Part shown: positions 1 to 64,000 of the stretch, piece by piece
Layout of the letters: the number at the start of each line of letters is the position of its first letter
Numbering within the stretch: the stretch's first letter is position 1
Assembly (NCBI GenBank): GCA_029237915.1
Contig: JAQWHD010000065.1
Coordinates: forward strand, 62,001 to 126,000
Source: Thalassotalea sp.
GTDB taxonomy: Bacteria; Pseudomonadota; Gammaproteobacteria; Enterobacterales; Alteromonadaceae
Reading direction: 5' to 3'
DNA: 64,000 nucleotides
Made by a program: the position numbers and the translations under genes
The notes under the pieces: model-generated
Database searches by the model: none
Told to the model about the DNA's origin: nothing
What the model saw: only the letters and a program-made list of their open reading frames with translations

Positions 1-278
1 AACGCTTTGAGCATTGGTACAGGCAGAAAGGCCAAGGTAAACCTAATATTTATGCCACGGTTTCAGGACATGAAGCTTTAGTTTCTATGGTCGCATTAGG
101 TTGTGGTGTCGGTATTGCACCAGAAGTGGTTATTGATAATAGTCCGGTGAAAGAGCGAGTGAAAAGACTCACCCCCAGTCATACCATTAAACCATTTGAG
201 CTAGGTGTATGTTGTTTGAAAAAACGTATGCAAGAGCCAGTAATTAAAGCCTTTTTAGCAACCATCAGCGAACCTTAA
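1..278 (+). CDS. ilvY: IlvY, LysR-type activator of ilvC (3' end only)
   Basis: The reading frame is open from base 3 and stops at 278, so only the last ~91 residues of the gene are in the window. The tail matches the C-terminal effector-binding domain of IlvY, including VSGHEALVSMVALGCGVGIAPEVVIDNSPV, quoted here in part as SMVALGCGVGIAPEVV. IlvY is the LysR-family regulator that activates ilvC in response to acetohydroxy acids. The ORF track begins at an internal Met (87), which is not the real start. Placement a few kb before ilvGMEDA fits a branched-chain amino acid neighbourhood; ilvC would be expected further left, but that cannot be seen. Confidence 0.85.
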   Translation, partial: RFEHWYRQKGQGKPNIYATVSGHEALVSMVALGCGVGIAPEVVIDNSPVKERVKRLTPSHTIKPFELGVCCLKKRMQEPVIKAFLATISEP

Positions 279-297
279 CAAGCGGTGTTGTTAAGGT
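272..297 (+). terminator. Possible weak terminator of ilvY
   Basis: A 9-bp perfect inverted repeat (ACCTTAACA / TGTTAAGGT, 8-nt loop) begins inside the ilvY stop region. There is no clear U-tract after it, so it may be a weak or factor-assisted terminator rather than a strong intrinsic one. Confidence 0.3.
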
Positions 298-340
298 CTA
301 ATATGGTCTTCATCTTGAAGTAGAGGATTAACTAAAAAGA

Positions 341-712
341 TTATGGTTTAGCGTTTAACTCATTAGTGATCCTGATAGATTCTTCTAATAGTACTTTATA
401 CATTAGATCGACCAATACGCTTCCGTCTTGAGTACACATATAATTTATATAAGAACCAACACGTCTATGACCTTCTTCACTAAGCGCAGTACCAAACACA
501 ATTTCTTGTGCTAATTCGTAATATTCAGGATGAGTATCTGCGATACGGTTTATAGATAAGCGCATAGCGTGCATACCGACATTTTCAGCAATTACTATAT
601 TACCAGTTAAACCACTTAGGTAGGTTTGACACATTTCATCACTTTTTAAATTTGATGCGTTAACTGATGTGCTTGCCATTACTAATATAGTCGCGATTAT
701 TGCTAGTCTCAT
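341..712 (-). CDS. Small secreted protein of unknown function
   Basis: This 123-residue protein starts with a clear Sec signal peptide (MRLAIIATILVMASTSVNA, cleavage after about residue 19). The mature part is about 104 residues and has two cysteines, in MCQTYLSG and NYMCTQDG, which could form one disulfide in the periplasm. It resembles the general shape of small alpha-helical secreted proteins, but I do not recognise the family. It stands alone between convergent ilvY and co-directional comM, about 120 bp from comM. The coding assignment is supported by the signal peptide and the absence of any competing frame; the function is unknown. Confidence 0.6.
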   Translation of the reverse strand: MRLAIIATILVMASTSVNASNLKSDEMCQTYLSGLTGNIVIAENVGMHAMRLSINRIADTHPEYYELAQEIVFGTALSEEGHRRVGSYINYMCTQDGSVLVDLMYKVLLEESIRITNELNAKP

Positions 713-830
713 CTACTTATCCTTACTACCATTTTAAATTTATTTGACTCTTATATTCTAGGCTAATGAATTGTAATTGTGTTATCGAATTAGTTATTAA
801 AATGTAAACAGATAGGGTTTGCATTAATTA

Positions 831-2363
831 TCAACTCGATAAACTAGCGGTTAAATGTTGAATCAATCTATCCATGGCGCGATAAGATAGCGCTTCAATA
901 ATATGCTCGCGTGCAATATCTTCTACATTATTCATATCAGCAATGGTGCGGGCAATTTTTAATATTTTGTGGTGCGCACGAGTTGATAAGCCAAGCTTTT
1001 CTACAGCTAGCTCTAAAAATTCACAATCTTCCATACTTAAATGACAATGAACTTTCAATTCAGGACTGGATAAGTGTGCGTTGGCTTTGTTTTGTCTATT
1101 AAGTTGGATTTCACGGCAAGTTTTTACTCTTGCTCTGATCACTTCACTGGTTTCATTATTAATATCACTTTTATTCCATAAACCTTTTGGTAATCTTGCC
1201 ACCTCAAGTTGAATATCAATTCTATCTAAAAATGGTCCTGATAATTTACTCAAGTACCTTAATATTTGCTCAGGTGTTGAGCGATTGTCGTTATAAAACC
1301 CGGTAGGTGATGGGTTCATTGCGGCGACTAATTGAAATTTTGCTGGGTAAGTCGTTTTGTGCATAACTCTTGAAATAGTCACTTCGCCAGATTCCATTGG
1401 CTCACGCAATACATCCAGTACTTTTCTATCGTACTCTGGCAGTTCATCAAGAAACAACACGCCATTATGGGCAAGTGAAATTTCACCAGGATTAGGCTGT
1501 GCACCACCACCAACAAGTGCTGCTGAAGAAGCGGTATGATGTGGGGCCCGAAATGGGCGTTGTAACCAGTTTTTCTGGTCAAATGCAGATGCACAAATAG
1601 AGTGGATAGCCGCTGTTTCTAGTGACTCTTCTTTAGTCATTGGTGGTAAAATACCAGGGAGTCTGCTTGCTAACATGGTTTTACCTGTACCGGGAGGACC
1701 AACAAAAATTAAATTATGTGAGCCACTTGCTGCTATCTCCAACGCCCGCTTAGCCATGGGTTGGCCCATGACATCAGCAATATCATCAATGCATATCTTA
1801 TTTTCATCAGCCTCCAATTCAGGTGTTTTGTTAACCACTAAAGGCAATAGTTGCTGACGAGCAAAGTGAGGGAATAATTGCTTCAGATGTTGCAGAGCTA
1901 TTATGGTTGCATCATTAACCCAACAGGCTTGCTGCGCATTTTGTTCGGGTAAGATTAAGGTACGCTGTTCATTTCTAGAAGCTATAGCTAAAGGGATTTC
2001 ACCGATTATTGGCCTGAGCTCTCCAGATAGAGCCAACTCTCCAGCAAACTCATAATGAGCTAATTCAGTGGTAGGTATTTGGTCAGAAGCCGCAAGAATA
2101 CCAATAGCTATAGGTAAATCAAAACGCCCACCTTCTTTGGGTAAGTCTGCCGGGGCGAGATTAACGACAATTTTTTCACTGGGAAATGAATAGCCACAGT
2201 TAAGTAAAGCACTGCGTACCCTATCTTTAGATTCCTTTACTGAGGTTTCTGCTAAACCCACAATATGAAACCCAGGTAAACCAGTACATAAATGTACTTC
2301 GATAGTTACTAGGGGAGATTCGAGTCCAATCCGGGCACGAGAGTATATACATGCTAACGCCAT
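831..2363 (-). CDS. comM: ComM/YifB family AAA+ ATPase (Mg-chelatase-like)
   Basis: The 510-residue protein has the usual length and architecture of ComM. An N-terminal ChlI-like/Lon-protease-like fold (about 1-180) is followed by an AAA+ module with Walker A FVGPPGTGKTML near residue 220, the FRAPHHTASSAALVGGG segment and Walker B VLFLDELPEY, then a C-terminal Mg-chelatase helical domain. In naturally transformable bacteria ComM is a hexameric helicase that promotes branch migration during integration of single-stranded donor DNA; many non-competent gammaproteobacteria also keep it. It is a single gene reading toward ilvY, with the ilv leader divergent on the other side. The identification is firm; its use in transformation here is inference. 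Confidence 0.93.
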   Translation of the reverse strand: MALACIYSRARIGLESPLVTIEVHLCTGLPGFHIVGLAETSVKESKDRVRSALLNCGYSFPSEKIVVNLAPADLPKEGGRFDLPIAIGILAASDQIPTTELAHYEFAGELALSGELRPIIGEIPLAIASRNEQRTLILPEQNAQQACWVNDATIIALQHLKQLFPHFARQQLLPLVVNKTPELEADENKICIDDIADVMGQPMAKRALEIAASGSHNLIFVGPPGTGKTMLASRLPGILPPMTKEESLETAAIHSICASAFDQKNWLQRPFRAPHHTASSAALVGGGAQPNPGEISLAHNGVLFLDELPEYDRKVLDVLREPMESGEVTISRVMHKTTYPAKFQLVAAMNPSPTGFYNDNRSTPEQILRYLSKLSGPFLDRIDIQLEVARLPKGLWNKSDINNETSEVIRARVKTCREIQLNRQNKANAHLSSPELKVHCHLSMEDCEFLELAVEKLGLSTRAHHKILKIARTIADMNNVEDIAREHIIEALSYRAMDRLIQHLTASLSS

Positions 2364-2603
2364 AAAAAATCCATTTTTTAATTCGTTGGTGAATTATAAG
2401 TTTAGTTGCTTATAAAAATTCGGCAAATATTATGTCCGCAAGAATATAAATTCACAAATTCGGCATAAGAATTAAATGTAAATATTTAGTATAAAAAGCT
2501 TGTTCGAAAATTAGAGCTATGATACTAATAAGTCATCAGCGCTTTACTGGCGCTACCTATAACTAAAAAGTATAAGTACATAACCGAGTTAATAATAAAG
2601 AAA

Positions 2604-2678
2604 ATGAACAACTTAAACCTCATTCTGATTATCCGTATCGTCGTTGTGATTATTAAATCACCGCGGGCTTGGTGTTGA
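2604..2678 (+). CDS. ilvL: ilv operon leader peptide (attenuation peptide)
   Basis: This ORF is too short for the ORF track. It encodes 24 residues, MNNLNLILIIRIVVVIIKSP followed by RAWC and a TGA stop. Twelve of the 24 residues are Leu, Ile or Val (3 Leu, 6 Ile, 3 Val), nearly consecutive from position 4 to 17. It lies 120 bp upstream of ilvG and just before a GC-rich hairpin with a T-rich tail. This is the arrangement of the classical ilvGMEDA leader, in which ribosome stalling on scarce charged branched-chain tRNAs favours an antiterminator. The only function known for such peptides is their translation. A weak AG-rich stretch (aataaagaaa) precedes the ATG. Confidence 0.9.
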   Translation: MNNLNLILIIRIVVVIIKSPRAWC

Positions 2679-2699
2679 GTTGTTTAAATAACGAATTTC

Positions 2700-2738
2700 A
2701 ACCCCCCGCTTCGCAAGAGTCGGGGGGTTTATTGTTTT
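2700..2738 (+). terminator. Attenuator terminator of the ilv leader
   Basis: AACCCCCCG and CGGGGGGTT form a perfect 9-bp stem around a 12-nt loop (which can pair further, CTT with AAG). It is followed by TTATTGTTTT. It sits 22 nt after the ilvL stop codon and about 60 nt before the ilvG start, so it is the terminator half of the attenuator. When ribosomes stall in the leader, upstream RNA should sequester its 5' arm and allow read-through into ilvGMEDA. Confidence 0.88.
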
Positions 2739-2797
2739 ATAGACCTAAAGAAAGTTAGTGTAATTGCAAACTAAATATTAAATAAAAGAGAAGATTC

Positions 2798-4453
2798 ATG
2801 ACTGGCGCAGAATTAGTATTAAAAGTATTAGAGCAACATGGAGTTGATAGAATGTTTGGTTACCCAGGTGGTGCCATAATGCCTCTATACGATGCGATCT
2901 ATGACAGTCCAATTAATCATTATCTATGCCGCCATGAACAAGGTGCTGCGTTTTCTGCCGTAGGCTATGCAAGGGCAAGTAAGAAAGTTGGTGTGTGTTT
3001 AGCGACTTCTGGTCCGGGTGCTACTAATCTTATCACGGGTTTAGCTGATGCTATGAGTGACTCGGTGCCCGTAGTTGCCATAACCGGCCAGGTATCTACC
3101 AAAGCCATGGGCAGTGACGCCTTTCAAGAGGTGGATATTATTGGCTTGTCTTTAGCAGTAACTAAACACTGTGTGCAAATTACTTGTGTAGAAGAATTAC
3201 CGGCGGCGATTGAAGAGGCTTTTGCAATAGCCCTTTCTGGTCGAATGGGGCCGGTATTAATCGATATACCTAAAGATATCCAACTTGCTGCAACGGATCT
3301 TGATTACGTAAGAGCAGCTACGCCTGCAAATGCGGGCTCTGAGAAAATTAGTCATGCTATAGAGCAAGCGAAAGAGTTGTTAGCCAATGCACAAAAACCA
3401 ATTTTGTATGTGGGTGGTGGTGTTGGTATGGCTAATGCCGTTACTGAGGTTCGAGACTTTATAAACGCGACTAATATTCCAAGCGTGTCTACGTTAAAAG
3501 GTTTAGGCGCGGTAAATCCTGACAATGAACATTATTTGGGTATGCTTGGTATGCATGGTACCAAGGCAGCAAACATTGCCGTACAACAATGTGATTTATT
3601 AATTGCCGTAGGTGCGCGTTTTGATGATCGGGTTACCGGTAAAATAGCTGAATTTGCTAAGCATGCAAAAGTTATCCATTTTGATATCGACCAAGCAGAA
3701 ATTAATAAGGTACGTGTTGCCGACGTTGCTGTTTTAGGTAACTTAGCAGCAAACATTAGCGCGTTAGCAACACAAGTCGACATAAAGCCATGGCAACAAC
3801 ATTGCCAACAAATGGCCAAAGATTTTGCTTGGCGTTATGATCACCCAGGTGAAAAAATATTCGCCCCGGCATTGCTTAAAACCATGAGTGATTTAATGCC
3901 AAATTCTACGGTAGTTACTACCGATGTTGGTCAGCATCAAATGTGGTCAGCACAGCATATTGCGATTCACCAACCTGAAAACTTTTTAAGTAGTGGTGGT
4001 CAAGGTGCCATGGGGTTTGGTTTACCGGCGGCTATTGGCGCACAAATGTCCCGACCAGATGATACGGTTATTGCTGTGTCTGGCGATGGTTCATTTATGA
4101 TGAACGTGCAAGAGCTAGGTACATTAAAGCGCTATAACATTCCGGTAAAAATCGTGCTTATTGATAATTCGCGATTAGGTATGGTGCGTCAGTGGCAACA
4201 ACTGTTTTTTCAAGAAAGGTACAGTGAAACCGATCTTAGTGATAACCCTGATTTCGTTATGTTAGCCCGTGCTTTTGATATAAAAGCACAAGTAATTACT
4301 AGCAAGAGCCAAGTTGATGATGCACTTAAAGAAATGCTCGCCCATGATGGGCCTTATCTTTTGCAGGTTAAAATTGATGAGATGGATAATGTGTGGCCAT
4401 TAGTGCCGCCAGAAACAGCGAACGAAGCAATGCTTGAATCTGTAAAATCTTAA
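2798..4453 (+). CDS. ilvG: Acetolactate synthase II, large subunit
   Basis: The 551-residue catalytic subunit of acetohydroxyacid synthase condenses pyruvate with pyruvate or 2-oxobutyrate, the first common step of Val/Leu/Ile synthesis. Visible signatures: the active-site Glu region [18 protein letters not shown] (about 45-62), the GPGATN loop, a central FAD/nucleotide domain, and the ThDP motif [19 protein letters not shown] (about 428 on). Length is normal and the frame is intact, unlike the frameshifted ilvG of E. coli K-12. The ATG is preceded by the purine-rich AAAAGAGAAG. It is the first structural gene after the attenuator and works with IlvM downstream. Confidence 0.96.
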
Positions 4454-4558
4454 GGATTATTGTTATTTGCAACAATATACCTGTTATTATCTGTAGTACT
4501 TGTTAGCGCTTGCTTTAGGCCGTGACTGACAATGTTAAAATATTTAGGAGACAGTGGC

Positions 4559-4816
4559 ATGCCACAACATATGTTTACAATCACAGCACATAAAAATCCA
4601 TTAGTAATGGAAAGATTACTGCAAGTGGTGCGCTATCGTGGCTTTACTTTACACAGTGTTAGTATGTTTCCAAGTGATGTTGAGCAAGAGGTAAATGTTC
4701 AACTGTCAGTAGAAACTGACAAATCAGTCGAAAATCTAAAAAATCAATTGCTTAAAATCATCGACATTAAGCACATAACAGTTGAAGATCGCAGTAGACA
4801 AAAAATTATCGCTTGA
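4559..4816 (+). CDS. ilvM: Acetolactate synthase II, small (regulatory) subunit
   Basis: This ACT-domain small subunit activates and regulates IlvG. I choose the ATG at 4559 (85 residues, MPQHMFTITAHKNP) over the track start at 4532, because AGGAG lies 8 nt before it and the family normally starts a few residues before the first beta strand. The sequence VMERLLQVVRYRGFTLHSV corresponds to the conserved VLRVVRHRGF region of IlvM. It lies between ilvG and ilvE and is co-transcribed; the 105-bp gap from ilvG holds no other gene. Confidence 0.9.
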   Translation: MPQHMFTITAHKNPLVMERLLQVVRYRGFTLHSVSMFPSDVEQEVNVQLSVETDKSVENLKNQLLKIIDIKHITVEDRSRQKIIA

Positions 4817-4882
4817 TCTTGCATAAATAACCCATAAAAAATGCATGAGTTAAGCGCACAAACAAGATATTAGGAATGAAAA

Positions 4883-5809
4883 ATGGCTAAAGTAAACGCA
4901 GAACAAATTTGGTTTAACGGTGAGTTAATGCCTTGGGCAAACGCCACGGTACATGTAATGAGTCATGCTTTGCATTACGGCTCTTCAGTCTTTGAAGGTA
5001 TTAGAGCTTATGACACTCATAAAGGTACATGTATCTTTCGTTTAGAAGAGCACATTGACCGTTTATTTGATTCAGCAAAAATTTACCGTATGAATATTCC
5101 TTATTCGCGTGAAGAAGTTATGCAAGCTTGTAAAGATTCAGTAGCAAAAAATGGTTTGAAATCTGCATATTTACGCCCATTAGCTTTCTTAGGTGATATC
5201 GGTATGGGCTTGCGTCCGGCAGATGATGCTCAGGCTGATTTAATGGTTGCTGCTTTTAGCTGGGAAGCTTACTTAGGCGCTGATGCAATGGAAAATGGCG
5301 TAAATGTTGGTGTTTCTTCGTGGAATCGTATTGCACCAAATACTATCCCAACAGCAGCAAAAGCTGGCGGTAACTACTTATCTTCACAATTAATTTCTCG
5401 TGAAGCAGCGCGTCACGGATACACTGAAGGTATCGCTTTAGATGTAAATAACTATGTAAGTGAAGGTGCCGGCCAAAACTTATTCTTAATTCGCAAAGGC
5501 GTTCTTTATACACCTCCAGGTTCTTGTTCTATTTTACCGGGCTTAACTCGTGACACTGTAATTACGTTAGCCAAACAATTAGGCTATGAAGTTCGTGAAG
5601 AGCTTATTGCCCGCGAAGCGCTTTACCTTGCGGATGAATTTTTTATGTGTGGCACGGCAACAGAAATTGTACCAGTAAGTACGGTTGATGGTATGCAAGT
5701 TGGCTGCGGTAAACGTGGTGAAATTACTAAGAAAATTCAAGAAGCCTTTTTTGGTATTTTCGACGGCACTACAGAAGATAAATGGGGTTGGTTGGCTCCA
5801 GTTAAATAG
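4883..5809 (+). CDS. ilvE: Branched-chain-amino-acid aminotransferase
   Basis: This 308-residue fold-type IV PLP aminotransferase catalyses the last step of Val, Leu and Ile synthesis, with glutamate as amino donor. Recognisable motifs are HALHYGSSVFEGIRAY near the N-terminus, the region of the PLP-binding lysine IPTAAKAGGNYLSSQLI (about 155-171), EGAGQNLFLIRKG, and the C-terminal FMCGTATEIVPV. Length and motif spacing match E. coli IlvE. AGGAATGAAAA precedes the ATG, and the gene lies 66 bp after ilvM in the operon. Confidence 0.96.
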   Translation: MAKVNAEQIWFNGELMPWANATVHVMSHALHYGSSVFEGIRAYDTHKGTCIFRLEEHIDRLFDSAKIYRMNIPYSREEVMQACKDSVAKNGLKSAYLRPLAFLGDIGMGLRPADDAQADLMVAAFSWEAYLGADAMENGVNVGVSSWNRIAPNTIPTAAKAGGNYLSSQLISREAARHGYTEGIALDVNNYVSEGAGQNLFLIRKGVLYTPPGSCSILPGLTRDTVITLAKQLGYEVREELIAREALYLADEFFMCGTATEIVPVSTVDGMQVGCGKRGEITKKIQEAFFGIFDGTTEDKWGWLAPVK

Positions 5810-5865
5810 CTTAACCACCTAAATACAGACAGTAATGAATTAAAAACAGTTTTAAAGGAAGAATA

Positions 5866-7725
5866 ATGCCAAAATTAAGATCTGCAACATCCACTCAAGG
5901 CCGTAATATGGCTGGCGCACGTGCCCTTTGGCGTGCTACCGGTATGACCGATGGTGATTTTGGCAAACCTATTATTGCTGTTTGTAATTCATTTACCCAA
6001 TTTGTTCCAGGTCATGTGCATTTAAAAGATATGGGCCAATTAGTTGCTGGCGCTATCGAAGAAGCTGGCGGTGTTGCTAAAGAATTTAATACTATTGCTG
6101 TAGATGATGGTATCGCTATGGGTCACAGCGGTATGCTTTATAGCTTACCTTCGCGTGACTTAATTGCTGATTCAGTTGAATACATGGTTAATGCTCACTG
6201 TGCCGACGCTATGGTGTGTATTTCAAACTGTGATAAAATTACTCCTGGTATGTTAATGGCAGCAATGCGCTTAAATATACCGGTTATTTTTGTTTCAGGT
6301 GGCCCGATGGAGGCTGGTAAAACCAAGCTTTCAGATCAAATCATCAAGCTCGATTTAGTTGATGCCATGATCCAAGGTGCTGATCCGAAAGTATCAGACG
6401 AACAATCTGACCAAGTTGAGCGCTCTGCGTGTCCAACGTGTGGTTCATGTTCAGGCATGTTCACGGCTAACTCGATGAACTGTTTAGCTGAGGCATTAGG
6501 TTTAGCCCTGCCTGGTAACGGTTCAATGTTAGCAACGCATGCCGATCGAGAAAAATTATTTTCAGATGCAGGTAAGCAAATAGTTGCATTAACTAAACGT
6601 TATTACCAAGATAATGATGAATCGGCATTGCCACGTAATATCGCCAGTAAAGAAGCGTTACATAATGCTATGTGTTTAGATATTGCTATGGGTGGTTCAA
6701 CTAATACCATTTTACATTTACTTGCAACAGCACAAGAAGCTGAAATAGATTACACCATGAGCGATATGGATAAATTATCACGCATCGTGCCACAGTTATG
6801 TAAAGTTGCCCCTTCAACTCCTGAGTATCATATGGAAGATGTGCATCGCGCCGGTGGTGTAATTGGTATTTTAGGTGAGTTAGCACGTGCAGGTTTATTA
6901 AACACTGACGTACCAAATGTTTTAGGTACAACGTTAGCGGATGTTATCGCAAAATACGATATCACGTTGACTGACGACGAAGACGTTAAAAAATTCTACC
7001 GTGCTGGCCCGGCTGGCATTCGCACTACAAAGGCATTTAGCCAAGACTGTCGTTGGGATACCTTAGATGATGACCGTGAAAACGGGTGTATTCGCTCTCT
7101 AGAAAATGCTTTCTCTACTGAAGGCGGTTTAGCGGTACTTTCAGGAAACATAGCGGTTGATGGTTGTGTTGTTAAAACTGCCGGTGTAAGTGACGACAAC
7201 CTAGTCTTTACTGGCCCTGCGCATGTTTTTGAAAGCCAAGATGCTGCTGTAGCCGGTATTTTGAACGGCAAAGTTGTCGCTGGTGAAGTAGTTGTTATTC
7301 GTTACGAAGGGCCTAAAGGCGGACCAGGCATGCAAGAAATGCTTTATCCAACGACTTACTTAAAGTCTATGGGTTTAGGAAAAGCTTGTGCACTGCTAAC
7401 TGATGGTCGCTTCTCTGGCGGTACTTCAGGTTTATCAATTGGCCATGTGTCTCCAGAAGCTGCTGATGGCGGCACAATCGCGTTAGTTGAACAAGGTGAT
7501 ATTATTCATATCGATATCCCTACGCGTGAAATTACACTACAAGTATCTGAAGCTGAACTGGAAACACGTCGTGCTGCAATGGTAGCGAAAGGCAAAGCTG
7601 CTTTCAGGCCTGTTGATCGTATCCGTCCAATTAGCTACGCGTTAAAAAATTACGCTATGTTAGCAACGAGTGCTGACAAAGGTGCGGTTAGAAACCGTGA
7701 ATTACTTGATGGACAAGGCTATTAA
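5866..7725 (+). CDS. ilvD: Dihydroxy-acid dehydratase
   Basis: The 619-residue iron-sulfur enzyme dehydrates 2,3-dihydroxy acids to 2-oxo acids in Val/Ile synthesis. The cluster-binding cysteines are seen in [37 protein letters not shown] and [20 protein letters not shown]. The C-terminal swivel domain carries [20 protein letters not shown]. Length equals that of the family. GGAAGA stands 6 nt before the ATG. It is the fourth structural gene of the ilv operon, between ilvE and ilvA. Confidence 0.97.
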
Positions 7726-7758
7726 TCACTTATTTTAGATGAGTGTTTAGGAAATATA

Positions 7759-9321
7759 ATGACGATAAATAATCAACCAAAGGATAATGACAACATGAAA
7801 GATATCGGTCTTGATTATTTGCGTCGTATATTAATGGCGCCGGTTTACGATGTGGCGGTAGAAACTGATTTAACGCCGCTAACTAAATTATCAGCCAAAC
7901 TAGGTAATGATATTTATTTAAAACGAGAAGACCAACAACCGGTACACTCGTTTAAATTACGTGGTGCTTTTAATAAATTATCACAGCTTACTACTGAGCA
8001 AGCAAAGCATGGTGTTATTGCGGCCTCTGCAGGTAATCATGCACAAGGCTTAGCACTTGCGGCGAATAAACTTGGTATTAAAGCGACAATTGTTATGCCA
8101 ATCACAACGCCTGATATTAAGGTGGATAACGTTCGCCGTTTCGGTGGCGATGTGCGTTTAATTGGTAAGAGCTTTAATGAAGCACAAACCGCATCAATGC
8201 AGCTTGCTATTGATGAGCAAAAAACCATTGTCCATCCATTTGATGATCCTGATGTTATTGCTGGGCAAGGCACTGTCGCTAAAGAATTATTGCAACAACT
8301 ACCAAATGCTGATGTCGTCTTTATCCCTGTTGGTGGTGGCGGTTTATTGGCTGGGATGTCGGTTTATTTAAAACAGCTTTCTCCTAATACTCGAATTGTC
8401 GGTGTTGAAGCCGAAGACTCTGCTTGTTTAGCTGCAGCAATGCAAGCTGGTGAGCCTGTTGACTTAGATAGCGTCGGCTTGTTTGCCGATGGTGTCGCGG
8501 TTAAGCGTATTGGTGAGCATACTTTTTCACTGATTAAACATTATTGCGATGAAGTGATCACTGTAAGCAGTGACGAAATTTGTGCCTCTATTAAAGATGT
8601 CTTTGAGCAAACTCGTGTTATAGCTGAACCTGCAGGCGCATTGTCTCTGGCTGGTTTGCATAAATATTGTCAAACAAGTGTTGGTAATGAAAAGTTAGTG
8701 GCGATACTCTCCGGTGCTAATATGAATTTCCACTCTTTGCGTTATGTTAGTGAACGCTGTGAGCTCGGTGAGCAAAAAGAAGCGGTACTTGCCGTTACTA
8801 TTCCCGAAGAAAAAGGGAGTTTTAGACGTTTTTGTCAAAATTTAGGTGGGCGAGTGATCACCGAATTTAACTATCGTTTTGCGGGTAATAAAAACGCTCA
8901 TATCTTTGTTGGTGTACGTTTAACTGAAGGTCGAGAAGAGTTGGATAAGCTCATATCTGATCTCACCAGCAACGGCTATAAAGTAAGAGACTTTACTGAT
9001 AATGAACTGGCTAAGTTGCATGTTCGTTATATGATTGGCGGCCAAACACAAGCTCCAGAGCAAGAGCGATTATTTAGTTTTGAATTTCCGGAATACCCCG
9101 GCGCCCTAGAAAAATTCTTAGATACCTTAGGTGAACTATACAACATTTCCTTGTTTCACTATCGTAATCATGGCGCCGCATTTGGCCAAGTACTTGCCGG
9201 TATCGAAGTAAGCAATGAAGAGGAACTTGAGTTTTTCAGGCATTTAAAAGACTTAGGTTATGATTGCAGCGAAGAAACAGTTAATCCTGCTTATCAAGCT
9301 TTCTTAGGAAAAGAGCAGTAA
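7759..9321 (+). CDS. ilvA: Biosynthetic threonine deaminase (threonine ammonia-lyase)
   Basis: This 520-residue PLP enzyme converts threonine to 2-oxobutyrate, the committed step to isoleucine. The PLP lysine lies in QPVHSFKLRGAFNKL (about residues 55-69); the phosphate-binding loop is PVGGGGLLAG. The C-terminal ~190 residues form two ACT-like regulatory domains (RRFCQNLGGR..., then ERLFSFEFPEYPGALEKFL), so this is the long Ile-inhibited biosynthetic form rather than the short catabolic TdcB. The start has a preferred ATG after TTTAGGAAATATA; an internal Met at residue 13 is an alternative. It is the last gene of the operon, followed by a strong hairpin. Confidence 0.95.
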   Translation: MTINNQPKDNDNMKDIGLDYLRRILMAPVYDVAVETDLTPLTKLSAKLGNDIYLKREDQQPVHSFKLRGAFNKLSQLTTEQAKHGVIAASAGNHAQGLALAANKLGIKATIVMPITTPDIKVDNVRRFGGDVRLIGKSFNEAQTASMQLAIDEQKTIVHPFDDPDVIAGQGTVAKELLQQLPNADVVFIPVGGGGLLAGMSVYLKQLSPNTRIVGVEAEDSACLAAAMQAGEPVDLDSVGLFADGVAVKRIGEHTFSLIKHYCDEVITVSSDEICASIKDVFEQTRVIAEPAGALSLAGLHKYCQTSVGNEKLVAILSGANMNFHSLRYVSERCELGEQKEAVLAVTIPEEKGSFRRFCQNLGGRVITEFNYRFAGNKNAHIFVGVRLTEGREELDKLISDLTSNGYKVRDFTDNELAKLHVRYMIGGQTQAPEQERLFSFEFPEYPGALEKFLDTLGELYNISLFHYRNHGAAFGQVLAGIEVSNEEELEFFRHLKDLGYDCSEETVNPAYQAFLGKEQ

Positions 9322-9334
9322 AACAGCTACAAAA

Positions 9335-9372
9335 AAGCGATATTACCTGAAGGTAATATCGCTTATTCTTTA
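9335..9372 (+). terminator. Intrinsic terminator of the ilv operon
   Basis: A 13-bp stem (AAGCGATATTACC / GGTAATATCGCTT) with a TGAA tetraloop is followed by ATTCTTT. It begins 13 bp after the ilvA stop codon. Confidence 0.85.
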
Positions 9373-9435
9373 GAAACTAGAAACTAGAAACTAGAAACTA
9401 GAAACTAGAAACTAGAAACTAGAAACTAGAAACTA
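9371..9435. repeat. Tandem 7-bp repeat (TAGAAAC)x9
   Basis: Nine perfect, uninterrupted copies of TAGAAAC plus a partial TA lie between convergent ilvA and ubiK. The first unit read from the ubiK side supplies the ubiK TAG stop codon, so the array is in both 3' untranslated regions and changes in copy number should not alter either protein. Perfect identity of the units suggests recent slippage expansion. Confidence 0.97.
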
Positions 9436-9690
9436 ATCTTCTGTCGAATCTATTTTAGCTTCTAATTCGGCGATTTTAGCTGCCATTTCATCTAATTTAG
9501 CGCGAGTTTTAATTAATACTTGTGTTTGTACATCAAACTCTTCACGTGATACCACATCTAATTGCGATAACTTGCTTTGCAATACTTGCTTAGTTTTACT
9601 TTCAATATCGGTAGCAATGTTTTTTACACCGCTTGGAATAGAGTCGGTAATTTGCTTGGCGATGTCTTCAATTTTTTTAGCGTTAATCAT
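9433..9690 (-). CDS. ubiK: UbiK (YqiC) ubiquinone biosynthesis accessory factor
   Basis: This 85-residue helical/coiled-coil protein matches the UbiK family: INAKKIEDIAKQITDSIPSG at the N-terminus and the conserved VSREEFDVQTQVLIKTRAKL in the middle, ending in a Glu-rich heptad helix. UbiK partners UbiJ and helps the soluble Ubi complex make ubiquinone under aerobic conditions; the amphipathic N-terminus binds membranes. I prefer the ATG at 9690 (MINAKKI) to the upstream GTG of the track, as family members start at this position. The stop codon lies in the 7-bp tandem repeat. Confidence 0.9.
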   Translation of the reverse strand: MINAKKIEDIAKQITDSIPSGVKNIATDIESKTKQVLQSKLSQLDVVSREEFDVQTQVLIKTRAKLDEMAAKIAELEAKIDSTED

Positions 9691-9878
9691 AATAATCACT
9701 TAGGGTTAAACGGGTAATATAGTCGATTGTAAATTAAAACGGATAAAGCTGCAGTTTATTTTTGTTACAAGATATAAGCTAATCTGACTTAGTATTGTAA
9801 CCATCTATATTATGATCAGCAAAAATTAGGTAAAATCGCCATCAAATTATTTATAGTCACGCAATATAACAGAAGATA

Positions 9879-11909
9879 ATGAAATTAAACCCCGGACAAA
9901 ATGAAGCAAAAAAATACGTTAGCGGCCCATGCTTAGTGCTAGCGGGTGCTGGCAGTGGTAAAACCGGTGTTATTTGTCAAAAAATTTCCTATCTTATTCA
10001 AGAGTGTGGCTATAAAGCGCGTAATATTGCTGCTGTAACTTTTACCAATAAAGCCGCACGTGAAATGAAAGAGCGTGTTAGTAAAATGCTGGGTAAAGAG
10101 CATTCTCGTGGCTTAATGGTGTCTACGTTTCACTCCTTAGGTTTAGATATTGTGCGTCGTGAAATTAAAACCCTTGGTTTTAAACCTGGTTTCACTCTAT
10201 TCGATGATCAAGACAGCTTAGCGCTATTGAAAGATTTAACCGAAGAAGAGCTTGATGGTGATAAAGAATTATTATCTCGCTTGCAAAGTGCAATCTCCAA
10301 TTGGAAGAACGACCTGCTGCTTCCAGACATGGCATTAAAGCGTGCTGTCGGTGCTGACGAAATTATGTTTGCTGAATTCTATCAGCGTTATCATAAAAAT
10401 ATGCGCGCCTATAATGCCTTAGATTTTGATGATTTGATCATGATCCCAACCTTACTGTTACGTAATTACCAAGAGGTAAGAGATCGCTGGCAGAATAAGA
10501 TTAAATACCTATTGGTGGATGAGTATCAAGATACCAACACCAGTCAGTACGAGTTAGTGAAATACTTAGTTGGTGAACGCGGCCGTTTAACTGTGGTAGG
10601 TGATGATGACCAATCAATATATTCGTGGCGCGGGGCAAAGCCACAAAACTTAGTGCTACTGGGTAAAGATTTTCCACAATTAAAGTTAATTAAGCTTGAG
10701 CAGAACTATCGTTCGAGTGGTCGTATCCTCCAATGTGCCAATATTCTTATTGCTAATAATCCGCATGTTTATGATAAAGCGCTGTTTAGTGAGCTTGCTT
10801 ATGGCCCGGAGCTACGCGTAGTTAAAACTAAAAATGAAGATCATGAAGCCGAGCGAGTTGCTGGTGAATTGCTTGGTCATCGTTTTATCAATAAAAGTAA
10901 ATTTAAAAACTACGCCATATTGTACCGTGGTAATTTTCAATCGCGAGTGATTGAAAAAGTATTTATGCAAAACCGCATCCCTTATAAAATAAGCGGTGGC
11001 ACCTCATTTTTCTCCCGCTCTGAAATTAAAGATATCATGGCTTTTCTGCGTTTGATCGTAAACCCAGATGATGACAATGCGTTTTTACGAGTGGTGAATG
11101 TACCGCGCCGTGAAATTGGCCCTGCCACCTTAGAAAAATTAGGTACTTATGCGAATATCAGACAAATAAGTATGTTTGCTGCGAGTTTCGAATTAGGCCT
11201 AGAGCAGCACTTATCTGGACGTGGTCTGATCAATGTACAACGTTTTACGCGTTTAATTGTTGAAACAGAAGACAATGCTAATCGTGGAGATACTGCTGCA
11301 GTACTCAGAGGCTTTATTCAAAGCATTAACTACGAAGATTGGTTGTATGACACATCTCCAAGCGCAAAAGCCGCAGAAATGCGCATGAAGAACGTTACTC
11401 AGCTATTTAGTTGGGTTACTGAGATGCTTGAAGGTAATGATCAAGATGAGCCAATGACGTTGGCGCAAATCGTTACTCGTTTAACTCTGCGTGACATGAT
11501 GGAACGTGGTGAAGATGAAGAAGAGACCGACCAAGTACAATTGATGACGTTACATGCGTCAAAAGGTTTGGAATTTCCGTATGTATTCTTAATTGGTATG
11601 GAAGAAGGCATGTTACCGCATCAAACTAGTATTGATGAAGATAACGTAGAGGAAGAACGCCGCTTAGCTTATGTAGGGGTTACCCGAGCGCAGCGTGAAA
11701 TGATATTTACCTACGCCCAAGAACGCCGTCAATACGGTGAAGTGATCCGCACAGAACCCTCTCGTTTCTTATATGAAATGCCGCAAGACGATTTAGTGTG
11801 GGAGCAAGGTGGTGAACGCAAACATACCGCCGTAGAAAAACAAGAAAAAGGTCAAGCCGGTGTAGCCGGCTTAAGAGCAATGCTTGCAGCTAAAAAAGCT
11901 AAAGAATAA
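9879..11909 (+). CDS. rep: ATP-dependent DNA helicase Rep
   Basis: This 676-residue superfamily 1A 3'-5' helicase has the standard motif set: Q-motif LNPGQNEA, Walker [12 protein letters not shown] near residue 25, Walker [12 protein letters not shown], motif [18 protein letters not shown], motif [12 protein letters not shown], and C-terminal [20 protein letters not shown] and [12 protein letters not shown]. Length matches Rep (673 residues in E. coli) rather than the longer UvrD. Rep clears proteins ahead of replication forks with DnaB; the C-terminal tail here ends in a Lys/Ala-rich stretch ([12 protein letters not shown]), the region used for DnaB contact in E. coli. It is transcribed away from ubiK. 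Confidence 0.96.
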
Positions 11910-11928
11910 ATAGTAGTGCAAACGACCT

Positions 11929-13008
11929 TTAAGCGGATGCTAGGTATTCTTCAATACGGCCTGTACCTTTAGCTTTTGCTTTATGCAATGCTTGGTCAGA
12001 GTATGCGATCAGTTCACTAAAGTCGGCTATACTAGCGCTGTTTGTAATCGCTCCAATCGATGCTGTACAACGCATCTCTGACGATTCTGTAACAGCGGTG
12101 CTGTTGAATAGTGTATTAATTTTTCTGGCTAGTCGCTTTGCTTCAAGTATCGTTCTTTCTGGCATAGCAATAATAAATTCTTCTCCACCTAAACGACCAA
12201 AAACATCTGAATCTGAACAGACATTTTTGATTTTTTCAGTAATAGATTGTAAATAACAGTCCCCTACTTTGTGGCCGTAAAGCTCATTTACTCGTCTGAA
12301 ATTATCAATGTTAATGAGTAACAAAGAAAAAGGTCGGTTACTGTTTTTACAAGACCTGAAATGTTGAGCGCCAGCCGTAAAAAAGTAATCTCTACTGTTC
12401 GTTCTTGTTAATACATCAATGCTCGCTAGCTGTTTGAGTTCTTTTTCAGTACGTTCTAACTGTCTACCAAATAAATTTAATACGATAAGTACTTCAACCA
12501 TGATGCAAAAGATCACTGACTGATAAAGTATATTATTTAACTCGGTGTTTAATTCGATTAATGGTGTGTAATTAACGGTATTTTGACAATAAAACAGCAG
12601 CATAATAGCCAGTATTGATAAAACCAATTTCTGTTTAAATTGGTGTAATTCGAACAATAAAAAAGCACCGGTAGGCACAAGAAAATAAAATAGATGAAAG
12701 CCAGAGTCTTTGGTTACGTAAACATTAGTACAAACCCATAAATGCAACATAAGCACAATAAAAAACCAATGTTTAGCCTTGGTAGGAGCATCTACCGCCA
12801 TGATAATAAGACCACAAGCATAGGCTATGGTAAAAATTAAATTTATAACAGCAACTTTTGGTTCGTTAAGGTAAAAATAATAAAAGGCTGAGTAAAGAGC
12901 GGAAAGTAAAACAGTGAATAAGGTAATAAAGTTCATCGTCTGAACTTTAGTAATGGCAGACAGCTCTTTACTTTGACTACCTAAATTGATGATTTTGGAA
13001 AAGGTCAT
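11929..13008 (-). CDS. Membrane diguanylate cyclase (6 TM helices + GGDEF)
   Basis: The 359-residue protein has six hydrophobic segments between about residues 25 and 185, then a GGDEF domain. The active-site motif is RLGGEEF, compatible with cyclic-di-GMP synthesis, and metal/substrate residues such as LLINIDNFRRVNELYGH are present. The product-inhibition I-site (RxxD, five residues before GGEEF) reads SDSD, so the arginine is missing and feedback inhibition may be lost. The membrane part looks like a MASE-type sensory domain that I cannot assign to a subtype. It lies next to a second c-di-GMP gene on the same strand (160-bp gap). Confidence 0.88.
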   Translation of the reverse strand: MTFSKIINLGSQSKELSAITKVQTMNFITLFTVLLSALYSAFYYFYLNEPKVAVINLIFTIAYACGLIIMAVDAPTKAKHWFFIVLMLHLWVCTNVYVTKDSGFHLFYFLVPTGAFLLFELHQFKQKLVLSILAIMLLFYCQNTVNYTPLIELNTELNNILYQSVIFCIMVEVLIVLNLFGRQLERTEKELKQLASIDVLTRTNSRDYFFTAGAQHFRSCKNSNRPFSLLLINIDNFRRVNELYGHKVGDCYLQSITEKIKNVCSDSDVFGRLGGEEFIIAMPERTILEAKRLARKINTLFNSTAVTESSEMRCTASIGAITNSASIADFSELIAYSDQALHKAKAKGTGRIEEYLASA

Positions 13009-13167
13009 TAGGAAATTATTTTGATTATTTGTTAAATAATACCTAGCGATAGGTTAAAAACCAACATTTTAAAGCTATATATTATGCCGACCAACTCGCT
13101 AAAGTATATAATTATATAAAAATCAGTTGGTTATTAAACTAAAGACATTCATCTAACTGATATTATT

Positions 13168-15183
13168 TTACGCGCAGTAAATAATGTCAGCAGAATTATC
13201 GGTATCGTCATTAGTAAGAATAGCTTGTGGTTTATTGATGAAATAACCTTGGCCATATTCACAACCTGCGGATTTTGCTAAATCGAGCTGTGCTTGAGAC
13301 TCTATGCCTTCGGCAATAAGTCTAAAACCTAAGTACTCGCCTATTGAACATAAGCTTTTAGCTAACATTAAATTCTTTTGGTTGTGAGTAAATGAACGGA
13401 CAAAGAGCTGATCAAGTTTGATAAATTCAAATGGATAATTATTTAGATAAGTGAGTGACGAAATACCTGAGCCATAATCATCTAAGGCTAATTTCACTCC
13501 AGTCTTCTTCAGTAGTTTTAATTGCTTTAAAGTGTGCTCACTATTTTGGCTAAAAGCCATTTCGTTGAACTCAATAATCAGACGTTCCGGGGCAATGAAA
13601 GTGTCTTTAATTACCTGGTTTAATTGTTTCACTGTCTTGGTTTGCACCAAGTGTTTACCTGATAAATTAACACTAACATAAGTGTTTTTATAAGCAGCCT
13701 CTTCATCCCAAGTTTGTAACTGCTTGCCCGTTTGGGTTAATACCCAAAATTCAATTTCAGTGATCAAACCGGTTTCTTCAGCCATGCTTAGAAATTCATT
13801 CGGTGCTAATAAGCCTTTTTTAGGGTGCTGCCAACGTAATAGTGCTTCAAAACCAATAGTTTCACTACTCACTAGGTCATTAATTTTTTGAAAGTGTAAT
13901 ACGAATTGTTGCTCGTTTACTGCTTTGCGTAGCTCTTGTTCTAGGTTAAGGTTGGCTAATAGCTCTTCGCGCATGCTGTCATCAAAGAATACAAATCTTC
14001 CTCTACCCAAGGCTTTTGCTTGGTACATGGCCGCATCGGCATCACGAAGTATTTCAGTGCTTGAGTTATAATTACGTTCACATATGGCAATACCTATACT
14101 GGCACTACTGAATAACTCTTGGTCATCAATCGTGAAGGGCTCTTTAATAGTCTCAATGATCCTCAGAGCAATTTCTTCAGCATCGTCATGATGTGCTAAT
14201 GAGTCGAGTAAGATAACGAACTCATCGCCACCGAGACGGGCGAGAATATCGTTACCCCTAATGCATTGGGCAATACGGTCAGAAATTTGAATTAAGAGCT
14301 GATCACCAACATGGTGACCTAAGGTGTCATTAATCACTTTAAAGCGATCTAAGTCGATAAATAATACCGCAAACCTATGATTGGTGTGGCGTTTTAAGTG
14401 TTTTAATGAGTGTTCTAAGCGCTCAGTAAACATCGAACGATTAGGTAGTTTAGTTAACGTGTCGTGATGAGCTGCATGGTACAACTGTTGTTCAACTTTT
14501 CTGCGCTCTTCTACTTGCTTACGTAAGTTAAAGTTGCTCTGTTGCAAGTGCTGAGTTCGATCAAAAATAACATCTTCAATATCGTTGTTATATGCTTTTA
14601 ATTGTTCGTTTGCTTTATTACGTAAAATAGCTGAGGCAATATGCAGGGCAATAAATTGAATTAATTTTAAATCATTTACTAGTGCTTTACTGTGCCCTAA
14701 AAACCCTTTTATACCGACCAAACCAACGGTGATATTTTCGATGATTAGTGGTGCTGCCAGCCAAACATCCACTAGCTTGGTTTCATTATTACGATTTGGG
14801 AAAGGACGATTGGTTACTTTATTATCCGTTTCTAAAATACTAACGTGCTCATGATTTATTAACACCGGCTTACCGAGCGAGCTAATAAACTCGACTAAGT
14901 CAGCATCGAGTTGCTGATCTATAGGAGCACAGTTTAAATGGTCAACATAAAAGTGATCGGAACTGCGGTTATGAGGCTGAGTAAATAACTGAATGTATAG
15001 ATTGTCAGCAGGGAAGTAGCGCTGAATGATTTGTTGTAATTGCTGATAAAAAACAGATAGATCTGTTACCGAGCTAGTCAGTTCAGATAAAAGTAGTAAG
15101 CCCGTTTGGATTTTCTTAGTTTGCTTGTATTGCTCTAATAGAGTTTTAAGCTTAAATAGTTGTTTTTCGCTTTTATTCAGCAT
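13168..15183 (-). CDS. GAF-GGDEF-EAL dual c-di-GMP protein
   Basis: A 671-residue cytoplasmic protein without TM helices. Domain order: an N-terminal coiled start, a GAF-like sensor (about 25-190), a linker helix, GGDEF (about 235-395; RLGGDEF with an intact I-site RGND) and EAL (about 410-660). The EAL catalytic features are largely kept: GFEALLRWQHP, VNLSGKHL, LALDDYGSGISS, EFIKLDQLFV and LIAEGIES, although the usual ELTE reads EFNE. Both activities are therefore possible. Tandem cyclase/phosphodiesterase proteins often use one domain as the regulator of the other. It is the gene before (upstream of) the membrane cyclase on the - strand. Confidence 0.92.
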   Translation of the reverse strand: MLNKSEKQLFKLKTLLEQYKQTKKIQTGLLLLSELTSSVTDLSVFYQQLQQIIQRYFPADNLYIQLFTQPHNRSSDHFYVDHLNCAPIDQQLDADLVEFISSLGKPVLINHEHVSILETDNKVTNRPFPNRNNETKLVDVWLAAPLIIENITVGLVGIKGFLGHSKALVNDLKLIQFIALHIASAILRNKANEQLKAYNNDIEDVIFDRTQHLQQSNFNLRKQVEERRKVEQQLYHAAHHDTLTKLPNRSMFTERLEHSLKHLKRHTNHRFAVLFIDLDRFKVINDTLGHHVGDQLLIQISDRIAQCIRGNDILARLGGDEFVILLDSLAHHDDAEEIALRIIETIKEPFTIDDQELFSSASIGIAICERNYNSSTEILRDADAAMYQAKALGRGRFVFFDDSMREELLANLNLEQELRKAVNEQQFVLHFQKINDLVSSETIGFEALLRWQHPKKGLLAPNEFLSMAEETGLITEIEFWVLTQTGKQLQTWDEEAAYKNTYVSVNLSGKHLVQTKTVKQLNQVIKDTFIAPERLIIEFNEMAFSQNSEHTLKQLKLLKKTGVKLALDDYGSGISSLTYLNNYPFEFIKLDQLFVRSFTHNQKNLMLAKSLCSIGEYLGFRLIAEGIESQAQLDLAKSAGCEYGQGYFINKPQAILTNDDTDNSADIIYCA

Positions 15184-15300
15184 TTATTCCTGTTCCTTCA
15201 GGGCTGTTAACACAACGACTGTTAACGCTAATACCCGTTTTAACCAATGGGTGTTAGGTCAACAAACTTCAGAGTTATAATTGTAGCTAATATATTATTT

Positions 15301-15333
15301 ATAGCAAAAAAAACCAGGTAAAACCTGGTTTTT
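15301..15333 (-). terminator. Intrinsic terminator of rpoH
   Basis: On the - strand AAAAACCAGG / CCTGGTTTTT with a 5-nt loop runs directly into eight T residues, about 20 bp after the rpoH stop codon. This separates rpoH from the c-di-GMP gene downstream. Confidence 0.88.
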
Positions 15334-15353
15334 AAAAATTCTATAGCTAAATA

Positions 15354-16223
15354 TTAGTGTTCACTAATACCTAGTTTTAATTTGTTTAATGCGTTCTTTT
15401 CTAACTGACGAACACGTTCAGCTGAAATTTCATATTTGTCAGCTAAATCTTGAAGTGTCGCTTTATCATCAGTTAACCAGCGAGAACGAATAATATCTTG
15501 GCTGCGTTCATCTAAAGATGACATGGCACTGAATAATTGGCCATTAACGTGGTCATCCCAGTTATTACCTTCAACTTCAGCAGATAAGTCAGATGATTTG
15601 TCTTCTAAAAACTGTGCAGGAGAAAAACTACCAGAGTAACTGCCTGAATCATCATCGCCATCGGTAATATCAAATGCTTGATCTGAACTACTCATGCGAG
15701 ATTCCATTTCCAGTACGTCTTTGGTTGTTACGCCTAAGGTATCAGCAACAGTGTTTACTTCTTCGTTACTAAACCAGCCTAAACGTTTTTTGTTTTTACG
15801 TAGGTTAAAAAACAGTTTACGTTGTGCTTTAGTGGTAGCAACTTTAACGATACGCCAGTTTTTCAGAACAAATTCATGTATTTCTGCTTTAATCCAATGC
15901 ACAGCAAACGATACTAAACGTACGCCAACATCTGGATTGAAACGTTTTACCGCTTTCATTAAGCCTACATTGCCTTCTTGGATCAAATCAGCTTGTGGTA
16001 AACCATAGCCTGAATAGCCTTTAGCAATATGAATAACGAAACGTAAATGAGACATGATTAAGTCTTGGGCAGCGGTTAAGTCATCTTCATGATAAAGACG
16101 ACATGCTAATTCATGTTCTTGTTCAGCGGTAAGCATAGGGATGCTATATGCTGATTGCATGTATGATTCAATACTGCCACCTGACGGTACAGTTAATGCC
16201 ATAGAGTGCGAATAATTTGTCAT
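15354..16223 (-). CDS. rpoH: RNA polymerase heat-shock sigma factor RpoH (sigma-32)
   Basis: The 289-residue group 3-type sigma-70 relative has region 2 ([40 protein letters not shown]), the diagnostic RpoH box [18 protein letters not shown] around residues 135-152, and region 4 with a helix-turn-helix ending [20 protein letters not shown]. It directs transcription of chaperone and protease genes after heat or envelope damage. Its place after ftsYEX is the conserved gammaproteobacterial order, but a 258-bp gap with an inverted repeat suggests its own promoter. Translational thermosensing by mRNA structure is known for E. coli rpoH; I cannot verify it here. Confidence 0.96.
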
Positions 16224-16426
16224 GAAAAACCCTCTTTACTTCTGAAAAAACAAGCTACAAAACCTAGCTTGGACTCTGGATACTAGCATAGCTCTTTTGA
16301 GATCGCTAATTTAAAAAACACCTTAATTTAATCGATAAAATTGATGCTTATTGAATTAATACTAACTATTTGATTAATATAATAATAAAAGGTTCAAAAA
16401 AGAAGTTTTAAGAATTGTAACATACT

Positions 16427-16453
16427 GTTAATGCTAATTAATTTAGCATTAAC
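16427..16453. repeat. Inverted repeat between ftsX and rpoH
   Basis: GTTAATGCTAA and TTAGCATTAAC form a perfect 11-bp inverted repeat around a 5-nt AT loop, 28 bp beyond the ftsX stop codon. There is no U-tract on either side, so it may be a weak terminator, an mRNA-stabilising hairpin or a protein-binding palindrome. The rest of the gap up to rpoH is AT-rich. Confidence 0.5.
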
Positions 16454-16481
16454 AGGCGATTATTTTTAATTGTTTAGCAAA

Positions 16482-17462
16482 CTATTCTGCGCTTGGCTCG
16501 ATTGAACTAATATGCTGACGTACAGAAATATAGCTGCCTAATAAACCTAGGCTAATGGCGGTCAATATCAAAAATATAACTTCAGAAAAATCTAAGCCAT
16601 CTAAAGAAAATTGGCTTTGATACAACTGTGCTAAATCAATAATGGCGAAATCAAGATAATAACTAAGTAACGCCACGGTTATTGCTGCGAGCAAACCACC
16701 AAAAATACCATACCACATGCCGGTATACATAAATGGGCGTTGGATAAACGCATCGGTAGCGCCAACCATTTTCATTACCGCAATAGCGTCTTTTTGATTG
16801 AGAATAGCAAGACGTATCGTATTGCCTATAATCAATACGACCGATAAGCTTAATAACACGGCTAATGCGGTGACAATATCTTGTATCAATACCATCATCG
16901 CTTCAAGGCGAGTGAGCCAATCTAAATCAAGCTTGCCTTGGGCTACTTCACGTTCGGATTCTAATTTTTCTAATAATGCTTTTGCAGCGGTTGCTTGACT
17001 AAAACGTTTACTAGGCGTTACTAACAAGGTGGCTGGTAATGGGTTGCTGTCTAGGTAAGTTAATGCTTTGCCAAATCCAGATGATTTTTTAAACTCTGCT
17101 AATGCGTCATTGGCTGAAATATAACGTACTTTTTTTACTTCTGGATAAAGTTGTATGCGTTTTACTAAATTTTGCGCGCCTTTATCATCAATATTGAGCT
17201 TAAGGAAAACACTGATCTCGGCTGCAGAATTCCACTGACTGCTGATTTGTTTGGCATTTTTGGTGAACAAATGCAAAGTTGCAGGTAAGGTTAAACTAAT
17301 ACCCAGCACTAAAATGGTCATCATTGAAGCCATTGGCGTGCGCCATAAGTCACCTAAACTGCCCGTTGCTTGTTGTAAGTGGCGAATGGGTAACATTAAT
17401 AAATTGTTGAAGCTAAATGGCTGCTTATTACGTAGGCTACCTTGTTGGTTATTACCCGCCAT
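16482..17462 (-). CDS. ftsX: Cell division protein FtsX
   Basis: The 326-residue inner-membrane partner of FtsE has four TM segments: one near residues 45-65, then three in the C-terminal half (ALAVLLSLSVVLIIGNTIRLAIL; MWYGIFGGLLAAITVALLS; VIFLILTAISLGLLGSYISV). A ~110-residue periplasmic domain sits between TM1 and TM2, and the MKMVGATDAFI coupling segment is present. FtsEX acts at the divisome to activate periplasmic amidases through EnvC and to regulate constriction. The start overlaps the ftsE stop codon by one base (TAATG), showing translational coupling. Basic residues at the N-terminus (LRNKQPFSFNN) are typical. Confidence 0.95.
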   Translation of the reverse strand: MAGNNQQGSLRNKQPFSFNNLLMLPIRHLQQATGSLGDLWRTPMASMMTILVLGISLTLPATLHLFTKNAKQISSQWNSAAEISVFLKLNIDDKGAQNLVKRIQLYPEVKKVRYISANDALAEFKKSSGFGKALTYLDSNPLPATLLVTPSKRFSQATAAKALLEKLESEREVAQGKLDLDWLTRLEAMMVLIQDIVTALAVLLSLSVVLIIGNTIRLAILNQKDAIAVMKMVGATDAFIQRPFMYTGMWYGIFGGLLAAITVALLSYYLDFAIIDLAQLYQSQFSLDGLDFSEVIFLILTAISLGLLGSYISVRQHISSIEPSAE

Positions 17463-18148
17463 TAGTTTGCCTCCATATCATTTTGTTCCAGACCATCGGT
17501 GATCATGGTGCCTTGTTTTAATGTTAAAGTGCGATATTTCATTCGCGCAATAAGTCCTAAATCATGGGTAGCAATCAACACACAAACACCAACAGAGTTA
17601 AATTCTTCAAACAGTCTAATAATATCTAATGATAATTTAGGGTCGAGGTTACCTGTTGGTTCATCGGCAAGGATTATTGGTGGCTTATTCACGATAGCTC
17701 GGGCAATACCTACTCGCTGTTGTTCGCCACCGGAAAGCATATATGGATAACAGCGAATTTTACTGCTTAAACCAACTTTTTCTAAGGCTGCTTCAACTCG
17801 TTTGCGAGTTTCTCTTGGGCCAACACCTTCAATAATCAGAGGTAGGGCAACATTATCGAAAACGGTTCTATCTTTTAAAAGATTATGATTTTGAAAAATC
17901 ATGCCGATATTGCGGCGCATGTAAGGAATTTGATTGTATTTAATGCTGGATATATCGACGCCATTAATGGCGACTTTGCCAGCGGTTGGTTTTTCCATAA
18001 CCGAAATTAGTTTTAATAAAGTACTTTTACCAGCTCCTGAATGCCCTGTTAAAAAGGCCATTTCACCCGCATCAAGATTAAAACTGATGTTACGTAGGGC
18101 ATTAAAGCCCCCTGGATAGGTTTTATTTACTGCATTAAAACTGATCAT
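17462..18148 (-). CDS. ftsE: Cell division ATP-binding protein FtsE
   Basis: This 228-residue ABC ATPase has Walker [16 protein letters not shown], the ABC signature [15 protein letters not shown], Walker [14 protein letters not shown] and an H-loop IATHD. It energises FtsX. It begins with [14 protein letters not shown] as usual for FtsE. Gene order ftsY-ftsE-ftsX is conserved; the 91-bp gap from ftsY contains no clear terminator, so the three genes are probably one transcript. Confidence 0.96.
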
Positions 18149-18239
18149 GTTTTGCCACTTTTTATTTTTATATTCAAACCAACGAAGGGTAAGTTTTAGC
18201 TAATCATATTATTTTTAACAGGTTTTGCTTTATCTGTAA

Positions 18240-19526
18240 CTATTTATCGAAAAGTGCCTCAATAAAGTCATTACCATTAAATGGTCTTAAGTCATCAATC
18301 CCTTCACCCACACCTAAGTATTGAATTGGAATGTTAAACTTATCTGCAACAGCAAATACAACGCCACCTTTAGCGGTACCGTCTAGTTTTGTCACGACTA
18401 ATCCGCTAAGACCAACAGCATCGTTAAATAACTGAGTTTGACTTAAAGCATTTTGGCCGGTGCCAGCATCGATAGTAAGTAATACTTCGTGCGGTGCATC
18501 GGCATCGATTTTTTTCATCACCCGAACAACTTTTTTAAGCTCTTCCATAAGGTGAGCTTTATTTTGCAAGCGCCCAGCGGTATCGGCGATAAGAATATCT
18601 ACGCCTTTAGTTTTTGCAGAATTAATGGCATCAAAGATAACTGATGCGCTATCGGCTCCGGTATGTTGGGCAACAACAGCGATATCATTACGTTCGCCCC
18701 ATACTTGTAATTGCTCTACTGCTGCAGCTCTAAAAGTATCACCAGCAGCTAACATTACGGATTTCCCTTCAGCCTGAAACTGCTTAGCAAGTTTACCTAT
18801 AGTTGTGGTTTTACCTACGCCATTAACGCCAACCATCAAGATAACCCTTGGGCCGTTAATTTCTTTAGCTGGAGGCGTTTCAATGCTATCTAAAATCTTT
18901 TGTAATTCAATTTTTAGCAGGTCATAAAGTGCTTCTGCATCTTTAAGTTGCTTGCGTGACGCGGATTCAGTTAATGAATCAATGATTTTAGTTGTGGTAT
19001 CTACGCCAACATCAGCCAGTAATAACTGAGTTTCTAACTCTTCAAATAATTCGTCATCAATTTTCTTACCGCGAAATAAGTCAAAAATTCCTCCGCCTAG
19101 GTTTTTCCTAGTTTTAGATAAGCTTTGCTTTAATCGGCTAAAAAATCCAGATTTTGGTTTGTCTTCTACTCTTGGTTCGCTAGACTTTTCTGCTTCTGCT
19201 TCTGCTTCTGCTTCTGCTTCTGCTTCTGCTTCTGCTTCTGCTTCTTCAGCTACAGCTGATTCAACAATAGCAACTTCTTGATCAGCAATTAATTCGCTAG
19301 TGTCGTTATTAGTAGTGACTTCAGCTTCAGGTTCGGATTCAGGTTGAGGCTCTGCTTCTACAGACACTTCTGCTTGTTGAGTTTCGCTAGTCGTTGCAAC
19401 CTCAGAATGAGAAAGTTGTTCGCTTTCAACGCTGCTTTCTTGTTGTTCAACTTCGGGAGTATCTACTGAACTTGCTTTTTCAGTATCTTTTTTAAACCAG
19501 GAAAACAGGCCTTTTTTCTTCGACAT
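18240..19526 (-). CDS. ftsY: Signal recognition particle receptor FtsY
   Basis: The SRP-receptor GTPase delivers ribosome-nascent-chain complexes to SecYEG. I set the start at the ATG at 19526 (MSKKKGLFSWFKKDTEK, 428 residues), the usual Lys-rich amphipathic beginning; the track adds 23 unlikely residues. The acidic A domain (about 1-125) contains an Ala-Glu run of about 20 residues coded by a 6-bp microsatellite. The NG domain follows: helical bundle (FFSRLKQSLSKTRKNLGGG), G1 GVNGVGKTTTIGKLA, G3 DTAGR, G4 TKLDGTAKGG and the C-terminal GVGEGIDDLRPFN. It is divergent from rsmD, as in many relatives. Confidence 0.95.
   Translation of the reverse strand: MSKKKGLFSWFKKDTEKASSVDTPEVEQQESSVESEQLSHSEVATTSETQQAEVSVEAEPQPESEPEAEVTTNNDTSELIADQEVAIVESAVAEEAEAEAEAEAEAEAEAEAEKSSEPRVEDKPKSGFFSRLKQSLSKTRKNLGGGIFDLFRGKKIDDELFEELETQLLLADVGVDTTTKIIDSLTESASRKQLKDAEALYDLLKIELQKILDSIETPPAKEINGPRVILMVGVNGVGKTTTIGKLAKQFQAEGKSVMLAAGDTFRAAAVEQLQVWGERNDIAVVAQHTGADSASVIFDAINSAKTKGVDILIADTAGRLQNKAHLMEELKKVVRVMKKIDADAPHEVLLTIDAGTGQNALSQTQLFNDAVGLSGLVVTKLDGTAKGGVVFAVADKFNIPIQYLGVGEGIDDLRPFNGNDFIEALFDK
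19188..19241. repeat. Hexanucleotide microsatellite (TTCTGC)x9 inside ftsY
   Basis: Nine perfect TTCTGC units (GCAGAA on the coding strand) encode alternating Ala-Glu in the acidic N-terminal domain of FtsY. Because the unit is 6 bp, gain or loss of copies keeps the frame. Confidence 0.95.
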
Positions 19527-19711
19527 AATAAATTGATTCACTAATTGCGTTGGTAAACATAACAAACAAGGATAAAATTGAGTGTATAATATCATCTTAT
19601 AGCAAGTACATTAAGTTTTTTCCCATTCATAGCAAACAAACTTAATTGCATTGCTATTCGTTAGTGATGAAAAACTAAAGTGTTCAAAAAACAACAAAAG
19701 TAAACAGATTA

Positions 19712-20320
19712 ATGGCTAGAAATAATTCAAATAGAAGTAAATCAGGTAAACCCGCAGCAAACAATAAAGCTGGCAGTGTGCGTATTATCGCGGGTAAATA
19801 TCGCGGTCGAAAATTACCTGTGATTATGGCTGAAGGTTTAAGACCAACGACTGATAGGGTTAAAGAAACAGTCTTTAACTGGTTAATGCCTTATTTGTTT
19901 GACGCCAAATGTTTAGACTGTTTTGCCGGCTCAGGTAGTTTAGGTTTTGAAGCCTTATCTAGAGGGGCGGTCAGCGTTGAATTTTTTGAGTTGAATAAAC
20001 AAGCAAGTTTGCAGATCAGTAACAATATTAAATTACTGCAAGCAGATGAGGCGAAAGTAAGCACTGGCAGTTGTTTGCAATTATTACCGACAAAAACTAA
20101 CGCTCAATATGACTTAGTCTTTATCGACCCACCTTTTCGTCAAGGGCTAGTAAAAGAAACAGCACAATTGCTTGAGCAAGAGAATACCTTAGCAGAAGAT
20201 GCGGTTATTTATCTTGAGGTTGAAGCGGAGTTAAGCCAACTAGAATTACCAAGTAACTGGCAGCTGATCAAAGAAAAAGTGGCTGGCCAAGTTGCTTATC
20301 GCTTATACCAGCGTAACTAA
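19712..20320 (+). CDS. rsmD: 16S rRNA (guanine966-N2)-methyltransferase RsmD
   Basis: The 202-residue SAM-dependent methyltransferase carries RIIAGKYRGRKLPV, RPTTDRVKETVFNWL, the SAM-binding loop CLDCFAGSGSLGFEALSRGA (about residues 68-87) and the catalytic FIDPPF motif. RsmD methylates G966 in helix 31 of 16S rRNA in the assembled 30S subunit. It has a short Asn/Lys-rich disordered N-terminus (ARNNSNRSKSGKPAANNKAG). It is divergent from ftsY and convergent with the dodecin gene. Confidence 0.95.
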   Translation: MARNNSNRSKSGKPAANNKAGSVRIIAGKYRGRKLPVIMAEGLRPTTDRVKETVFNWLMPYLFDAKCLDCFAGSGSLGFEALSRGAVSVEFFELNKQASLQISNNIKLLQADEAKVSTGSCLQLLPTKTNAQYDLVFIDPPFRQGLVKETAQLLEQENTLAEDAVIYLEVEAELSQLELPSNWQLIKEKVAGQVAYRLYQRN

Positions 20321-20345
20321 TTTAACTTAAAAGTTAGTTGTTTAA

Positions 20346-20561
20346 CTAACTGTATTGTAAGCGAAAGCCTATTTTCAGCGTTACCTGATAATGAGCAACC
20401 TTACCGTCTTTGATGTGGCCACGAGTTTCAATAACTTCAAACCAATTCATGTTATTTACGGTTTTTGAACATTCCGCTAAAGCGTTTTCAATCGCTTCTT
20501 CAATGCTGTTTGGTGATGAACCGACAACTTCGAGTTTCTTGTAAGTGTGATGATCGGACAT
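20346..20561 (-). CDS. Dodecin family flavin-binding protein
   Basis: The 71-residue protein matches dodecins: HHTYKKLEVVGSSPNSIEEA, a central helix of alternating Ala/Asn, NWFEVIETRGHIKDGKVAHY (the Trp stacks on flavin) and QVTLKIGFRL at the end. Dodecins assemble as hollow 12-mers that bind FMN/FAD, riboflavin or CoA and buffer or store flavins. It is a monocistronic gene with AAGGAATAG close to its start. A small palindrome (AGTTAGTT / AACTAACT) overlaps the stop codon between it and rsmD and may act as a weak shared terminator. Confidence 0.9.
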   Translation of the reverse strand: MSDHHTYKKLEVVGSSPNSIEEAIENALAECSKTVNNMNWFEVIETRGHIKDGKVAHYQVTLKIGFRLQYS

Positions 20562-20679
20562 AGCTATTCCTTATCTTTTATATTTAAATGAGATATTACT
20601 CTTATATAAAGAATAGCTTAATATTTTGTAGACTCTACTATTTACCGATTTAACGAATAACAATTTAATTAAATTGCTA

Positions 20680-21288
20680 TTAGTCTAACTCGATACCTAA
20701 GCTAGACATGCCTTCTGACAAGGCAAGTTGTTTTAATTTTTTACAAGTGTCGGCGTTTTCTTTGGCTCGATTCAAGGCGTTAAATAATTCTTGCTGAGTT
20801 GCCATCTCCCACTGCATTAATGGGTGGTCTTCAATATCTTGTTCTTTAAGAATAATATCGTCTTGATCGCTTTGCTCCTGCGCTAAAATTAAACCTACAT
20901 AATAGCTAACGCTGCTTTTTGACAATAAAGGCACATTACCTATTGTCTCATCATCATTATCTTGTATGCCCTGCAATAAAGAGCCTAAAGCCATGCAGGC
21001 ATCAAGAGCAGGGTGTACACCAAAAAAATCAAAATCTTCAATGTCAGGTATTACTTCTTCAAGTTTCTCTAGCTGTACCGCAAAGTTAATTTTTACTTGT
21101 CCTTGGCCTAAACGTTGCCAAATTAAATCTAACTGATTACGTAATAAAGCCGGATCGCCGAAATCGGCCGCTTGCGAAAACATTTTATAATTAGGCAACA
21201 TGCGCTCTAATAATGCCGCAGCAAAAGCCGTTTGTTGCCAAAGAGAAAGGTTTTTTAGGTTTAAGTTTAATGCCACGGTTATCACCAA
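20680..21288 (-). CDS. yjaG: YjaG family protein (DUF416)
   Basis: About 200 residues, matching YjaG/DUF416: LKNLSLWQQTAFAAALLERM, PNYKMFSQAADFGDPALLRN, LDLIWQRLGQ, QLEKLEEVIPDIEDFDFFGV and PALDACMALGSLL. The family is cytosolic, all-helical and of unknown function. The track start is TTG; the GTG at 21276 (third Val of VITVALN) preceded by GGTGAT is a likely alternative, giving 198 residues. It lies just downstream of the large coiled-coil gene on the same strand (62-bp gap), so the two could be co-transcribed. Confidence 0.85.
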   Translation of the reverse strand: MVITVALNLNLKNLSLWQQTAFAAALLERMLPNYKMFSQAADFGDPALLRNQLDLIWQRLGQGQVKINFAVQLEKLEEVIPDIEDFDFFGVHPALDACMALGSLLQGIQDNDDETIGNVPLLSKSSVSYYVGLILAQEQSDQDDIILKEQDIEDHPLMQWEMATQQELFNALNRAKENADTCKKLKQLALSEGMSSLGIELD

Positions 21289-21349
21289 TTAACAAAGAGT
21301 TATGGTTATTATAACGCAATACTAAAAACTAATGGCAGAACATTTTTTA

Positions 21350-23320
21350 CTAATGATTTTTAGTTGTCTGAGAACTTAAGCTTATTTGTTTTTGGGCGTA
21401 CTCAAATTTAAGTCGATATTCAGTAAGGTTATCTTGTAATTCGGCCACTTCTTCTTGGAGCCTTTGTTTAAGCTCATGATTTTCATCGCGAAGTTGTTTT
21501 AAAGCAGTGCGGATTTGATCGTCACTACTATCTTGTCTTGATTTCAGCTGGGCATTTTTAAGTGTCATAACCGCAACTTTCTCTTGCTCCGCTTGCACTT
21601 GCTGTTCCAGTTGCTCAACTTGCGATGAACCAAGGTTACTATTTTGCTGTAAATCTAAGATTGTAGCTTTAAGTTGTTCTTTATCTTGATTCAACTTTTC
21701 AATAATTTGCTCAGTCTGCGATTGATGCAACTCTAGTTTTTCTTGTTGTTGTTTCAGTTGTGCTTCTGTCTCTGCAGCTTGGTCAGCATGCTGCTTAGTT
21801 TGCTCTGAATTTGCTTGTGACAATTCTAATTGTGCTTGCTTGTGTTGTTTTTCTAATTCACTGACTTGCTGTTGGCTGTTTTCTCTAGCACTTTTTAATT
21901 GGCTATTAATTTTTGAATTATGAGACTGCAATTCAGCAATTTTTTCATCATTGCTAGCGACCTTGTCTTTTAATGCGCTATTTTGCAAAGCAGTGGTTTT
22001 TTGTTGCTTCTCAGTATTCGTTAATTGCTCTTCTAATTTAGATACTTGTGTTTCTAAAGAGCCAGTTGCAGATTTTAATTTGCTTGCAAACTCTTGTTCA
22101 ATATCTTTTAGCTGTTTTTGCTCTTTGCTTAAAGACTGTGTTTGCGCTTCGAGTTTCGTGTTAAGTTCTTGAACTTTAGACTCAGCTGCATGTAATGTTT
22201 TTGTGAGTTTTTTCTCTAGTGTTATCTGCTCACATTTAACTTCACTGAGTTGGCTTTTATGAGTTTGTTCAAGACCTGAAATTGTCTGTTTTAGTTGCTT
22301 GATTTCGGCTTTTGCATCGTTGATTAACTTGTCTTTAACTATTAAGTTTTCAGATATTGAACCAGAATCTTTTTGGAAAGAACGTAACTGATTATCAAAA
22401 GCGTCTTGCTGCTTGTTTAATACTATCTGATGATCTTGGTTAGCGGACTTTAACTCTTTGCCTATTTTTTTAAGCTCATTTTTTAACTGGCCAATTTCAG
22501 CTTTATTGGTATTTTCGGCATTAGTTAATTTGCTGACGGCTTGTTCGGCTTTATCGAGTGATTTTTGTTTTTCTTTGAGGGACTTTTCAATTTCAGCTAA
22601 TTGTTTTTTATACTCAGCACTTAGCTTATTAACATCACTTTGTTGATTTTTTTCTAAGGCTTTGAGTTCTTTAGTTAAGACTAACTTATCTGCTTCTGCA
22701 CTAGATTTTTCTTGCTTTAAAGTGAGAACTTGAACAGTTAATTTGTCAACGTCAGCTTGTAATTTTTGCTGACTTTTTTGTTCTTCATTGCTGCTTGCAT
22801 TGAGCTGTGCAGATAAATGCTGATTAGTTTTAGTTAATTGCTCAAATTGAGCCTCTAAATCAGTTAGTTTTTGTTGTAGTTGCTCTTTTTCTTTACTAAT
22901 TTGCTGATTTTTTACATTTAAGGGTTCAAGCTGACTTTGTAGTAACTCTCTATTTTCTTTGGTTAAACGAGCGTCATCTTGGAGTTTTTGCTGCGCACCA
23001 ACAACCTCTTGTAGCTCTTTTTTAGTGTCGCTAAGAGTTTGTTTTAATTCATCGTATTGGTTTTGCGCAGTAACGAGTTTTTCTTTTAATTGTTCGGTTT
23101 CGCTGTATTTAGAATTACTATTATTTTGCTCTATTTGGCTAACTTGTGACTCTAGTTGCTGTTTTTGTGTTGCTAAAGCTTGTAGTTTGTCTTCTTCAGC
23201 TGCGACCTGAAGTTTTTCAGCTAAATGATTAAATCGCTCTTCTAGCTGAATAAAAATATCACCAGCTAAAAGTTGTAATTGCTCTTCGATTTCGTTGTTT
23301 AATTCTGGTTTAGAGGACAT
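21350..23320 (-). CDS. Large coiled-coil protein of unknown function
   Basis: The 656-residue protein is almost entirely predicted coiled coil: Lys/Glu/Gln/Leu-rich heptads from about residue 45 to 650, with no signal peptide, no TM segment and no Walker motif. The N-terminus (EQLQLLAGDIFIQLEERFNHL) may be a short helical head. Composition is dominated by Gln, Glu, Lys and Leu. It resembles bacterial filament-like or SMC-arm-like proteins only in composition, so similarity hits would be unreliable. It is followed by yjaG on the same strand. A structural or scaffold role is possible but unproven; I do not recognise a family. Confidence 0.75.
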   Translation of the reverse strand: MSSKPELNNEIEEQLQLLAGDIFIQLEERFNHLAEKLQVAAEEDKLQALATQKQQLESQVSQIEQNNSNSKYSETEQLKEKLVTAQNQYDELKQTLSDTKKELQEVVGAQQKLQDDARLTKENRELLQSQLEPLNVKNQQISKEKEQLQQKLTDLEAQFEQLTKTNQHLSAQLNASSNEEQKSQQKLQADVDKLTVQVLTLKQEKSSAEADKLVLTKELKALEKNQQSDVNKLSAEYKKQLAEIEKSLKEKQKSLDKAEQAVSKLTNAENTNKAEIGQLKNELKKIGKELKSANQDHQIVLNKQQDAFDNQLRSFQKDSGSISENLIVKDKLINDAKAEIKQLKQTISGLEQTHKSQLSEVKCEQITLEKKLTKTLHAAESKVQELNTKLEAQTQSLSKEQKQLKDIEQEFASKLKSATGSLETQVSKLEEQLTNTEKQQKTTALQNSALKDKVASNDEKIAELQSHNSKINSQLKSARENSQQQVSELEKQHKQAQLELSQANSEQTKQHADQAAETEAQLKQQQEKLELHQSQTEQIIEKLNQDKEQLKATILDLQQNSNLGSSQVEQLEQQVQAEQEKVAVMTLKNAQLKSRQDSSDDQIRTALKQLRDENHELKQRLQEEVAELQDNLTEYRLKFEYAQKQISLSSQTTKNH

Positions 23321-23504
23321 ACAGCGCTCTTATTATTGTTATATATAGCGAACCGATTTTCGATGAAAATCATAGATATGAACTACCATAGCAGAATTTC
23401 CTGTATATTTTTACAACTATTTAACAACTCTGATCTGTAAAACCATTATCTATTATAAAATTGAGATACAATACCTGCATTATAAATAATTTAGACAACC
23501 TATT

Positions 23505-24341
23505 ATGTGGCAGTTAGTTTTAGTTTCGATCATTTGGGCCTTTTCTTTTGGACTCATTAAGGGACAATTAACAGGTATAGACCCGGCAGTCGTGGCGAGT
23601 ATCCGTTTGGTGTTGTGTGTTTTAGTGTTTTCCCCGTTCTTATTTTTTATTAAGAGCCGCACTCCAAATTTAAAATTAATTGCTTTAGGCAGTGTCCAGT
23701 TTGGTTTGATGTATTTACTTTACATCAGTTCTTATCAATATTTACCAGGCTACCTGGTTGCTGTATTTACTATATTCACCCCGCTTTATGTGGTACTTAT
23801 CAATAGTCTTATCAGTAAAAAATGGCAGTTGCAGATACTTTACCCGGTAGTTCTTTCTATTATAGGCGCTGGTATTATTGTCTTTAAAAACATAAACCAA
23901 GAAGGTTATTTACTAGGTTTCTTGTTATTACAGCTTGCAAATATTGCCTTTGCTAGTGGTCAGGTAGGCTATAAATATTTGGCCGGTAGCGGCAATGACA
24001 AAGATAATATGTTGTGGATGTATTTAGGCGGAGCCTTGTTAGCAACTATTTATTGTTTAGCGACGGTAGATATCGAGGCGGTAGAAATAAATGGCAAACA
24101 ATGGTTAGCGTTATTATACCTTGGTGTTATTTCATCAGGGCTGTGTTTTTATTTATGGAATAAAGGCGCTAGATTGGTGAACGCAACAACCCTTGCGGTA
24201 ATGAATAATGGTTATGTGCCATTAGCGGTAATTTTCTCGGTAACTATCTTTGCTGAGAGCGCTGATTTTGTCAGGTTAGTTTTGGGCGGTAGCTTTATTG
24301 CACTAAGTGTATTCTTAGCACAAAGGCAAAGTAAGAACTAA
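23505..24341 (+). CDS. EamA/DMT-superfamily transporter
   Basis: A 278-residue membrane protein with about ten TM helices arranged as two five-helix EamA repeats (IIWAFSFGLIKG early in repeat 1; NIAFASGQVGYKYLAG at the start of repeat 2; TTLAVMNNGYVPLAVIFSV in repeat 2). Such proteins export or import amino acids, amines or other metabolites; the sequence does not reveal the substrate. Length and topology are typical. It is a single gene, divergent from the coiled-coil gene and closed by a strong hairpin. Confidence 0.88.
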   Translation: MWQLVLVSIIWAFSFGLIKGQLTGIDPAVVASIRLVLCVLVFSPFLFFIKSRTPNLKLIALGSVQFGLMYLLYISSYQYLPGYLVAVFTIFTPLYVVLINSLISKKWQLQILYPVVLSIIGAGIIVFKNINQEGYLLGFLLLQLANIAFASGQVGYKYLAGSGNDKDNMLWMYLGGALLATIYCLATVDIEAVEINGKQWLALLYLGVISSGLCFYLWNKGARLVNATTLAVMNNGYVPLAVIFSVTIFAESADFVRLVLGGSFIALSVFLAQRQSKN

Positions 24342-24354
24342 ATCTATAGATAGT

Positions 24355-24390
24355 AAAATGCGCCTTAATCGGCGCATTTTAATTTTTATT
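24355..24390. terminator. Bidirectional intrinsic terminator
   Basis: AAAATGCGCC / GGCGCATTTT form a 10-bp stem with a 6-nt loop. T-rich sequence follows on the + strand (AATTTTTATT) and the A-run gives a U-tract on the - strand. It serves the EamA gene and the convergent YdcH-like gene. Confidence 0.85.
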
Positions 24391-24401
24391 AAAACTAGGT
24401 A

Positions 24402-24656
24402 TTAAGCATTGCTTGCTTGATACTTTTTAATCATTAAAAATAATTCATCTTTATAATGTAAGCGTTGTTTTTTTAATTCTTCTAAATAATCATCAGAGGT
24501 ATTTTCAACCCCTTCTTCAATGCGAATAACTTCGTGATCTAATTCATGGTATTGCTTAAATATTTTAGCAAAATGATTATTGTTCATCTTTAAGTTATGA
24601 ATTTCATCATAGTATTCAGGAAATTCATGATGTAAGTCGTGTTTTTGAATGTTCAT
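24402..24656 (-). CDS. YdcH family protein (DUF465)
   Basis: This 84-residue small helical protein has the DUF465 pattern: HDLHHEFPEYYDEIHNLK, then NNHFAKIFKQYHELDHEVIR and LKKQRLHYKDELFLMIKKY. Members form short coiled-coil hairpins; function is unknown. It is close to the DksA-type gene on the same strand (65-bp gap). Confidence 0.88.
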   Translation of the reverse strand: MNIQKHDLHHEFPEYYDEIHNLKMNNNHFAKIFKQYHELDHEVIRIEEGVENTSDDYLEELKKQRLHYKDELFLMIKKYQASNA

Positions 24657-24721
24657 ATTTTATTATCCCTGTGTTGTGTTTAAATTTTTTATAACCTATA
24701 AAATTGTATTTTCTTTGTTGA

Positions 24722-25036
24722 TTAAGGCGCACAACTAATACATAAATGCGTTTGTGGTAATGCTAACAATCGTTGTTCGCTAATTTTTTCACCGCATTGC
24801 GTACAAATGCCATATTGCTCTGTTTCCAGCAATTTAAGAGCATCATTAATTTGTGCAATTTCGTTTAGTGTTTGCTGATGTATCTCATCAAGCACTTGAT
24901 CGTTTTCACACTCACTACCTTGCTCAGCAAAGTCCTGTGAACGACCTTTTTTAAAATCACTTTCTATCGCAGCTAAGCGATTATTAAGTTCAGCTTTTTT
25001 GGTATTTAAAGATTCTGTTAATTTAGCAACAATCAT
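24722..25036 (-). CDS. TraR/DksA-type zinc-finger protein
   Basis: A 104-residue protein with an N-terminal helical coiled region and a C-terminal four-cysteine zinc finger, CTQCGEKISEQRLLALP then HLCISC (C-x2-C-x17-C-x2-C). It belongs to the DksA/TraR superfamily, whose members enter the RNA polymerase secondary channel and alter promoter kinetics with ppGpp. It is shorter than DksA (about 150 residues) and is a paralogue of the YbiI/TraR size class. Acidic residues near the coil tip (ECENDQVLDEIH) could substitute for the DxxDxA tip motif, but this is inference. Confidence 0.87.
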   Translation of the reverse strand: MIVAKLTESLNTKKAELNNRLAAIESDFKKGRSQDFAEQGSECENDQVLDEIHQQTLNEIAQINDALKLLETEQYGICTQCGEKISEQRLLALPQTHLCISCAP

Positions 25037-25149
25037 TGGCTTCTCCTTTATGCTTTTAGGATAAGCAATTTAGGGAGAAGCATTTTGATCTGGCGCAAAT
25101 ATTGACGCGGTTTTTTTACTTAGGTTTAACCTAAGGTTAACGGGAGGAG

Positions 25150-25635
25150 TTATTTAGGCAGCGGAGTGAAACTTCCTGTTTGCTCAAATTGGTAATTTGG
25201 CATCATACTTGAGACTTCTAATTCAGCATTTAATTGGTATGCAACGGCTTTTTTTGGATTACCTAAAATTGATTTAATCACTTTAAAGCTGTTAAAAAAT
25301 TTAGCTTTACCATATAAGGTGACTTTTTGGTGGCTGCCTTTTTTAAGTAGTGGCATTTCTTTTTTTAAGCCACTAAATAATTCAGCTCCATTTACTTCTA
25401 ATTGATAACTTAACGAATTAAAGTCCAAATCAAAATCATTGGGGTTAAATATATCAAGAGTAATAGCAAATTTCGGATCTAAGCCTTTCATTGGTAGCAA
25501 TTTTATTTTAACTACTTCAACCTCAGGTTCCTTTATATCTTTGTTCAGTAGCGAGCAACCACTTACTAACATAAAATTAACAAGCATTAAGATAATAAGT
25601 TTAATTGAACCACTACTTTGCGTTTTATGAAGCAT
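25150..25635 (-). CDS. LEA type 2 family lipoprotein
   Basis: The 161-residue protein starts with a lipoprotein signal peptide and lipobox LVSGC (Cys27). The mature domain resembles the LEA14/WHy beta-sandwich: ITLDIFNPNDFDLDFNSLSYQLEVNG is the typical NP-containing strand pattern. WHy/LEA2 proteins are linked to desiccation or stress protection; in proteobacteria the role is largely untested. The +2 residue is Ser, so outer-membrane sorting is expected. Its start overlaps the end of the M61 peptidase gene by 11 bp, so the two are translationally coupled and may act together in the envelope. Confidence 0.8.
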   Translation of the reverse strand: MLHKTQSSGSIKLIILMLVNFMLVSGCSLLNKDIKEPEVEVVKIKLLPMKGLDPKFAITLDIFNPNDFDLDFNSLSYQLEVNGAELFSGLKKEMPLLKKGSHQKVTLYGKAKFFNSFKVIKSILGNPKKAVAYQLNAELEVSSMMPNYQFEQTGSFTPLPK

Positions 25636-27412
25636 AAATATTTTGCCATTGAGCTAATTTTAAAGGTTCTTCCACCGTTAAAGTAACGGCTAACAATGGT
25701 GAGTTGATCACTTTCAGTTGGGTGCTGATTAGCGCATCATTACGAAAATAATGGCAGCTTAACTTCGAGTTCTCAGCTTTATGTTGTAATAATTGATTTA
25801 AAGACTTTTCATTGGCTTTAATATTATCTACAGCAACAATAACATCATTGACACTTAAACCCGCGAGTTCAGCTGGAGAGTCTTGCTCTACTACCGTAAC
25901 TTTTAATCCTTGTGGTGTTTGTGCATACAAAGCGCCGATATAAGGCTGATAATTAGTTTGTTTTTCACCGACAAACCCATTTAATGATTTATAACCACTT
26001 GGGGTAAATTCAACACCGACTTCCTTTAACAACTCAGTTAATGGGACTCGTTTAGCTTGGTGCAATAACGCTTGGATTTGCTCGCTTAAATCAACACCTG
26101 ACAATTTATTTGCAACGTCAATAAAGTCTTGCTCTTTAGTGCCTATACCTGTTTTTCCATGATTTAACCAAATTTGACGCATAAGTTGATCTAGGCTGTA
26201 TTTCCCTTGGCTGTGTTTACGAATAGTTAAATCTAACCATAAGGCGATTAAAGAGCCTTTTGTGTAGTAACTGACGATATTATTAACCGCATCTGGACCT
26301 TGTTGATAAAACTTTGTCCAGGCGTCATAGCTTGATTCACTTACTGTTTGTTTGAGCTCACCTTGGCCTCGATAAACTCGGGTCATGGTTTTATTTAATA
26401 GTGTTAAGTAGTCTTCAAAACTGATGATGCCGGCCCTGAATAATGAGAAGTCATCATAATAAGAGGTAATGCCTTCATAAGCCCAAAGTTGTTTGGTATA
26501 TGACTCTTTACTTAAATCGTAAGGTACAAATTCTTCCGGTTTAATGCGGCACACGTTCCAAGCATGAAAGTATTCGTGCGAGCATAAGCTTAAGAAGGTT
26601 TTATAGTTATCAGATAATTCTTCTGGCTTATTTGGGTTGGGTAAATCAAAACGACTGGCGACTAATATGGTTGAATTTTTATGCTCCAAGCCACCAAAAC
26701 CATCGGCTAATAAGTTAGTTATAAACCAGTACTCTGCAAATGGCGCCTCACCGAATAAATCAATATGATGCTGACAAAGTTTACTAACATCATGTTTTAA
26801 ACGCTCTAAATCGCCAAAATGGCGACCAGCAAATACTAAGTAATGTGGTACATCAGCAACGCTAAACTCAACCACATCAAAGTTTCCTAGTTCAACCGGA
26901 CAATCGATTAAATGCATGTAGTTATCGGCACGATAGCGACCAAATTGATATATATCAGTACCCGTTTCTCTAGGTAGACCTGTAGCTACTTTCCAATTTT
27001 CTAGATGTTCAGGGGCAATAATATCTAAAGTACAGGCCAAATCGTTTAACTCTTGCACCTGCAAGAAAGTTGAACTGCCGTTGAAAAATCCTCGTTGATT
27101 ATCTAAGTAGGCAGTGCGCACGGATAAATCGAATGCGTAAACTAGATATTCCACTTTAACCGCTTGGCCTGTGGTTTTTACCTGCCACGTTTGTTTATCA
27201 ACTTTATTGTGCTCAACAGCGCTACCAGATGCTGATGTTACCTCTAAGTTAATAATGTTTTTGGCAAAATCTCGGATCATATAAGAGCCAGGTAACCAAG
27301 CGGGTAAACTCAAAGTGAGTAAATCACTAGTATGCTTGGGAATGTTAATGCTGACTTTAAATTGATGGCCATTAACATTGGCTGCGGAAATTGAATAGGC
27401 GATCACTGACAT
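25625..27412 (-). CDS. M61 family metallopeptidase with PDZ domain
   Basis: I choose the ATG at 27412 (MSVIAYSISAANVNGHQF, 595 residues): GGAG stands 8 nt before it, while the track start seven codons upstream lacks one. The zinc motif HEYFHAWN (about residue 277) with a downstream Glu in ..WAYEGITSYYDDF is the M61 glycyl-aminopeptidase signature. N-terminal beta domain, thermolysin-like catalytic domain, and a C-terminal PDZ domain (about 495-560; VEQDSPAELAGLSVNDVIVAVD) complete the usual order. No signal peptide is seen, so it is probably cytosolic. It overlaps the lipoprotein gene downstream. Confidence 0.92.
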   Translation of the reverse strand: MSVIAYSISAANVNGHQFKVSINIPKHTSDLLTLSLPAWLPGSYMIRDFAKNIINLEVTSASGSAVEHNKVDKQTWQVKTTGQAVKVEYLVYAFDLSVRTAYLDNQRGFFNGSSTFLQVQELNDLACTLDIIAPEHLENWKVATGLPRETGTDIYQFGRYRADNYMHLIDCPVELGNFDVVEFSVADVPHYLVFAGRHFGDLERLKHDVSKLCQHHIDLFGEAPFAEYWFITNLLADGFGGLEHKNSTILVASRFDLPNPNKPEELSDNYKTFLSLCSHEYFHAWNVCRIKPEEFVPYDLSKESYTKQLWAYEGITSYYDDFSLFRAGIISFEDYLTLLNKTMTRVYRGQGELKQTVSESSYDAWTKFYQQGPDAVNNIVSYYTKGSLIALWLDLTIRKHSQGKYSLDQLMRQIWLNHGKTGIGTKEQDFIDVANKLSGVDLSEQIQALLHQAKRVPLTELLKEVGVEFTPSGYKSLNGFVGEKQTNYQPYIGALYAQTPQGLKVTVVEQDSPAELAGLSVNDVIVAVDNIKANEKSLNQLLQHKAENSKLSCHYFRNDALISTQLKVINSPLLAVTLTVEEPLKLAQWQNIYAS

Positions 27413-27542
27413 TGAATAGACTCCGAGATACAAATAGCATTGTGCTTTTGTAGTGAAAATTAGCTTGATTATTTTATTTGGTTCTTTGGCATTTATAGTA
27501 AGTTAATGAAGGCACTGCATTGAAAAATCAATGCAGTAGGGA

Positions 27543-27974
27543 TTAATCATCTAATTTGGGGCCGAAAGGACCTTGTACAAATTTAGGTAAATCGGCGTCA
27601 TTAATGTGCCAGTCAGGGGTATCCTGACAAAATATATTCTGCTTAGGCTTCATTTCAAGTTCACTATCTAAGCTGCCTGCCGGTAGTATATAAGTTTCGC
27701 CAGTTTTTGTTAGCCAAGGCAAGTTTGAACCACAGTTTTTACAAAAACAGGTGGCATAATATTTGGCATCGGGGATTTCATAACGCCCTAGTAAATCTTC
27801 ACCTTGAGTCCAGATTAACTGTGCTTTAGGCACAAACAAGTTGGCAGCAAAAGCACTGCCAGATACTTTTTGACAGCGCGAACAATGACAGTATTGAAAT
27901 ACTTTTAATGGGGTTTGTATTTGATAAGTTACTTGCTTACATAAGCAACTGCCTTGCAGTGTTTGTTCAGTCAT
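27543..27974 (-). CDS. GFA family protein (CENP-V/GFA zinc fold)
   Basis: This 143-residue protein shows the GFA zinc ligands: GSCLCKQVTYQI, YCHCSRCQKVSGSAFAANLFV and TCFCKNCGSNLP. The fold is named after glutathione-dependent formaldehyde-activating enzyme, but most members lack proven enzymatic function. It is monocistronic, with a promoter region shared with nothing obvious. The name should be read as a fold assignment only. Confidence 0.88.
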   Translation of the reverse strand: MTEQTLQGSCLCKQVTYQIQTPLKVFQYCHCSRCQKVSGSAFAANLFVPKAQLIWTQGEDLLGRYEIPDAKYYATCFCKNCGSNLPWLTKTGETYILPAGSLDSELEMKPKQNIFCQDTPDWHINDADLPKFVQGPFGPKLDD

Positions 27975-28039
27975 AATGCTCTCGAGCTATTGCTAGAATA
28001 GTCTAAATCATAGCACTATTTTTTATCACTTTTAGCCTT

Positions 28040-28088
28040 AAAACAAAAAAGCCCTTATCATCCTCATTACAAGAGCAGGGATAAGGGC
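28040..28088 (-). terminator. Terminator of the peroxiredoxin-glutaredoxin gene
   Basis: On the - strand GCCCTTATC / GATAAGGGC forms a 9-bp stem with a 20-nt loop and is followed by TTTTTTGTTTT. It lies about 100 bp after the stop codon of the gene at 28190-28921. Confidence 0.75.
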
Positions 28089-28189
28089 AACGGGCTTTGG
28101 TAAAACAAACATAAAACTATGCGCGAGCATTTGTGTAACTAATATCCTATACGTGATAATTCATATTTAGGATCAGTTAGGTTGAACGA

Positions 28190-28921
28190 TTACTTTTCTA
28201 AAAAGGCAGCCAATTCATCAGAACCACCAATGTGATTATTATCGATAAATACTTGTGGCACAGTGTCACGGCCAGTAATTGCTTTTAATGAAGTAAGTGT
28301 TGCACCTTTACCTAGTTCGATTTCTTCATAAGAATAGCCATTATCTGTTAATAACTCTTTCGCTTTAACACAGAAAGGACAACCTGGTTTTGTGAAGATG
28401 CTTACTGCTTGTGGCTTTTTAGCTGTTGGGTTGATGTACTCAAGCATAGTGTCAGCGTCAGATACTTCAAACGGGTCGCCTGGTACGTTTGGCTCGATAA
28501 ACATTTTTTCTACCACGCCATCTTTAACCAGCATTGAATATCTCCAGCTACGTTTGCCAAAACCTAAATCAGCTTTGTCTACTAGCATACCCATACCATC
28601 AGTAAATTGACCATTGCCATCAGGAATTAATGTAACGTTGTCGCTTTCTTGATCCGCAGACCATGCATTCATAACAAAGGTATCGTTTACTGATACACAA
28701 ACGATGTCGTCAACGCCATTTTCTTTAAACGTTTTAGCTAATTCATTATAGCGAGGTAAATGGGTAGATGAACACGTTGGTGTAAATGCACCCGGTAGAG
28801 AGAATAAAACAACCGTTTTACCTTTAAATAATTGCTCAGTAGTTACATTAACCCATTCATCATTCACGCGAGTAGGAAAAGTTACCTTAGGGATTGATTG
28901 ACCTTCTTTGTTGTCTAGCAT
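28190..28921 (-). CDS. Peroxiredoxin 5-glutaredoxin fusion
   Basis: The 243-residue hybrid has a Prx5-type peroxiredoxin (about 1-165; peroxidatic Cys in [15 protein letters not shown]) joined to a glutaredoxin (about 170-243; active site [15 protein letters not shown], cis-Pro in [14 protein letters not shown]). Such fusions (as in Haemophilus) reduce hydrogen and organic peroxides with glutathione as electron donor without a separate Grx. The cytosolic location follows from the absence of a signal peptide. A separate terminator and a long upstream gap indicate a single-gene unit. OxyR control is likely in relatives, but I could not identify a convincing site. Confidence 0.94.
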
Positions 28922-29498
28922 GTTAGCTCCAAAAATTAGTTTAATAATGTGGCAAAAATATTTATTGCCTGCTGTAAATTTGATGGGTTAAGTATGGTTT
29001 AAATTTTAAATTAAATAAAACGATATAAATCGATTGTATTGATAGTAAAAGTTAATTAAGAATTGCATTTATTGTCATAATAATTATTGCAGAGAATGAA
29101 AATAAAAATATTAAATTTTGTTTATTGGCAGTTTTTAATTAGAGACTTGGAATGGTCCAACTGGCCAGGGTAATAAACGAATACGTGAAAGGTGAATTAA
29201 CTGGTAATTAATTTACCTGTAGAACGACCTATATCGAAGGCAAGTTACAATATCGAAACACCACTATTGCTGGATTAGAAAACGCCCAAGCAGCACTGCC
29301 AAGATTATTTTCAGGTAAGCATCATGGAAAATTAGTAATTAATATTGCTTAAAACTACTAAGACTTTCATCTCGAAAGGCAGACCTAGCATATGAATAAC
29401 CTTTACATGAACTTTACAAAATTCTTAGCCTAGATATTTGATAACGATATCAGTAGGTGTTATTTTATGTATAATTACATTGTTGTTGGTTATTTTTG
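28922..29498. other. 577-bp gene-poor gap with a decayed gene tail
   Basis: The left part is AT-rich and should contain the promoter of the - strand peroxiredoxin-glutaredoxin gene. The centre has the oxidoreductase remnant listed separately. The last ~140 bp should hold the promoter for the cytochrome cassette; I see no clear operator. Confidence 0.7.
29212..29352 (+). pseudogene. 3' remnant of a zinc-binding dehydrogenase (CurA/MDR family)
   Basis: Between an in-frame stop at 29209 and TAA at 29350 the + strand encodes YIEGKLQYRNTTIAGLENAQ followed by AALPRLFSGKHHGKLVINIA. This is the typical C-terminus of NADP-dependent medium-chain dehydrogenases of the CurA/YncB type (EGKI..REEI..GLENAP..F..LL.G.N.GK.V). 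No start codon, no ribosome site and none of the upstream ~300 residues remain. It is a decayed gene end, not a functional ORF. Confidence 0.75.
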
Positions 29499-32400
29499 AT
29501 GTTCAATAAGCTCAGTCTACTTTTTATTATTTTCGCGTTTAATAGCGTTGCTGACGAAGATAAATTCTTTAAAGAAAAAATTAAACCGCTATTTAAAAAT
29601 TATTGCGAAAGCTGTCATGGCCCACAAGAGATGAAATCAGGATTACGAGTTGATCAGTTAGACTCTTCATTTAAATCAAAAGACCTATTTCACTGGCAGG
29701 AAATCCTCGACACCATTGAATTTGCCGATATGCCACCGGAAGATGAAGAGCAATTAAGTGAGGCTGATGTTGAAATGGCAGTTGCATGGATTGCAGATAA
29801 TTTAGAGTTGGGTTTAATTCGCGATCAAGAAAAAAATGGTTCAATACGCCGCTTAACTAAAGGCCAATATCGCCGCACCTTGCAAACGCTTTTACAAATA
29901 GACACTGACTTTACCAATATTTTGCCAGACGATGCGATGTCCAAAGAAGGATTTCGTAATAATGGTGATGTCTTAGGTTTATCACCATTACAACTTGAGT
30001 ATTATTTTAATATTGCGGCTAAGGCGTTAGATACTGCTATCGTGTTACCGAGTGAAAAGCCAACCATTCAAAATTTTAAAGTTAACATTGCTAAAAACAT
30101 TAACCCTGAACCTTACCTTGAGCCTGTCATTTTAGGGTCTAAAAGTGAGTTAATAGAGCAATCAGATTTTTTAGTTACTCAGCTTAATCCAAACAAAGAT
30201 TTCGCTTATACGCCGTTTCGTATGCAAGAAAAATATAACTTTGATGATGGTTATGAAGGTAATGGCCGCATAGATGTGATGAAAGAATTTGACCATCTAG
30301 CCCATTCATTCTTTCTCGGTCACCGCACATTAAGTGTTAATGGTAATGAAGGTAAGCCGGATCATTGGAGTATCACTCATGATGGCCTTGCCTTACGTGG
30401 TAATGTGGAGTCAAATTTAAAGACATCTCATTTTAAAATATCATTACGCGAATTACCTGAACAAGGTCGATTTAGAGTAAAAGTTAATGCCAGTAAACTA
30501 AAGAATGAAGCGTTACTGGTTAGTAATATACCTGCATTAAAGCAAGCGGAGCAGACTATAGCAGGCACTGACGGTAGAGTGTCTGTGGCAAAATCAGGCT
30601 TGTATCAATTAGATGTTAATTACCAAAACTACATTAACGGTGAACGAATTGAGTTTATCCTTGATGATTACACCTATGCTATTAAAGCGAAATCTACGCT
30701 AGCGAATGAAGGAACTCTAGATCGCTTAAAAATTACAGTGGATAAGGAAATTACTCGAGTACAAATAGATAAATCAGGTGACAATAAGTTTTTAGCGTTA
30801 CAAGAAGTGAATATCTTTGCTAAGAAAACCAATTTATCTAAAAAGGCTTCACTATCACAGTCATCCGATCATAAAGGTAATGTCAAAAGATTTGGCGCTA
30901 ACAAATTGATTGTCAAAAATAAGAATCAATACGCACAAACATCGAAACAAAATAATCCATGGATGCGAGTTGATTTAAATGCTCCTAAATTAGTCAGTGA
31001 TATCGAAATTGTAAATAAAAAAGGCACAGAGAAGAACCTTATTGGCGCCACGGTTTCATTGTTTAATGGTAGTGAGTTAGTTCAAACCTTTGTGGTTCAA
31101 GCAAATCCGCAAACTAAATCGCAAGCACTCGCATTAGTGTATTTAGATGCGGGAGAACATACCCTCAGCGTTAGCCATAATGACAATGTGGTAATTGACA
31201 GTTTTGCTCTTAGCTCTGTTACTGAGCCAAAATTACAGCAGCGTTATGCAGATTTTAGCAAGCGCAATCCACACATTGCAATGCAAATGGGCTTACGCCG
31301 AGACGATGGCTCTACCATGGCAAGTGTCGGTGATAGCCAAGAAGTAAATAGTGACGGGTTTAGTGAATATATATTTGAAGATGCGCTTGAAAATTATGCC
31401 TTTCCTAAAGTCGGTAAAGAGAATCTAAATTATTTGGTCGGTTTACGTGAAATAGGTATTACTAATCAATTGGTTAATAACTTGGAAACGCCAAGGTTAG
31501 TGATCGAATCAATTGAATTTGAAGGACCTTTATATGAACAATGGCCCACAAAAACCTATAAAAACATTTTGGGCGATTTAACCGAACAATCATTAAATAA
31601 AGACTCTGCAAAAAGTGTTATTGAGTCATTCATGTGGAAAGCCTTCAGGCGACCAGCAACCGCTTCAGAAGTAAAATTAGCATTAAGTGTATATGAGAAT
31701 GCAACTCAGCAAGATAAAACTAAAATTGATTCGGTCAAAGATGCGTTATTATTTGTATTAACCTCTCCGCAATTTTTGTTTATTGCTGAAAATAGTGCAA
31801 GCCCAGAGTTGGAGGCGTTAGATCAATACGAGTTAGCGTCAAAGTTGTCGTATTTTTTCTGGAATTCTCCACCTGATCATCAATTGCTCGACCTTGCTGT
31901 ACAAGGGCAATTACATGCTCAAATGGAACAGCAAGTTACTCGCATGATTAAGGATGAAAAGTTTTCCTTTTTTGTGAACGACTTTACCAGTCAGTGGTTA
32001 CAACTGAGTCGCTTTGATGTGGTGAAATTTGATAAGAGTAACGCTCGTAAAATTAATGGCTTTATGCGTAAGCAACTAAAGCAAGAGCCGATTGAATTTG
32101 TAAACTACTTAATTGCCAATAATTTACCAATAGAGCAATTAATTAATTCAGATTTTACTTTGGCCAATGATGCTGTCGCCGAATTTTATGGTTATAAAAA
32201 CAAAAAGGAGTCTGGCTTGGAGTTTATTCCGGTTAAGCATGAAAATAGAGTGCGAGCGGGTATCTTAAGCCAAGCCAGCATTTTAGCCGGATTATCTAAT
32301 GGCCATGAGTCAAACCCAGTTAAGCGCGGCGTATGGCTTGCAGGTAAAATAATTGATGAGCCAGCACCGCCGCCACAACCTAATGTACCAGCGGTAAACG

Positions 32401-32801
32401 AAGAAGATAAGTCGTTAACTTTAGCGCAAAAGCTTGCCCAACATAGAGATGTGGATGGTTGTCGAAGTTGTCACAAAAAGATTGATCCATGGGGTTTAGC
32501 GTTAGAGCAGTTTGATGCCATTGGTCGTGTTAAACCCAATAGTGAGATGTTAACTAAATTACCAGACGGTACTAAAGTAAATAATTTTATTGAATTTAAA
32601 CAGTATTTAGTTGACGATAAAATGGAGCAAATTGCCGTAGGGTTTGCTAAGCATATAGCCAGCTATGCAGTAGGGCGCAGCTTAAAAGTTAGCGAACTGG
32701 TATTTATCGAAGACAATCTTGATGTACTTGCAGATGATGAATATAAGATGCAAGATATCGTACGTTTTATCGTAACTAGCAAAATTTTTATGACTAAGTA
32801 A
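29499..32801 (+). CDS. Giant DUF1592-type c-type cytochrome (DUF1587/1595/1592/1588/1585)
   Basis: The ATG at 29499 is used; the track starts one TTG earlier. The 1100-residue protein begins with a signal peptide (MFNKLSLLFIIFAFNSVA) and is periplasmic. A planctomycete-type cytochrome c segment carries haem motif CESCH (residues 36-40). DUF1587 follows (IRRLTKGQYRRTLQTLLQID), then a long beta-rich middle (about 280-560, carbohydrate-binding-like), DUF1595 (MWKAFRRPATASEVKLAL), DUF1592 (ASKLSYFFWNSPPDHQLLDL) and DUF1588/1585, with a second haem motif in CRSCHKKIDPWGLALEQFD near residue 988. Function is unknown for the whole family. It is translated 10 bp before the DUF1552 gene, its constant partner. 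Confidence 0.92.
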   Translation: MFNKLSLLFIIFAFNSVADEDKFFKEKIKPLFKNYCESCHGPQEMKSGLRVDQLDSSFKSKDLFHWQEILDTIEFADMPPEDEEQLSEADVEMAVAWIADNLELGLIRDQEKNGSIRRLTKGQYRRTLQTLLQIDTDFTNILPDDAMSKEGFRNNGDVLGLSPLQLEYYFNIAAKALDTAIVLPSEKPTIQNFKVNIAKNINPEPYLEPVILGSKSELIEQSDFLVTQLNPNKDFAYTPFRMQEKYNFDDGYEGNGRIDVMKEFDHLAHSFFLGHRTLSVNGNEGKPDHWSITHDGLALRGNVESNLKTSHFKISLRELPEQGRFRVKVNASKLKNEALLVSNIPALKQAEQTIAGTDGRVSVAKSGLYQLDVNYQNYINGERIEFILDDYTYAIKAKSTLANEGTLDRLKITVDKEITRVQIDKSGDNKFLALQEVNIFAKKTNLSKKASLSQSSDHKGNVKRFGANKLIVKNKNQYAQTSKQNNPWMRVDLNAPKLVSDIEIVNKKGTEKNLIGATVSLFNGSELVQTFVVQANPQTKSQALALVYLDAGEHTLSVSHNDNVVIDSFALSSVTEPKLQQRYADFSKRNPHIAMQMGLRRDDGSTMASVGDSQEVNSDGFSEYIFEDALENYAFPKVGKENLNYLVGLREIGITNQLVNNLETPRLVIESIEFEGPLYEQWPTKTYKNILGDLTEQSLNKDSAKSVIESFMWKAFRRPATASEVKLALSVYENATQQDKTKIDSVKDALLFVLTSPQFLFIAENSASPELEALDQYELASKLSYFFWNSPPDHQLLDLAVQGQLHAQMEQQVTRMIKDEKFSFFVNDFTSQWLQLSRFDVVKFDKSNARKINGFMRKQLKQEPIEFVNYLIANNLPIEQLINSDFTLANDAVAEFYGYKNKKESGLEFIPVKHENRVRAGILSQASILAGLSNGHESNPVKRGVWLAGKIIDEPAPPPQPNVPAVNEEDKSLTLAQKLAQHRDVDGCRSCHKKIDPWGLALEQFDAIGRVKPNSEMLTKLPDGTKVNNFIEFKQYLVDDKMEQIAVGFAKHIASYAVGRSLKVSELVFIEDNLDVLADDEYKMQDIVRFIVTSKIFMTK

Positions 32802-32811
32802 CGGGGATATC

Positions 32812-34152
32812 ATGACAATTAAACATATTAGTCGTAGAGCATTTTTAAAAAGCAGTATGGGTATTGCCTTAGCACTACCTTGTTTAGAAATTATGGGCGC
32901 CAAAGCCGTTGAAAATTCAGCTAGTGCACGGCGTTTTTGTGCGTTATATACCGCTAATGGTATGTCATTACCTTTAGCTAAGCATAACTTACCCGAGTGG
33001 TCATGGTATCCACAGCAACTCGGTGCAAACTATACGTTTGGTAAATCAACCAAACCATTGGAAAACCATCGCAACGACATCACTTTTTTAGGGGGCCTAG
33101 AGCATCCTAATGCGGCGAAGTCGGATCCGCATGTGTGTTCTGATATGTGGCTTACTGGCGCGCCGTTACATGCCCCTAGACCGGGTGGTTACAACACGGT
33201 ATCTGTCGATCAAATTATTGCTCAGCATACTAAACAATATTGCCGTGTACCTTCGTTGGTTATGTCGATTGATGCTGGCGTAGGTTATCAAAGTCGTACC
33301 GCCTCATTGTCATATAACCTAGAAGGCAATCCAATCCCGGCGGAGAATAATCCAAGACATATTTTTAATCGCTTATTTTTAGCTAGCAGTGATTCACAAG
33401 AAGAGCAAAGAGGGTTACTGCGCAGCAAAACTAAGGTGGTTGACGCCGTGTTAGAAAATTCACGCAAGTTTAATCAGTCTTTAGGGCAAGTCGATAAAGA
33501 TAAAATGGATTTATACTTAACTTCGTTAAGTGAGATTGAAGACCGATTAATTACCTCAGAAAAATGGCTCGATATTCCATTAAAAAAACAAGATCATAGT
33601 CAATTAAACTTTGAATATGATTTAGAGAAAAACCCTGCTGATTTTTATGAAATCATGTTCGATATTATTGCCCTAGCATTTGATGCCGACATTACTCGTA
33701 GTGCGTCTTTCTTGTTAAATCGAGAAGATGGCATGGGTATTAGTAATACATTCCCGCAGGTCTTAGGCTTAAGCGCTGGTCATCATGCCTTGTCACATGC
33801 GAAAAACAAACAAGGGCAACTTGATTTCGCTAAGTATGATCAATTTTTAAATACCCAAGTGGCCTATTTCTTAGATAAATTAGCAGGCTTTAAAGAGGGC
33901 TCGCATCGCTTATTAGATAATACCTTAGTGATGTATGGTAGTGGTGCTAGTGAAACTCATCTCACCAACAATTTACCATTGTTACTTGCGGGCGGCGCGA
34001 ATATGGGCTTACAACACGGCCGACATATACGCGCTGAAAAAGAACAGCTAAGTAATATCTACTTTAGTATTTTAAAAGCAATGCAAATACCAGTAGACTC
34101 CTTTGCTGATAGTAACAAGGCCTTCGAACAAGGCTTATTTAAGTTTGCATAA
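32812..34152 (+). CDS. DUF1552 protein with Tat signal
   Basis: The 446-residue protein starts with a twin-arginine signal (SRRAFLKSSMGIALALPCLE), so it is exported folded. The body matches DUF1552, an alkaline-phosphatase/sulfatase-superfamily-like family related to DUF1501: TANGMSLP, FLGGLEHPNA near the N-terminal domain, DITRSASFLLNREDGMGI, LSAGHHALSHAKNK, and MYGSGASETHLTNNLPLLLAGG near the end. In many marine bacteria and planctomycetes it is encoded next to a DUF1592 cytochrome. GGGG precedes the ATG by about 7 nt, 10 bp after the cytochrome gene. Function is unknown; a hydrolytic or oxidative role on an extracytoplasmic substrate is a guess. Confidence 0.9.
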   Translation: MTIKHISRRAFLKSSMGIALALPCLEIMGAKAVENSASARRFCALYTANGMSLPLAKHNLPEWSWYPQQLGANYTFGKSTKPLENHRNDITFLGGLEHPNAAKSDPHVCSDMWLTGAPLHAPRPGGYNTVSVDQIIAQHTKQYCRVPSLVMSIDAGVGYQSRTASLSYNLEGNPIPAENNPRHIFNRLFLASSDSQEEQRGLLRSKTKVVDAVLENSRKFNQSLGQVDKDKMDLYLTSLSEIEDRLITSEKWLDIPLKKQDHSQLNFEYDLEKNPADFYEIMFDIIALAFDADITRSASFLLNREDGMGISNTFPQVLGLSAGHHALSHAKNKQGQLDFAKYDQFLNTQVAYFLDKLAGFKEGSHRLLDNTLVMYGSGASETHLTNNLPLLLAGGANMGLQHGRHIRAEKEQLSNIYFSILKAMQIPVDSFADSNKAFEQGLFKFA

Positions 34153-34195
34153 TTTCTCATACAATTTTCAATCAATAAAAATAATAGGATTTTCC

Positions 34196-34618
34196 ATGAA
34201 AAAATTTATCTTCGCCATACCTCTTATCGCTCTAACTTTTATGACGAGCGTAACTATTTCTACGCCGGTACACGCTGCTCAAAAAGTTGATAAGGACAGT
34301 GCGGTATCAACTAATTTTAAAGATATTGGCCGAACTATGCGTAAACTACGCCGTGCCAAAACGGGTAAAGATGTAGCTAAAAATCTAGAAAAAATAAAAA
34401 AACTTACCGTTAAAAACTCTAATTTAATGCCTAGTTTTGCTCCCCAAGGCAGCGCTGAATTAAAAACCTATAAAACGGAAGTCGATAAAATGATCGAAGG
34501 CATCGATACCATGATTGCGCAAGCCAATGCTGGTGAATTAACTAAAGGCAGTGACGCATTAAAACAGCTGAAGACTCTTAAAGAAGATGGTCATAAAGCT
34601 TTAGATATGAAGGACTAA
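34196..34618 (+). CDS. Cytochrome b562-family periplasmic protein
   Basis: I start at 34196 (MKKFIFAIPLIALTFMTSV, AGGAT before it), giving 140 residues; the track start at 34103 lies inside the DUF1552 gene. After a signal peptide ending VHA, the mature protein is a four-helix bundle of cytochrome b562 length. The C-terminal KTLKEDGHKAL places a His at the position of the haem-ligand His102. By ungapped alignment the haem-ligand Met7 is Phe, with a Met seven residues later (GRTMRKLRRA), so haem binding needs testing. It stands between a c-type and a b561-type cytochrome gene, which favours electron transfer. Confidence 0.75.
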   Translation: MKKFIFAIPLIALTFMTSVTISTPVHAAQKVDKDSAVSTNFKDIGRTMRKLRRAKTGKDVAKNLEKIKKLTVKNSNLMPSFAPQGSAELKTYKTEVDKMIEGIDTMIAQANAGELTKGSDALKQLKTLKEDGHKALDMKD

Positions 34619-34619
34619 G

Positions 34620-35195
34620 TTGGTGAGCAATAAACACTTAGGTTGGGACTATGTAATTCGATTAGGCCATTGGTTAGTCGCACTATTTTTTATTGCCAAT
34701 GTATATTTTATTGATCCTGATGGCTTTATCTCTGATCACTTTTCATCGGCATTTTTACCAGATTTTATTGCCGATGCCTCCTTACATGAATGGCTAGGTT
34801 GGAGCATATTGGGTATTTTAACGATACGTTTAGTTTGGGGAGTTACGTTTGCTAAAGGACCGAATCATCTTAGCGCTTTTACTCCCAACGTTACGGATGC
34901 AAAACAGCATTTTCAACATTTAAAAGCAGGTGTTAAACAACAAAATGTTGGTCATAATAGTTTGGGTGCCATTGCCGTTTATATCATGTGGGCTAGTCTT
35001 GTTTTTATTGCATTAACGGGCTGGGGGCAAGATACAGATTGGGGTTTTGACAATGACGTTGATCAATGGCACGAGTTCGCGGTGGACGCTTTTATCTATT
35101 TTATTGGCATACATATAGTGGCGGTGGTCGTTACTTCTATACGAGTTAAACAAAGCTTAATTAGAGCTATGTTTGTTGGTCATTTTAAACAATAA
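34620..35195 (+). CDS. Cytochrome b561-like membrane protein
   Basis: About 190 residues with four TM helices and the His pattern of cytochrome b/b6-type (b561, NapC-interacting) proteins: YVIRLGHWLVALFFIANVYF, LHEWLGWSILGILTIRLVWG, GHNSLGAIAVYIMWASLVFI and GIHIVAVVVTSI. It should bind two b haems and link the quinone pool to a periplasmic carrier. The start is TTG (track) or the GTG at 34623; AAGGA fits the GTG better (9 nt). It begins 1-4 bp after the b562 gene, so the two are tightly coupled. It is the last gene of the four-gene cassette. Confidence 0.88.
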   Translation: MVSNKHLGWDYVIRLGHWLVALFFIANVYFIDPDGFISDHFSSAFLPDFIADASLHEWLGWSILGILTIRLVWGVTFAKGPNHLSAFTPNVTDAKQHFQHLKAGVKQQNVGHNSLGAIAVYIMWASLVFIALTGWGQDTDWGFDNDVDQWHEFAVDAFIYFIGIHIVAVVVTSIRVKQSLIRAMFVGHFKQ

Positions 35196-35224
35196 TTCCA
35201 CTTCTAGTGAGCAACCTCACCTAT

Positions 35225-35264
35225 AACTATGAATATTCTAAATGGAGTATTCATAGTTTATTTC
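35225..35264 (+). terminator. Probable terminator of the cytochrome cassette
   Basis: AACTATGAATA / TATTCATAGTT form an 11-bp stem with a 12-nt loop, followed by TATTTC, 30 bp after the b561-like gene. The stem is AT-rich and the U-tract short, so it may be partial. Confidence 0.5.
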
Positions 35265-35405
35265 AACAATTTACATAATTTTTCAAGACTATTTCCTTAA
35301 AACAGCCGATAATTACCACAATTAAGATCAATCAACTGATCGGTGTTCAAATATATTTGTATTTGAAGCGCTTGTTATTGCTACGTAATACTCAGGAAAC
35401 CAGTA

Positions 35406-37601
35406 ATGGAAATCAAAGTAAATTTTCTCGACAACCTTAGACTTGAAGCTAAGTTTGATGATTTTTCGGTTATCGCCGATCAACCAATCCGTTACAAAGG
35501 TGATGGCTCAGCGCCAAGTCCTTTTGATTATTTCTTAGCATCATCAGCACTGTGTGCCGCATATTTTGTGAAGGTATATTGTAATGCTCGCGATATTTCT
35601 ACTGAAAATATTCGAATATCGCAGAACAATGTTGTTGACCCAGAAGATCGCTACAATCAAATTTTTCAAATCCAAGTAGAATTACCTGAAAGTATCTCGG
35701 ATAAAGACCGTACTGGTATTTTGCGATCAATTGACCGTTGTACGGTGAAAAAAGTCGTGCAAACTGGACCTGAGTTTAAAATTGAAACGGTTGAAAACTT
35801 AGAAGAAGATGCTCAAGCCATGCTTATGGGCCAAGCTGAAAATGAAGCAAGTACTTATATTCTAGGTAAAGATTTACCACTTGAAAAAACCATAGCTAAC
35901 ATGACTGAAATTCTAGCCGAGTTAGGTATGAAGATTGAGATTTCATCATGGCGTAACATTGTACCAAATGTATGGTCTTTACATGTTCGCGATGCAGCAT
36001 CACCTATGTGCTTCACCAATGGCAAAGGCGCAACCAAAGAAAGTGCGCTTTGTTCGGCATTAGGCGAATTTATTGAGCGCCTTAACTGTAACTTCTTTTA
36101 TAACGACCAATTCTTTGGTGATGAAATAGCCAACAGCGAGTTTGTCCATTACCCTAATGAAAAGTGGTTTAAGCCTGGTGCCAATGATGAACTACCAAGC
36201 GAAATTTTAGATGAGCGCTGCTTAGAGTTATATAATCCTGACGACGAATTGCGCGGTTCACACTTAATCGATACCAACTCAGGTAGAGCTGACCGCGGTA
36301 TTTGCTCAATCCCATACGTACGCCAATCAGATGGTGAAACTGTTTACTTTCCTTCAAACCTAATTGAAAACTTATTCTTAAGTAACGGTATGAGTGCAGG
36401 TAACAACTTGTTTGAAGCACAAGTACAATGTTTATCTGAAATTTTCGAACGCGCCGTTAAAAGACAAATCATAGAACAAGAAATTGTTTTACCAGATGTG
36501 CCAAAAGAAGTGCTAGAGAAGTACCCAAGCATTTTAGCGGGTATTGAAGGTTTAGAAGCACAAGGCTTCCCGGTAGTCATTAAAGATGCTTCATTGGGCG
36601 GTCAATTTCCAGTAATGTGTGTAACGCTGATGAACCCAAAAACCGGCGGTGTATTTGCCTCATTTGGTGCGCATCCAAGTTTTGAAGTTGCCCTTGAACG
36701 CAGCTTAACTGAGTTGCTACAAGGTCGCAGTTTTGAAGGTTTAAACGATGTGCCTAAACCAACCTTTAACAGCATGGCGATAACAGAGCCAGAAAATTTT
36801 GTTGAGCACTTTGTTGATTCAACTGGCGTAATCTCTTGGCGTTTCTTTAGTAGCGATTTTGATTATGAATTTTGTGAATGGGATTTCTCTGGCACTAACG
36901 AAGAAGAAAATAATGGCTTAATGGCCATATTAGAAGAACTTGATAAAGAAGTGTATATCGCCGTATTTGACCAACTTGGCGCTACCGCTTGTCGTATTCT
37001 GGTGCCAGATTATTCTGAAGTCTATCCGGTTGAAGATCTTATTTGGGATAACACCAATAAAGCATTAGATTATCGCCAAGATATTTTAAATATCCAGTCA
37101 TTAAACGATGATGAATTAGAAAGCTTAGTGGAGCGTTTAGAAGATTCTCAGCAAGATAACTACATTGATATCAGAACCTTAATTGGTATTGAGTTTGACG
37201 AAAATACGGTATCTGGACAATTAACCATTCTTGAGCTAAAAATTCTTATTTACTTAGCCCTTGGTGCGCTTGAAGAAGCAGCTGAATTAGTCGGAGAATT
37301 CTTACAATACAACGATAATACAGTAGAGCGTGGCTTATTCTATCAAGCGGTAAATGCCGTACTTGAAATTGCTTTAGATGAAGAGCTAGAACTTGAACAC
37401 TACACCCATAGCTTCAACAGGATGTTTGGTGAAGAAAATATGAATAATGTTATTGGCTCGGTCACTGGTGAAGTAAGGTTCTTTGGTTTAACCGAAACTA
37501 ATATGCAACTAGAGGGCTTAGATAAGCATTTAAGATTGATTGAAAGTTACAAAAAACTGCATCACGCTCGTGCTGTTATTGCTGCGCAATCAAAAGGCTA
37601 G
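35406..37601 (+). CDS. ycaO: OsmC-YcaO fusion protein
   Basis: The 731-residue protein has an OsmC-like domain (about 1-135; SPFDYFLASSALCAAYFVKVYC carries the OsmC Cys region, and RCTVKKVVQTG) joined to a YcaO ATPase domain (about 160-580). YcaO features are ATKESALCSALGEFIERLNC, EAQVQCLSEIFERAVKRQII and LTELLQGRSF. The acidic C-terminal ~150 residues form a helical TPR-like region. YcaO enzymes activate peptide amides with ATP; the E. coli protein is linked to RimO beta-methylthiolation of ribosomal protein S12. No azoline peptide cluster is present nearby, so a housekeeping YcaO is more likely than natural-product synthesis. It is monocistronic with its own terminator. Confidence 0.93.
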   Translation: MEIKVNFLDNLRLEAKFDDFSVIADQPIRYKGDGSAPSPFDYFLASSALCAAYFVKVYCNARDISTENIRISQNNVVDPEDRYNQIFQIQVELPESISDKDRTGILRSIDRCTVKKVVQTGPEFKIETVENLEEDAQAMLMGQAENEASTYILGKDLPLEKTIANMTEILAELGMKIEISSWRNIVPNVWSLHVRDAASPMCFTNGKGATKESALCSALGEFIERLNCNFFYNDQFFGDEIANSEFVHYPNEKWFKPGANDELPSEILDERCLELYNPDDELRGSHLIDTNSGRADRGICSIPYVRQSDGETVYFPSNLIENLFLSNGMSAGNNLFEAQVQCLSEIFERAVKRQIIEQEIVLPDVPKEVLEKYPSILAGIEGLEAQGFPVVIKDASLGGQFPVMCVTLMNPKTGGVFASFGAHPSFEVALERSLTELLQGRSFEGLNDVPKPTFNSMAITEPENFVEHFVDSTGVISWRFFSSDFDYEFCEWDFSGTNEEENNGLMAILEELDKEVYIAVFDQLGATACRILVPDYSEVYPVEDLIWDNTNKALDYRQDILNIQSLNDDELESLVERLEDSQQDNYIDIRTLIGIEFDENTVSGQLTILELKILIYLALGALEEAAELVGEFLQYNDNTVERGLFYQAVNAVLEIALDEELELEHYTHSFNRMFGEENMNNVIGSVTGEVRFFGLTETNMQLEGLDKHLRLIESYKKLHHARAVIAAQSKG

Positions 37602-37620
37602 TTACTTTTATAAATGATTA

Positions 37621-37652
37621 TTGGCAGTTTATATACTGCCAATTTTTATCTT
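37621..37652 (+). terminator. Intrinsic terminator of the OsmC-YcaO gene
   Basis: TTGGCAGT / ACTGCCAA form an 8-bp stem with a 6-nt loop, followed by TTTTTATCTTTT, 20 bp after the stop codon. Confidence 0.85.
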
Positions 37653-37823
37653 TTACTAACGTTTTATATATCTATATAAAACGCTCGAAGCTAGATTTTA
37701 TCAATAGAAAAATCATATCAATAATTAATATACGGTAATATTCGTTAAATTCAGCTTTGGCGGTTATACTGTAAATGCAAAGTTTTGCGAACAACTAAAT
37801 ATAAGTAAATTAAAGAGAATATT

Positions 37824-38030
37824 ATGAGTAAAGGTACAGTAAAGTGGTTTAATGCCGATAAAGGTTTCGGATTCATTACACCAGAAGATGGCGGAACAGA
37901 TCTTTTTGTTCACCATTCAGAAATTCAAAGTGGTGGAAACTACGCAACTTTAGATGACGGCCAAGCGGTTGAATTTGAAGTTGGCCAAGGTCAAAAAGGA
38001 CCTTGTGCAACTAAAGTTGTTGCTGTTTAG
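37824..38030 (+). CDS. Cold-shock domain protein (CspA family)
   Basis: The 68-residue single-OB-fold RNA/ssDNA-binding protein has RNP1 [11 protein letters not shown] and RNP2 DLFVHHSEI. It starts [17 protein letters not shown], preceded by AAAGAGAATATT. Cold-shock proteins melt RNA secondary structure. The 222-bp upstream gap, partly taken by the preceding terminator, leaves room for a ~100-nt 5' leader as in cspA-type genes; whether this copy is cold-induced cannot be read from the sequence. Confidence 0.95.
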
Positions 38031-38054
38031 TACTAAACACAGAACAAATATATC

Positions 38055-38090
38055 AAACGGGACTTTGCTAATCGCTTAGTCCCGTTTCAC
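38055..38090 (+). terminator. Terminator of the cold-shock gene
   Basis: AAACGGGACT / AGTCCCGTTT form a 10-bp GC-rich stem with a 13-nt loop, 24 bp after the stop codon. Only three T residues lie at the base of the stem, so efficiency is uncertain. Confidence 0.65.
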
Positions 38091-38266
38091 ATTCTAGCCC
38101 TCTATTTTATTGTTAAGCTAATCCCACTTGCTTAAAAACCTAAATATTACATAGCTCTATCTGCTTGCTATGTTCACCAACACCGTGAATACTAATACAT
38201 CAATTGGCTAAATTAATGCCGAGTGATTAATCGATATAATACGTTTGCCTGTCCATGGAGAAATTG

Positions 38267-39232
38267 ATGAAAGTTAGTATTATCATAACGTCACTATTGA
38301 TGTTAATTGGCTGCAGTGTGCAATCTGAAGTTGATGCTACAGATACACCCCTCATCGTAAATGATAAAGCTAAATCGGCTATTACTAAATCAGTTTGGAA
38401 TCATGGCTCAGCAGACTGCGACACAAACCAGCAACCAACATATGATATCTACCAACATAATGTAAATAGTTACATACTGCGCCAAAATAAATGCTTAAAT
38501 TTTGAAGCGCCATTTATCTATGTTTTAGTGGGTGTACAAACTATCTTGGTGTTAGACACTGGTGCATTAGAGGAGCCAGAGTTTTCTTTGTACTCCGCAA
38601 TAGAGGATATGTTGGGGCAGGAACTTTTAGAGCAGAAACAACTGCTTGTTGCTCATACCCATGGGCACAGTGATCACCATCAAGGCGATGCGTCTTTTGA
38701 CGGCCATTCTAATGTCACCCTAATTCACCCATCACTCGGTGCCGTTAGAAAATATTTTAACTTCGACAATTGGCCTAATGATCAGCAAACAATAGATCTA
38801 GGTAAGCGTAAATTAACTATTATTCCAACCCCTGGACATCATGAGCAAGCCATCACTATTTATGATCAGCAAACCAAATGGTTAATGACTGGAGATACCT
38901 TGTATCCTGGTTATGTTTACGTTAAAGATTGGCAAGCGTATCGACAAAGTATTGCGCGATTAGCAAAGTTTGCTAATACCAATGAAGTAACTGCAATAAT
39001 GGGCACTCATATTGAATCAAAAAATGAATCAATGTCGCTTTATCCGGTTGGCACCACATATCAACCTAATGAAGCTAAGCTTGATTTAAATGTGCAATAT
39101 TTACATCAACTGAATGCAAAGTTAAAAGCAATGGATGAGCCGAAAGAAATTAAATTTGATAAATTTATGATAAAACCTTTAAGTGTTTTTCAACAGATGC
39201 TAAGTACTGTTGCTGGTTGGTTTAGCGATTAG
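38267..39232 (+). CDS. Metallo-beta-lactamase-fold lipoprotein
   Basis: I choose the ATG at 38267 (MKVSIIITSLLMLIGCSVQ, 321 residues) because GGAG lies 6 nt before it; the track adds four residues. The lipobox is LIGC. The MBL metal site is THGHSDHHQGD (near residue 130), with later ligands in PTPGHHEQA, MTGDTLYPG and MGTHIES. Such proteins hydrolyse esters, thioesters, lactones or phosphodiesters; no residue identifies the substrate and no evidence makes it a beta-lactamase. It is a single gene attached to the envelope. Confidence 0.87.
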   Translation: MKVSIIITSLLMLIGCSVQSEVDATDTPLIVNDKAKSAITKSVWNHGSADCDTNQQPTYDIYQHNVNSYILRQNKCLNFEAPFIYVLVGVQTILVLDTGALEEPEFSLYSAIEDMLGQELLEQKQLLVAHTHGHSDHHQGDASFDGHSNVTLIHPSLGAVRKYFNFDNWPNDQQTIDLGKRKLTIIPTPGHHEQAITIYDQQTKWLMTGDTLYPGYVYVKDWQAYRQSIARLAKFANTNEVTAIMGTHIESKNESMSLYPVGTTYQPNEAKLDLNVQYLHQLNAKLKAMDEPKEIKFDKFMIKPLSVFQQMLSTVAGWFSD

Positions 39233-39341
39233 CTTGTTTATGTAAGTGAACCAATGCAATGCTACGCTTACTCAAATATATTGGGGTGCTCTGTCGTGAT
39301 AACACTAAATATCGGTAAAAAGCTAAAATAACCTGCTTACC

Positions 39342-39376
39342 TTTAAAAAAAAAGCAGCTTCACTAGAAGCTGCTTT
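39342..39376 (-). terminator. Intrinsic terminator of glmS
   Basis: On the - strand AAAGCAGCTTC / GAAGCTGCTTT form an 11-bp stem with a 4-nt loop, and a run of about nine T residues follows, 28 bp after the glmS stop codon. Confidence 0.92.
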
Positions 39377-39404
39377 AATACTCTACTTATTCATGATGCA
39401 TGTA

Positions 39405-41252
39405 TTATTCAACAGTAACTGATTTTGCCAAGTTACGAGGTTGGTCAACATCAGTACCTTTTATAATAGCTACATAATATGAAAGTAGTTGCAGTGGTAA
39501 GGTATAAACGATAGGAGCAATAGAGTCTTCACAATGTGGTACGTTGATTACTTTCATTGTATCGTCTGACTCAAAGTGTGCGTCTTTATCGGCAAATACA
39601 TACATTAAACCACCACGAGCACGTACTTCTTCAACGTTCGATTTTAACTTCTCAATTAAGTCGTTACGAGGCGCTACTACAATTACTGGCATGTCTGCAT
39701 CAATAAGCGCTAAAGGACCATGTTTTAATTCACCTGCTGCGTAAGCTTCGGCGTGAATGTATGAGATCTCTTTAAGCTTTAATGCACCTTCCATCGCGAT
39801 AGGGTATTGGTCACCTCTACCTAAGAATAATGAATGATGTTTATCAGCGAAATCTTCAGCTAACTGCTCAATTTCGCCAGCTAGGGTTAATACTTCTTCT
39901 AGTTTATTTGGTAAGCCCATTAAAGCTGATACAAGCGTTTCTTGCTCGCTGTCAGATAATGTTTTGTGCTGACCAATAGCAATGGTCATCATCATTAAAC
40001 CAACTAGCTGAGTGGTGAAAGCTTTAGTTGAGGCAACGCCAATTTCAGCTCCCGCTTTAGTCATGAACCCTAGGTCTGATTCACGTACAAGTGATGAGCC
40101 TGGTACATTACAAATGCTTAAGCTTGCTCGGTAACCTAAGTCTTTAGCTAGGCGCAGAGCTGCTAATGTATCTGCAGTTTCCCCCGATTGTGAAATAGTA
40201 ACAATTAAAGCGTTTTTAGGTACGAATGATTTTCGGTATCTAAACTCACTGGCGATTTCAATATTACAGCTAACCCCTGCGTATTGTTCTAACCAATAAC
40301 GAGCCACCATACCTGAGTGATATGAGGTACCACAGGCAATAATTTGTACGTGTTCAATTTCTTTGAAAATATCATCGGCACTTAAACCGGTAGCATTTAC
40401 ACCAAACGCGTCACTAGCAATTTTACCATTTTCAAATCGACCTTCTAGAGTATTACGAATTGCTGTTGGTTGCTCATAAGTTTCTTTAAGCATGTAATGA
40501 CGGTATTCGCCTTTATCACCTGCATCATGGCTTACATTAGCTTCAGTTATTTCACGTTCGACGCTGTTGCCATCCGTATCGAAGATGTTTACTTCAAAAC
40601 GAGTTATTTCAGCAACATCACCTTCTTCTAAATAAGAAAATTTACGGGTTACTGGCAATAATGCCATCATATCGGAAGCGAGGAAGTTTTCACCTAAACC
40701 ATAACCAATAACCAGAGGGCTACCAGAGCGTGCAACGACGACTCGGTCTTTATCGGTTGAGTCCATAATTACTGTGCCATAAGCACCTTCAAACTGTTTT
40801 GCCGACTTCTGCACCGCTTCAAGTAAGGTGTTAGATGTTTTTAATTCGTGGTGAACAAGGTGAGCGATAACTTCAGTATCTGTTTCTGAAACGAATACAT
40901 AACCTAAGTCTTTTAATTTAACTTTTAATTCTTTGTGATTCTCGATAATGCCATTATGTACCACAGCAATATTAGTGCCTGATACATGCGGGTGGGCATT
41001 GTTTTCTGAAGGTACACCGTGAGTGGCCCAACGTGTGTGAGCAATACCTGTACCACCAGCTGTTGGCGTTAAAGTTAACGCATCGGCAAGCTCTTGTACT
41101 TTACCTAGGCGGCGCACTCGATTTAAATTACTGTCGTTATCGATAACAGCAACACCTGAAGAATCGTAACCACGGTATTCTAAACGACGTAAACCTTCTA
41201 CTAAGATGTCAGCGACATCACGTTGAGCAACTGCTCCAACTATTCCGCACAT
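39405..41252 (-). CDS. glmS: Glucosamine-6-phosphate synthase (glutamine-hydrolysing)
   Basis: The 615-residue enzyme makes glucosamine-6-phosphate from fructose-6-phosphate and glutamine, the first step of the amino-sugar route to peptidoglycan and LPS. The N-terminal Ntn glutaminase begins with the catalytic Cys ([12 protein letters not shown]). Two SIS domains follow ([30 protein letters not shown]), then the conserved [30 protein letters not shown] and the C-terminus [11 protein letters not shown]. It lies 67 bp after a DeoR-family gene on the same strand; the gap holds two 20-bp direct repeats. No glmS ribozyme is expected in gammaproteobacteria and none is seen. Confidence 0.97.
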
Positions 41253-41280
41253 AAATATAACCTTTTCTAATTGTTAATTT

Positions 41281-41320
41281 TAACTGTTCGTTATTAATTT
41301 TAACTGTTCGTTATTAATTT
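41281..41320. repeat. 20-bp perfect direct repeat upstream of glmS
   Basis: TAACTGTTCGTTATTAATTT occurs twice in tandem without spacer, ending in the stop region of the DeoR-family gene and 29 bp before the glmS start codon. It is either a slippage duplication of the glmS leader or a doubled protein/RNA target. Confidence 0.9.
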
Positions 41321-42090
41321 TAATTTAGTTGAGCACAAATCAATTTAATGCCCATACCTTTAATCTTATTTTGTATATTTACCGATAACTTGTTATCAGT
41401 AATTAAAGTATCTATTTGCTGCCAAGGCAATTCTAAATTAGGGATTTTTCTTGAAAACTTATCGGATTCAACCACAACGATCACTTCGCGTGCTACCTCA
41501 GCCATCACTTGCGATAAGCCAATCAACTCGTTGAAGGTTGTCGTGCCGCGGTTAATATCAATGCCATCGGCGCCAATAAATAACTGATCAAAATCGTATG
41601 ATCGTAATACCAGCTCGGCAACTTTACCTTGGAACGCCTCTGAATTTGCATCCCAAGTTCCGCCTGTCATTAATAGTGTAGGCTCGTTTTCTAATTCTTG
41701 CAGACCATTGGCAATAGACAATGAATTTGTCATGACCACCAGGCCTCGTTTTTGGTTAAGCTCAGGGATCATGGCGGCTGTTGTACGGCCACTATCGACA
41801 ATAATGCGATTATGATCGCGAACGTGTCTTGCAGCTTCTTTGGCAATAGCTAATTTTTGCACTGACACTTTGTCTGTAACATCGGTATTGACGATTTCTT
41901 GTGGTAATGGAATTGCACCACCATAACGACGTAATAATAATCCGCTTTTCTCTAAGGCAGATAAGTCTTTCCGTATAGTAACTTCTGATGTTTCAAACTG
42001 AATAGCTAACTGGTCGACACTAACTTGCCCTGTTTCACTTAACTGGCTAAGGATATTGTGACGACGTTGTTGTGTATTTCTTTTTGACAT
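41320..42090 (-). CDS. DeoR/GlpR-family transcriptional regulator (glmS-linked)
   Basis: The 256-residue regulator has an N-terminal DeoR helix-turn-helix (RRHNILSQLSETGQVSVDQL, then FETSEVTIRKDLSALEKSGL) and a C-terminal sugar-phosphate-sensing DeoRC domain (RIIVDSGRTTAAMIPEL, VVMTNSLSIANGL, LFIGADGIDINRGTTTFNEL). Its place directly before glmS, with no terminator between, suggests that it controls amino-sugar synthesis, probably sensing an amino-sugar phosphate. The effector is inference. A CTTTCG-TTT-CGAAAG palindrome 44 bp upstream of its start is a candidate own operator. Confidence 0.9.
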   Translation of the reverse strand: MSKRNTQQRRHNILSQLSETGQVSVDQLAIQFETSEVTIRKDLSALEKSGLLLRRYGGAIPLPQEIVNTDVTDKVSVQKLAIAKEAARHVRDHNRIIVDSGRTTAAMIPELNQKRGLVVMTNSLSIANGLQELENEPTLLMTGGTWDANSEAFQGKVAELVLRSYDFDQLFIGADGIDINRGTTTFNELIGLSQVMAEVAREVIVVVESDKFSRKIPNLELPWQQIDTLITDNKLSVNIQNKIKGMGIKLICAQLN

Positions 42091-42133
42091 AAGTTTCAGT
42101 GCTTATCTTTAAGTTTCAATGCTAAAGGATTAG

Positions 42134-42148
42134 CTTTCGTTTCGAAAG
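42134..42148. promoter_or_regulatory. Candidate DeoR-type operator palindrome
   Basis: CTTTCGTTTCGAAAG is a perfect 6-bp inverted repeat around TTT in the divergent promoter region between the DeoR-family gene and hutG. TTTCG-rich elements are typical of DeoR-family targets. Two imperfect direct repeats with a 20-bp period (AAGTTTCAGTGCT and AAGTTTCAATGCT, 42091-42123) lie between it and the regulator start codon. A TATAAT hexamer at 42175-42180 could be a -10 element toward hutG, although no good -35 accompanies it. Confidence 0.5.
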
Positions 42149-42305
42149 ATGCGTGATTAAAACAAAACTTTGCCTATAATGCAAATATTAACTTTGCCAG
42201 CAAGTTCACAAAATGTTAAATTGGCGCATAAATTTGTATATACAACTTGTGTTTAAAAACCGATAAAATAGGGTTTAGAAAACATTAGTTACTTAAAGGC
42301 AGTTA

Positions 42306-43094
42306 ATGAGCAACTCTACTTATACGTTAATTCAAGGCCGGATCCCGTTATTAATCAGCATGCCGCATAATGGTGAAGAGATCCCGGAAGATATTAAAGC
42401 AAAAATGACCCCGACAGGCTTGTCTGTACAAGATACCGATTGGTATATGGATAAACTGTACGCTTTTGCCATTGATCTTGGCGCATACATATTGATGCCA
42501 AAATATAGCCGTTATGTCATTGACTTAAATAGAGATCCAACTGGAATCAACTTATATCCAGGTAGTGATACTACAGAGCTTTGCCCAACCACAAGTTTTG
42601 AGTCAAAACCGCTTTATTTAGCTGAGCAATTGCCCGATCAAGCTGAAAACGAACGCCGCGTGAAACTTTATTGGCAGCCTTATCATGATGCGATTGCTGC
42701 AACATTAGATGGTATGCAACAAGAGTTCGGCAAGGCGGTAATGCTTGAAGCTCATTCTATCGCCTCAATCGTGCCGAGATTCTTTGCTGGCCAATTACCT
42801 GATTTTAATTTTGGTACTAATAATGGCGTAAGTTGCGATGAGTCTCTTGTTCAAGCAATTGAAGCCGTTGATTACTCACCTTTTAGCCAAGTAACTAATG
42901 GCCGTTTTAAAGGTGGTTATATTACCCGAGCTTATGCTGATTTAGAGCGTAATATTCATACGCTACAATTAGAGCTTTCACAGCGTACTTATATGAATGA
43001 AGACACTTTAGAATATGCCGATGAGAAGGCTGAGCAGGTGATACCTAAATTACAAAACTTAGTGCATGCTATAGCACATTTTGCTCAATCATAA
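42306..43094 (+). CDS. hutG: N-formylglutamate deformylase
   Basis: The 262-residue protein belongs to the N-formylglutamate amidohydrolase family: LLISMPHNGEEIPEDIKAKM, DTDWYMDKLY, YVIDLNRDPTG, MLEAHSIAS and FKGGYITRAYA. It releases formate and glutamate from N-formylglutamate, the last step of the five-step histidine-degradation route. It is followed by hutF in the same direction (60-bp gap), which supplies its substrate. hutH, hutU and hutI are not in the window, so the rest of the pathway must be elsewhere if present. Confidence 0.92.
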   Translation: MSNSTYTLIQGRIPLLISMPHNGEEIPEDIKAKMTPTGLSVQDTDWYMDKLYAFAIDLGAYILMPKYSRYVIDLNRDPTGINLYPGSDTTELCPTTSFESKPLYLAEQLPDQAENERRVKLYWQPYHDAIAATLDGMQQEFGKAVMLEAHSIASIVPRFFAGQLPDFNFGTNNGVSCDESLVQAIEAVDYSPFSQVTNGRFKGGYITRAYADLERNIHTLQLELSQRTYMNEDTLEYADEKAEQVIPKLQNLVHAIAHFAQS

Positions 43095-43154
43095 GTCCAA
43101 CTAAAAATTAAAGTGTGCAGTTAAATACATAAGAGAAAAAATAGTAAAGTTAAT

Positions 43155-44531
43155 ATGATGATGAAATTATTTGCAAAAAATATCCTGCTGGCGACAGGCT
43201 GGCAGCAAGATAAAACCTTACATATTGTCGATGGTGTTATTAAAAACATTACCGATGGCCAAGACGGTGATGCCTACGTAGCAAAGGGGAGTGTGATCCC
43301 TGGCATGATTAACTGCCATTCGCATGCTTTTCAACGTGGTTTTGCTGGTTTTTCAGAGCAAGGCAGCGAAAGCCAAGATAGTTTTTGGACTTGGCGCAAA
43401 ATTATGTATCAGTTTTTAGATAATATTACTGTTGAGCAAGCACAAATCATTGCTCAGCAACTTTATATTGAAATGTTACAAGCGGGTTATACCCGAGTCG
43501 CTGAGTTTCATTATTTACATCATGATAAAGATGGTGGAAATCATCAACAGCTCGCGCAAATGGCTAGTGCAATATTTAATGCCGCTAAACACTCTGGCAT
43601 AGGCTTAACTATGTTACCTGTGATGTATCGATTTAGTGGTTTTGGGCCTGAGCAGCCTAACGCCGGGCAAAAGCGCTTTATTAATTCGATTGCACAGTTC
43701 AATCAATTGGTTAGTGATTGCCATGCGCTATCTACAGAGCAAGAAAATAGTAATGTTGGCATTGCCCCGCATTCATTGCGCGCTGTTGATAAAGAGTCGC
43801 TGCTTGCTGCCGTAGAGCATGTACGCAGTTTAGATGCGAAAGCGCCTATTCATATCCACATTAGTGAACAGCAAAAAGAAGTCGATGATTGCCTTGAACA
43901 CTACGGCAAGCGCCCGGTGCAATGGTTATTAGAAAACGCCAACTTAGATGAAAACTGGTGTTTAATTCATGCTACTCATATTGATGAAGATGAAATCGCA
44001 GGTATTATTGCCAGTAAAGCCGTTGCTGGTATTTGCCCAACCACAGAAGCTAATTTGGGCGATGGTATATTCCCTACCACAGAATTTATGGCGCAAGGTG
44101 GTAAAGTTGCCATTGGCTCTGATAGTCATATAAGCGTGTCAGCGATAGAAGAGTTAAGATTATTAGAATATGCCCAGCGTTTGATTAAACAACAACGTGC
44201 TATTTTAGCAACTAGTGCGACTTTGTCTGTGGGACAAAACTTATGGCAGCACACTGCCAATGCCGGCGCGTTAACGACTAATTCTAATACAGGTGAATTA
44301 GCGATAGGCAAGCAGGCGGATTTATTAGTGTTAGATGAAAGCAAAACTCGTTTATTTGCTAACGATAATAAGTTTTTACTCGACAGTGTGATGTTTGCGA
44401 GTCAAAGTAATCCGATAAAAGATGTAATGGTAAATGGTCACTGGGTGGTAAGTGATTATAAACACGCTGAGCAAGAAACTGTGGCGGATAAATTTGCAAA
44501 AGTGTTAAAACAATTAGCGGATAATAAATAA
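43155..44531 (+). CDS. hutF: Formimidoylglutamate deiminase
   Basis: The 458-residue amidohydrolase-superfamily enzyme converts N-formimidoylglutamate to N-formylglutamate and ammonia. Signatures are GMINCHSHAFQRGFAGFSEQ with FWTWRKIMY, APHSLRAVDKESL, IHIHISEQQKEVDDC, the late metal ligands in IHATHID, and GSDSHISVSAIEELRLLEY. Three consecutive ATG codons (43155, 43158, 43161) leave the exact start open by two residues. It forms an operon with hutG and ends at a bidirectional terminator. Confidence 0.94.
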   Translation: MMMKLFAKNILLATGWQQDKTLHIVDGVIKNITDGQDGDAYVAKGSVIPGMINCHSHAFQRGFAGFSEQGSESQDSFWTWRKIMYQFLDNITVEQAQIIAQQLYIEMLQAGYTRVAEFHYLHHDKDGGNHQQLAQMASAIFNAAKHSGIGLTMLPVMYRFSGFGPEQPNAGQKRFINSIAQFNQLVSDCHALSTEQENSNVGIAPHSLRAVDKESLLAAVEHVRSLDAKAPIHIHISEQQKEVDDCLEHYGKRPVQWLLENANLDENWCLIHATHIDEDEIAGIIASKAVAGICPTTEANLGDGIFPTTEFMAQGGKVAIGSDSHISVSAIEELRLLEYAQRLIKQQRAILATSATLSVGQNLWQHTANAGALTTNSNTGELAIGKQADLLVLDESKTRLFANDNKFLLDSVMFASQSNPIKDVMVNGHWVVSDYKHAEQETVADKFAKVLKQLADNK

Positions 44532-44545
44532 AAGTAATAAAACAT

Positions 44546-44572
44546 AAAGGGCATTTCTAATGCCCTTTATAG
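44546..44572. terminator. Bidirectional hairpin between hutF and the next gene
   Basis: AAAGGGCAT / ATGCCCTTT form a 9-bp stem with a 5-nt loop, 15 bp after hutF and 20 bp before the end of the convergent gene. U-tracts are short on both strands. Confidence 0.7.
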
Positions 44573-44587
44573 TAACTAGAGCAAAGT

Positions 44588-44944
44588 TTATAAGATTCGA
44601 TATTGCTCTAGAGCAGAACAGACTGACTGTAAATGATCTCTACTCAAGCGGTCGTTATTTTTCTCGGTCACACAATACGATTTATGGAATTCACGTAAGC
44701 TCTCTCGTGATTCAGCTAAACTCTTTACATAAGCTACTTCGTTTTTTGAAAACGTTTTAAAATCCTGCTGTAAAACCGATATTAATTTTGATGGTGCAAC
44801 TCTAGCATTGGTATCTGAAATATCGGCAAACTTGGTTTGTGCAGCTTCTTTCGATGAGTTGTACCAATTGGTTAACTCCTCGTTAGGGTAGTAATGCAAA
44901 TAAACAGCTGCCGCAACAATGATAATCAGTATTTTTTTGAACAT
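44588..44944 (-). CDS. Small membrane-anchored protein of unknown function
   Basis: The 118-residue protein has one N-terminal TM or signal-anchor helix (MFKKILIIIVAAAVYLHYYP), followed by a Lys/Glu/Ser-rich, mostly helical, probably periplasmic part with two Cys residues (SYCVTEKN; LQSVCSALEQ) that could form a disulfide. I do not recognise the family. It is alone, convergent with hutF and divergent from ccoG, and shares a promoter region with ccoG. Coding potential is supported by normal codon use and the N-terminal hydrophobic segment. Confidence 0.6.
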   Translation of the reverse strand: MFKKILIIIVAAAVYLHYYPNEELTNWYNSSKEAAQTKFADISDTNARVAPSKLISVLQQDFKTFSKNEVAYVKSLAESRESLREFHKSYCVTEKNNDRLSRDHLQSVCSALEQYRIL

Positions 44945-45111
44945 GTTTTTAATAGCCAGTTGTTTTTAAGTTGATTTAACATTAATGATAACCAATTTAT
45001 GCACAAATTATGAAAATAATTACAAAAACTTAATTCAAATCATCTTTTTAGTCGAGCTTATGGTTATAATCAAAGTATAAAAATACTTAAATTTGTTATT
45101 TTGGAAAGATC

Positions 45112-46554
45112 ATGGTCGACAATAAACCTAAACCAAAGCATACGCAAACAATACCCGTTAAGAACATCAAGATTCATAAACCTAAAGGTTCTGGGGTAGA
45201 AGAATATAAACCTCGCGATCAAATTTATGTGCGTAAAGTAAAAGGTTTCTTTCAAAGTCTTCGTCGTAAAATGAACTTTGTTTTCCTTGCCGGTTTTGCG
45301 TTGCTTCCTTGGCTTAACTTTAATGGCCAACAAGCGGTTCTATTTGATCTGGCTGAACAACGTTTTAGTATTTTTGGCTTAACATTATGGCCACAAGATT
45401 TAACCTTACTTGCGTGGATTTCGATAATCGCGGCTTTCTTGCTGTTTTTTGTTACTACTTTCCTTGGCCGAGTATGGTGTGGCTATATGTGCCCGCAAAC
45501 TGTCTGGACCTTTATTTTTATTTGGTTTGAAGAAAAGCTTGAAGGTACATCTAATCAGCGTAAACGACTAGATAAACAACCTTTAGACTTTAATAAGTTT
45601 TGGCGTAAAGCTGCTAAACATAGCTGCTGGTTAATTTTTTCAACATTAACCGCTCTTACATTCATCGGTTATTTTGTGCCGATGCGAGAGTTAACGCTAG
45701 ATTTCTTCACCTTTAACGCCTCAATTGCAGCAACCGCCTGGATTTTCTTCTTTGCTTTTTGTACTTACGGAAATGCTGGCTGGATGCGTGAAATCATGTG
45801 TTTACATATGTGCCCTTATGCACGTTTTCAATCAGCAATGTTTGACCAAGATACGTTAACTGTTTCATACGATGCTAAACGAGGAGAAGACCGCGGACGC
45901 CGTTCTCGTAAAGCAGACCCGAAAGAGTTAGGTTTAGGCGATTGTATTGATTGTTCTTTATGTGTTGATGTTTGCCCAACCGGTATTGATATCCGTAACG
46001 GCTTACAATATGAGTGTATAAATTGTGGTGCCTGTGTTGATGCATGTGATGATGTAATGGACAAAATGGGGTATAGAAAAGGATTAATTCGTCATACCAC
46101 TGAAACCGCGCTTAAAGGTAAAACTGTACACATATTACGTCCTAAACTGTTTATGTACGCATTCGTATTAATACTTATGTGTGGTTTCTTTATTACCGAT
46201 TTAGCCACGCGTGTGCCATTGCAACTAGATATTATTCGCGACCGAAATACTTTGGCGCGTGAAAACATTGAAGGTATGGTGGAAAATGTTTATACCTTGA
46301 AAATATTAAATAAATCACAAAATACTGCGACTTATAAAATACATGTTGAAGGCTTAAAAGATTATACTTGGCAAGGTAAACAAGAAATCACTGTTGATGG
46401 TGCGCAAATATCTACTTTAGCTATTAGTATTGCCGTTGACCCTTATGATATAGAGAAGTATATGAATGATATTTCGTTTGTAATTCAGCAAATTGAGCCA
46501 ATGGATAATGACGTTATCTTAAAGCAAAGTAGTGTTTTCTTTAATAAACGCTAA
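45112..46554 (+). CDS. ccoG: Cytochrome c oxidase accessory protein CcoG (RdxA/FixG)
   Basis: The 480-residue membrane iron-sulfur protein has about five TM helices, the motif RVWCGYMCPQTVWTFIFIWF, MCLHMCPYARFQSAMF, and a ferredoxin-like double cluster CIDCSLCVDVCPTGIDIRNG ... CINCGACVDAC. A C-terminal IG-fold domain follows the last TM helix. CcoG is a cupric reductase used in assembly of cbb3-type cytochrome oxidase. No ccoNOP or ccoIS genes are in the window. The gene overlaps srkA by one base (TAATG), so they are co-translated. Confidence 0.95.
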   Translation: MVDNKPKPKHTQTIPVKNIKIHKPKGSGVEEYKPRDQIYVRKVKGFFQSLRRKMNFVFLAGFALLPWLNFNGQQAVLFDLAEQRFSIFGLTLWPQDLTLLAWISIIAAFLLFFVTTFLGRVWCGYMCPQTVWTFIFIWFEEKLEGTSNQRKRLDKQPLDFNKFWRKAAKHSCWLIFSTLTALTFIGYFVPMRELTLDFFTFNASIAATAWIFFFAFCTYGNAGWMREIMCLHMCPYARFQSAMFDQDTLTVSYDAKRGEDRGRRSRKADPKELGLGDCIDCSLCVDVCPTGIDIRNGLQYECINCGACVDACDDVMDKMGYRKGLIRHTTETALKGKTVHILRPKLFMYAFVLILMCGFFITDLATRVPLQLDIIRDRNTLARENIEGMVENVYTLKILNKSQNTATYKIHVEGLKDYTWQGKQEITVDGAQISTLAISIAVDPYDIEKYMNDISFVIQQIEPMDNDVILKQSSVFFNKR

Positions 46555-47534
46555 TGACGGACTTTAGCTTTGCGAGCCTATCGCCAGAAACCATTATTGA
46601 TGGTTTAGAAAGCGCAGGATTTTCGGTTGCCAGTGGCTTATTGGCTTTGAATAGTTACGAAAACCGAGTTTATCAATTTCATGACGATGACAATATCAAA
46701 TTTGTCACTAAGTTCTACCGACCAAATCGTTGGAGCATAGCGCAAATACAAGAAGAACATGATTTTGCACTTGAGTTAGATGAACAAGAGCTACCTTTAG
46801 TTGCACCGCTAGTGCGTGATGGGCAAAGTATTTTTCATCATAAAGGCTTTGTCTTTGCTGTATTTCCATGTCGTGGTGGTAGAACCTTTGAAGTGGACAA
46901 CCTCGACCATTTAGAGTGGATGGGGCGCTTTATCGGCCGAATTCACGCGGTAGCGAATAAAACACCATTTATCCATCGCCCCGCTATAAATACTGATGAA
47001 TATCTTTATCAAGCCAGGGATATTTTAGTTAATACCCCTGATATGGTCACTAAAGGCTTACAACTACCATTTTTTACTGTGCTGGATCAGGTTATCGAAT
47101 TAGCCGCAGGGCAGTATAAACCGCAAAAACAAATCCGCCTACATGGTGATTGCCACGCAGGTAATATTCTGTGGACAGATGCTGGGCCACACTTCGTCGA
47201 TCTTGATGATTGTCGCACTGGTCCTGCCATTCAAGATCTTTGGATGATGCTCTCAGGTGACCGACAACAACAATTGTTACAATTAGATACCCTATTAATG
47301 GGCTATGAAGAGTTCTTTTCATTTGAACATAGTGAGCTAAGACTGATAGAATCATTACGTTCGATGAGATTAATTAATTATATGGCGTGGTTAACTAAGC
47401 GTTGGCAAGATCCTGCTTTTCCTCGTAACTTCCCTTGGTTTAACACCGAGAAATATTGGGAACAGCAAATATTAATGCTTAAAGAGCAATTTGCAATTTT
47501 ACAAGAACCCGCGTTAAGCTTAACGCCACAATAA
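46554..47534 (+). CDS. srkA: Stress response kinase SrkA (YihE/RdoA)
   Basis: The 326-residue aminoglycoside-phosphotransferase-like Ser/Thr kinase shows LNSYENRVYQFHDDD near the ATP site, the catalytic loop RLHGDCHAGNILW and the metal motif FVDLDDCRTGPAIQDLWMML. In E. coli it protects against stress-induced death by countering MazEF and is co-transcribed with dsbA, and the same srkA-dsbA order is present here (49-bp gap). The start overlaps the ccoG stop by one base. Confidence 0.94.
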   Translation: MTDFSFASLSPETIIDGLESAGFSVASGLLALNSYENRVYQFHDDDNIKFVTKFYRPNRWSIAQIQEEHDFALELDEQELPLVAPLVRDGQSIFHHKGFVFAVFPCRGGRTFEVDNLDHLEWMGRFIGRIHAVANKTPFIHRPAINTDEYLYQARDILVNTPDMVTKGLQLPFFTVLDQVIELAAGQYKPQKQIRLHGDCHAGNILWTDAGPHFVDLDDCRTGPAIQDLWMMLSGDRQQQLLQLDTLLMGYEEFFSFEHSELRLIESLRSMRLINYMAWLTKRWQDPAFPRNFPWFNTEKYWEQQILMLKEQFAILQEPALSLTPQ

Positions 47535-47583
47535 AAAATACAATTTAAGTATAAACTTAAAATTAGTAAGGATTTAAACACTA

Positions 47584-48219
47584 ATGAAAAAATTTATTAG
47601 CATGATTTTTGTAGCGCTAATGCTACCACTTGCAGCAAATGCTGCGAATTACCAAGAAGGTAAGCACTACACTGTTGTAAGTGATACGGTTACTGCCAAG
47701 CCTGAAGTTCGTGAGTTCTTCTCTTTTTACTGCCCGCATTGTTTAAAGTTTGAACCGTTCATGAAAGATTTAGCGAAATCTTTACCTGCTGGCGCTACCT
47801 TTGAAAAAAATCATGTAGATTTTTTACGTGCTGCTAGCCCACAAGTTCAATTTCAAATCACTCAAGCATTAGTTGTTGCTGAGCAATTGCCACAAAAAGA
47901 ACAATTAGTTGCTGCCCTATTTGATGCTATCCAAGTACAACGTTTACCATTAGCGACAATCGCTGACTTACGTAAGTTATTCGAAAAAAATGGCGTTGAT
48001 GGCGACCAGTTTGAGAAACTAATGAAAAGCTTTGGTGTTAACTCTAAAGCCAAGCAAATGAAGAAAATTCAAGACGAAATGAGCCGTAAAGGTGCATTAA
48101 CAGGTGTTCCAACAATTATCGTTAACGGTAAGTACAAAGTTGAAGCGAAAAACCTAAGTCGTTCAGATTTCTTAAACGATTATAAAAATGTAGTTTTATA
48201 CTTACTTACTTTAAAGTAA
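47584..48219 (+). CDS. dsbA: Thiol:disulfide interchange protein DsbA
   Basis: The 211-residue periplasmic oxidase has a Sec signal (MKKFISMIFVALMLPLAANA), the active site FYCPHCLKFEP (CPHC as in DsbA) and the cis-proline loop GALTGVPTIIVNGKY, with the helical insert between them. It introduces disulfides into exported proteins and is reoxidised by DsbB, which is not in the window. AAGGA stands 10 nt before the ATG. Confidence 0.96.
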   Translation: MKKFISMIFVALMLPLAANAANYQEGKHYTVVSDTVTAKPEVREFFSFYCPHCLKFEPFMKDLAKSLPAGATFEKNHVDFLRAASPQVQFQITQALVVAEQLPQKEQLVAALFDAIQVQRLPLATIADLRKLFEKNGVDGDQFEKLMKSFGVNSKAKQMKKIQDEMSRKGALTGVPTIIVNGKYKVEAKNLSRSDFLNDYKNVVLYLLTLK

Positions 48220-48238
48220 AACTAAAACTGCAATAAAC

Positions 48239-48265
48239 AGGCGCTCATTGAGCGCCTTTTTTTAT
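48239..48265 (+). terminator. Intrinsic terminator of dsbA
   Basis: AGGCGCTC / GAGCGCCT form an 8-bp GC-rich stem with an ATT loop, followed by TTTTTTT, 20 bp after the stop codon. Confidence 0.92.
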
Positions 48266-48397
48266 GGGTGTTAATCTATATTTGTGTGCATAAACCAATG
48301 GTCGATTTTTAAATGTGCTCTAAAATACAATTTAAGAGTGAACTACAAAAGGAAATTTTCTTGCTTCTAACTATAATAAGGTGAAAATTATTTTTAG

Positions 48398-48910
48398 ATG
48401 GTGACAATCATGAACATAACATCGATAGCGTTAATTGCTGAAATTGTAGGGGGCTTTGCTGTGCTGTTTACTCTAATTTATTTGATTTTTGAATTAAAAG
48501 AGAATACTCGAACCTTAAAGGCTAAGGCAACAACAGCAAGCATTATCGGCTGGTCTGATTGGAATTACACTATGAGTCAACATAAAGACAAGAAAATATT
48601 CACCAAAAGTTTGGATCATAATAGGGTGTGGGATGATTTTTCATTAGAAGATAAAAGTAGTCTAGATTATCTGGGAAGATGCATTGTACAAAGGTTTATG
48701 GCGTCTTTTTTCCAATTCCAAGTTGGTATTATGGATGAAGAGTCGTGGCGACAACAAATTACCTATTGTCATAGTTTTTTATCTATCCCCGTATGGAAGG
48801 TATGGTGGGAAGGAGAGAGTAGCCAGCCGATTTATAACAATCTATTTATTGAAACGGTAAATTCAGCTCATAAGGTTAAATTAACTATAGGAGGGCAATT
48901 CCAAAAGTGA
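48398..48910 (+). CDS. Single-TM protein of unknown function
   Basis: The 170-residue protein has one N-terminal TM helix (SIALIAEIVGGFAVLFTLIYLIFEL) directly followed by KENTRTLKAKAT, then a Trp-rich cytoplasmic helical domain (IIGWSDWNYTMSQH; WRQQITYCHSFLSIPVWKVWWEG). This layout is common in a poorly characterised group of marine bacterial proteins, but I cannot name the family. The second Met (48410, MNITSIAL), with GGTGA before it, is as likely a start as the track start. It has no obvious operon partner. Confidence 0.6.
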   Translation: MVTIMNITSIALIAEIVGGFAVLFTLIYLIFELKENTRTLKAKATTASIIGWSDWNYTMSQHKDKKIFTKSLDHNRVWDDFSLEDKSSLDYLGRCIVQRFMASFFQFQVGIMDEESWRQQITYCHSFLSIPVWKVWWEGESSQPIYNNLFIETVNSAHKVKLTIGGQFQK

Positions 48911-49132
48911 TTATTTTGTAAGTCTTGCCAAATGTTCGAATCAATAGCGAGCTAAATTTAACCTGTAATTAGTTACAGGTTATCAATAGTTACTGTTATC
49001 TTGATGCTTACTTACGAAAATTAGTGTAGATAATGAACCGCCCAACTAAAAACTAAACGACGAATGAATTGACTACTTAGTGATAAGCCTTGCTCCAAAG
49101 TAATATGGTAAGTAATTTTAATATGGAAACGA

Positions 49133-49804
49133 TTAACTATTAAGTTCAGCCTTATAGCGGCGATACAATCGGTAGCTCATAAGTGTTGCGATAACACTTA
49201 ATACCGCACTTGCACCTATCTGCCAATACGACATCAATTGAATGCCACTGCCGGCCATGGCAAATATAGCCATTTGCGGAAAGTAGCCTAAATACGATGC
49301 AAATATAAACTTCTTCGCATCAATAGCACCAACACCGGAACATAGATTTAATAAAAAGTTATTACCGGCAGGGATAAGGCGAATGATAAAGGTTTTTTCA
49401 AAGGTATCTTTTTGTAAGAAACGGTTAAATATAACCACTTTGTCTGTAAAACGGTGTAAGACCAGAGGCCTAAGAATGAATCGTGCGGTGTAAAATGTGA
49501 TAGTACAACCTACGGCAGCAGCAAATGTGGCAATTAGCGTACCTTGAGCTGTACCGAACGCATAGCCTGCAGCAAAGGCGGCCATTTGTCTTGGCATGCC
49601 ACAACTTATGGCTAGAGCGATAATAGCAATAAAGTAGATATAGCCCTTCGCGCCATTATTTCGGATGGTGTTTTCAATCCAGGCTTTATCGAATTTCTCA
49701 AACACCCCAGAGAAATGAAAAATAGCTGCAATTAAACCACTTACGATCAAAAAAAATAAAATAAATTTAATTTGTGGCCAGTGTTTTTTAACTGAAGTTA
49801 GCAT
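49133..49804 (-). CDS. TVP38/TMEM64 (VTT, DedA-like) membrane protein
   Basis: The 223-residue integral membrane protein has about six hydrophobic segments and the VTT/SNARE-associated core: RQMAAFAAGYAFGTAQGTLI with GCTITFYTARFILRP, and RLIPAGNNFLLNLCSGVGAI with FIFASYLGYFPQMAIF. The family includes lipid scramblases and undecaprenyl-phosphate translocase relatives, but this member's substrate is unknown. It begins 8 bp after the SSB-like gene and is probably co-transcribed with it. Confidence 0.88.
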   Translation of the reverse strand: MLTSVKKHWPQIKFILFFLIVSGLIAAIFHFSGVFEKFDKAWIENTIRNNGAKGYIYFIAIIALAISCGMPRQMAAFAAGYAFGTAQGTLIATFAAAVGCTITFYTARFILRPLVLHRFTDKVVIFNRFLQKDTFEKTFIIRLIPAGNNFLLNLCSGVGAIDAKKFIFASYLGYFPQMAIFAMAGSGIQLMSYWQIGASAVLSVIATLMSYRLYRRYKAELNS

Positions 49805-49811
49805 AGTGGGG

Positions 49812-50489
49812 CTAGGTTTTAGGCGGGCAAATAATCACTTTCTTTGCTTCGATAAATTGCTTGTTCTTTTGGGTACTGATGTAACTAACGCTGCCCTCAA
49901 TCAGTACTTGTTGGCCTACCGCAGCTTTACTAGCAAAGTATTCTGCACTCTTGCCCCAAAGATGAACTAGACGCTCGATTTTTTGGCCTTTAAAGTTGTG
50001 ATCAGCTTCACTAAAGCCTGGCTCGTTTATGGTCACCAAAAACTCAGCTAAGCTAATGTTATTTTCTGTTTTAACTAACTTCACTTCGGACATTAAAGTA
50101 GCGTTACACACCGCTTGGTTAATGCCGATATGAATGCCTTTACCTAATACAGATAAACACTCTACTTGAACAAAATCCTTGCCTGTTCTTTTACTGGTGG
50201 CTAAAGCGCCATGTAACATTAACAGCTGCCCTTTTTCGGCAAATAAGAAGTGCTCTTCAACATGATGCCCTTCAAGATGACAGTGGTGATAACTGGTCCA
50301 GTCTTTAAATGAATTGGTCTTTTTATCAAACCATGAATGATTAGTAGCAACCACAAATTCAGCAATAGGCACAACAGGGTTTGCACGATAACGAACCTCT
50401 GGTTTAGCAACTAAATTGCCGGCCAATATTATATGGCATTGCTGTTTACTTTCTTTCGGAGCTGGTACTTTTCGAGTCGTTTCGGTCAT
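49812..50489 (-). CDS. Tandem-OB-fold SSB-like protein
   Basis: The 225-residue protein appears to contain two single-stranded-DNA-binding-type OB folds. The first spans about residues 17-115 (CHIILAGNLVAKPEVRYRAN ... PIAEFVVATNHSWFD ... KGQLLMLHGALAT). The second spans about 125-220 (NATLMSEVKLVKTENNISLA ... VHLWGKSAEYFASKAAVGQQ ... VLIEGSVSY). Repeated ...AEF.V...-type strands and GQ.(L/V)(M/L)(L/I).G turns support this. It lacks the acidic DIPF-type tail by which canonical SSB recruits partners. It is therefore an SSB paralogue or plasmid/element-type single-strand binding protein of unknown role. It is translated just before the TVP38 gene. Confidence 0.75.
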   Translation of the reverse strand: MTETTRKVPAPKESKQQCHIILAGNLVAKPEVRYRANPVVPIAEFVVATNHSWFDKKTNSFKDWTSYHHCHLEGHHVEEHFLFAEKGQLLMLHGALATSKRTGKDFVQVECLSVLGKGIHIGINQAVCNATLMSEVKLVKTENNISLAEFLVTINEPGFSEADHNFKGQKIERLVHLWGKSAEYFASKAAVGQQVLIEGSVSYISTQKNKQFIEAKKVIICPPKT

Positions 50490-50810
50490 GGTCTATCTAA
50501 ATAAATACTAATTACTCAATATAATAGGAAACTTAACCGTTTATTTAAACAAATAGTTTTGAAAACTTAGCTTAACTATCAATAAAGTTAGATGTAGTGT
50601 TCTGGAAATTATAAGGATGAACGATTAAAGGTTTCTTTGTCGGGTTTTTGGCAGAGGTCACGATTAGTTGATGCGAAGTTAAAGAAATCGCGGTTGCCTT
50701 GCTTATCGGTGCCGCTTTTTGTAGTGGCTAAGTAAATCTGGCCACATTTTATATTTAAGCCAGTATCTTTTCTCTGACTCATTTGGCGGTAAACCAGCAT
50801 TATACTGAAG
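50490..50810. other. Gap between the SSB-like gene and tRNA-Arg
   Basis: About 320 bp with no convincing gene. The reading frame in the track (50609-50917) runs through the tRNA and is spurious. A 57-codon ATG ORF (stop at 50609, start 50782, - strand) lies just 3' of the tRNA, but it lacks a ribosome site and any recognisable family. Confidence 0.6.
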
Positions 50811-50887
50811 TGGCCCACCCGACAGGAGTCGAACCTGTGACCTCGCCCTCCGGAGGGGCGCGCTCTATCCAGCTGAGCTACGGGTGG
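50811..50887 (-). tRNA. tRNA-Arg (anticodon CCG)
   Basis: The 77-nt - strand gene folds as a full cloverleaf: acceptor CCACCCG / CGGGTGG with discriminator G and encoded CCA; D arm GCTC / GAGC; anticodon arm CGCCC / GGGCG around CTCCGGA (anticodon CCG); T arm ACAGG-TTCGACT-CCTGT. It reads CGG arginine codons. It lies directly left of the prsK-prsR end of the exopolysaccharide locus. Confidence 0.97.
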
Positions 50888-51070
50888 TGTATAAGACGCC
50901 ATTTTATACTTAGCCAAGCAAGAGTCAACTAATGAACGCGTTATATTGATTAACTGCGGTATTATTAAGCATTTATTTTGCTGTTAATTATGGTTTATAA
51001 AGCACAAAGTTAATATTTTCTACTATGCTTAATAAGCGATTGATTTAATAATAATAACTTGAGCTTAAGC

Positions 51071-53149
51071 ATGGAAACACTCGGTTTGATTGGCTATGGC
51101 ATTGCAGCTGTTGCCTACCTACTTTTTTTACTATTACTGTTAGCGGCAAAGCAAAAAGTATTTGCTAGTCAGTTAATGGTCTTTGCTTGTTGCATTACTC
51201 TACTCGCCTGCATTTTATCTGCTTTGCAGATTTACCACTCCTTAGCGTTACAAATGTCTATTGTTTTTGAAGCAATAAAAACTGCCGCTTGGTCTGTGCT
51301 ATTAATTAGTCTTAACTCTGGCGTGCAATCATTTTCACAGCTGTTAAAAAATCCAGAGATTAAAAAATATTTCTCTATATGTTTAGTGTGTGTTGTTTTG
51401 ACAGTTTTATCTGTTTTACTGTTTGCTCAATATACAGGGCTATTTATAGCTTTGTTAGCACTGAATTTATGGGCATTAGTTTTATTAGAGCAGCTCTATA
51501 GAAATCATAAGAAGCAACTGAAATGGGCAATTTGGCCGCTGCTTTCAGGGCTAGGTGTGAGTTTTATTTTTGACTTTATCATGTTTGCTCAAGGTGCTTT
51601 ACTGACTCGTTTAGATTTTGACTTTTGGTATGTGCGTGGCTTTATAGCTTTGTTAGCATTGCCGTTTATTGTGCTTGGCTCCAAACGCTTAAAGAATGTT
51701 AGCCCTGATTTGTTTATCTCTAGAGATGTTATTTTTTATAGTAGTATGTTGGTGCTTAGTGGTGCTTATTTATTGTTATTAGCGCTGTCTGGTTATGTCA
51801 TTCGTTTTATCGGCGGGCAATGGAGCGATATTTTCAGTATCTTCTTTATGGTTTTCGGTGGCGTAGTTTTATTCACCTTATTGATCAGCACAACATTTCG
51901 CAGCAAAATCAAAGTATTTATAACCAAACATTTTTTCGCTAACCGATACGACTACCGGGTGGAATGGCTAAGGTTAATTTCTGAAATTGAAACGGCAAAC
52001 TCAGCTAATGAGTTCGCTAACGCTTGTAAGGCTATGGCAAATTGTTTAGGTGTTCATTATTGTGGTTTTGTTGGTGTTAAAAATTACATTGTTGGTATTC
52101 AACATCAGGGGGAACTTAACCTAACAGATGAAGTATTAACAGACTTAAGTTTAGTTAACGAATATTGCCAAACGAATCAATGGATCATTGATGTTAGAGA
52201 GTTAAATTCTAACCCCGATGCTTATCCTGAGCTTCATATTAACTCGCAGCACTTAATTAAAAACCACATAGAAATTATCATTCCTACCTATAATCAAAAA
52301 CAACTATTAGGTTATTTTGTGCTGCCAGGTCCAAAAGACAACCCGAAACTAAATTGGGAGAATAGGGATTATTTATTTGCTGTGTCTAAACAGCTTGGCA
52401 ATTATTTATCGCTGCACCAAGCACAAAATAAATTAGCACAAAACCAACAATTTTTAGCATTTCATCAAATGTCTTCGTTTGTGTTACACGACCTTAAAAA
52501 TATTCAGTCACAGCTATCTTTACTCTGCAAAAATGCACAACAGCACAAAGATAATCCTGAGTTCATCGATGATGCTTTCAGTACGATTGCAACGGCAACA
52601 ACTCGTCTTGATAAGGTGGTTAATCAGTTAAAAGTTAAGGCAAAGGATCAACAAGATAATTCGTTACATTCAAATAAAACACAGCCAATAAAAATTGAGT
52701 TAGTTAATCTTTTAGAGTTGCTGACTGCTGTAGTTACATTATGTAATCAAAAACATCCACAAGTAAGCGTATATTGCGCAAATGATCTATCCTTAACTAT
52801 TAATAAAGAACAATTATCTAACGTACTAATACACCTTGTTGAAAATGCTCAAGAAGCTTGTTTCGATAGTGGCTTGGTAGAGGTTAATGTTAGTCAGATA
52901 GCTAAGTATGTACTTATTGAAATAAAAGATACTGGTTGTGGCATGGATGCAGAGTTTATTGCCACACAATTATTTCAACCATTTAGGACGACTAAGGGCA
53001 ATTCAGGAATGGGTATTGGAGTATTTGAAGCAAAGCAATTTGTTGAAGACAATAATGGCGTGATTAAAGTGGAAAGTACAGTAGGGCAAGGCTCTAGCTT
53101 TACTGTGCAATTACCCGTTGCTACTGAGCAATCAAAGGAAGTAGAGTAA
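51071..53149 (+). CDS. prsK: PEP-CTERM system histidine kinase PrsK
   Basis: I start at the ATG at 51071 (METLGLIGYGIAAVAYLLF, 692 residues); the track begins at a TTG four codons earlier. About eight N-terminal TM helices (to ~residue 285) are followed by a GAF-like domain (about 310-455), the phosphoacceptor H box FHQMSSFVLHDLKNIQSQL, N box LIHLVENAQEAC, G1 DTGCGMDA and G2 GNSGMGIGVFEAKQF. This architecture is that of PrsK, the sensor kinase paired with PrsR in XrtA/PEP-CTERM genomes. The signal it senses is unknown. The stop codon is immediately followed by the prsR ATG, so the pair is one operon. Confidence 0.93.
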   Translation: METLGLIGYGIAAVAYLLFLLLLLAAKQKVFASQLMVFACCITLLACILSALQIYHSLALQMSIVFEAIKTAAWSVLLISLNSGVQSFSQLLKNPEIKKYFSICLVCVVLTVLSVLLFAQYTGLFIALLALNLWALVLLEQLYRNHKKQLKWAIWPLLSGLGVSFIFDFIMFAQGALLTRLDFDFWYVRGFIALLALPFIVLGSKRLKNVSPDLFISRDVIFYSSMLVLSGAYLLLLALSGYVIRFIGGQWSDIFSIFFMVFGGVVLFTLLISTTFRSKIKVFITKHFFANRYDYRVEWLRLISEIETANSANEFANACKAMANCLGVHYCGFVGVKNYIVGIQHQGELNLTDEVLTDLSLVNEYCQTNQWIIDVRELNSNPDAYPELHINSQHLIKNHIEIIIPTYNQKQLLGYFVLPGPKDNPKLNWENRDYLFAVSKQLGNYLSLHQAQNKLAQNQQFLAFHQMSSFVLHDLKNIQSQLSLLCKNAQQHKDNPEFIDDAFSTIATATTRLDKVVNQLKVKAKDQQDNSLHSNKTQPIKIELVNLLELLTAVVTLCNQKHPQVSVYCANDLSLTINKEQLSNVLIHLVENAQEACFDSGLVEVNVSQIAKYVLIEIKDTGCGMDAEFIATQLFQPFRTTKGNSGMGIGVFEAKQFVEDNNGVIKVESTVGQGSSFTVQLPVATEQSKEVE

Positions 53150-54508
53150 ATGGATAAATTACTGATAGTCGATGATGATTTAGGTATTCAAAAGCAACTT
53201 AAATGGAGTTTATCTAATTATGATGTTGTATTTGCAGGGGATAGACCCGAGGCGATAACAGCACTTAGGCTGCATGAACCTAAAGTAGTTTTACTTGATT
53301 TAGGACTTCCCCCGGATGCCGATAATGCCAGCGAAGGTTTAAAAGCTTTACAACAAATTCAGACTCTTTTGCCTTTTACTAAAGTGATTGTGGTTACTGG
53401 TAATGATGACCACCAAGTTGCATTAGATGCTATTAATATGGGCGCTTATGATTTCTACCAAAAGCCAATCGATGCGGATGTGATCAATGTTATCGTGGCT
53501 AGAGCCTTTAATTTAGCCACAATTGAAATAGAAAATCGGGAAATACGAGAGCTAGGTGGAATTGATTCCGGCATCATTGGTAATAGTGCGGTGATGGACA
53601 AGTTACGCAATATAGTTAAGCGCATCGCTCCAACTGAAATTACTGCTTTGTTGTTAGGGGATAGTGGTACCGGTAAAGAGGTTATTGCAAATGCCATTCA
53701 TCAGCAAAGTAATCGTGCTAAAAAACCATTTATTGCCATAAATTGTGCTTCTATCCCAGAAAACTTATTAGAAAGCGAGCTGTTCGGTTTTGAAAAAGGC
53801 GCATTCACAGGAGCGCATAAAGCGACTAAAGGCAAAATAGAGATGGCACAAGGCGGTAGTCTATTTCTTGATGAAATTGGCGATATGCCCTTTAATTTAC
53901 AAGCAAAGCTATTACGCTTTCTGCAAGAGCGAGTGATTGAAAGGATCGGTGGTAGACAAGAAATTTCCGTCGATGTTCGGGTTATCTGTGCTACTAACCA
54001 AGACTTAGAAATGATGGTTAATGACAAGACCTTTAGGGAAGACTTATATTACCGTATTAGTGAAATTGTACTTCCAATTGCACCATTAAAAGATCGAGAT
54101 TTAGATGTATTAATTTTAGCGCGGTATTTTCTTTTACAATATGCTCAAGATTACCAAGCGAAAGTTAAGGGTTTTAGTGATTGTGCTATTAGTGCCCTTA
54201 AAAACCATCCATGGCCAGGTAATATTAGGGAATTACAAAATAAGATAAAATCAGCCACTATTATGGCGAGTAGTGCCCAGATCACTGCCGACGACTTAGG
54301 TTTTATCGCTGATGAAGGGAAAGTCGACTTGGAATTGAATTTACGAGTGGTGAGAGAGCGAGCTGAATCAAAAGCAATCGAACAAGCATTCGCTTTAGCA
54401 CATGGTAATATGAGTAAAACGGCTGAAATGCTAGGTGTAACTAGACCTACACTGTATGGTTTGGTAGATAAACACCACATAAAACTGCAATTAAATGAGC
54501 ATCAATAG
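53150..54508 (+). CDS. prsR: PEP-CTERM response regulator PrsR (sigma-54 activator)
   Basis: The 452-residue NtrC-type regulator has a receiver domain (LLIVDDDLGIQ; phospho-Asp in VVLLDLGLPPD), a sigma-54 AAA+ domain (Walker A LLGDSGTGKEVIANA; GAFTGA loop in FEKGAFTGAHKA; Walker B GGSLFLDEIGDMP) and a C-terminal Fis-type helix-turn-helix (NMSKTAEMLGVTRPTLYGLV). With RpoN, PrsR activates PEP-CTERM protein genes in related systems. I found no clear -24/-12 promoter in the nearby gaps. It follows prsK with zero spacing. Confidence 0.95.
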   Translation: MDKLLIVDDDLGIQKQLKWSLSNYDVVFAGDRPEAITALRLHEPKVVLLDLGLPPDADNASEGLKALQQIQTLLPFTKVIVVTGNDDHQVALDAINMGAYDFYQKPIDADVINVIVARAFNLATIEIENREIRELGGIDSGIIGNSAVMDKLRNIVKRIAPTEITALLLGDSGTGKEVIANAIHQQSNRAKKPFIAINCASIPENLLESELFGFEKGAFTGAHKATKGKIEMAQGGSLFLDEIGDMPFNLQAKLLRFLQERVIERIGGRQEISVDVRVICATNQDLEMMVNDKTFREDLYYRISEIVLPIAPLKDRDLDVLILARYFLLQYAQDYQAKVKGFSDCAISALKNHPWPGNIRELQNKIKSATIMASSAQITADDLGFIADEGKVDLELNLRVVRERAESKAIEQAFALAHGNMSKTAEMLGVTRPTLYGLVDKHHIKLQLNEHQ

Positions 54509-54534
54509 TAAGGGTTGTAATAATCCTATCTAAT

Positions 54535-55617
54535 TTATTGTTCGCCTTCTTTACTGGTAATATCTAGTGAGTCTAATTGCGCCAGTGTTAAGTTCTTCTG
54601 CTGTATTAATTTATCTAAATAGCGATTCATTTTAATTTTTTGCTCAATATTTTCTTGTAAAAACTCATCCATACTTTGCATGGTTTTCAATAGCTGATCC
54701 CGTTGAGGATCGACTCGGGGTGATGATATATCATTAACAGCTTGATTATTGACGGTTTGATTGTTGCTAGCTTCAGGCTCAAGTGCAGTTTGCTGTAATG
54801 GACTACTTAACTCGTCAGCCATTTCATCAATTACGTTTTGCACATCGCTCAATGAAAACTTATGTTGGTCATTTAAAAAACCAGATAATAGTATTCTGTC
54901 GACTAATAAATTTATTTTTCTGGGTATACCTAAAGTTATGCTCTCAATTAAGGGGTAGCAATCAGCACTGAAAATGTTGGGCTCAGGCATATTTACTAAA
55001 GTTAAGCGGTGGGTGATGTACTGCTCTATTTCTTTTATCGATAGAGGTTTTAAATGACAAGAAGCAATTATTCGTTGTCTAAACTGCTCTAGATCGGGGC
55101 TTTGAATTATGGCTTTTAATTCTTCTTGGCCCAATAAAAAACTTTGTAATAGTGGTTTATTATCTTTTTGAAAATTAGATAACATCCGCAACTCTTCGAT
55201 TGTATCTTTGGGCAAATTTTGTGCTTCATCAACTAATAGTAAGGCACGCTTACCTCGTGAACTTAACTCTATTAACCTAGCTTCAATATTAGCAAGAAGC
55301 TCTGATTTTTGCTTATCTTGAACAGGTATAGAAAACTCTTTTGCTATGGTTATCAGCAAATCTAACGGTGATAAATTAGGTACCACAATTTGTATTGCTT
55401 CTATATTGGTATCCGCTACATATTCAAGTAAGCTTTGCGCTAGTGTTGTTTTACCAGTGCCAATAGGTCCGGTTATAACGATAAAGCCTTCTCCTTGGTC
55501 AAGACCATACTTTAAGTAGGATAAAGCCTGTTTATGCTTGTCTGAGGCAAAGAAAAACTTAGGATCAGGTGTTAGTTGAAAAGGCTTATTGTTTATCCTG
55601 TAGTGTTCTTCATACAT
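54535..55617 (-). CDS. XrtA/PEP-CTERM system-associated AAA ATPase
   Basis: The 360-residue ExeA/GspA-like ATPase begins MYEEHYRINNKPFQLTPDPK and carries Walker A ITGPIGTGKTTLAQSLL and Walker B ALLLVDEAQNLPKDTIEEL. The family (TIGR03015-type) is fixed in XrtA exopolysaccharide loci; its precise job is unknown but may be envelope insertion or regulation of export. The C-terminal ~100 residues are Gln/Asn-rich and helical. It is the last gene of the - strand block, 1 bp after the outer-membrane protein gene, and is convergent with prsR. Confidence 0.92.
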   Translation of the reverse strand: MYEEHYRINNKPFQLTPDPKFFFASDKHKQALSYLKYGLDQGEGFIVITGPIGTGKTTLAQSLLEYVADTNIEAIQIVVPNLSPLDLLITIAKEFSIPVQDKQKSELLANIEARLIELSSRGKRALLLVDEAQNLPKDTIEELRMLSNFQKDNKPLLQSFLLGQEELKAIIQSPDLEQFRQRIIASCHLKPLSIKEIEQYITHRLTLVNMPEPNIFSADCYPLIESITLGIPRKINLLVDRILLSGFLNDQHKFSLSDVQNVIDEMADELSSPLQQTALEPEASNNQTVNNQAVNDISSPRVDPQRDQLLKTMQSMDEFLQENIEQKIKMNRYLDKLIQQKNLTLAQLDSLDITSKEGEQ

Positions 55618-55618
55618 A

Positions 55619-57232
55619 TTAAAATTCTTTTACTAAAAGTAATGAAAGGCGATTTTCGTCATAGGAATACCCAAAACGGCTTGATGACCTATTTAAGTGT
55701 TGTCCGGAATACGTTACTTGTAAAGTTCGATTCAATTGATGTTGCCAATTTAGACTATATATTCGGTAATAATCTTCTTGCTTAGAGGCGGTAACACTAT
55801 TGTTGTTTAAACTATTGTTATTAAAGCTCAGCTTTAAAGTCATAGAGGTGTTGCGTGAGGTATTACGGATAACCGTAAAACTTGCGGTGTCATAACTATC
55901 ATAATCTTCAAACTCAAGATTTTCTCTTTTTCGCTTACCTAAGTTCAGCTCAATCGACATACGATTTAATGTTAACTTCGTCGATAGGTTTAATACTTGA
56001 TTTAAGCTAAAGGTTTCTGACTGTTGTAATTCTAATTCAGAGAATATTCCGGAAAAATCATAGCCACTTAAATCAGTGTCATCGTCTGGTGCAAATAAAC
56101 AGTTATCAGCATTTTGAGGTTCGCCTGATAAACACCATACATCTTGATAGTTGACACTTGTCAGCTCAAACCGGTCAAATAAATCGAGAGATTCATTATA
56201 AGATACTGATGTAGTTAATCGTTTCGTTCTGTGGCTGTAGTTAAACTCATAGGCATCGCCAAAAAAACGTTGGTAATATTTAGCATAAATATTGGTTCGT
56301 GCGGAAGGTTGCCATTCAATTGCTGCACTGGTGTAATCTTCTTGTTTATCTGATACTTCGCCGATAGGGTCGGATTCTTCATCGACCTTATTGTAGGCAA
56401 CATCTAGCACAAAATGCTCGGCGACTAACCATCTAACCCCGACACCAATTGATGAAGTTCCTTGGATCTTTCTATCATTTAAATTACCGCCCACATCTTC
56501 ATCATAAACACGAATGAATGGGTTGATTTTAGGGTTACTTATGTAACCAATTTTAATTTCAGAACTATAAAATGTGCCATTTCGTGAATCATTTTGATAG
56601 TCAGTGTAATTGCCATTAATGTGCCAAAATACATAGCGAGAATTACTGCCGCTTGCGGATAAAAACGAGGCGTTATAACCATCCCTTTCGCCAATATCAT
56701 CTTGTGCATCATCAAGGATAAAGTTAATTCTAGAATCAATAGAAAAGCTTGAAGATTGTGTGTTGTAGGCCAAACCTAAACTATAATTTTTGTACTCTAC
56801 GGTATCGCCAGAGACAATGTCAGCGAGTGAATTTTTAGCTGAATTTTGGCTGACATTACTTATTGAGGCTGAGCCTATGAGTGACAAACCATTAATTGGT
56901 AGGCTTAATCGGCCATTCGCTTTGAGAGTATTATAATCATCGTCTAGATCATGGTCGTGACTATACCAAGCTTGTGATAACGAGTAATCGATATCAAGCT
57001 CAGCCCCAGTTGCTAGATAGTTAATATTTAATCCAGGTGAGAAAATAGTAACTGCACTATTTTCTTCATCTTGGCTGAGCTCAACATTGTCAGTTAACAC
57101 TTCATCAAAATTGACCCGAGGAGTAACCTGCCAATCACCAGAAATACAAGGAAAAGCAAAAAGGTATAGTAGGATAAATGCAGGTAACTTAGTCCTTACT
57201 TTGTTTACCGTATCCGTAACCGTAATACCCAT
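55619..57232 (-). CDS. XrtA/PEP-CTERM system-associated outer-membrane beta-barrel
   Basis: The 537-residue protein has an N-terminal signal (KVRTKLPAFILLYLFAFPC) and an alternating aromatic/polar beta-barrel pattern ending in the outer-membrane insertion signal LLLVKEF (C-terminal Phe). It matches TIGR03016-type proteins of PEP-CTERM/XrtA loci. It is thought to be the outer-membrane component of polysaccharide export, but this is inference. The only ATG in frame lies 44 bp inside the kinase gene, so the two genes overlap and are probably translationally coupled. Confidence 0.88.
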   Translation of the reverse strand: MGITVTDTVNKVRTKLPAFILLYLFAFPCISGDWQVTPRVNFDEVLTDNVELSQDEENSAVTIFSPGLNINYLATGAELDIDYSLSQAWYSHDHDLDDDYNTLKANGRLSLPINGLSLIGSASISNVSQNSAKNSLADIVSGDTVEYKNYSLGLAYNTQSSSFSIDSRINFILDDAQDDIGERDGYNASFLSASGSNSRYVFWHINGNYTDYQNDSRNGTFYSSEIKIGYISNPKINPFIRVYDEDVGGNLNDRKIQGTSSIGVGVRWLVAEHFVLDVAYNKVDEESDPIGEVSDKQEDYTSAAIEWQPSARTNIYAKYYQRFFGDAYEFNYSHRTKRLTTSVSYNESLDLFDRFELTSVNYQDVWCLSGEPQNADNCLFAPDDDTDLSGYDFSGIFSELELQQSETFSLNQVLNLSTKLTLNRMSIELNLGKRKRENLEFEDYDSYDTASFTVIRNTSRNTSMTLKLSFNNNSLNNNSVTASKQEDYYRIYSLNWQHQLNRTLQVTYSGQHLNRSSSRFGYSYDENRLSLLLVKEF

Positions 57233-58100
57233 AAATTTCCTTTTGTGAATGAATGGCTTTATTTAATACCAAGCCTTTGGCTAAGTCGTCATGCAATAAT
57301 GAATTCGCTTGGTTGACATCAATGAGAGATGTTTTATTTTCCTCTACGGCAATTAATGCTTGGCCCATTAATCGAGCTAATACAGGCGTTTCGGTAACTC
57401 CTAATAATGGTGGTGTATCAAAGATCACGACTCGGTCTGGATAGCGACTAGAAAGTTCTTCAGCCAACGTCGCCATTTTCTCACTCGCTAATAACTCGTT
57501 AGATAAATGATGAGGAATGCCTGCAGGTATCACTTTTAAATTATCAATATTGGTATGATAAATAATGTCTGAAATATTAGTTTTATCACCAAGTAGGTAT
57601 TCAATTAAACCCGGTTGTGATTTAACCCCAAATTCTTTAAGTACACTCGGTTTTAAGACATCGGCATCAACTAATAACACGGTTTTATCTTGCTCTAATG
57701 CAATACTCAACGCTAAGTTAATGGATATATAGGTTTTGCCTTCGTTTGGCCGGGCACTTGTGATCATGATTAAATTAGGGTGGTCTAAGGTTTTTGCCAC
57801 GGCGCCAAATGCATTGTTAAGTAACTTCCTTTTTATCTGACGAAACTCTTCTTTTAATATCCGATTACCGGCGACTTTTTCAGGCACGATAAAGTCTTTT
57901 TCGGCTAAGTGTTTTAGATTGATTTCAATGTAGTTATCGGTTTTAGCTTTTAATTCGACCTGTTGTGCTGCTTCTATCGTTGTAGCTTTAGTTTCAGGCT
58001 CTGTGATTGATTGAGCTTCTACTTCTGGCTCATTAGATGAATCTGCCGAATCATTTATGGCTGCTAGCTTTTTCGCTAAGGCTTGCTCAATGGTCGACAT
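57189..58100 (-). CDS. XrtA-associated tyrosine autokinase
   Basis: The 303-residue BY-kinase has an ATP site TSARPNEGKTYISINLALS, Walker A' TVLLVDADVLKPS and Walker B VVIFDTPPLLG. The C-terminus is a tyrosine cluster (YGYYGYGYGKQSKD) as in autophosphorylating BY-kinases. It is the cytoplasmic regulator of chain-length control and works with the Wzz-like protein encoded 2 bp upstream. A Glu/Thr-rich linker occupies residues 15-60. Its 3' end overlaps the outer-membrane protein gene. Confidence 0.92.
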   Translation of the reverse strand: MSTIEQALAKKLAAINDSADSSNEPEVEAQSITEPETKATTIEAAQQVELKAKTDNYIEINLKHLAEKDFIVPEKVAGNRILKEEFRQIKRKLLNNAFGAVAKTLDHPNLIMITSARPNEGKTYISINLALSIALEQDKTVLLVDADVLKPSVLKEFGVKSQPGLIEYLLGDKTNISDIIYHTNIDNLKVIPAGIPHHLSNELLASEKMATLAEELSSRYPDRVVIFDTPPLLGVTETPVLARLMGQALIAVEENKTSLIDVNQANSLLHDDLAKGLVLNKAIHSQKEIYGYYGYGYGKQSKD

Positions 58101-58102
58101 AA

Positions 58103-59692
58103 TTAAAATATCCTTTTTAATTGTGGCTGTATTAACTCAGGAGCTAAGAAGTAGCCGATAAAGGCAAATAAAATTAGCAATATCATGAGATTTGATAAAT
58201 GGAAATGACGAGTTTGTTTTTTATAAATCGCTCGTAAATGCAAATTTTCTGATGCAGCAATAACTCCGAAAATTGGTAAGTTTGTGCTGCGATTTAACTG
58301 TGTTGCTGAAATGACTTTAGGATTCAATTGAATCATCAAAATAGCCGCGCCAATACCTGCGCCAACGCCAATGACTAGCACTGCCAAAGATAATAAAATA
58401 CGATATGGACCTGTGGGGTGCAAAGGTGCGCGTGGTGGGTCAATTACTCTGAATTGGATTTTATCTGAAGTTGCATCCGCTTGCTTTGCCATTGATGCCG
58501 TTTCTCTTCGAGAGAGTAACTCTTCAAATTTCTTTTTATTAATATCATAGTCACGATTTAAGCCCACAAGCTCAGCTTCAATTTCTGGCAAAATATGAAT
58601 TTTGGTATTTAACTCATCCACTTGATTTTGATAATCTTGGCTACGTACACGCAGCGATGCTACTTCACTTTCTAATTGGTTTACTTGAATTTTCATTGCC
58701 TGATAAACCTGACTCTTATTGCTTGAATTACCACCACTATCAGGGCTTGTATCGGCATTGCTGTAATAATTTTCAATTTCTTTTCGACGTAGTGATTTTA
58801 ATTCGCTCAAGCGCCTTGTCATTTCGCGTACATCGGGGTGTTGCTCGGTATAGCTGATCAGTAAGTTATCTAAATTTGCCTGTAAAGAAATAATAGAATC
58901 GTCATAAGTGGTAGTAATGGAATCTTGCTCAATGACATTATCTGATATCTGGCTTTTAAGGCTATTTTCTTTAACAAGTTGCGATCTTGCCGAGCTTAAC
59001 CGTGTTTGTGTTTCAAGTAACTGTAAGTTAGTGGCTTTCAATAGTCGTTTAGAGTTATCTAAAGCCGCATAAAAACCATTTGAATTATCTGGCATTATGC
59101 CACTGTATTTTTGTTTAAATTCGGTAAGGCGCTTTTCAGCAAGAACTAACCTTTCTTCGTAATCAGCTATTTGTTGTTGTAAAAATTGTTGAGCGGTATC
59201 GGTATCGCTGCGAGTTTCACCTAAAGTATTTTCGATAAAAACCGAAAGAGCCGCTTGCACTATATTTTTAGCTAATTGCGGGTCAGTTTCACTAATAGAT
59301 AAAGTATAAATATTCTCTCGGCCAACACTTTCTATGTTTATTTTTTCTTTTAATCGGGCAATAACCGCTTCAAATTCTTCGCTATCTTTAGCGGTAAGGT
59401 CTAAGTCAGTCATGCGAGTAATACGCTCTAAGTTAGGGCGACTCAGTAGCGTTTTAATCATTAATCTAATTTGGGTATTTGGGTCGGTCTCTACCATTAA
59501 ACCTTTCATTAAAGGCCTAAGTAATGATTGAGTATCTACATATACCCGTGCTGAAGATTCATATTGGTCTGGAAGCGTAGTAACACCTAGCCATCCAATA
59601 GGGCATAACAACCAAGTGGAGATAATTACGTAGTGTTTTTTAGCCCAAACCCCAAGTACAATTTCTTTTATTTTTTCTATTTGTTCATGCAT
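58103..59692 (-). CDS. XrtA-system polysaccharide chain-length determinant (Wzz-like)
   Basis: The 529-residue inner-membrane protein has an N-terminal TM helix (about 20-40), a long periplasmic coiled coil (about 170-400, rich in QLE/LKS heptads), a Pro-rich VIDPPRAPLHPTGP and two C-terminal TM segments (ILLSLAVLVIGVGAGIGAAIL; LMILLILFAFIGYFLAP). This is the EpsF/TIGR03007 type of the XrtA exopolysaccharide locus. It sets polymer length together with the tyrosine kinase encoded 2 bp downstream. Confidence 0.93.
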   Translation of the reverse strand: MHEQIEKIKEIVLGVWAKKHYVIISTWLLCPIGWLGVTTLPDQYESSARVYVDTQSLLRPLMKGLMVETDPNTQIRLMIKTLLSRPNLERITRMTDLDLTAKDSEEFEAVIARLKEKINIESVGRENIYTLSISETDPQLAKNIVQAALSVFIENTLGETRSDTDTAQQFLQQQIADYEERLVLAEKRLTEFKQKYSGIMPDNSNGFYAALDNSKRLLKATNLQLLETQTRLSSARSQLVKENSLKSQISDNVIEQDSITTTYDDSIISLQANLDNLLISYTEQHPDVREMTRRLSELKSLRRKEIENYYSNADTSPDSGGNSSNKSQVYQAMKIQVNQLESEVASLRVRSQDYQNQVDELNTKIHILPEIEAELVGLNRDYDINKKKFEELLSRRETASMAKQADATSDKIQFRVIDPPRAPLHPTGPYRILLSLAVLVIGVGAGIGAAILMIQLNPKVISATQLNRSTNLPIFGVIAASENLHLRAIYKKQTRHFHLSNLMILLILFAFIGYFLAPELIQPQLKRIF

Positions 59693-59714
59693 GATGTTAC
59701 TTCTTATTTAACTG

Positions 59715-60353
59715 CTAAAACCATGCTTCAGGAATGACGATAATATCACCGGGATAAACATCTACATTAGCTTTGATGTCACCAGATTTGATCAAATCTT
59801 CGATAAATAATTGATATTGACGCTGCTTACCATTTTCGATCCTAACTAATACCGCATCATTACCATCGGCAAATTCAGTTAAACCACCTACCGCAATCAT
59901 CACATCTAATAGCGTCATATTTTTTCCGTAGCTCACGGCTCTAGGCTGCGCAGCTTCACCAATTACTCTAATTTGCTCACTGTAAGGTCCGACAAAGCCA
60001 TTAATGGTGACAGTTACAATTGGCTCTCGTAAATAGGTAGATAATCTTTCTTCAATGGTACGAGCTAATTGTGTAGGGGTTTTCCCTGATGCGGGAATAT
60101 CTTCAACCAAGGACGTAGTAATTTTTCCATCAGGTCTAACAACAAAACTGCCGGAAACTTCAGGATTGCGCCACACAAAAATGTTCAGCTGGTCGCCTGG
60201 GCCGATTAAATAATTATATGATTCAGCGGCATCAGTTTTGGCTGGATATATTGTTGCTGTTGGCAATGTGGGGTTTGAACTACAACTTGATAGCACGGCT
60301 ACGAATACAGCGGTAATTAAAGCCGTCTGCAGAGACAAATATCCTTTCGTCAT
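59715..60353 (-). CDS. XrtA-system polysaccharide export lipoprotein (Wza-like)
   Basis: The 212-residue periplasmic/outer-membrane export protein has lipobox LSSC (Cys about 24), the poly_export domain YNYLIGPGDQLNIFVWRNPE and an SLBB-type repeat (RVIGEAAQPRAVSYGKNMTL). It ends VYPGDIIVIPEAWF. It belongs to the EpsE/TIGR03027 group and should form the exit channel for the polymer. It is the first gene of the - strand operon (export, chain length, kinase, outer-membrane protein, ATPase) and is divergent from the sugar transferase with a 174-bp promoter gap. Confidence 0.92.
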   Translation of the reverse strand: MTKGYLSLQTALITAVFVAVLSSCSSNPTLPTATIYPAKTDAAESYNYLIGPGDQLNIFVWRNPEVSGSFVVRPDGKITTSLVEDIPASGKTPTQLARTIEERLSTYLREPIVTVTINGFVGPYSEQIRVIGEAAQPRAVSYGKNMTLLDVMIAVGGLTEFADGNDAVLVRIENGKQRQYQLFIEDLIKSGDIKANVDVYPGDIIVIPEAWF

Positions 60354-60527
60354 AACTAAATGCCTTATGTTTAAAAATTATTCTTACTTTTATCAAAGGT
60401 TAGTCTAAAGATGGAAAAATGCATAAAATTTAAGCAAAATATCTTGCTATCTATCTGATTGGTCTATTATTAAATATACACAACTCAAGGTTATTAATAA
60501 TAATTCTATTTTCAAAGGTAATGCAGT

Positions 60528-61910
60528 TTGAATAATAACAATTCTAATTACTCATCATTAATGCTCAAATTGTTAATCTGTGCAGACATTGTGTTATTTG
60601 TATGTGCCTTTGTTCTGTCGGTTACAGAGCCACAATTAAATATATTTGAGCAAGGGTTCATCTTAGCTGAAGCATTCTTTGTTTGTACTATGTTACTTAG
60701 CTGTTTGGGGCTGGGTTTATATAAATCTAAACTAAGAGAAACGCTTTTTGGTGTATTAAGACGCTTATTATTGGCAAGTGCAATGACCTATGTTTTGCTC
60801 GCAATTGTTGAACAGGTAATTGAATCACCCTACTTAGAGAATGACTTTTTAATTCGAGCTTGTGCTTTAAGCTTTATATTTTCTGCATTATTTCGTTACT
60901 TATTATTTAAATACAATATTCTCGGTTTTGCCCGTCGTAATGTCTTAGTACTTGGTAATGGTCAACGAGCCTTGATTATTGAAAAACGTATGCGCCGAGA
61001 AGTGGACAGAAAGGGCTTTAATTTAGTTGGCTTTGTGCATATGCCTGGTGATCTAGACTCAGAAATTGCAGAAAATCATATTATTACCATAGACACCAAC
61101 CTATTAGACTATGTCGTGAAAAATCAGGTGCATGAAATTGTCGTCGCTACCGATGAGCGCAGAGATAATTTGCCTGTTGATGAGCTTTTTGCTTGTAAAC
61201 TTAGAGGCGTTAAAGTTACTGAAATATTGGACTTTATTGAAAAAGAAACCGGTCAAATTGCGGTTAATTTAATTTATCCAAGTTGGATTATTTACTCTGA
61301 AGGTTTTCACTCAAGTAATGACTTAAGAAACACCTTCGATTGGTTATTTAATGCTTGCTTAGCCGTGCTGTTATTTATTATTACCTGGCCTTTTATGTTA
61401 TTGGCAATTATCGCCATTAAGTTAGAAGATGGCCTTAGCGCACCTGTTTTGTATTGGCAAAACCGAGTTGGTTTGCATGGTAAAGTGTTTGCCATTGCAA
61501 AATTTCGCTCGATGACAACGGATGCAGAAAAAGATGGCGCGAAATGGTCCACTGAAAGTGATTCTAGGATAACTGGAGTTGGTCACTTTATTCGAAAATA
61601 CCGCATCGATGTGCTTCCGCAAATATACAATGTATTATGTAATGACATGGGCTTTGTTGGTCCAAGGCCAGAGCAACCAGAATTTGTTAACGATTTAAAA
61701 AATAAACTGCCTTATTATTCTCAAAGGCACAATGTTAAATCCGGTATTACCGGTTGGGCACAATTAAAATATCCTTATGGCGCTAATGAAAAAGACGCCT
61801 TAGAGAAGTTGAAGTTTGATCTGTACTATATTAAACATCGCAGTTTTTTATTGGATTTATTAATTCTTATTCAAACCGCAGAAGTTGTCCTGTTTGGCAA
61901 AGGTCGCTAA
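60528..61910 (+). CDS. XrtA-system polyprenyl glycosylphosphotransferase (initiating sugar transferase)
   Basis: The 460-residue membrane enzyme has an N-terminal group of about four TM helices, a central CoA/nucleotide-like domain (VLVLGNGQRALIIEKRMRRE) and a WcaJ/EpsB-type C-terminal catalytic domain: a TM hairpin, FAIAKFRSMTTDAEKDGA, KYRIDVLPQIYNVL, GFVGPRPEQPEFV and GITGWAQLKYPYG. It transfers a sugar-1-phosphate to undecaprenyl phosphate, starting the repeat unit. The start appears to be TTG (60528) with AAAGG 8 nt before it; the ATG at 60561 is an alternative. Confidence 0.92.
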   Translation: MNNNNSNYSSLMLKLLICADIVLFVCAFVLSVTEPQLNIFEQGFILAEAFFVCTMLLSCLGLGLYKSKLRETLFGVLRRLLLASAMTYVLLAIVEQVIESPYLENDFLIRACALSFIFSALFRYLLFKYNILGFARRNVLVLGNGQRALIIEKRMRREVDRKGFNLVGFVHMPGDLDSEIAENHIITIDTNLLDYVVKNQVHEIVVATDERRDNLPVDELFACKLRGVKVTEILDFIEKETGQIAVNLIYPSWIIYSEGFHSSNDLRNTFDWLFNACLAVLLFIITWPFMLLAIIAIKLEDGLSAPVLYWQNRVGLHGKVFAIAKFRSMTTDAEKDGAKWSTESDSRITGVGHFIRKYRIDVLPQIYNVLCNDMGFVGPRPEQPEFVNDLKNKLPYYSQRHNVKSGITGWAQLKYPYGANEKDALEKLKFDLYYIKHRSFLLDLLILIQTAEVVLFGKGR

Positions 61911-61911
61911 C

Positions 61912-62793
61912 GTGCCCGAATTAGATGCACGCAAACACATATTAACTGTAGATGTAGAAGACTACTTTCAAGTTTCTGCTTTTGAAAATATTGTTAATAG
62001 AACAAGTTGGGATTCACTCGAACATAGAGTTGAGCATAATACCCATAAAGTTTTAGATTTATTTAATGAGCATAACGCTAAGGCGACATTTTTTGTTTTG
62101 GGCTGGGTTGCCGAGCGCTATCCAAGTATTGTAAATCGTATTGTCAGTGAAGGGCACGAACTTGCATCACATGGACATAGTCACCAAAGACTCACCTCGC
62201 TAACCCAAGCACAAGCCTTTGCCGATATTAAAAAAAGTAAGGACATACTTGAAGACCTTTCTGGACAATTGATCACCGGCTACCGAGCACCTAGTTTTTC
62301 TATAAATAGTAGTAATATCTGGATTTACGATATCTTAAAGCAATTGAACTTTAGCTATAGCTCGAGCACGTATCCAATTAAGCATGATTTATATGGCGAG
62401 CCTAGTTGGCCAAGAGCCGCTTATCGTACCGAACAAGGGATACTAGAAATCCCCGTTTCAACGTTGAAGCTTGGTAATAAAAACTATCCAATTGCTGGTG
62501 GTGGTTATTATCGACTATTACCATACTGGCTGAACAAACACGCTATTAATCATTTTATAAAGAATGAACAACAGCCTTATATGTTTTACTTCCACCCTTG
62601 GGAGATTGACCCTAAACAACCAAGGTTTAAGCACGCATCTAATAAATCAAAACTAAGGCATTACACTAATTTAACTATCATGGAAGAAAAAATAGTTAAG
62701 CTCCTTAGACTCTATAACTGGCAAAGCGTAAGCGCAGCATATCAAGCTCAATTAACTAGCAAAGACCTCATTGAGGAAAGTGTCCATGGCTAG
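61912..62793 (+). CDS. XrtA-system polysaccharide deacetylase
   Basis: I choose the GTG at 61912 (MPELDARKHILTVDVEDYFQ, 293 residues), preceded by AAAGG; the track start lies inside the upstream gene. The NodB-homology domain contains ILTVDVEDYFQVSAFE (metal-binding Asp), HGHSHQRLT (His pair), GYRAPSFS and FYFHPWEIDP. It is of the TIGR03006 type found in XrtA loci and should remove acetyl groups from the exopolysaccharide. The start lies 1 bp after the sugar transferase stop; the end overlaps xrtA by 8 bp. Confidence 0.92.
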   Translation: MPELDARKHILTVDVEDYFQVSAFENIVNRTSWDSLEHRVEHNTHKVLDLFNEHNAKATFFVLGWVAERYPSIVNRIVSEGHELASHGHSHQRLTSLTQAQAFADIKKSKDILEDLSGQLITGYRAPSFSINSSNIWIYDILKQLNFSYSSSTYPIKHDLYGEPSWPRAAYRTEQGILEIPVSTLKLGNKNYPIAGGGYYRLLPYWLNKHAINHFIKNEQQPYMFYFHPWEIDPKQPRFKHASNKSKLRHYTNLTIMEEKIVKLLRLYNWQSVSAAYQAQLTSKDLIEESVHG

Positions 62794-64000
62794 TTTGATG
62801 ACATCGCTAGATAATGAAAAACAGGCCTCTCAAAACCCAATTGTTGTAACCGTAGCTGTTATTTTATGCTTGTGGTTGCTGACTTTTTTTATCGGCATAA
62901 AATCGGCTGCCTCGGTTTGGTGGGTATCTGAAATTTTTCATCACGGCGCTTTTGTTGTACCAATAAGCTTGTGGTTAATTTATCAAAAGAAAGCTGAATT
63001 ATTATCTGAGCCACTGCAAATAAACTACTTTGCATTGCCTATTCTGGTTTTATTGATTTTTATTCATGTCTTTGGTGTTGCCGGTGATATTCAGCTTTTT
63101 CAATACATAGGTACCTTTGGCAGCTTACCTTTTATTCTCTGGTTCTTGCTAGGAACAAGGGCTTGTAAAAAAATATTATTTCCTCTATTTTTTATGGTGT
63201 TCGCCATACCTGTAGGCGATGAGTTAATTCCAATATTGCAAGAAATTACCGCCGATCTATCGGTGTTTTTTTTACAGCTGATTAATACGCCGGTATTGCG
63301 TGAGGGGTTATACATAGAGATCCCTAATGGTCGCTTTCATGTGGCAGAAGCTTGCTCAGGTATAAGTTTTTTAATCGTATCAATCGTGTTTGGTAATTTA
63401 TATGCCTACATGTCTTTTCAAAAATACCCAAAGAAAATATTATTTTTAGTGTTATCTTTTTCCGTACCTATTTTAGCTAATGCATTACGGGTTTTTGGCA
63501 TTGTTTTAATTGGCCATTACTTTGGAATGGAGTATGCGGTAGGTACAGATCATTTGGTTTATGGGTGGGTATTTTATTGCTTTGTTTTGTTTTTATTGAT
63601 TGTGATTGGTGAAAAAATCAAAGATAAACCGACAGCTAACAGAGCCCTCCAAGATCAGGAGTACTCTAGTACCTTGCCCTTATCTAAAACCATTCCTTTG
63701 GCACTGCTTTTAATATTAACTATTGTATGGCAGATATGGCTTGATCAAGGGGGGAGTTCAGCAACGAACAATACTCGTTCCCTGAAACTGCAAAATATAG
63801 TGCAAGTAAAACCTATTTCTATAGACCCTGATTTTAGCGGATATACCGATAAGATAAGTGGCACAATAAGTTTAGATGATGGCACAAGCGTTGAGGTTTT
63901 TGTCGCTTGGTATGATTTCGGCGCGAAAGGGGATGTGTTTTCTTCGACCAATAAGTTATTTGCCCCTAAAAAGTGGAAGGCCATTGAAGCTAGCAACTTT
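62786..64000 (+). CDS. xrtA: Exosortase A (XrtA), cut by the window edge
   Basis: This gene is missing from the ORF track because no stop codon is reached. It starts at ATG 62786 (MASLMTSLDNEKQASQNP), 8 bp inside the deacetylase gene, with GAGGAAAG before it, and is open to 64000 (405 codons). About eight to nine TM helices and the catalytic triad are visible: Cys190 in VAEACSGISFL, Arg235 in NALRVFG and His256 in GTDHLVYGW. The region after about residue 300 resembles the EpsI domain fused to XrtA. Exosortase A cleaves or transfers proteins with a C-terminal PEP-CTERM signal. The 3' end is not visible. Confidence 0.93.
   Translation, partial: MASLMTSLDNEKQASQNPIVVTVAVILCLWLLTFFIGIKSAASVWWVSEIFHHGAFVVPISLWLIYQKKAELLSEPLQINYFALPILVLLIFIHVFGVAGDIQLFQYIGTFGSLPFILWFLLGTRACKKILFPLFFMVFAIPVGDELIPILQEITADLSVFFLQLINTPVLREGLYIEIPNGRFHVAEACSGISFLIVSIVFGNLYAYMSFQKYPKKILFLVLSFSVPILANALRVFGIVLIGHYFGMEYAVGTDHLVYGWVFYCFVLFLLIVIGEKIKDKPTANRALQDQEYSSTLPLSKTIPLALLLILTIVWQIWLDQGGSSATNNTRSLKLQNIVQVKPISIDPDFSGYTDKISGTISLDDGTSVEVFVAWYDFGAKGDVFSSTNKLFAPKKWKAIEASNF

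Follow-up and report, generated by a model that had tools for sequence, protein, structure and literature searches.

Four adjacent genes on the forward strand of a 64,000-nucleotide stretch of Thalassotalea sp. DNA (the window) encode, in order, a DUF1592-family cytochrome, a DUF1552 protein, a b562-like protein and a cytochrome b561. The gaps between them are 10, 43 and 1-4 bp; the open reading frames bear out the adjacency and spacing, and Pfam the families, given in the initial annotation. The layout is operon-like, and a strong terminator-like hairpin on the same strand (35225..35258; a 15 bp stem followed by a U-rich tail; RNA fold -16.6 kcal/mol, z -5.3) lies after the b561 gene and presumably ends the operon, which is present once per genome. 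No carbohydrate-degradation genes lie directly beside the window cassette, which is flanked by peroxiredoxin-glutaredoxin and OsmC-YcaO genes. A functional tie to these flanking stress genes was considered and rejected; they are regarded as incidental neighbors because they lie apart from the cassette in the other genus members examined.

The first gene (29499..32801, + strand; alternative start TTG at 29496) encodes an exported, 1100-residue, planctomycete-type protein with two haem motifs. Pfam matches are to PSD4 (1.2e-34), PSCyt3 (6.6e-28), PSD3 (6.9e-19), PSD5 (8e-14), PSD2 (1.2e-12) and PSCyt1 (1e-6), arranged as a PSCyt1/cbb3-type haem domain followed by the ordered core DUF1587-DUF1595-DUF1592-DUF1588-DUF1585, with the core above Pfam cut-offs. 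The first haem site, CESCH (residues 37-41; 29604..29618, + strand), lies before DUF1587 and is followed by a conserved Met79-Pro-Pro; the second, CRSCH (residues 989-993; 32460..32474, + strand), lies in DUF1588/PSCyt3. Both CxxCH motifs, which had been recognized from the start, are kept in 22/22 DUF1592 homologues examined and are predicted to carry haem. A PDB sequence search of the first haem domain against solved X183 structures gave no match. Between the two sites, an F5/8-type-C (discoidin-like, galactose-binding-like) region at 30759..31115 (+ strand) matches F5_F8_type_C_2 just below threshold (E 8e-6; 26.8 bits vs a cut-off of 27.8) and the FBP32 fucolectin 3cqo by phmmer (E 5.7e-6), and the beta-rich middle of the protein, which contains this region, may carry a sugar-binding module.

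The DUF1552 protein (32812..34152, + strand; PF07586, E 1.5e-69) has the twin-arginine motif SRRAFLK, in keeping with its earlier description as a Tat-exported protein. The arginine pair, H107 and D133 are invariant in 19 homologues. Comparison by hhalign relates the N-terminal part to DUF1501 (96%) and the protein to sulfatases (88%, E 3e-6, over 87 columns); the C-terminal part is possibly alkaline-phosphatase/sulfatase-like. The protein presumably contains metal, and its role may be catalytic. Single-sequence AF2 modeling gave no usable fold (pLDDT 32). A scan of viral contigs found no DUF1552, and a plasmid search found distant relatives, mostly on sphingomonad replicons; the same plasmid search found no b562 relatives.

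The third protein (34196..34618, + strand) is a periplasmic four-helix bundle assigned to Cytochrom_B562 (PF07361, E 6e-12; 46.5 bits vs a cut-off of 30), with 39.9 bits against the b562 equivalog NF011632, below the NCBIfam cut-off of 130. AF2 models it as four bundled helices, and the small single-domain structures in the PDB that match this model are those of cytochrome b562; a Foldseek comparison with 256b (E 0.01) is supportive only. The family and fold first proposed for this protein therefore hold, but the axial ligand pair of b562 is incomplete. The histidine, His102 of b562, is kept as His133 (34592-34594) and is invariant in 12/12 b562 homologues; the methionine, Met7, is replaced by Phe41 (34316-34318), as it also is by phenylalanine in two genomes related to that of the window, G015 and G009. 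Because the methionine ligand is lost, the protein is not a standard b562 carrier, and efficient electron carriage by it is not assured. The idea that Met7-to-Phe marks PSCyt-associated b562 was rejected: two homologues outside PSCyt clusters (L069, L071) also have Phe, so the loss is not tied to that context, and the PSCyt-linked homologue L084 keeps Met.

The last gene (34620..35195, + strand; start TTG at 34620 or GTG at 34623) encodes the expected four-TM b-type cytochrome, a b561 by Pfam (PF01292, E 4e-22; 79.2 bits vs a cut-off of 30.1) with four TM segments by hydropathy. His17, 56, 151 and 165 are invariant in an alignment of 13 sequences. The b561 profile had no match among PDB sequences.

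Conservation of the cassette was followed in related genomes. DUF1552 is next to DUF1592 at every strong locus fetched, both within the order (18/18) and in the class outside it (5/5). The whole cassette is kept in the sister genome G015 at 76-87% identity; a genome-contig profile search with the b561 profile and narrow patterns matched only Thalassomonas sp. M1454, which is G015. The exact four-gene set is known from the window strain and this one sister genome only. In G009, of the same genus, a b562-b561 pair homologous to that of the cassette comes after a PSCyt2/DUF1553-DUF1501-NHL set, in a different PSCyt cluster that adjoins an alpha-fucosidase and a sulfatase. Of the 35 b561 genes in 12 genomes, 8 have a PSD1/PSD4 gene no more than 6 kb away (0.24 expected), and when the window and G015 are excluded there remain 6 b561 genes near PSCyt genes vs 0.19 expected (P=2e-8). 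The enrichment is 30-fold or more and includes other genera, and two deep b561 clades have been recruited to PSCyt loci. The b561/b562 genes are accordingly not mere incidental neighbors. The refuting condition set in the initial annotation, that they would prove to be incidental neighbors in close relatives, was checked and did not hold. What recurs is the linkage with PSCyt genes, the exact set being known from two genomes.

Most DUF1592-DUF1552 loci are without b561 and b562. Partners at these other pairs are a fused DUF2231 membrane domain, YceI, PQQ-dehydrogenase, a flavoprotein or cytochrome c, and in five DUF1592 proteins DUF2231 or an alignable equivalent is fused N-terminally. Every one of the 13 PSD1-type (DUF1553-type) loci has either b561 (6) or a DUF2231-cytochrome c protein with five invariant histidines (7). 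The clusters of DUF1549/DUF1553 with DUF1501 (L053, L074-L085) resemble the window in combining a large PSCyt protein, a Tat-type partner and b561 or DUF2231, but have other PSD families and NHL-propeller proteins in place of DUF1592/DUF1552; the companion of b561 is b562 in L053 and L084, and cytochrome c' in L083. A link of PSCyt genes to membrane b561 or DUF2231 is thus found repeatedly, and as far as we could find it has no earlier description in the literature. From the repeated occurrence of b561, or of the His-rich DUF2231 domain, electron exchange with the quinone pool is predicted.

To our knowledge, no biochemical reaction is known for DUF1592-DUF1552 pairs, as was stated at the outset, but the family is not wholly uncharacterised, since Cbp2D shares the domain core and has a knockout phenotype on insoluble cellulose. 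Cbp2D of Cellvibrio japonicus is needed for growth on this substrate, by a mechanism that is open (PMC8981238, PMC12542752). Like the window protein, Cbp2D and the Teredinibacter proteins TERTU_2913 and TERTU_3803 (X183-DUF1587-X132) have a c-type cytochrome domain and then DUF1587, after which comes a long C-terminal stretch that contains a single additional CxxCH. The DUF1592-DUF1552 pair at four loci (L038, L040, L042 and L043) adjoins a CBM2-YceI gene resembling Cbp2E, and in L038 the DUF1592 protein has the CBM2-YceI-cytochrome-DUF1587 layout of Cbp2D; because of this match, X132 most likely equals DUF1595/1592/1588. By domain layout Cbp2D is a PSCyt/PSD member, and it is the closest studied relative of the window protein. 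The window protein differs in having no CBM2, YceI (X158) or FN3, with a discoidin-like region instead, and its operon includes b561 and b562-like genes in a genome without an LPMO.

Planctomycetes and Verrucomicrobia are rich in PSCyt/PSD proteins, which are also present in marine Gammaproteobacteria. As far as the available text describes them, the PSCyt-PSD pairs of Rhodopirellula and freshwater Verrucomicrobia share their domains with window-type systems, and they have carbohydrate-binding modules and sulfatase neighbors (PMC5615132). The same portion places the PSCyt3 genes of freshwater Verrucomicrobia beside one of two unknown gene families, and DUF1552 is mentioned in the paper's file (PMC5615132); the available text of this and a second report describes no membrane b-type cytochrome link for such pairs (PMC5615132, PMC2754498). 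The folds of E. coli CybC (b562) and CybB (b561) are shared with the window proteins, and their homologues are often neighbors in sampled genomes; the window differs in the lost Met7 ligand and in the placement of b561 in a PSCyt operon. In LcoA-BcnA, as proposed for the window, b561 serves a periplasmic redox partner within one operon, but that partner is a ubiquinone-binding YceI lipocalin rather than a multi-haem protein (PMC9113575).

We consider it fairly likely that the four genes form a periplasmic glycan-oxidising cytochrome system that exchanges electrons with the quinone pool via b561. The large protein, with two predicted c-haems and a putative sugar-binding module, and the DUF1552 protein would act on a glycan-derived substrate, and electrons would pass between the DUF1592 haems and the quinone pool by way of the b562-like bundle and b561, the four proteins perhaps forming a complex. 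In this path, which follows the order first suggested, the b561-PSCyt step has the recurrent linkage behind it and the b562 step is weakened by the missing methionine. X183 haem potentials, measured at +11 to +193 mV (PMC10916295, PMC8981238), straddle that of ubiquinone and fix no direction of flow. Some relatives have PQQ sugar-dehydrogenase domains and CBMs in fused form, some a gene for a flavocytochrome-c dehydrogenase flavoprotein, and some 3-keto-disaccharide hydrolases with a sulfatase. The fused or adjacent dehydrogenases suggest that electrons enter the cytochrome, and substrate oxidation with delivery to the quinone pool is slightly favored over quinol-driven reduction.

More tentatively, PSCyt systems of both kinds (DUF1592/DUF1552 and DUF1549-1553/DUF1501) may be quinone-coupled periplasmic glycan oxidoreductases with an interchangeable b-type four-helix membrane module (b561 with b562, cytochrome c' or PSCyt1; or haem-binding DUF2231). 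DUF1552 or DUF1501 would then be a new Tat-exported catalytic partner, and the window the form with all redox parts as separate genes. The recurrent membrane link joins three literatures, on PSCyt domains, CAZy X183/X132 domains and b561, in whose available text no cross-naming of families was found. The four-gene operon, in a single copy per genome, makes the question of a quinone link testable in culturable bacteria.

The alternative that survives best concerns the third protein, which might be haem-free or a five-coordinate gas or peroxide sensor, leaving only b561 and the DUF1592 haems to carry electrons. The Met7-to-Phe change in the window, G015 and G009 is consistent with this, as is the cytochrome c' companion of b561 in another PSCyt cluster, that family having five-coordinate haem; the invariant His102, the retained bundle fold and the occurrence of Phe outside PSCyt clusters make it the less probable view.

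Outward flow, from quinol through b561, b562 and the DUF1592 haems to an oxygen-dependent enzyme, possibly DUF1552, that attacks glycan, is less probable than flow into the quinone pool. It extends the LPMO-donor idea for Cbp2D, whose isolated X183 domain reduces LPMOs slowly (PMC8981238), and b561 has been proposed to reduce the YceI lipocalin in BcnA-LcoA (PMC9113575), YceI domains being present in Cbp2D-like DUF1592 loci. Against it, Teredinibacter X183 domains do not drive an LPMO (PMC10916295), the dehydrogenases fused to or beside relatives' cytochromes suggest electron entry, and an AA10 LPMO gene was found in 0/12 genomes (the window's own and 11 relatives), so that LPMO donation is unlikely here and an electron-donor role of this kind in the window strain was rejected.

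Least probable is the sharing of one operon by two unrelated modules, a DUF1592-DUF1552 pair and a stand-alone b562-b561 pair that acts as a general redox valve or as a superoxide oxidase like E. coli CybB, which takes electrons from superoxide and passes them to quinone (PMC11869295). In its favor, b562 and b561 genes are a two-gene module of general occurrence: most of the sampled genomes with such pairs have them away from PSCyt genes, the window genome has a second pair (L067), and stress genes flank the cassette. Against it, those stress genes lie apart from the cassette in the other genus members examined, b561 from two separate clades is enriched at least 30-fold near PSCyt genes, and a differently folded membrane redox module takes its place elsewhere.

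Four open reading frames, all on the plus strand, make up the cassette: a DUF1592-family protein of 1100 residues (P0001, 29499-32801), a DUF1552 protein (P0002, 32812-34152), a b562-like protein (P0003, 34196-34618) and a cytochrome b561 (P0004, starting at 34620 or 34623 and ending at 35195), with intergenic gaps of 10, 43 and 1-4 bp; positions and spacing were recovered as the initial annotation had described them, and Pfam bears out its families. Downstream lies a strong terminator-like hairpin with a U-rich tail (35225-35258; dG -16.6, z -5.3), and a scan for promoter-like sites found none exceeding shuffled sequence. DUF1592 and DUF1552 each occur once in this genome. DUF1592 has a patchy distribution, being present in 17 of 198 relatives and in 8 of 369 genomes drawn from the whole class. 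DUF1552 adjoins it in each of the 18 strong loci retrieved for the order and each of the five strong class-level loci. The sister genome, Thalassomonas sp. M1454, carries the cassette at the equivalent place, with identities of 79, 87, 76 and 81% in gene order. Between the Prx-Grx and DUF1592 genes lies the remnant of a gene for a CurA-type NADP-dependent oxidoreductase (29158-29349), which keeps the first 17 and last 45 residues and has lost the middle; the gene is intact at that place, adjoining Prx-Grx, in G004 and G006 of the same genus (in G004, GlmS lies beyond a pilin gene), and the sister genome has no remnant. Because of this remnant, and because the OsmC-YcaO gene is located elsewhere in other species, cassette and OsmC-YcaO gene were probably brought to the site in the common ancestor of the window strain and its sister.

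The large protein comprises a PSCyt1/cbb3-type haem domain followed in Pfam by DUF1587, DUF1595, DUF1592, DUF1588 and DUF1585, and its middle holds an F5/8-type-C domain, slightly under the Pfam threshold, that matches the fucolectin FBP32 (3cqo; E 5.7e-6). It has CxxCH motifs starting at residues 37 and 989; since 22 of 22 DUF1592-family proteins collected keep both the N-terminal CxxCH, with Met-Pro after it, and the C-terminal CxxCH in DUF1588, both look like haem sites under selection. In P0002, assigned to DUF1552 by Pfam, the twin-arginine pair, His107 and Asp133 are unchanged among 19 homologues. An alkaline-phosphatase-like fold is possible, given a partial profile match to sulfatases in the C-terminal part (88%, E 3e-6) and one to DUF1501 in the N-terminal part (96%, over a stretch including the signal region).

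P0003 belongs to Cytochrom_B562 in Pfam, and AF2 predicts for it a bundle of four helices (24-52, 57-80, 87-111 and 118-138; mean pLDDT 75) whose matches among small single-domain PDB entries are cytochrome b562 (target TM-score 0.71-0.73, Foldseek E 0.01). His133 aligns with b562 His102, the sole invariant column among 12 homologues, and Phe41 occupies the position of Met7, a change that predicts a five-coordinate haem. Cytochrome c' is the textbook example of such a haem, and in one relative (L083) a cytochrome c' gene adjoins b561. Few genomes have a b562 homologue (5 of 198 relatives and 7 of 369 from the class), and the window-type profile matches only G000, the sister genome and G009, of the same genus, among 399 family genomes. 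P0004 is a b561 (PF01292) with four hydrophobic helices, and its His17, 56, 151 and 165 are kept in 13 homologues.

The reading in the initial annotation would be refuted if the b562 and b561 genes were mere chance neighbours, and the comparison with relatives speaks against that. In G009 a homologous pair (44 and 61% identical to that of the window) comes after another planctomycete-type set, which consists of genes for a PSCyt1-PSCyt2-PSD1-LamG protein, for DUF1501 and for an NHL propeller, with alpha-L-fucosidase and sulfatase genes adjoining. Eight of 35 b561 genes in 12 genomes lie within 6 kb of a PSD1 or PSD4 gene against 0.24 expected, or 6 against 0.19 without the window and its sister (P = 2e-8), under a null of uniform gene placement and with related genomes only partly independent. 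In the b561 tree PSCyt-linked members fall in both of two deep clades with full support, which gives the association at least two origins on this phylogeny. Among 13 DUF1553-type loci of relatives, six (L053, L081-L085) have a b561 gene; in L081, L082, L084 and L085 the PSCyt1 cytochrome is its own gene adjoining b561, and L084 has a b562 gene at the 5' end of the row. L083 (5160-11109 of a 208 kb replicon or contig of G065) holds consecutively a DUF1549/1553 protein, DUF1501, a 141-aa protein with CKSCH close to its C-terminus, cytochrome c' and b561. The other seven (L074-L080; two assigned by Pfam, the remainder by alignment) have a DUF2231-type membrane domain fused to the PSCyt1 cytochrome. 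This domain, the N-terminal ~200 aa, is likewise fused to five DUF1592 proteins (L030-L033, L036); P0001 lacks it, and b561 is a separate gene in the window. Its five histidines (FHxLxLH, H, AH/GH..HG) are invariant in 12 of 12 sequences, which suggests that it binds b-haem.

Most likely, P0001 would hold the substrate, redox chemistry would take place at the DUF1592-DUF1552 pair, and electrons would pass between the DUF1592 haems and the quinone pool via the b562-like bundle and b561. The haem potentials leave the direction undecided between inward and outward flow. For outward flow, LcoA-BcnA offers a proposed precedent (PMC9113575). Inward flow, from substrate to quinone, appears somewhat the better supported, because relatives carry dehydrogenases and CybB, a b561, passes electrons from the periplasm to quinone (PMC11869295). 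An electron path joining the quinone pool, b561, b562 and the DUF1592 cytochrome, as proposed in the initial annotation, is partly supported and is strengthened by the PSCyt-b561 linkage. Against it stand the loss of b562 Met7 and the lack of both b561 and b562 at most DUF1592-DUF1552 loci. The proposed coupling of planctomycete-type cytochromes to the quinone pool can be put to the test.

Loci differ in what accompanies DUF1592-DUF1552: the pair itself is the fixed core, and its redox and carbohydrate partners can be swapped. In two loci (L087, 5959-8541; L088, 6238-8831) the gene directly 3' of the pair encodes a flavoprotein of the flavocytochrome-c sulfide-dehydrogenase type, which might supply the cytochrome with electrons; L032 has a small cytochrome c gene, and in L041 and L089 PQQ glucose/sorbosone dehydrogenase domains and starch-binding modules are fused to the DUF1592 protein. 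Two 3-keto-disaccharide hydrolase genes, a DUF7133-cytochrome-F5/8 protein and a sulfatase in the L030 cluster (11499-15857) hint at C3 oxidation of glycans. Verrucomicrobial PSCyt genes have been tied to carbohydrate use (PMC5615132).

At the L038 locus the pair is accompanied by a Cbp2E-like CBM2-YceI gene, and the DUF1592 protein there (CBM2-YceI-cytochrome-DUF1587-1595-1592-1588), adjoining DUF1552, parallels Cellvibrio japonicus Cbp2D, described as CBM2, YceI-like X158, FN3, an X183 cytochrome, DUF1587 and an X132 region that holds one CxxCH (PMC8981238). From this layout, with Cbp2D taken from its published description, X132 is most likely the DUF1592 core. Growth on insoluble cellulose requires Cbp2D (PMC12542752). 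Reported X183 potentials are +193 mV (PMC8981238) and +11 to +124 mV (PMC10916295), and X183 domains are slow donors or non-donors to LPMOs (PMC8981238, PMC10916295); a search of the window's genome gave no AA10 LPMO gene. Among the open-access papers searched, none joins DUF1592 with DUF1552 or with Cbp2D under those names, and this absence is weak evidence.

Pairs of b562 and b561 also occur alone, beside other genes; a second pair in this genome (L067, 8939-10035 of contig C1) has no PSCyt neighbours, its b561 belongs to the other deep clade and its b562 retains the Met. A recurrent set in four genomes (L046, L047, L091, L092) contains a weak DUF1592/PSCyt3-like protein and a DUF1501-like Tat protein, both as tested with Pfam in L046. 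Its other putative members, one thioredoxin-like, one a lipoprotein of 68-75 aa, one of ~400 aa and, in some of the genomes, one like ApbE, resemble those of described flavinylation-linked redox clusters.
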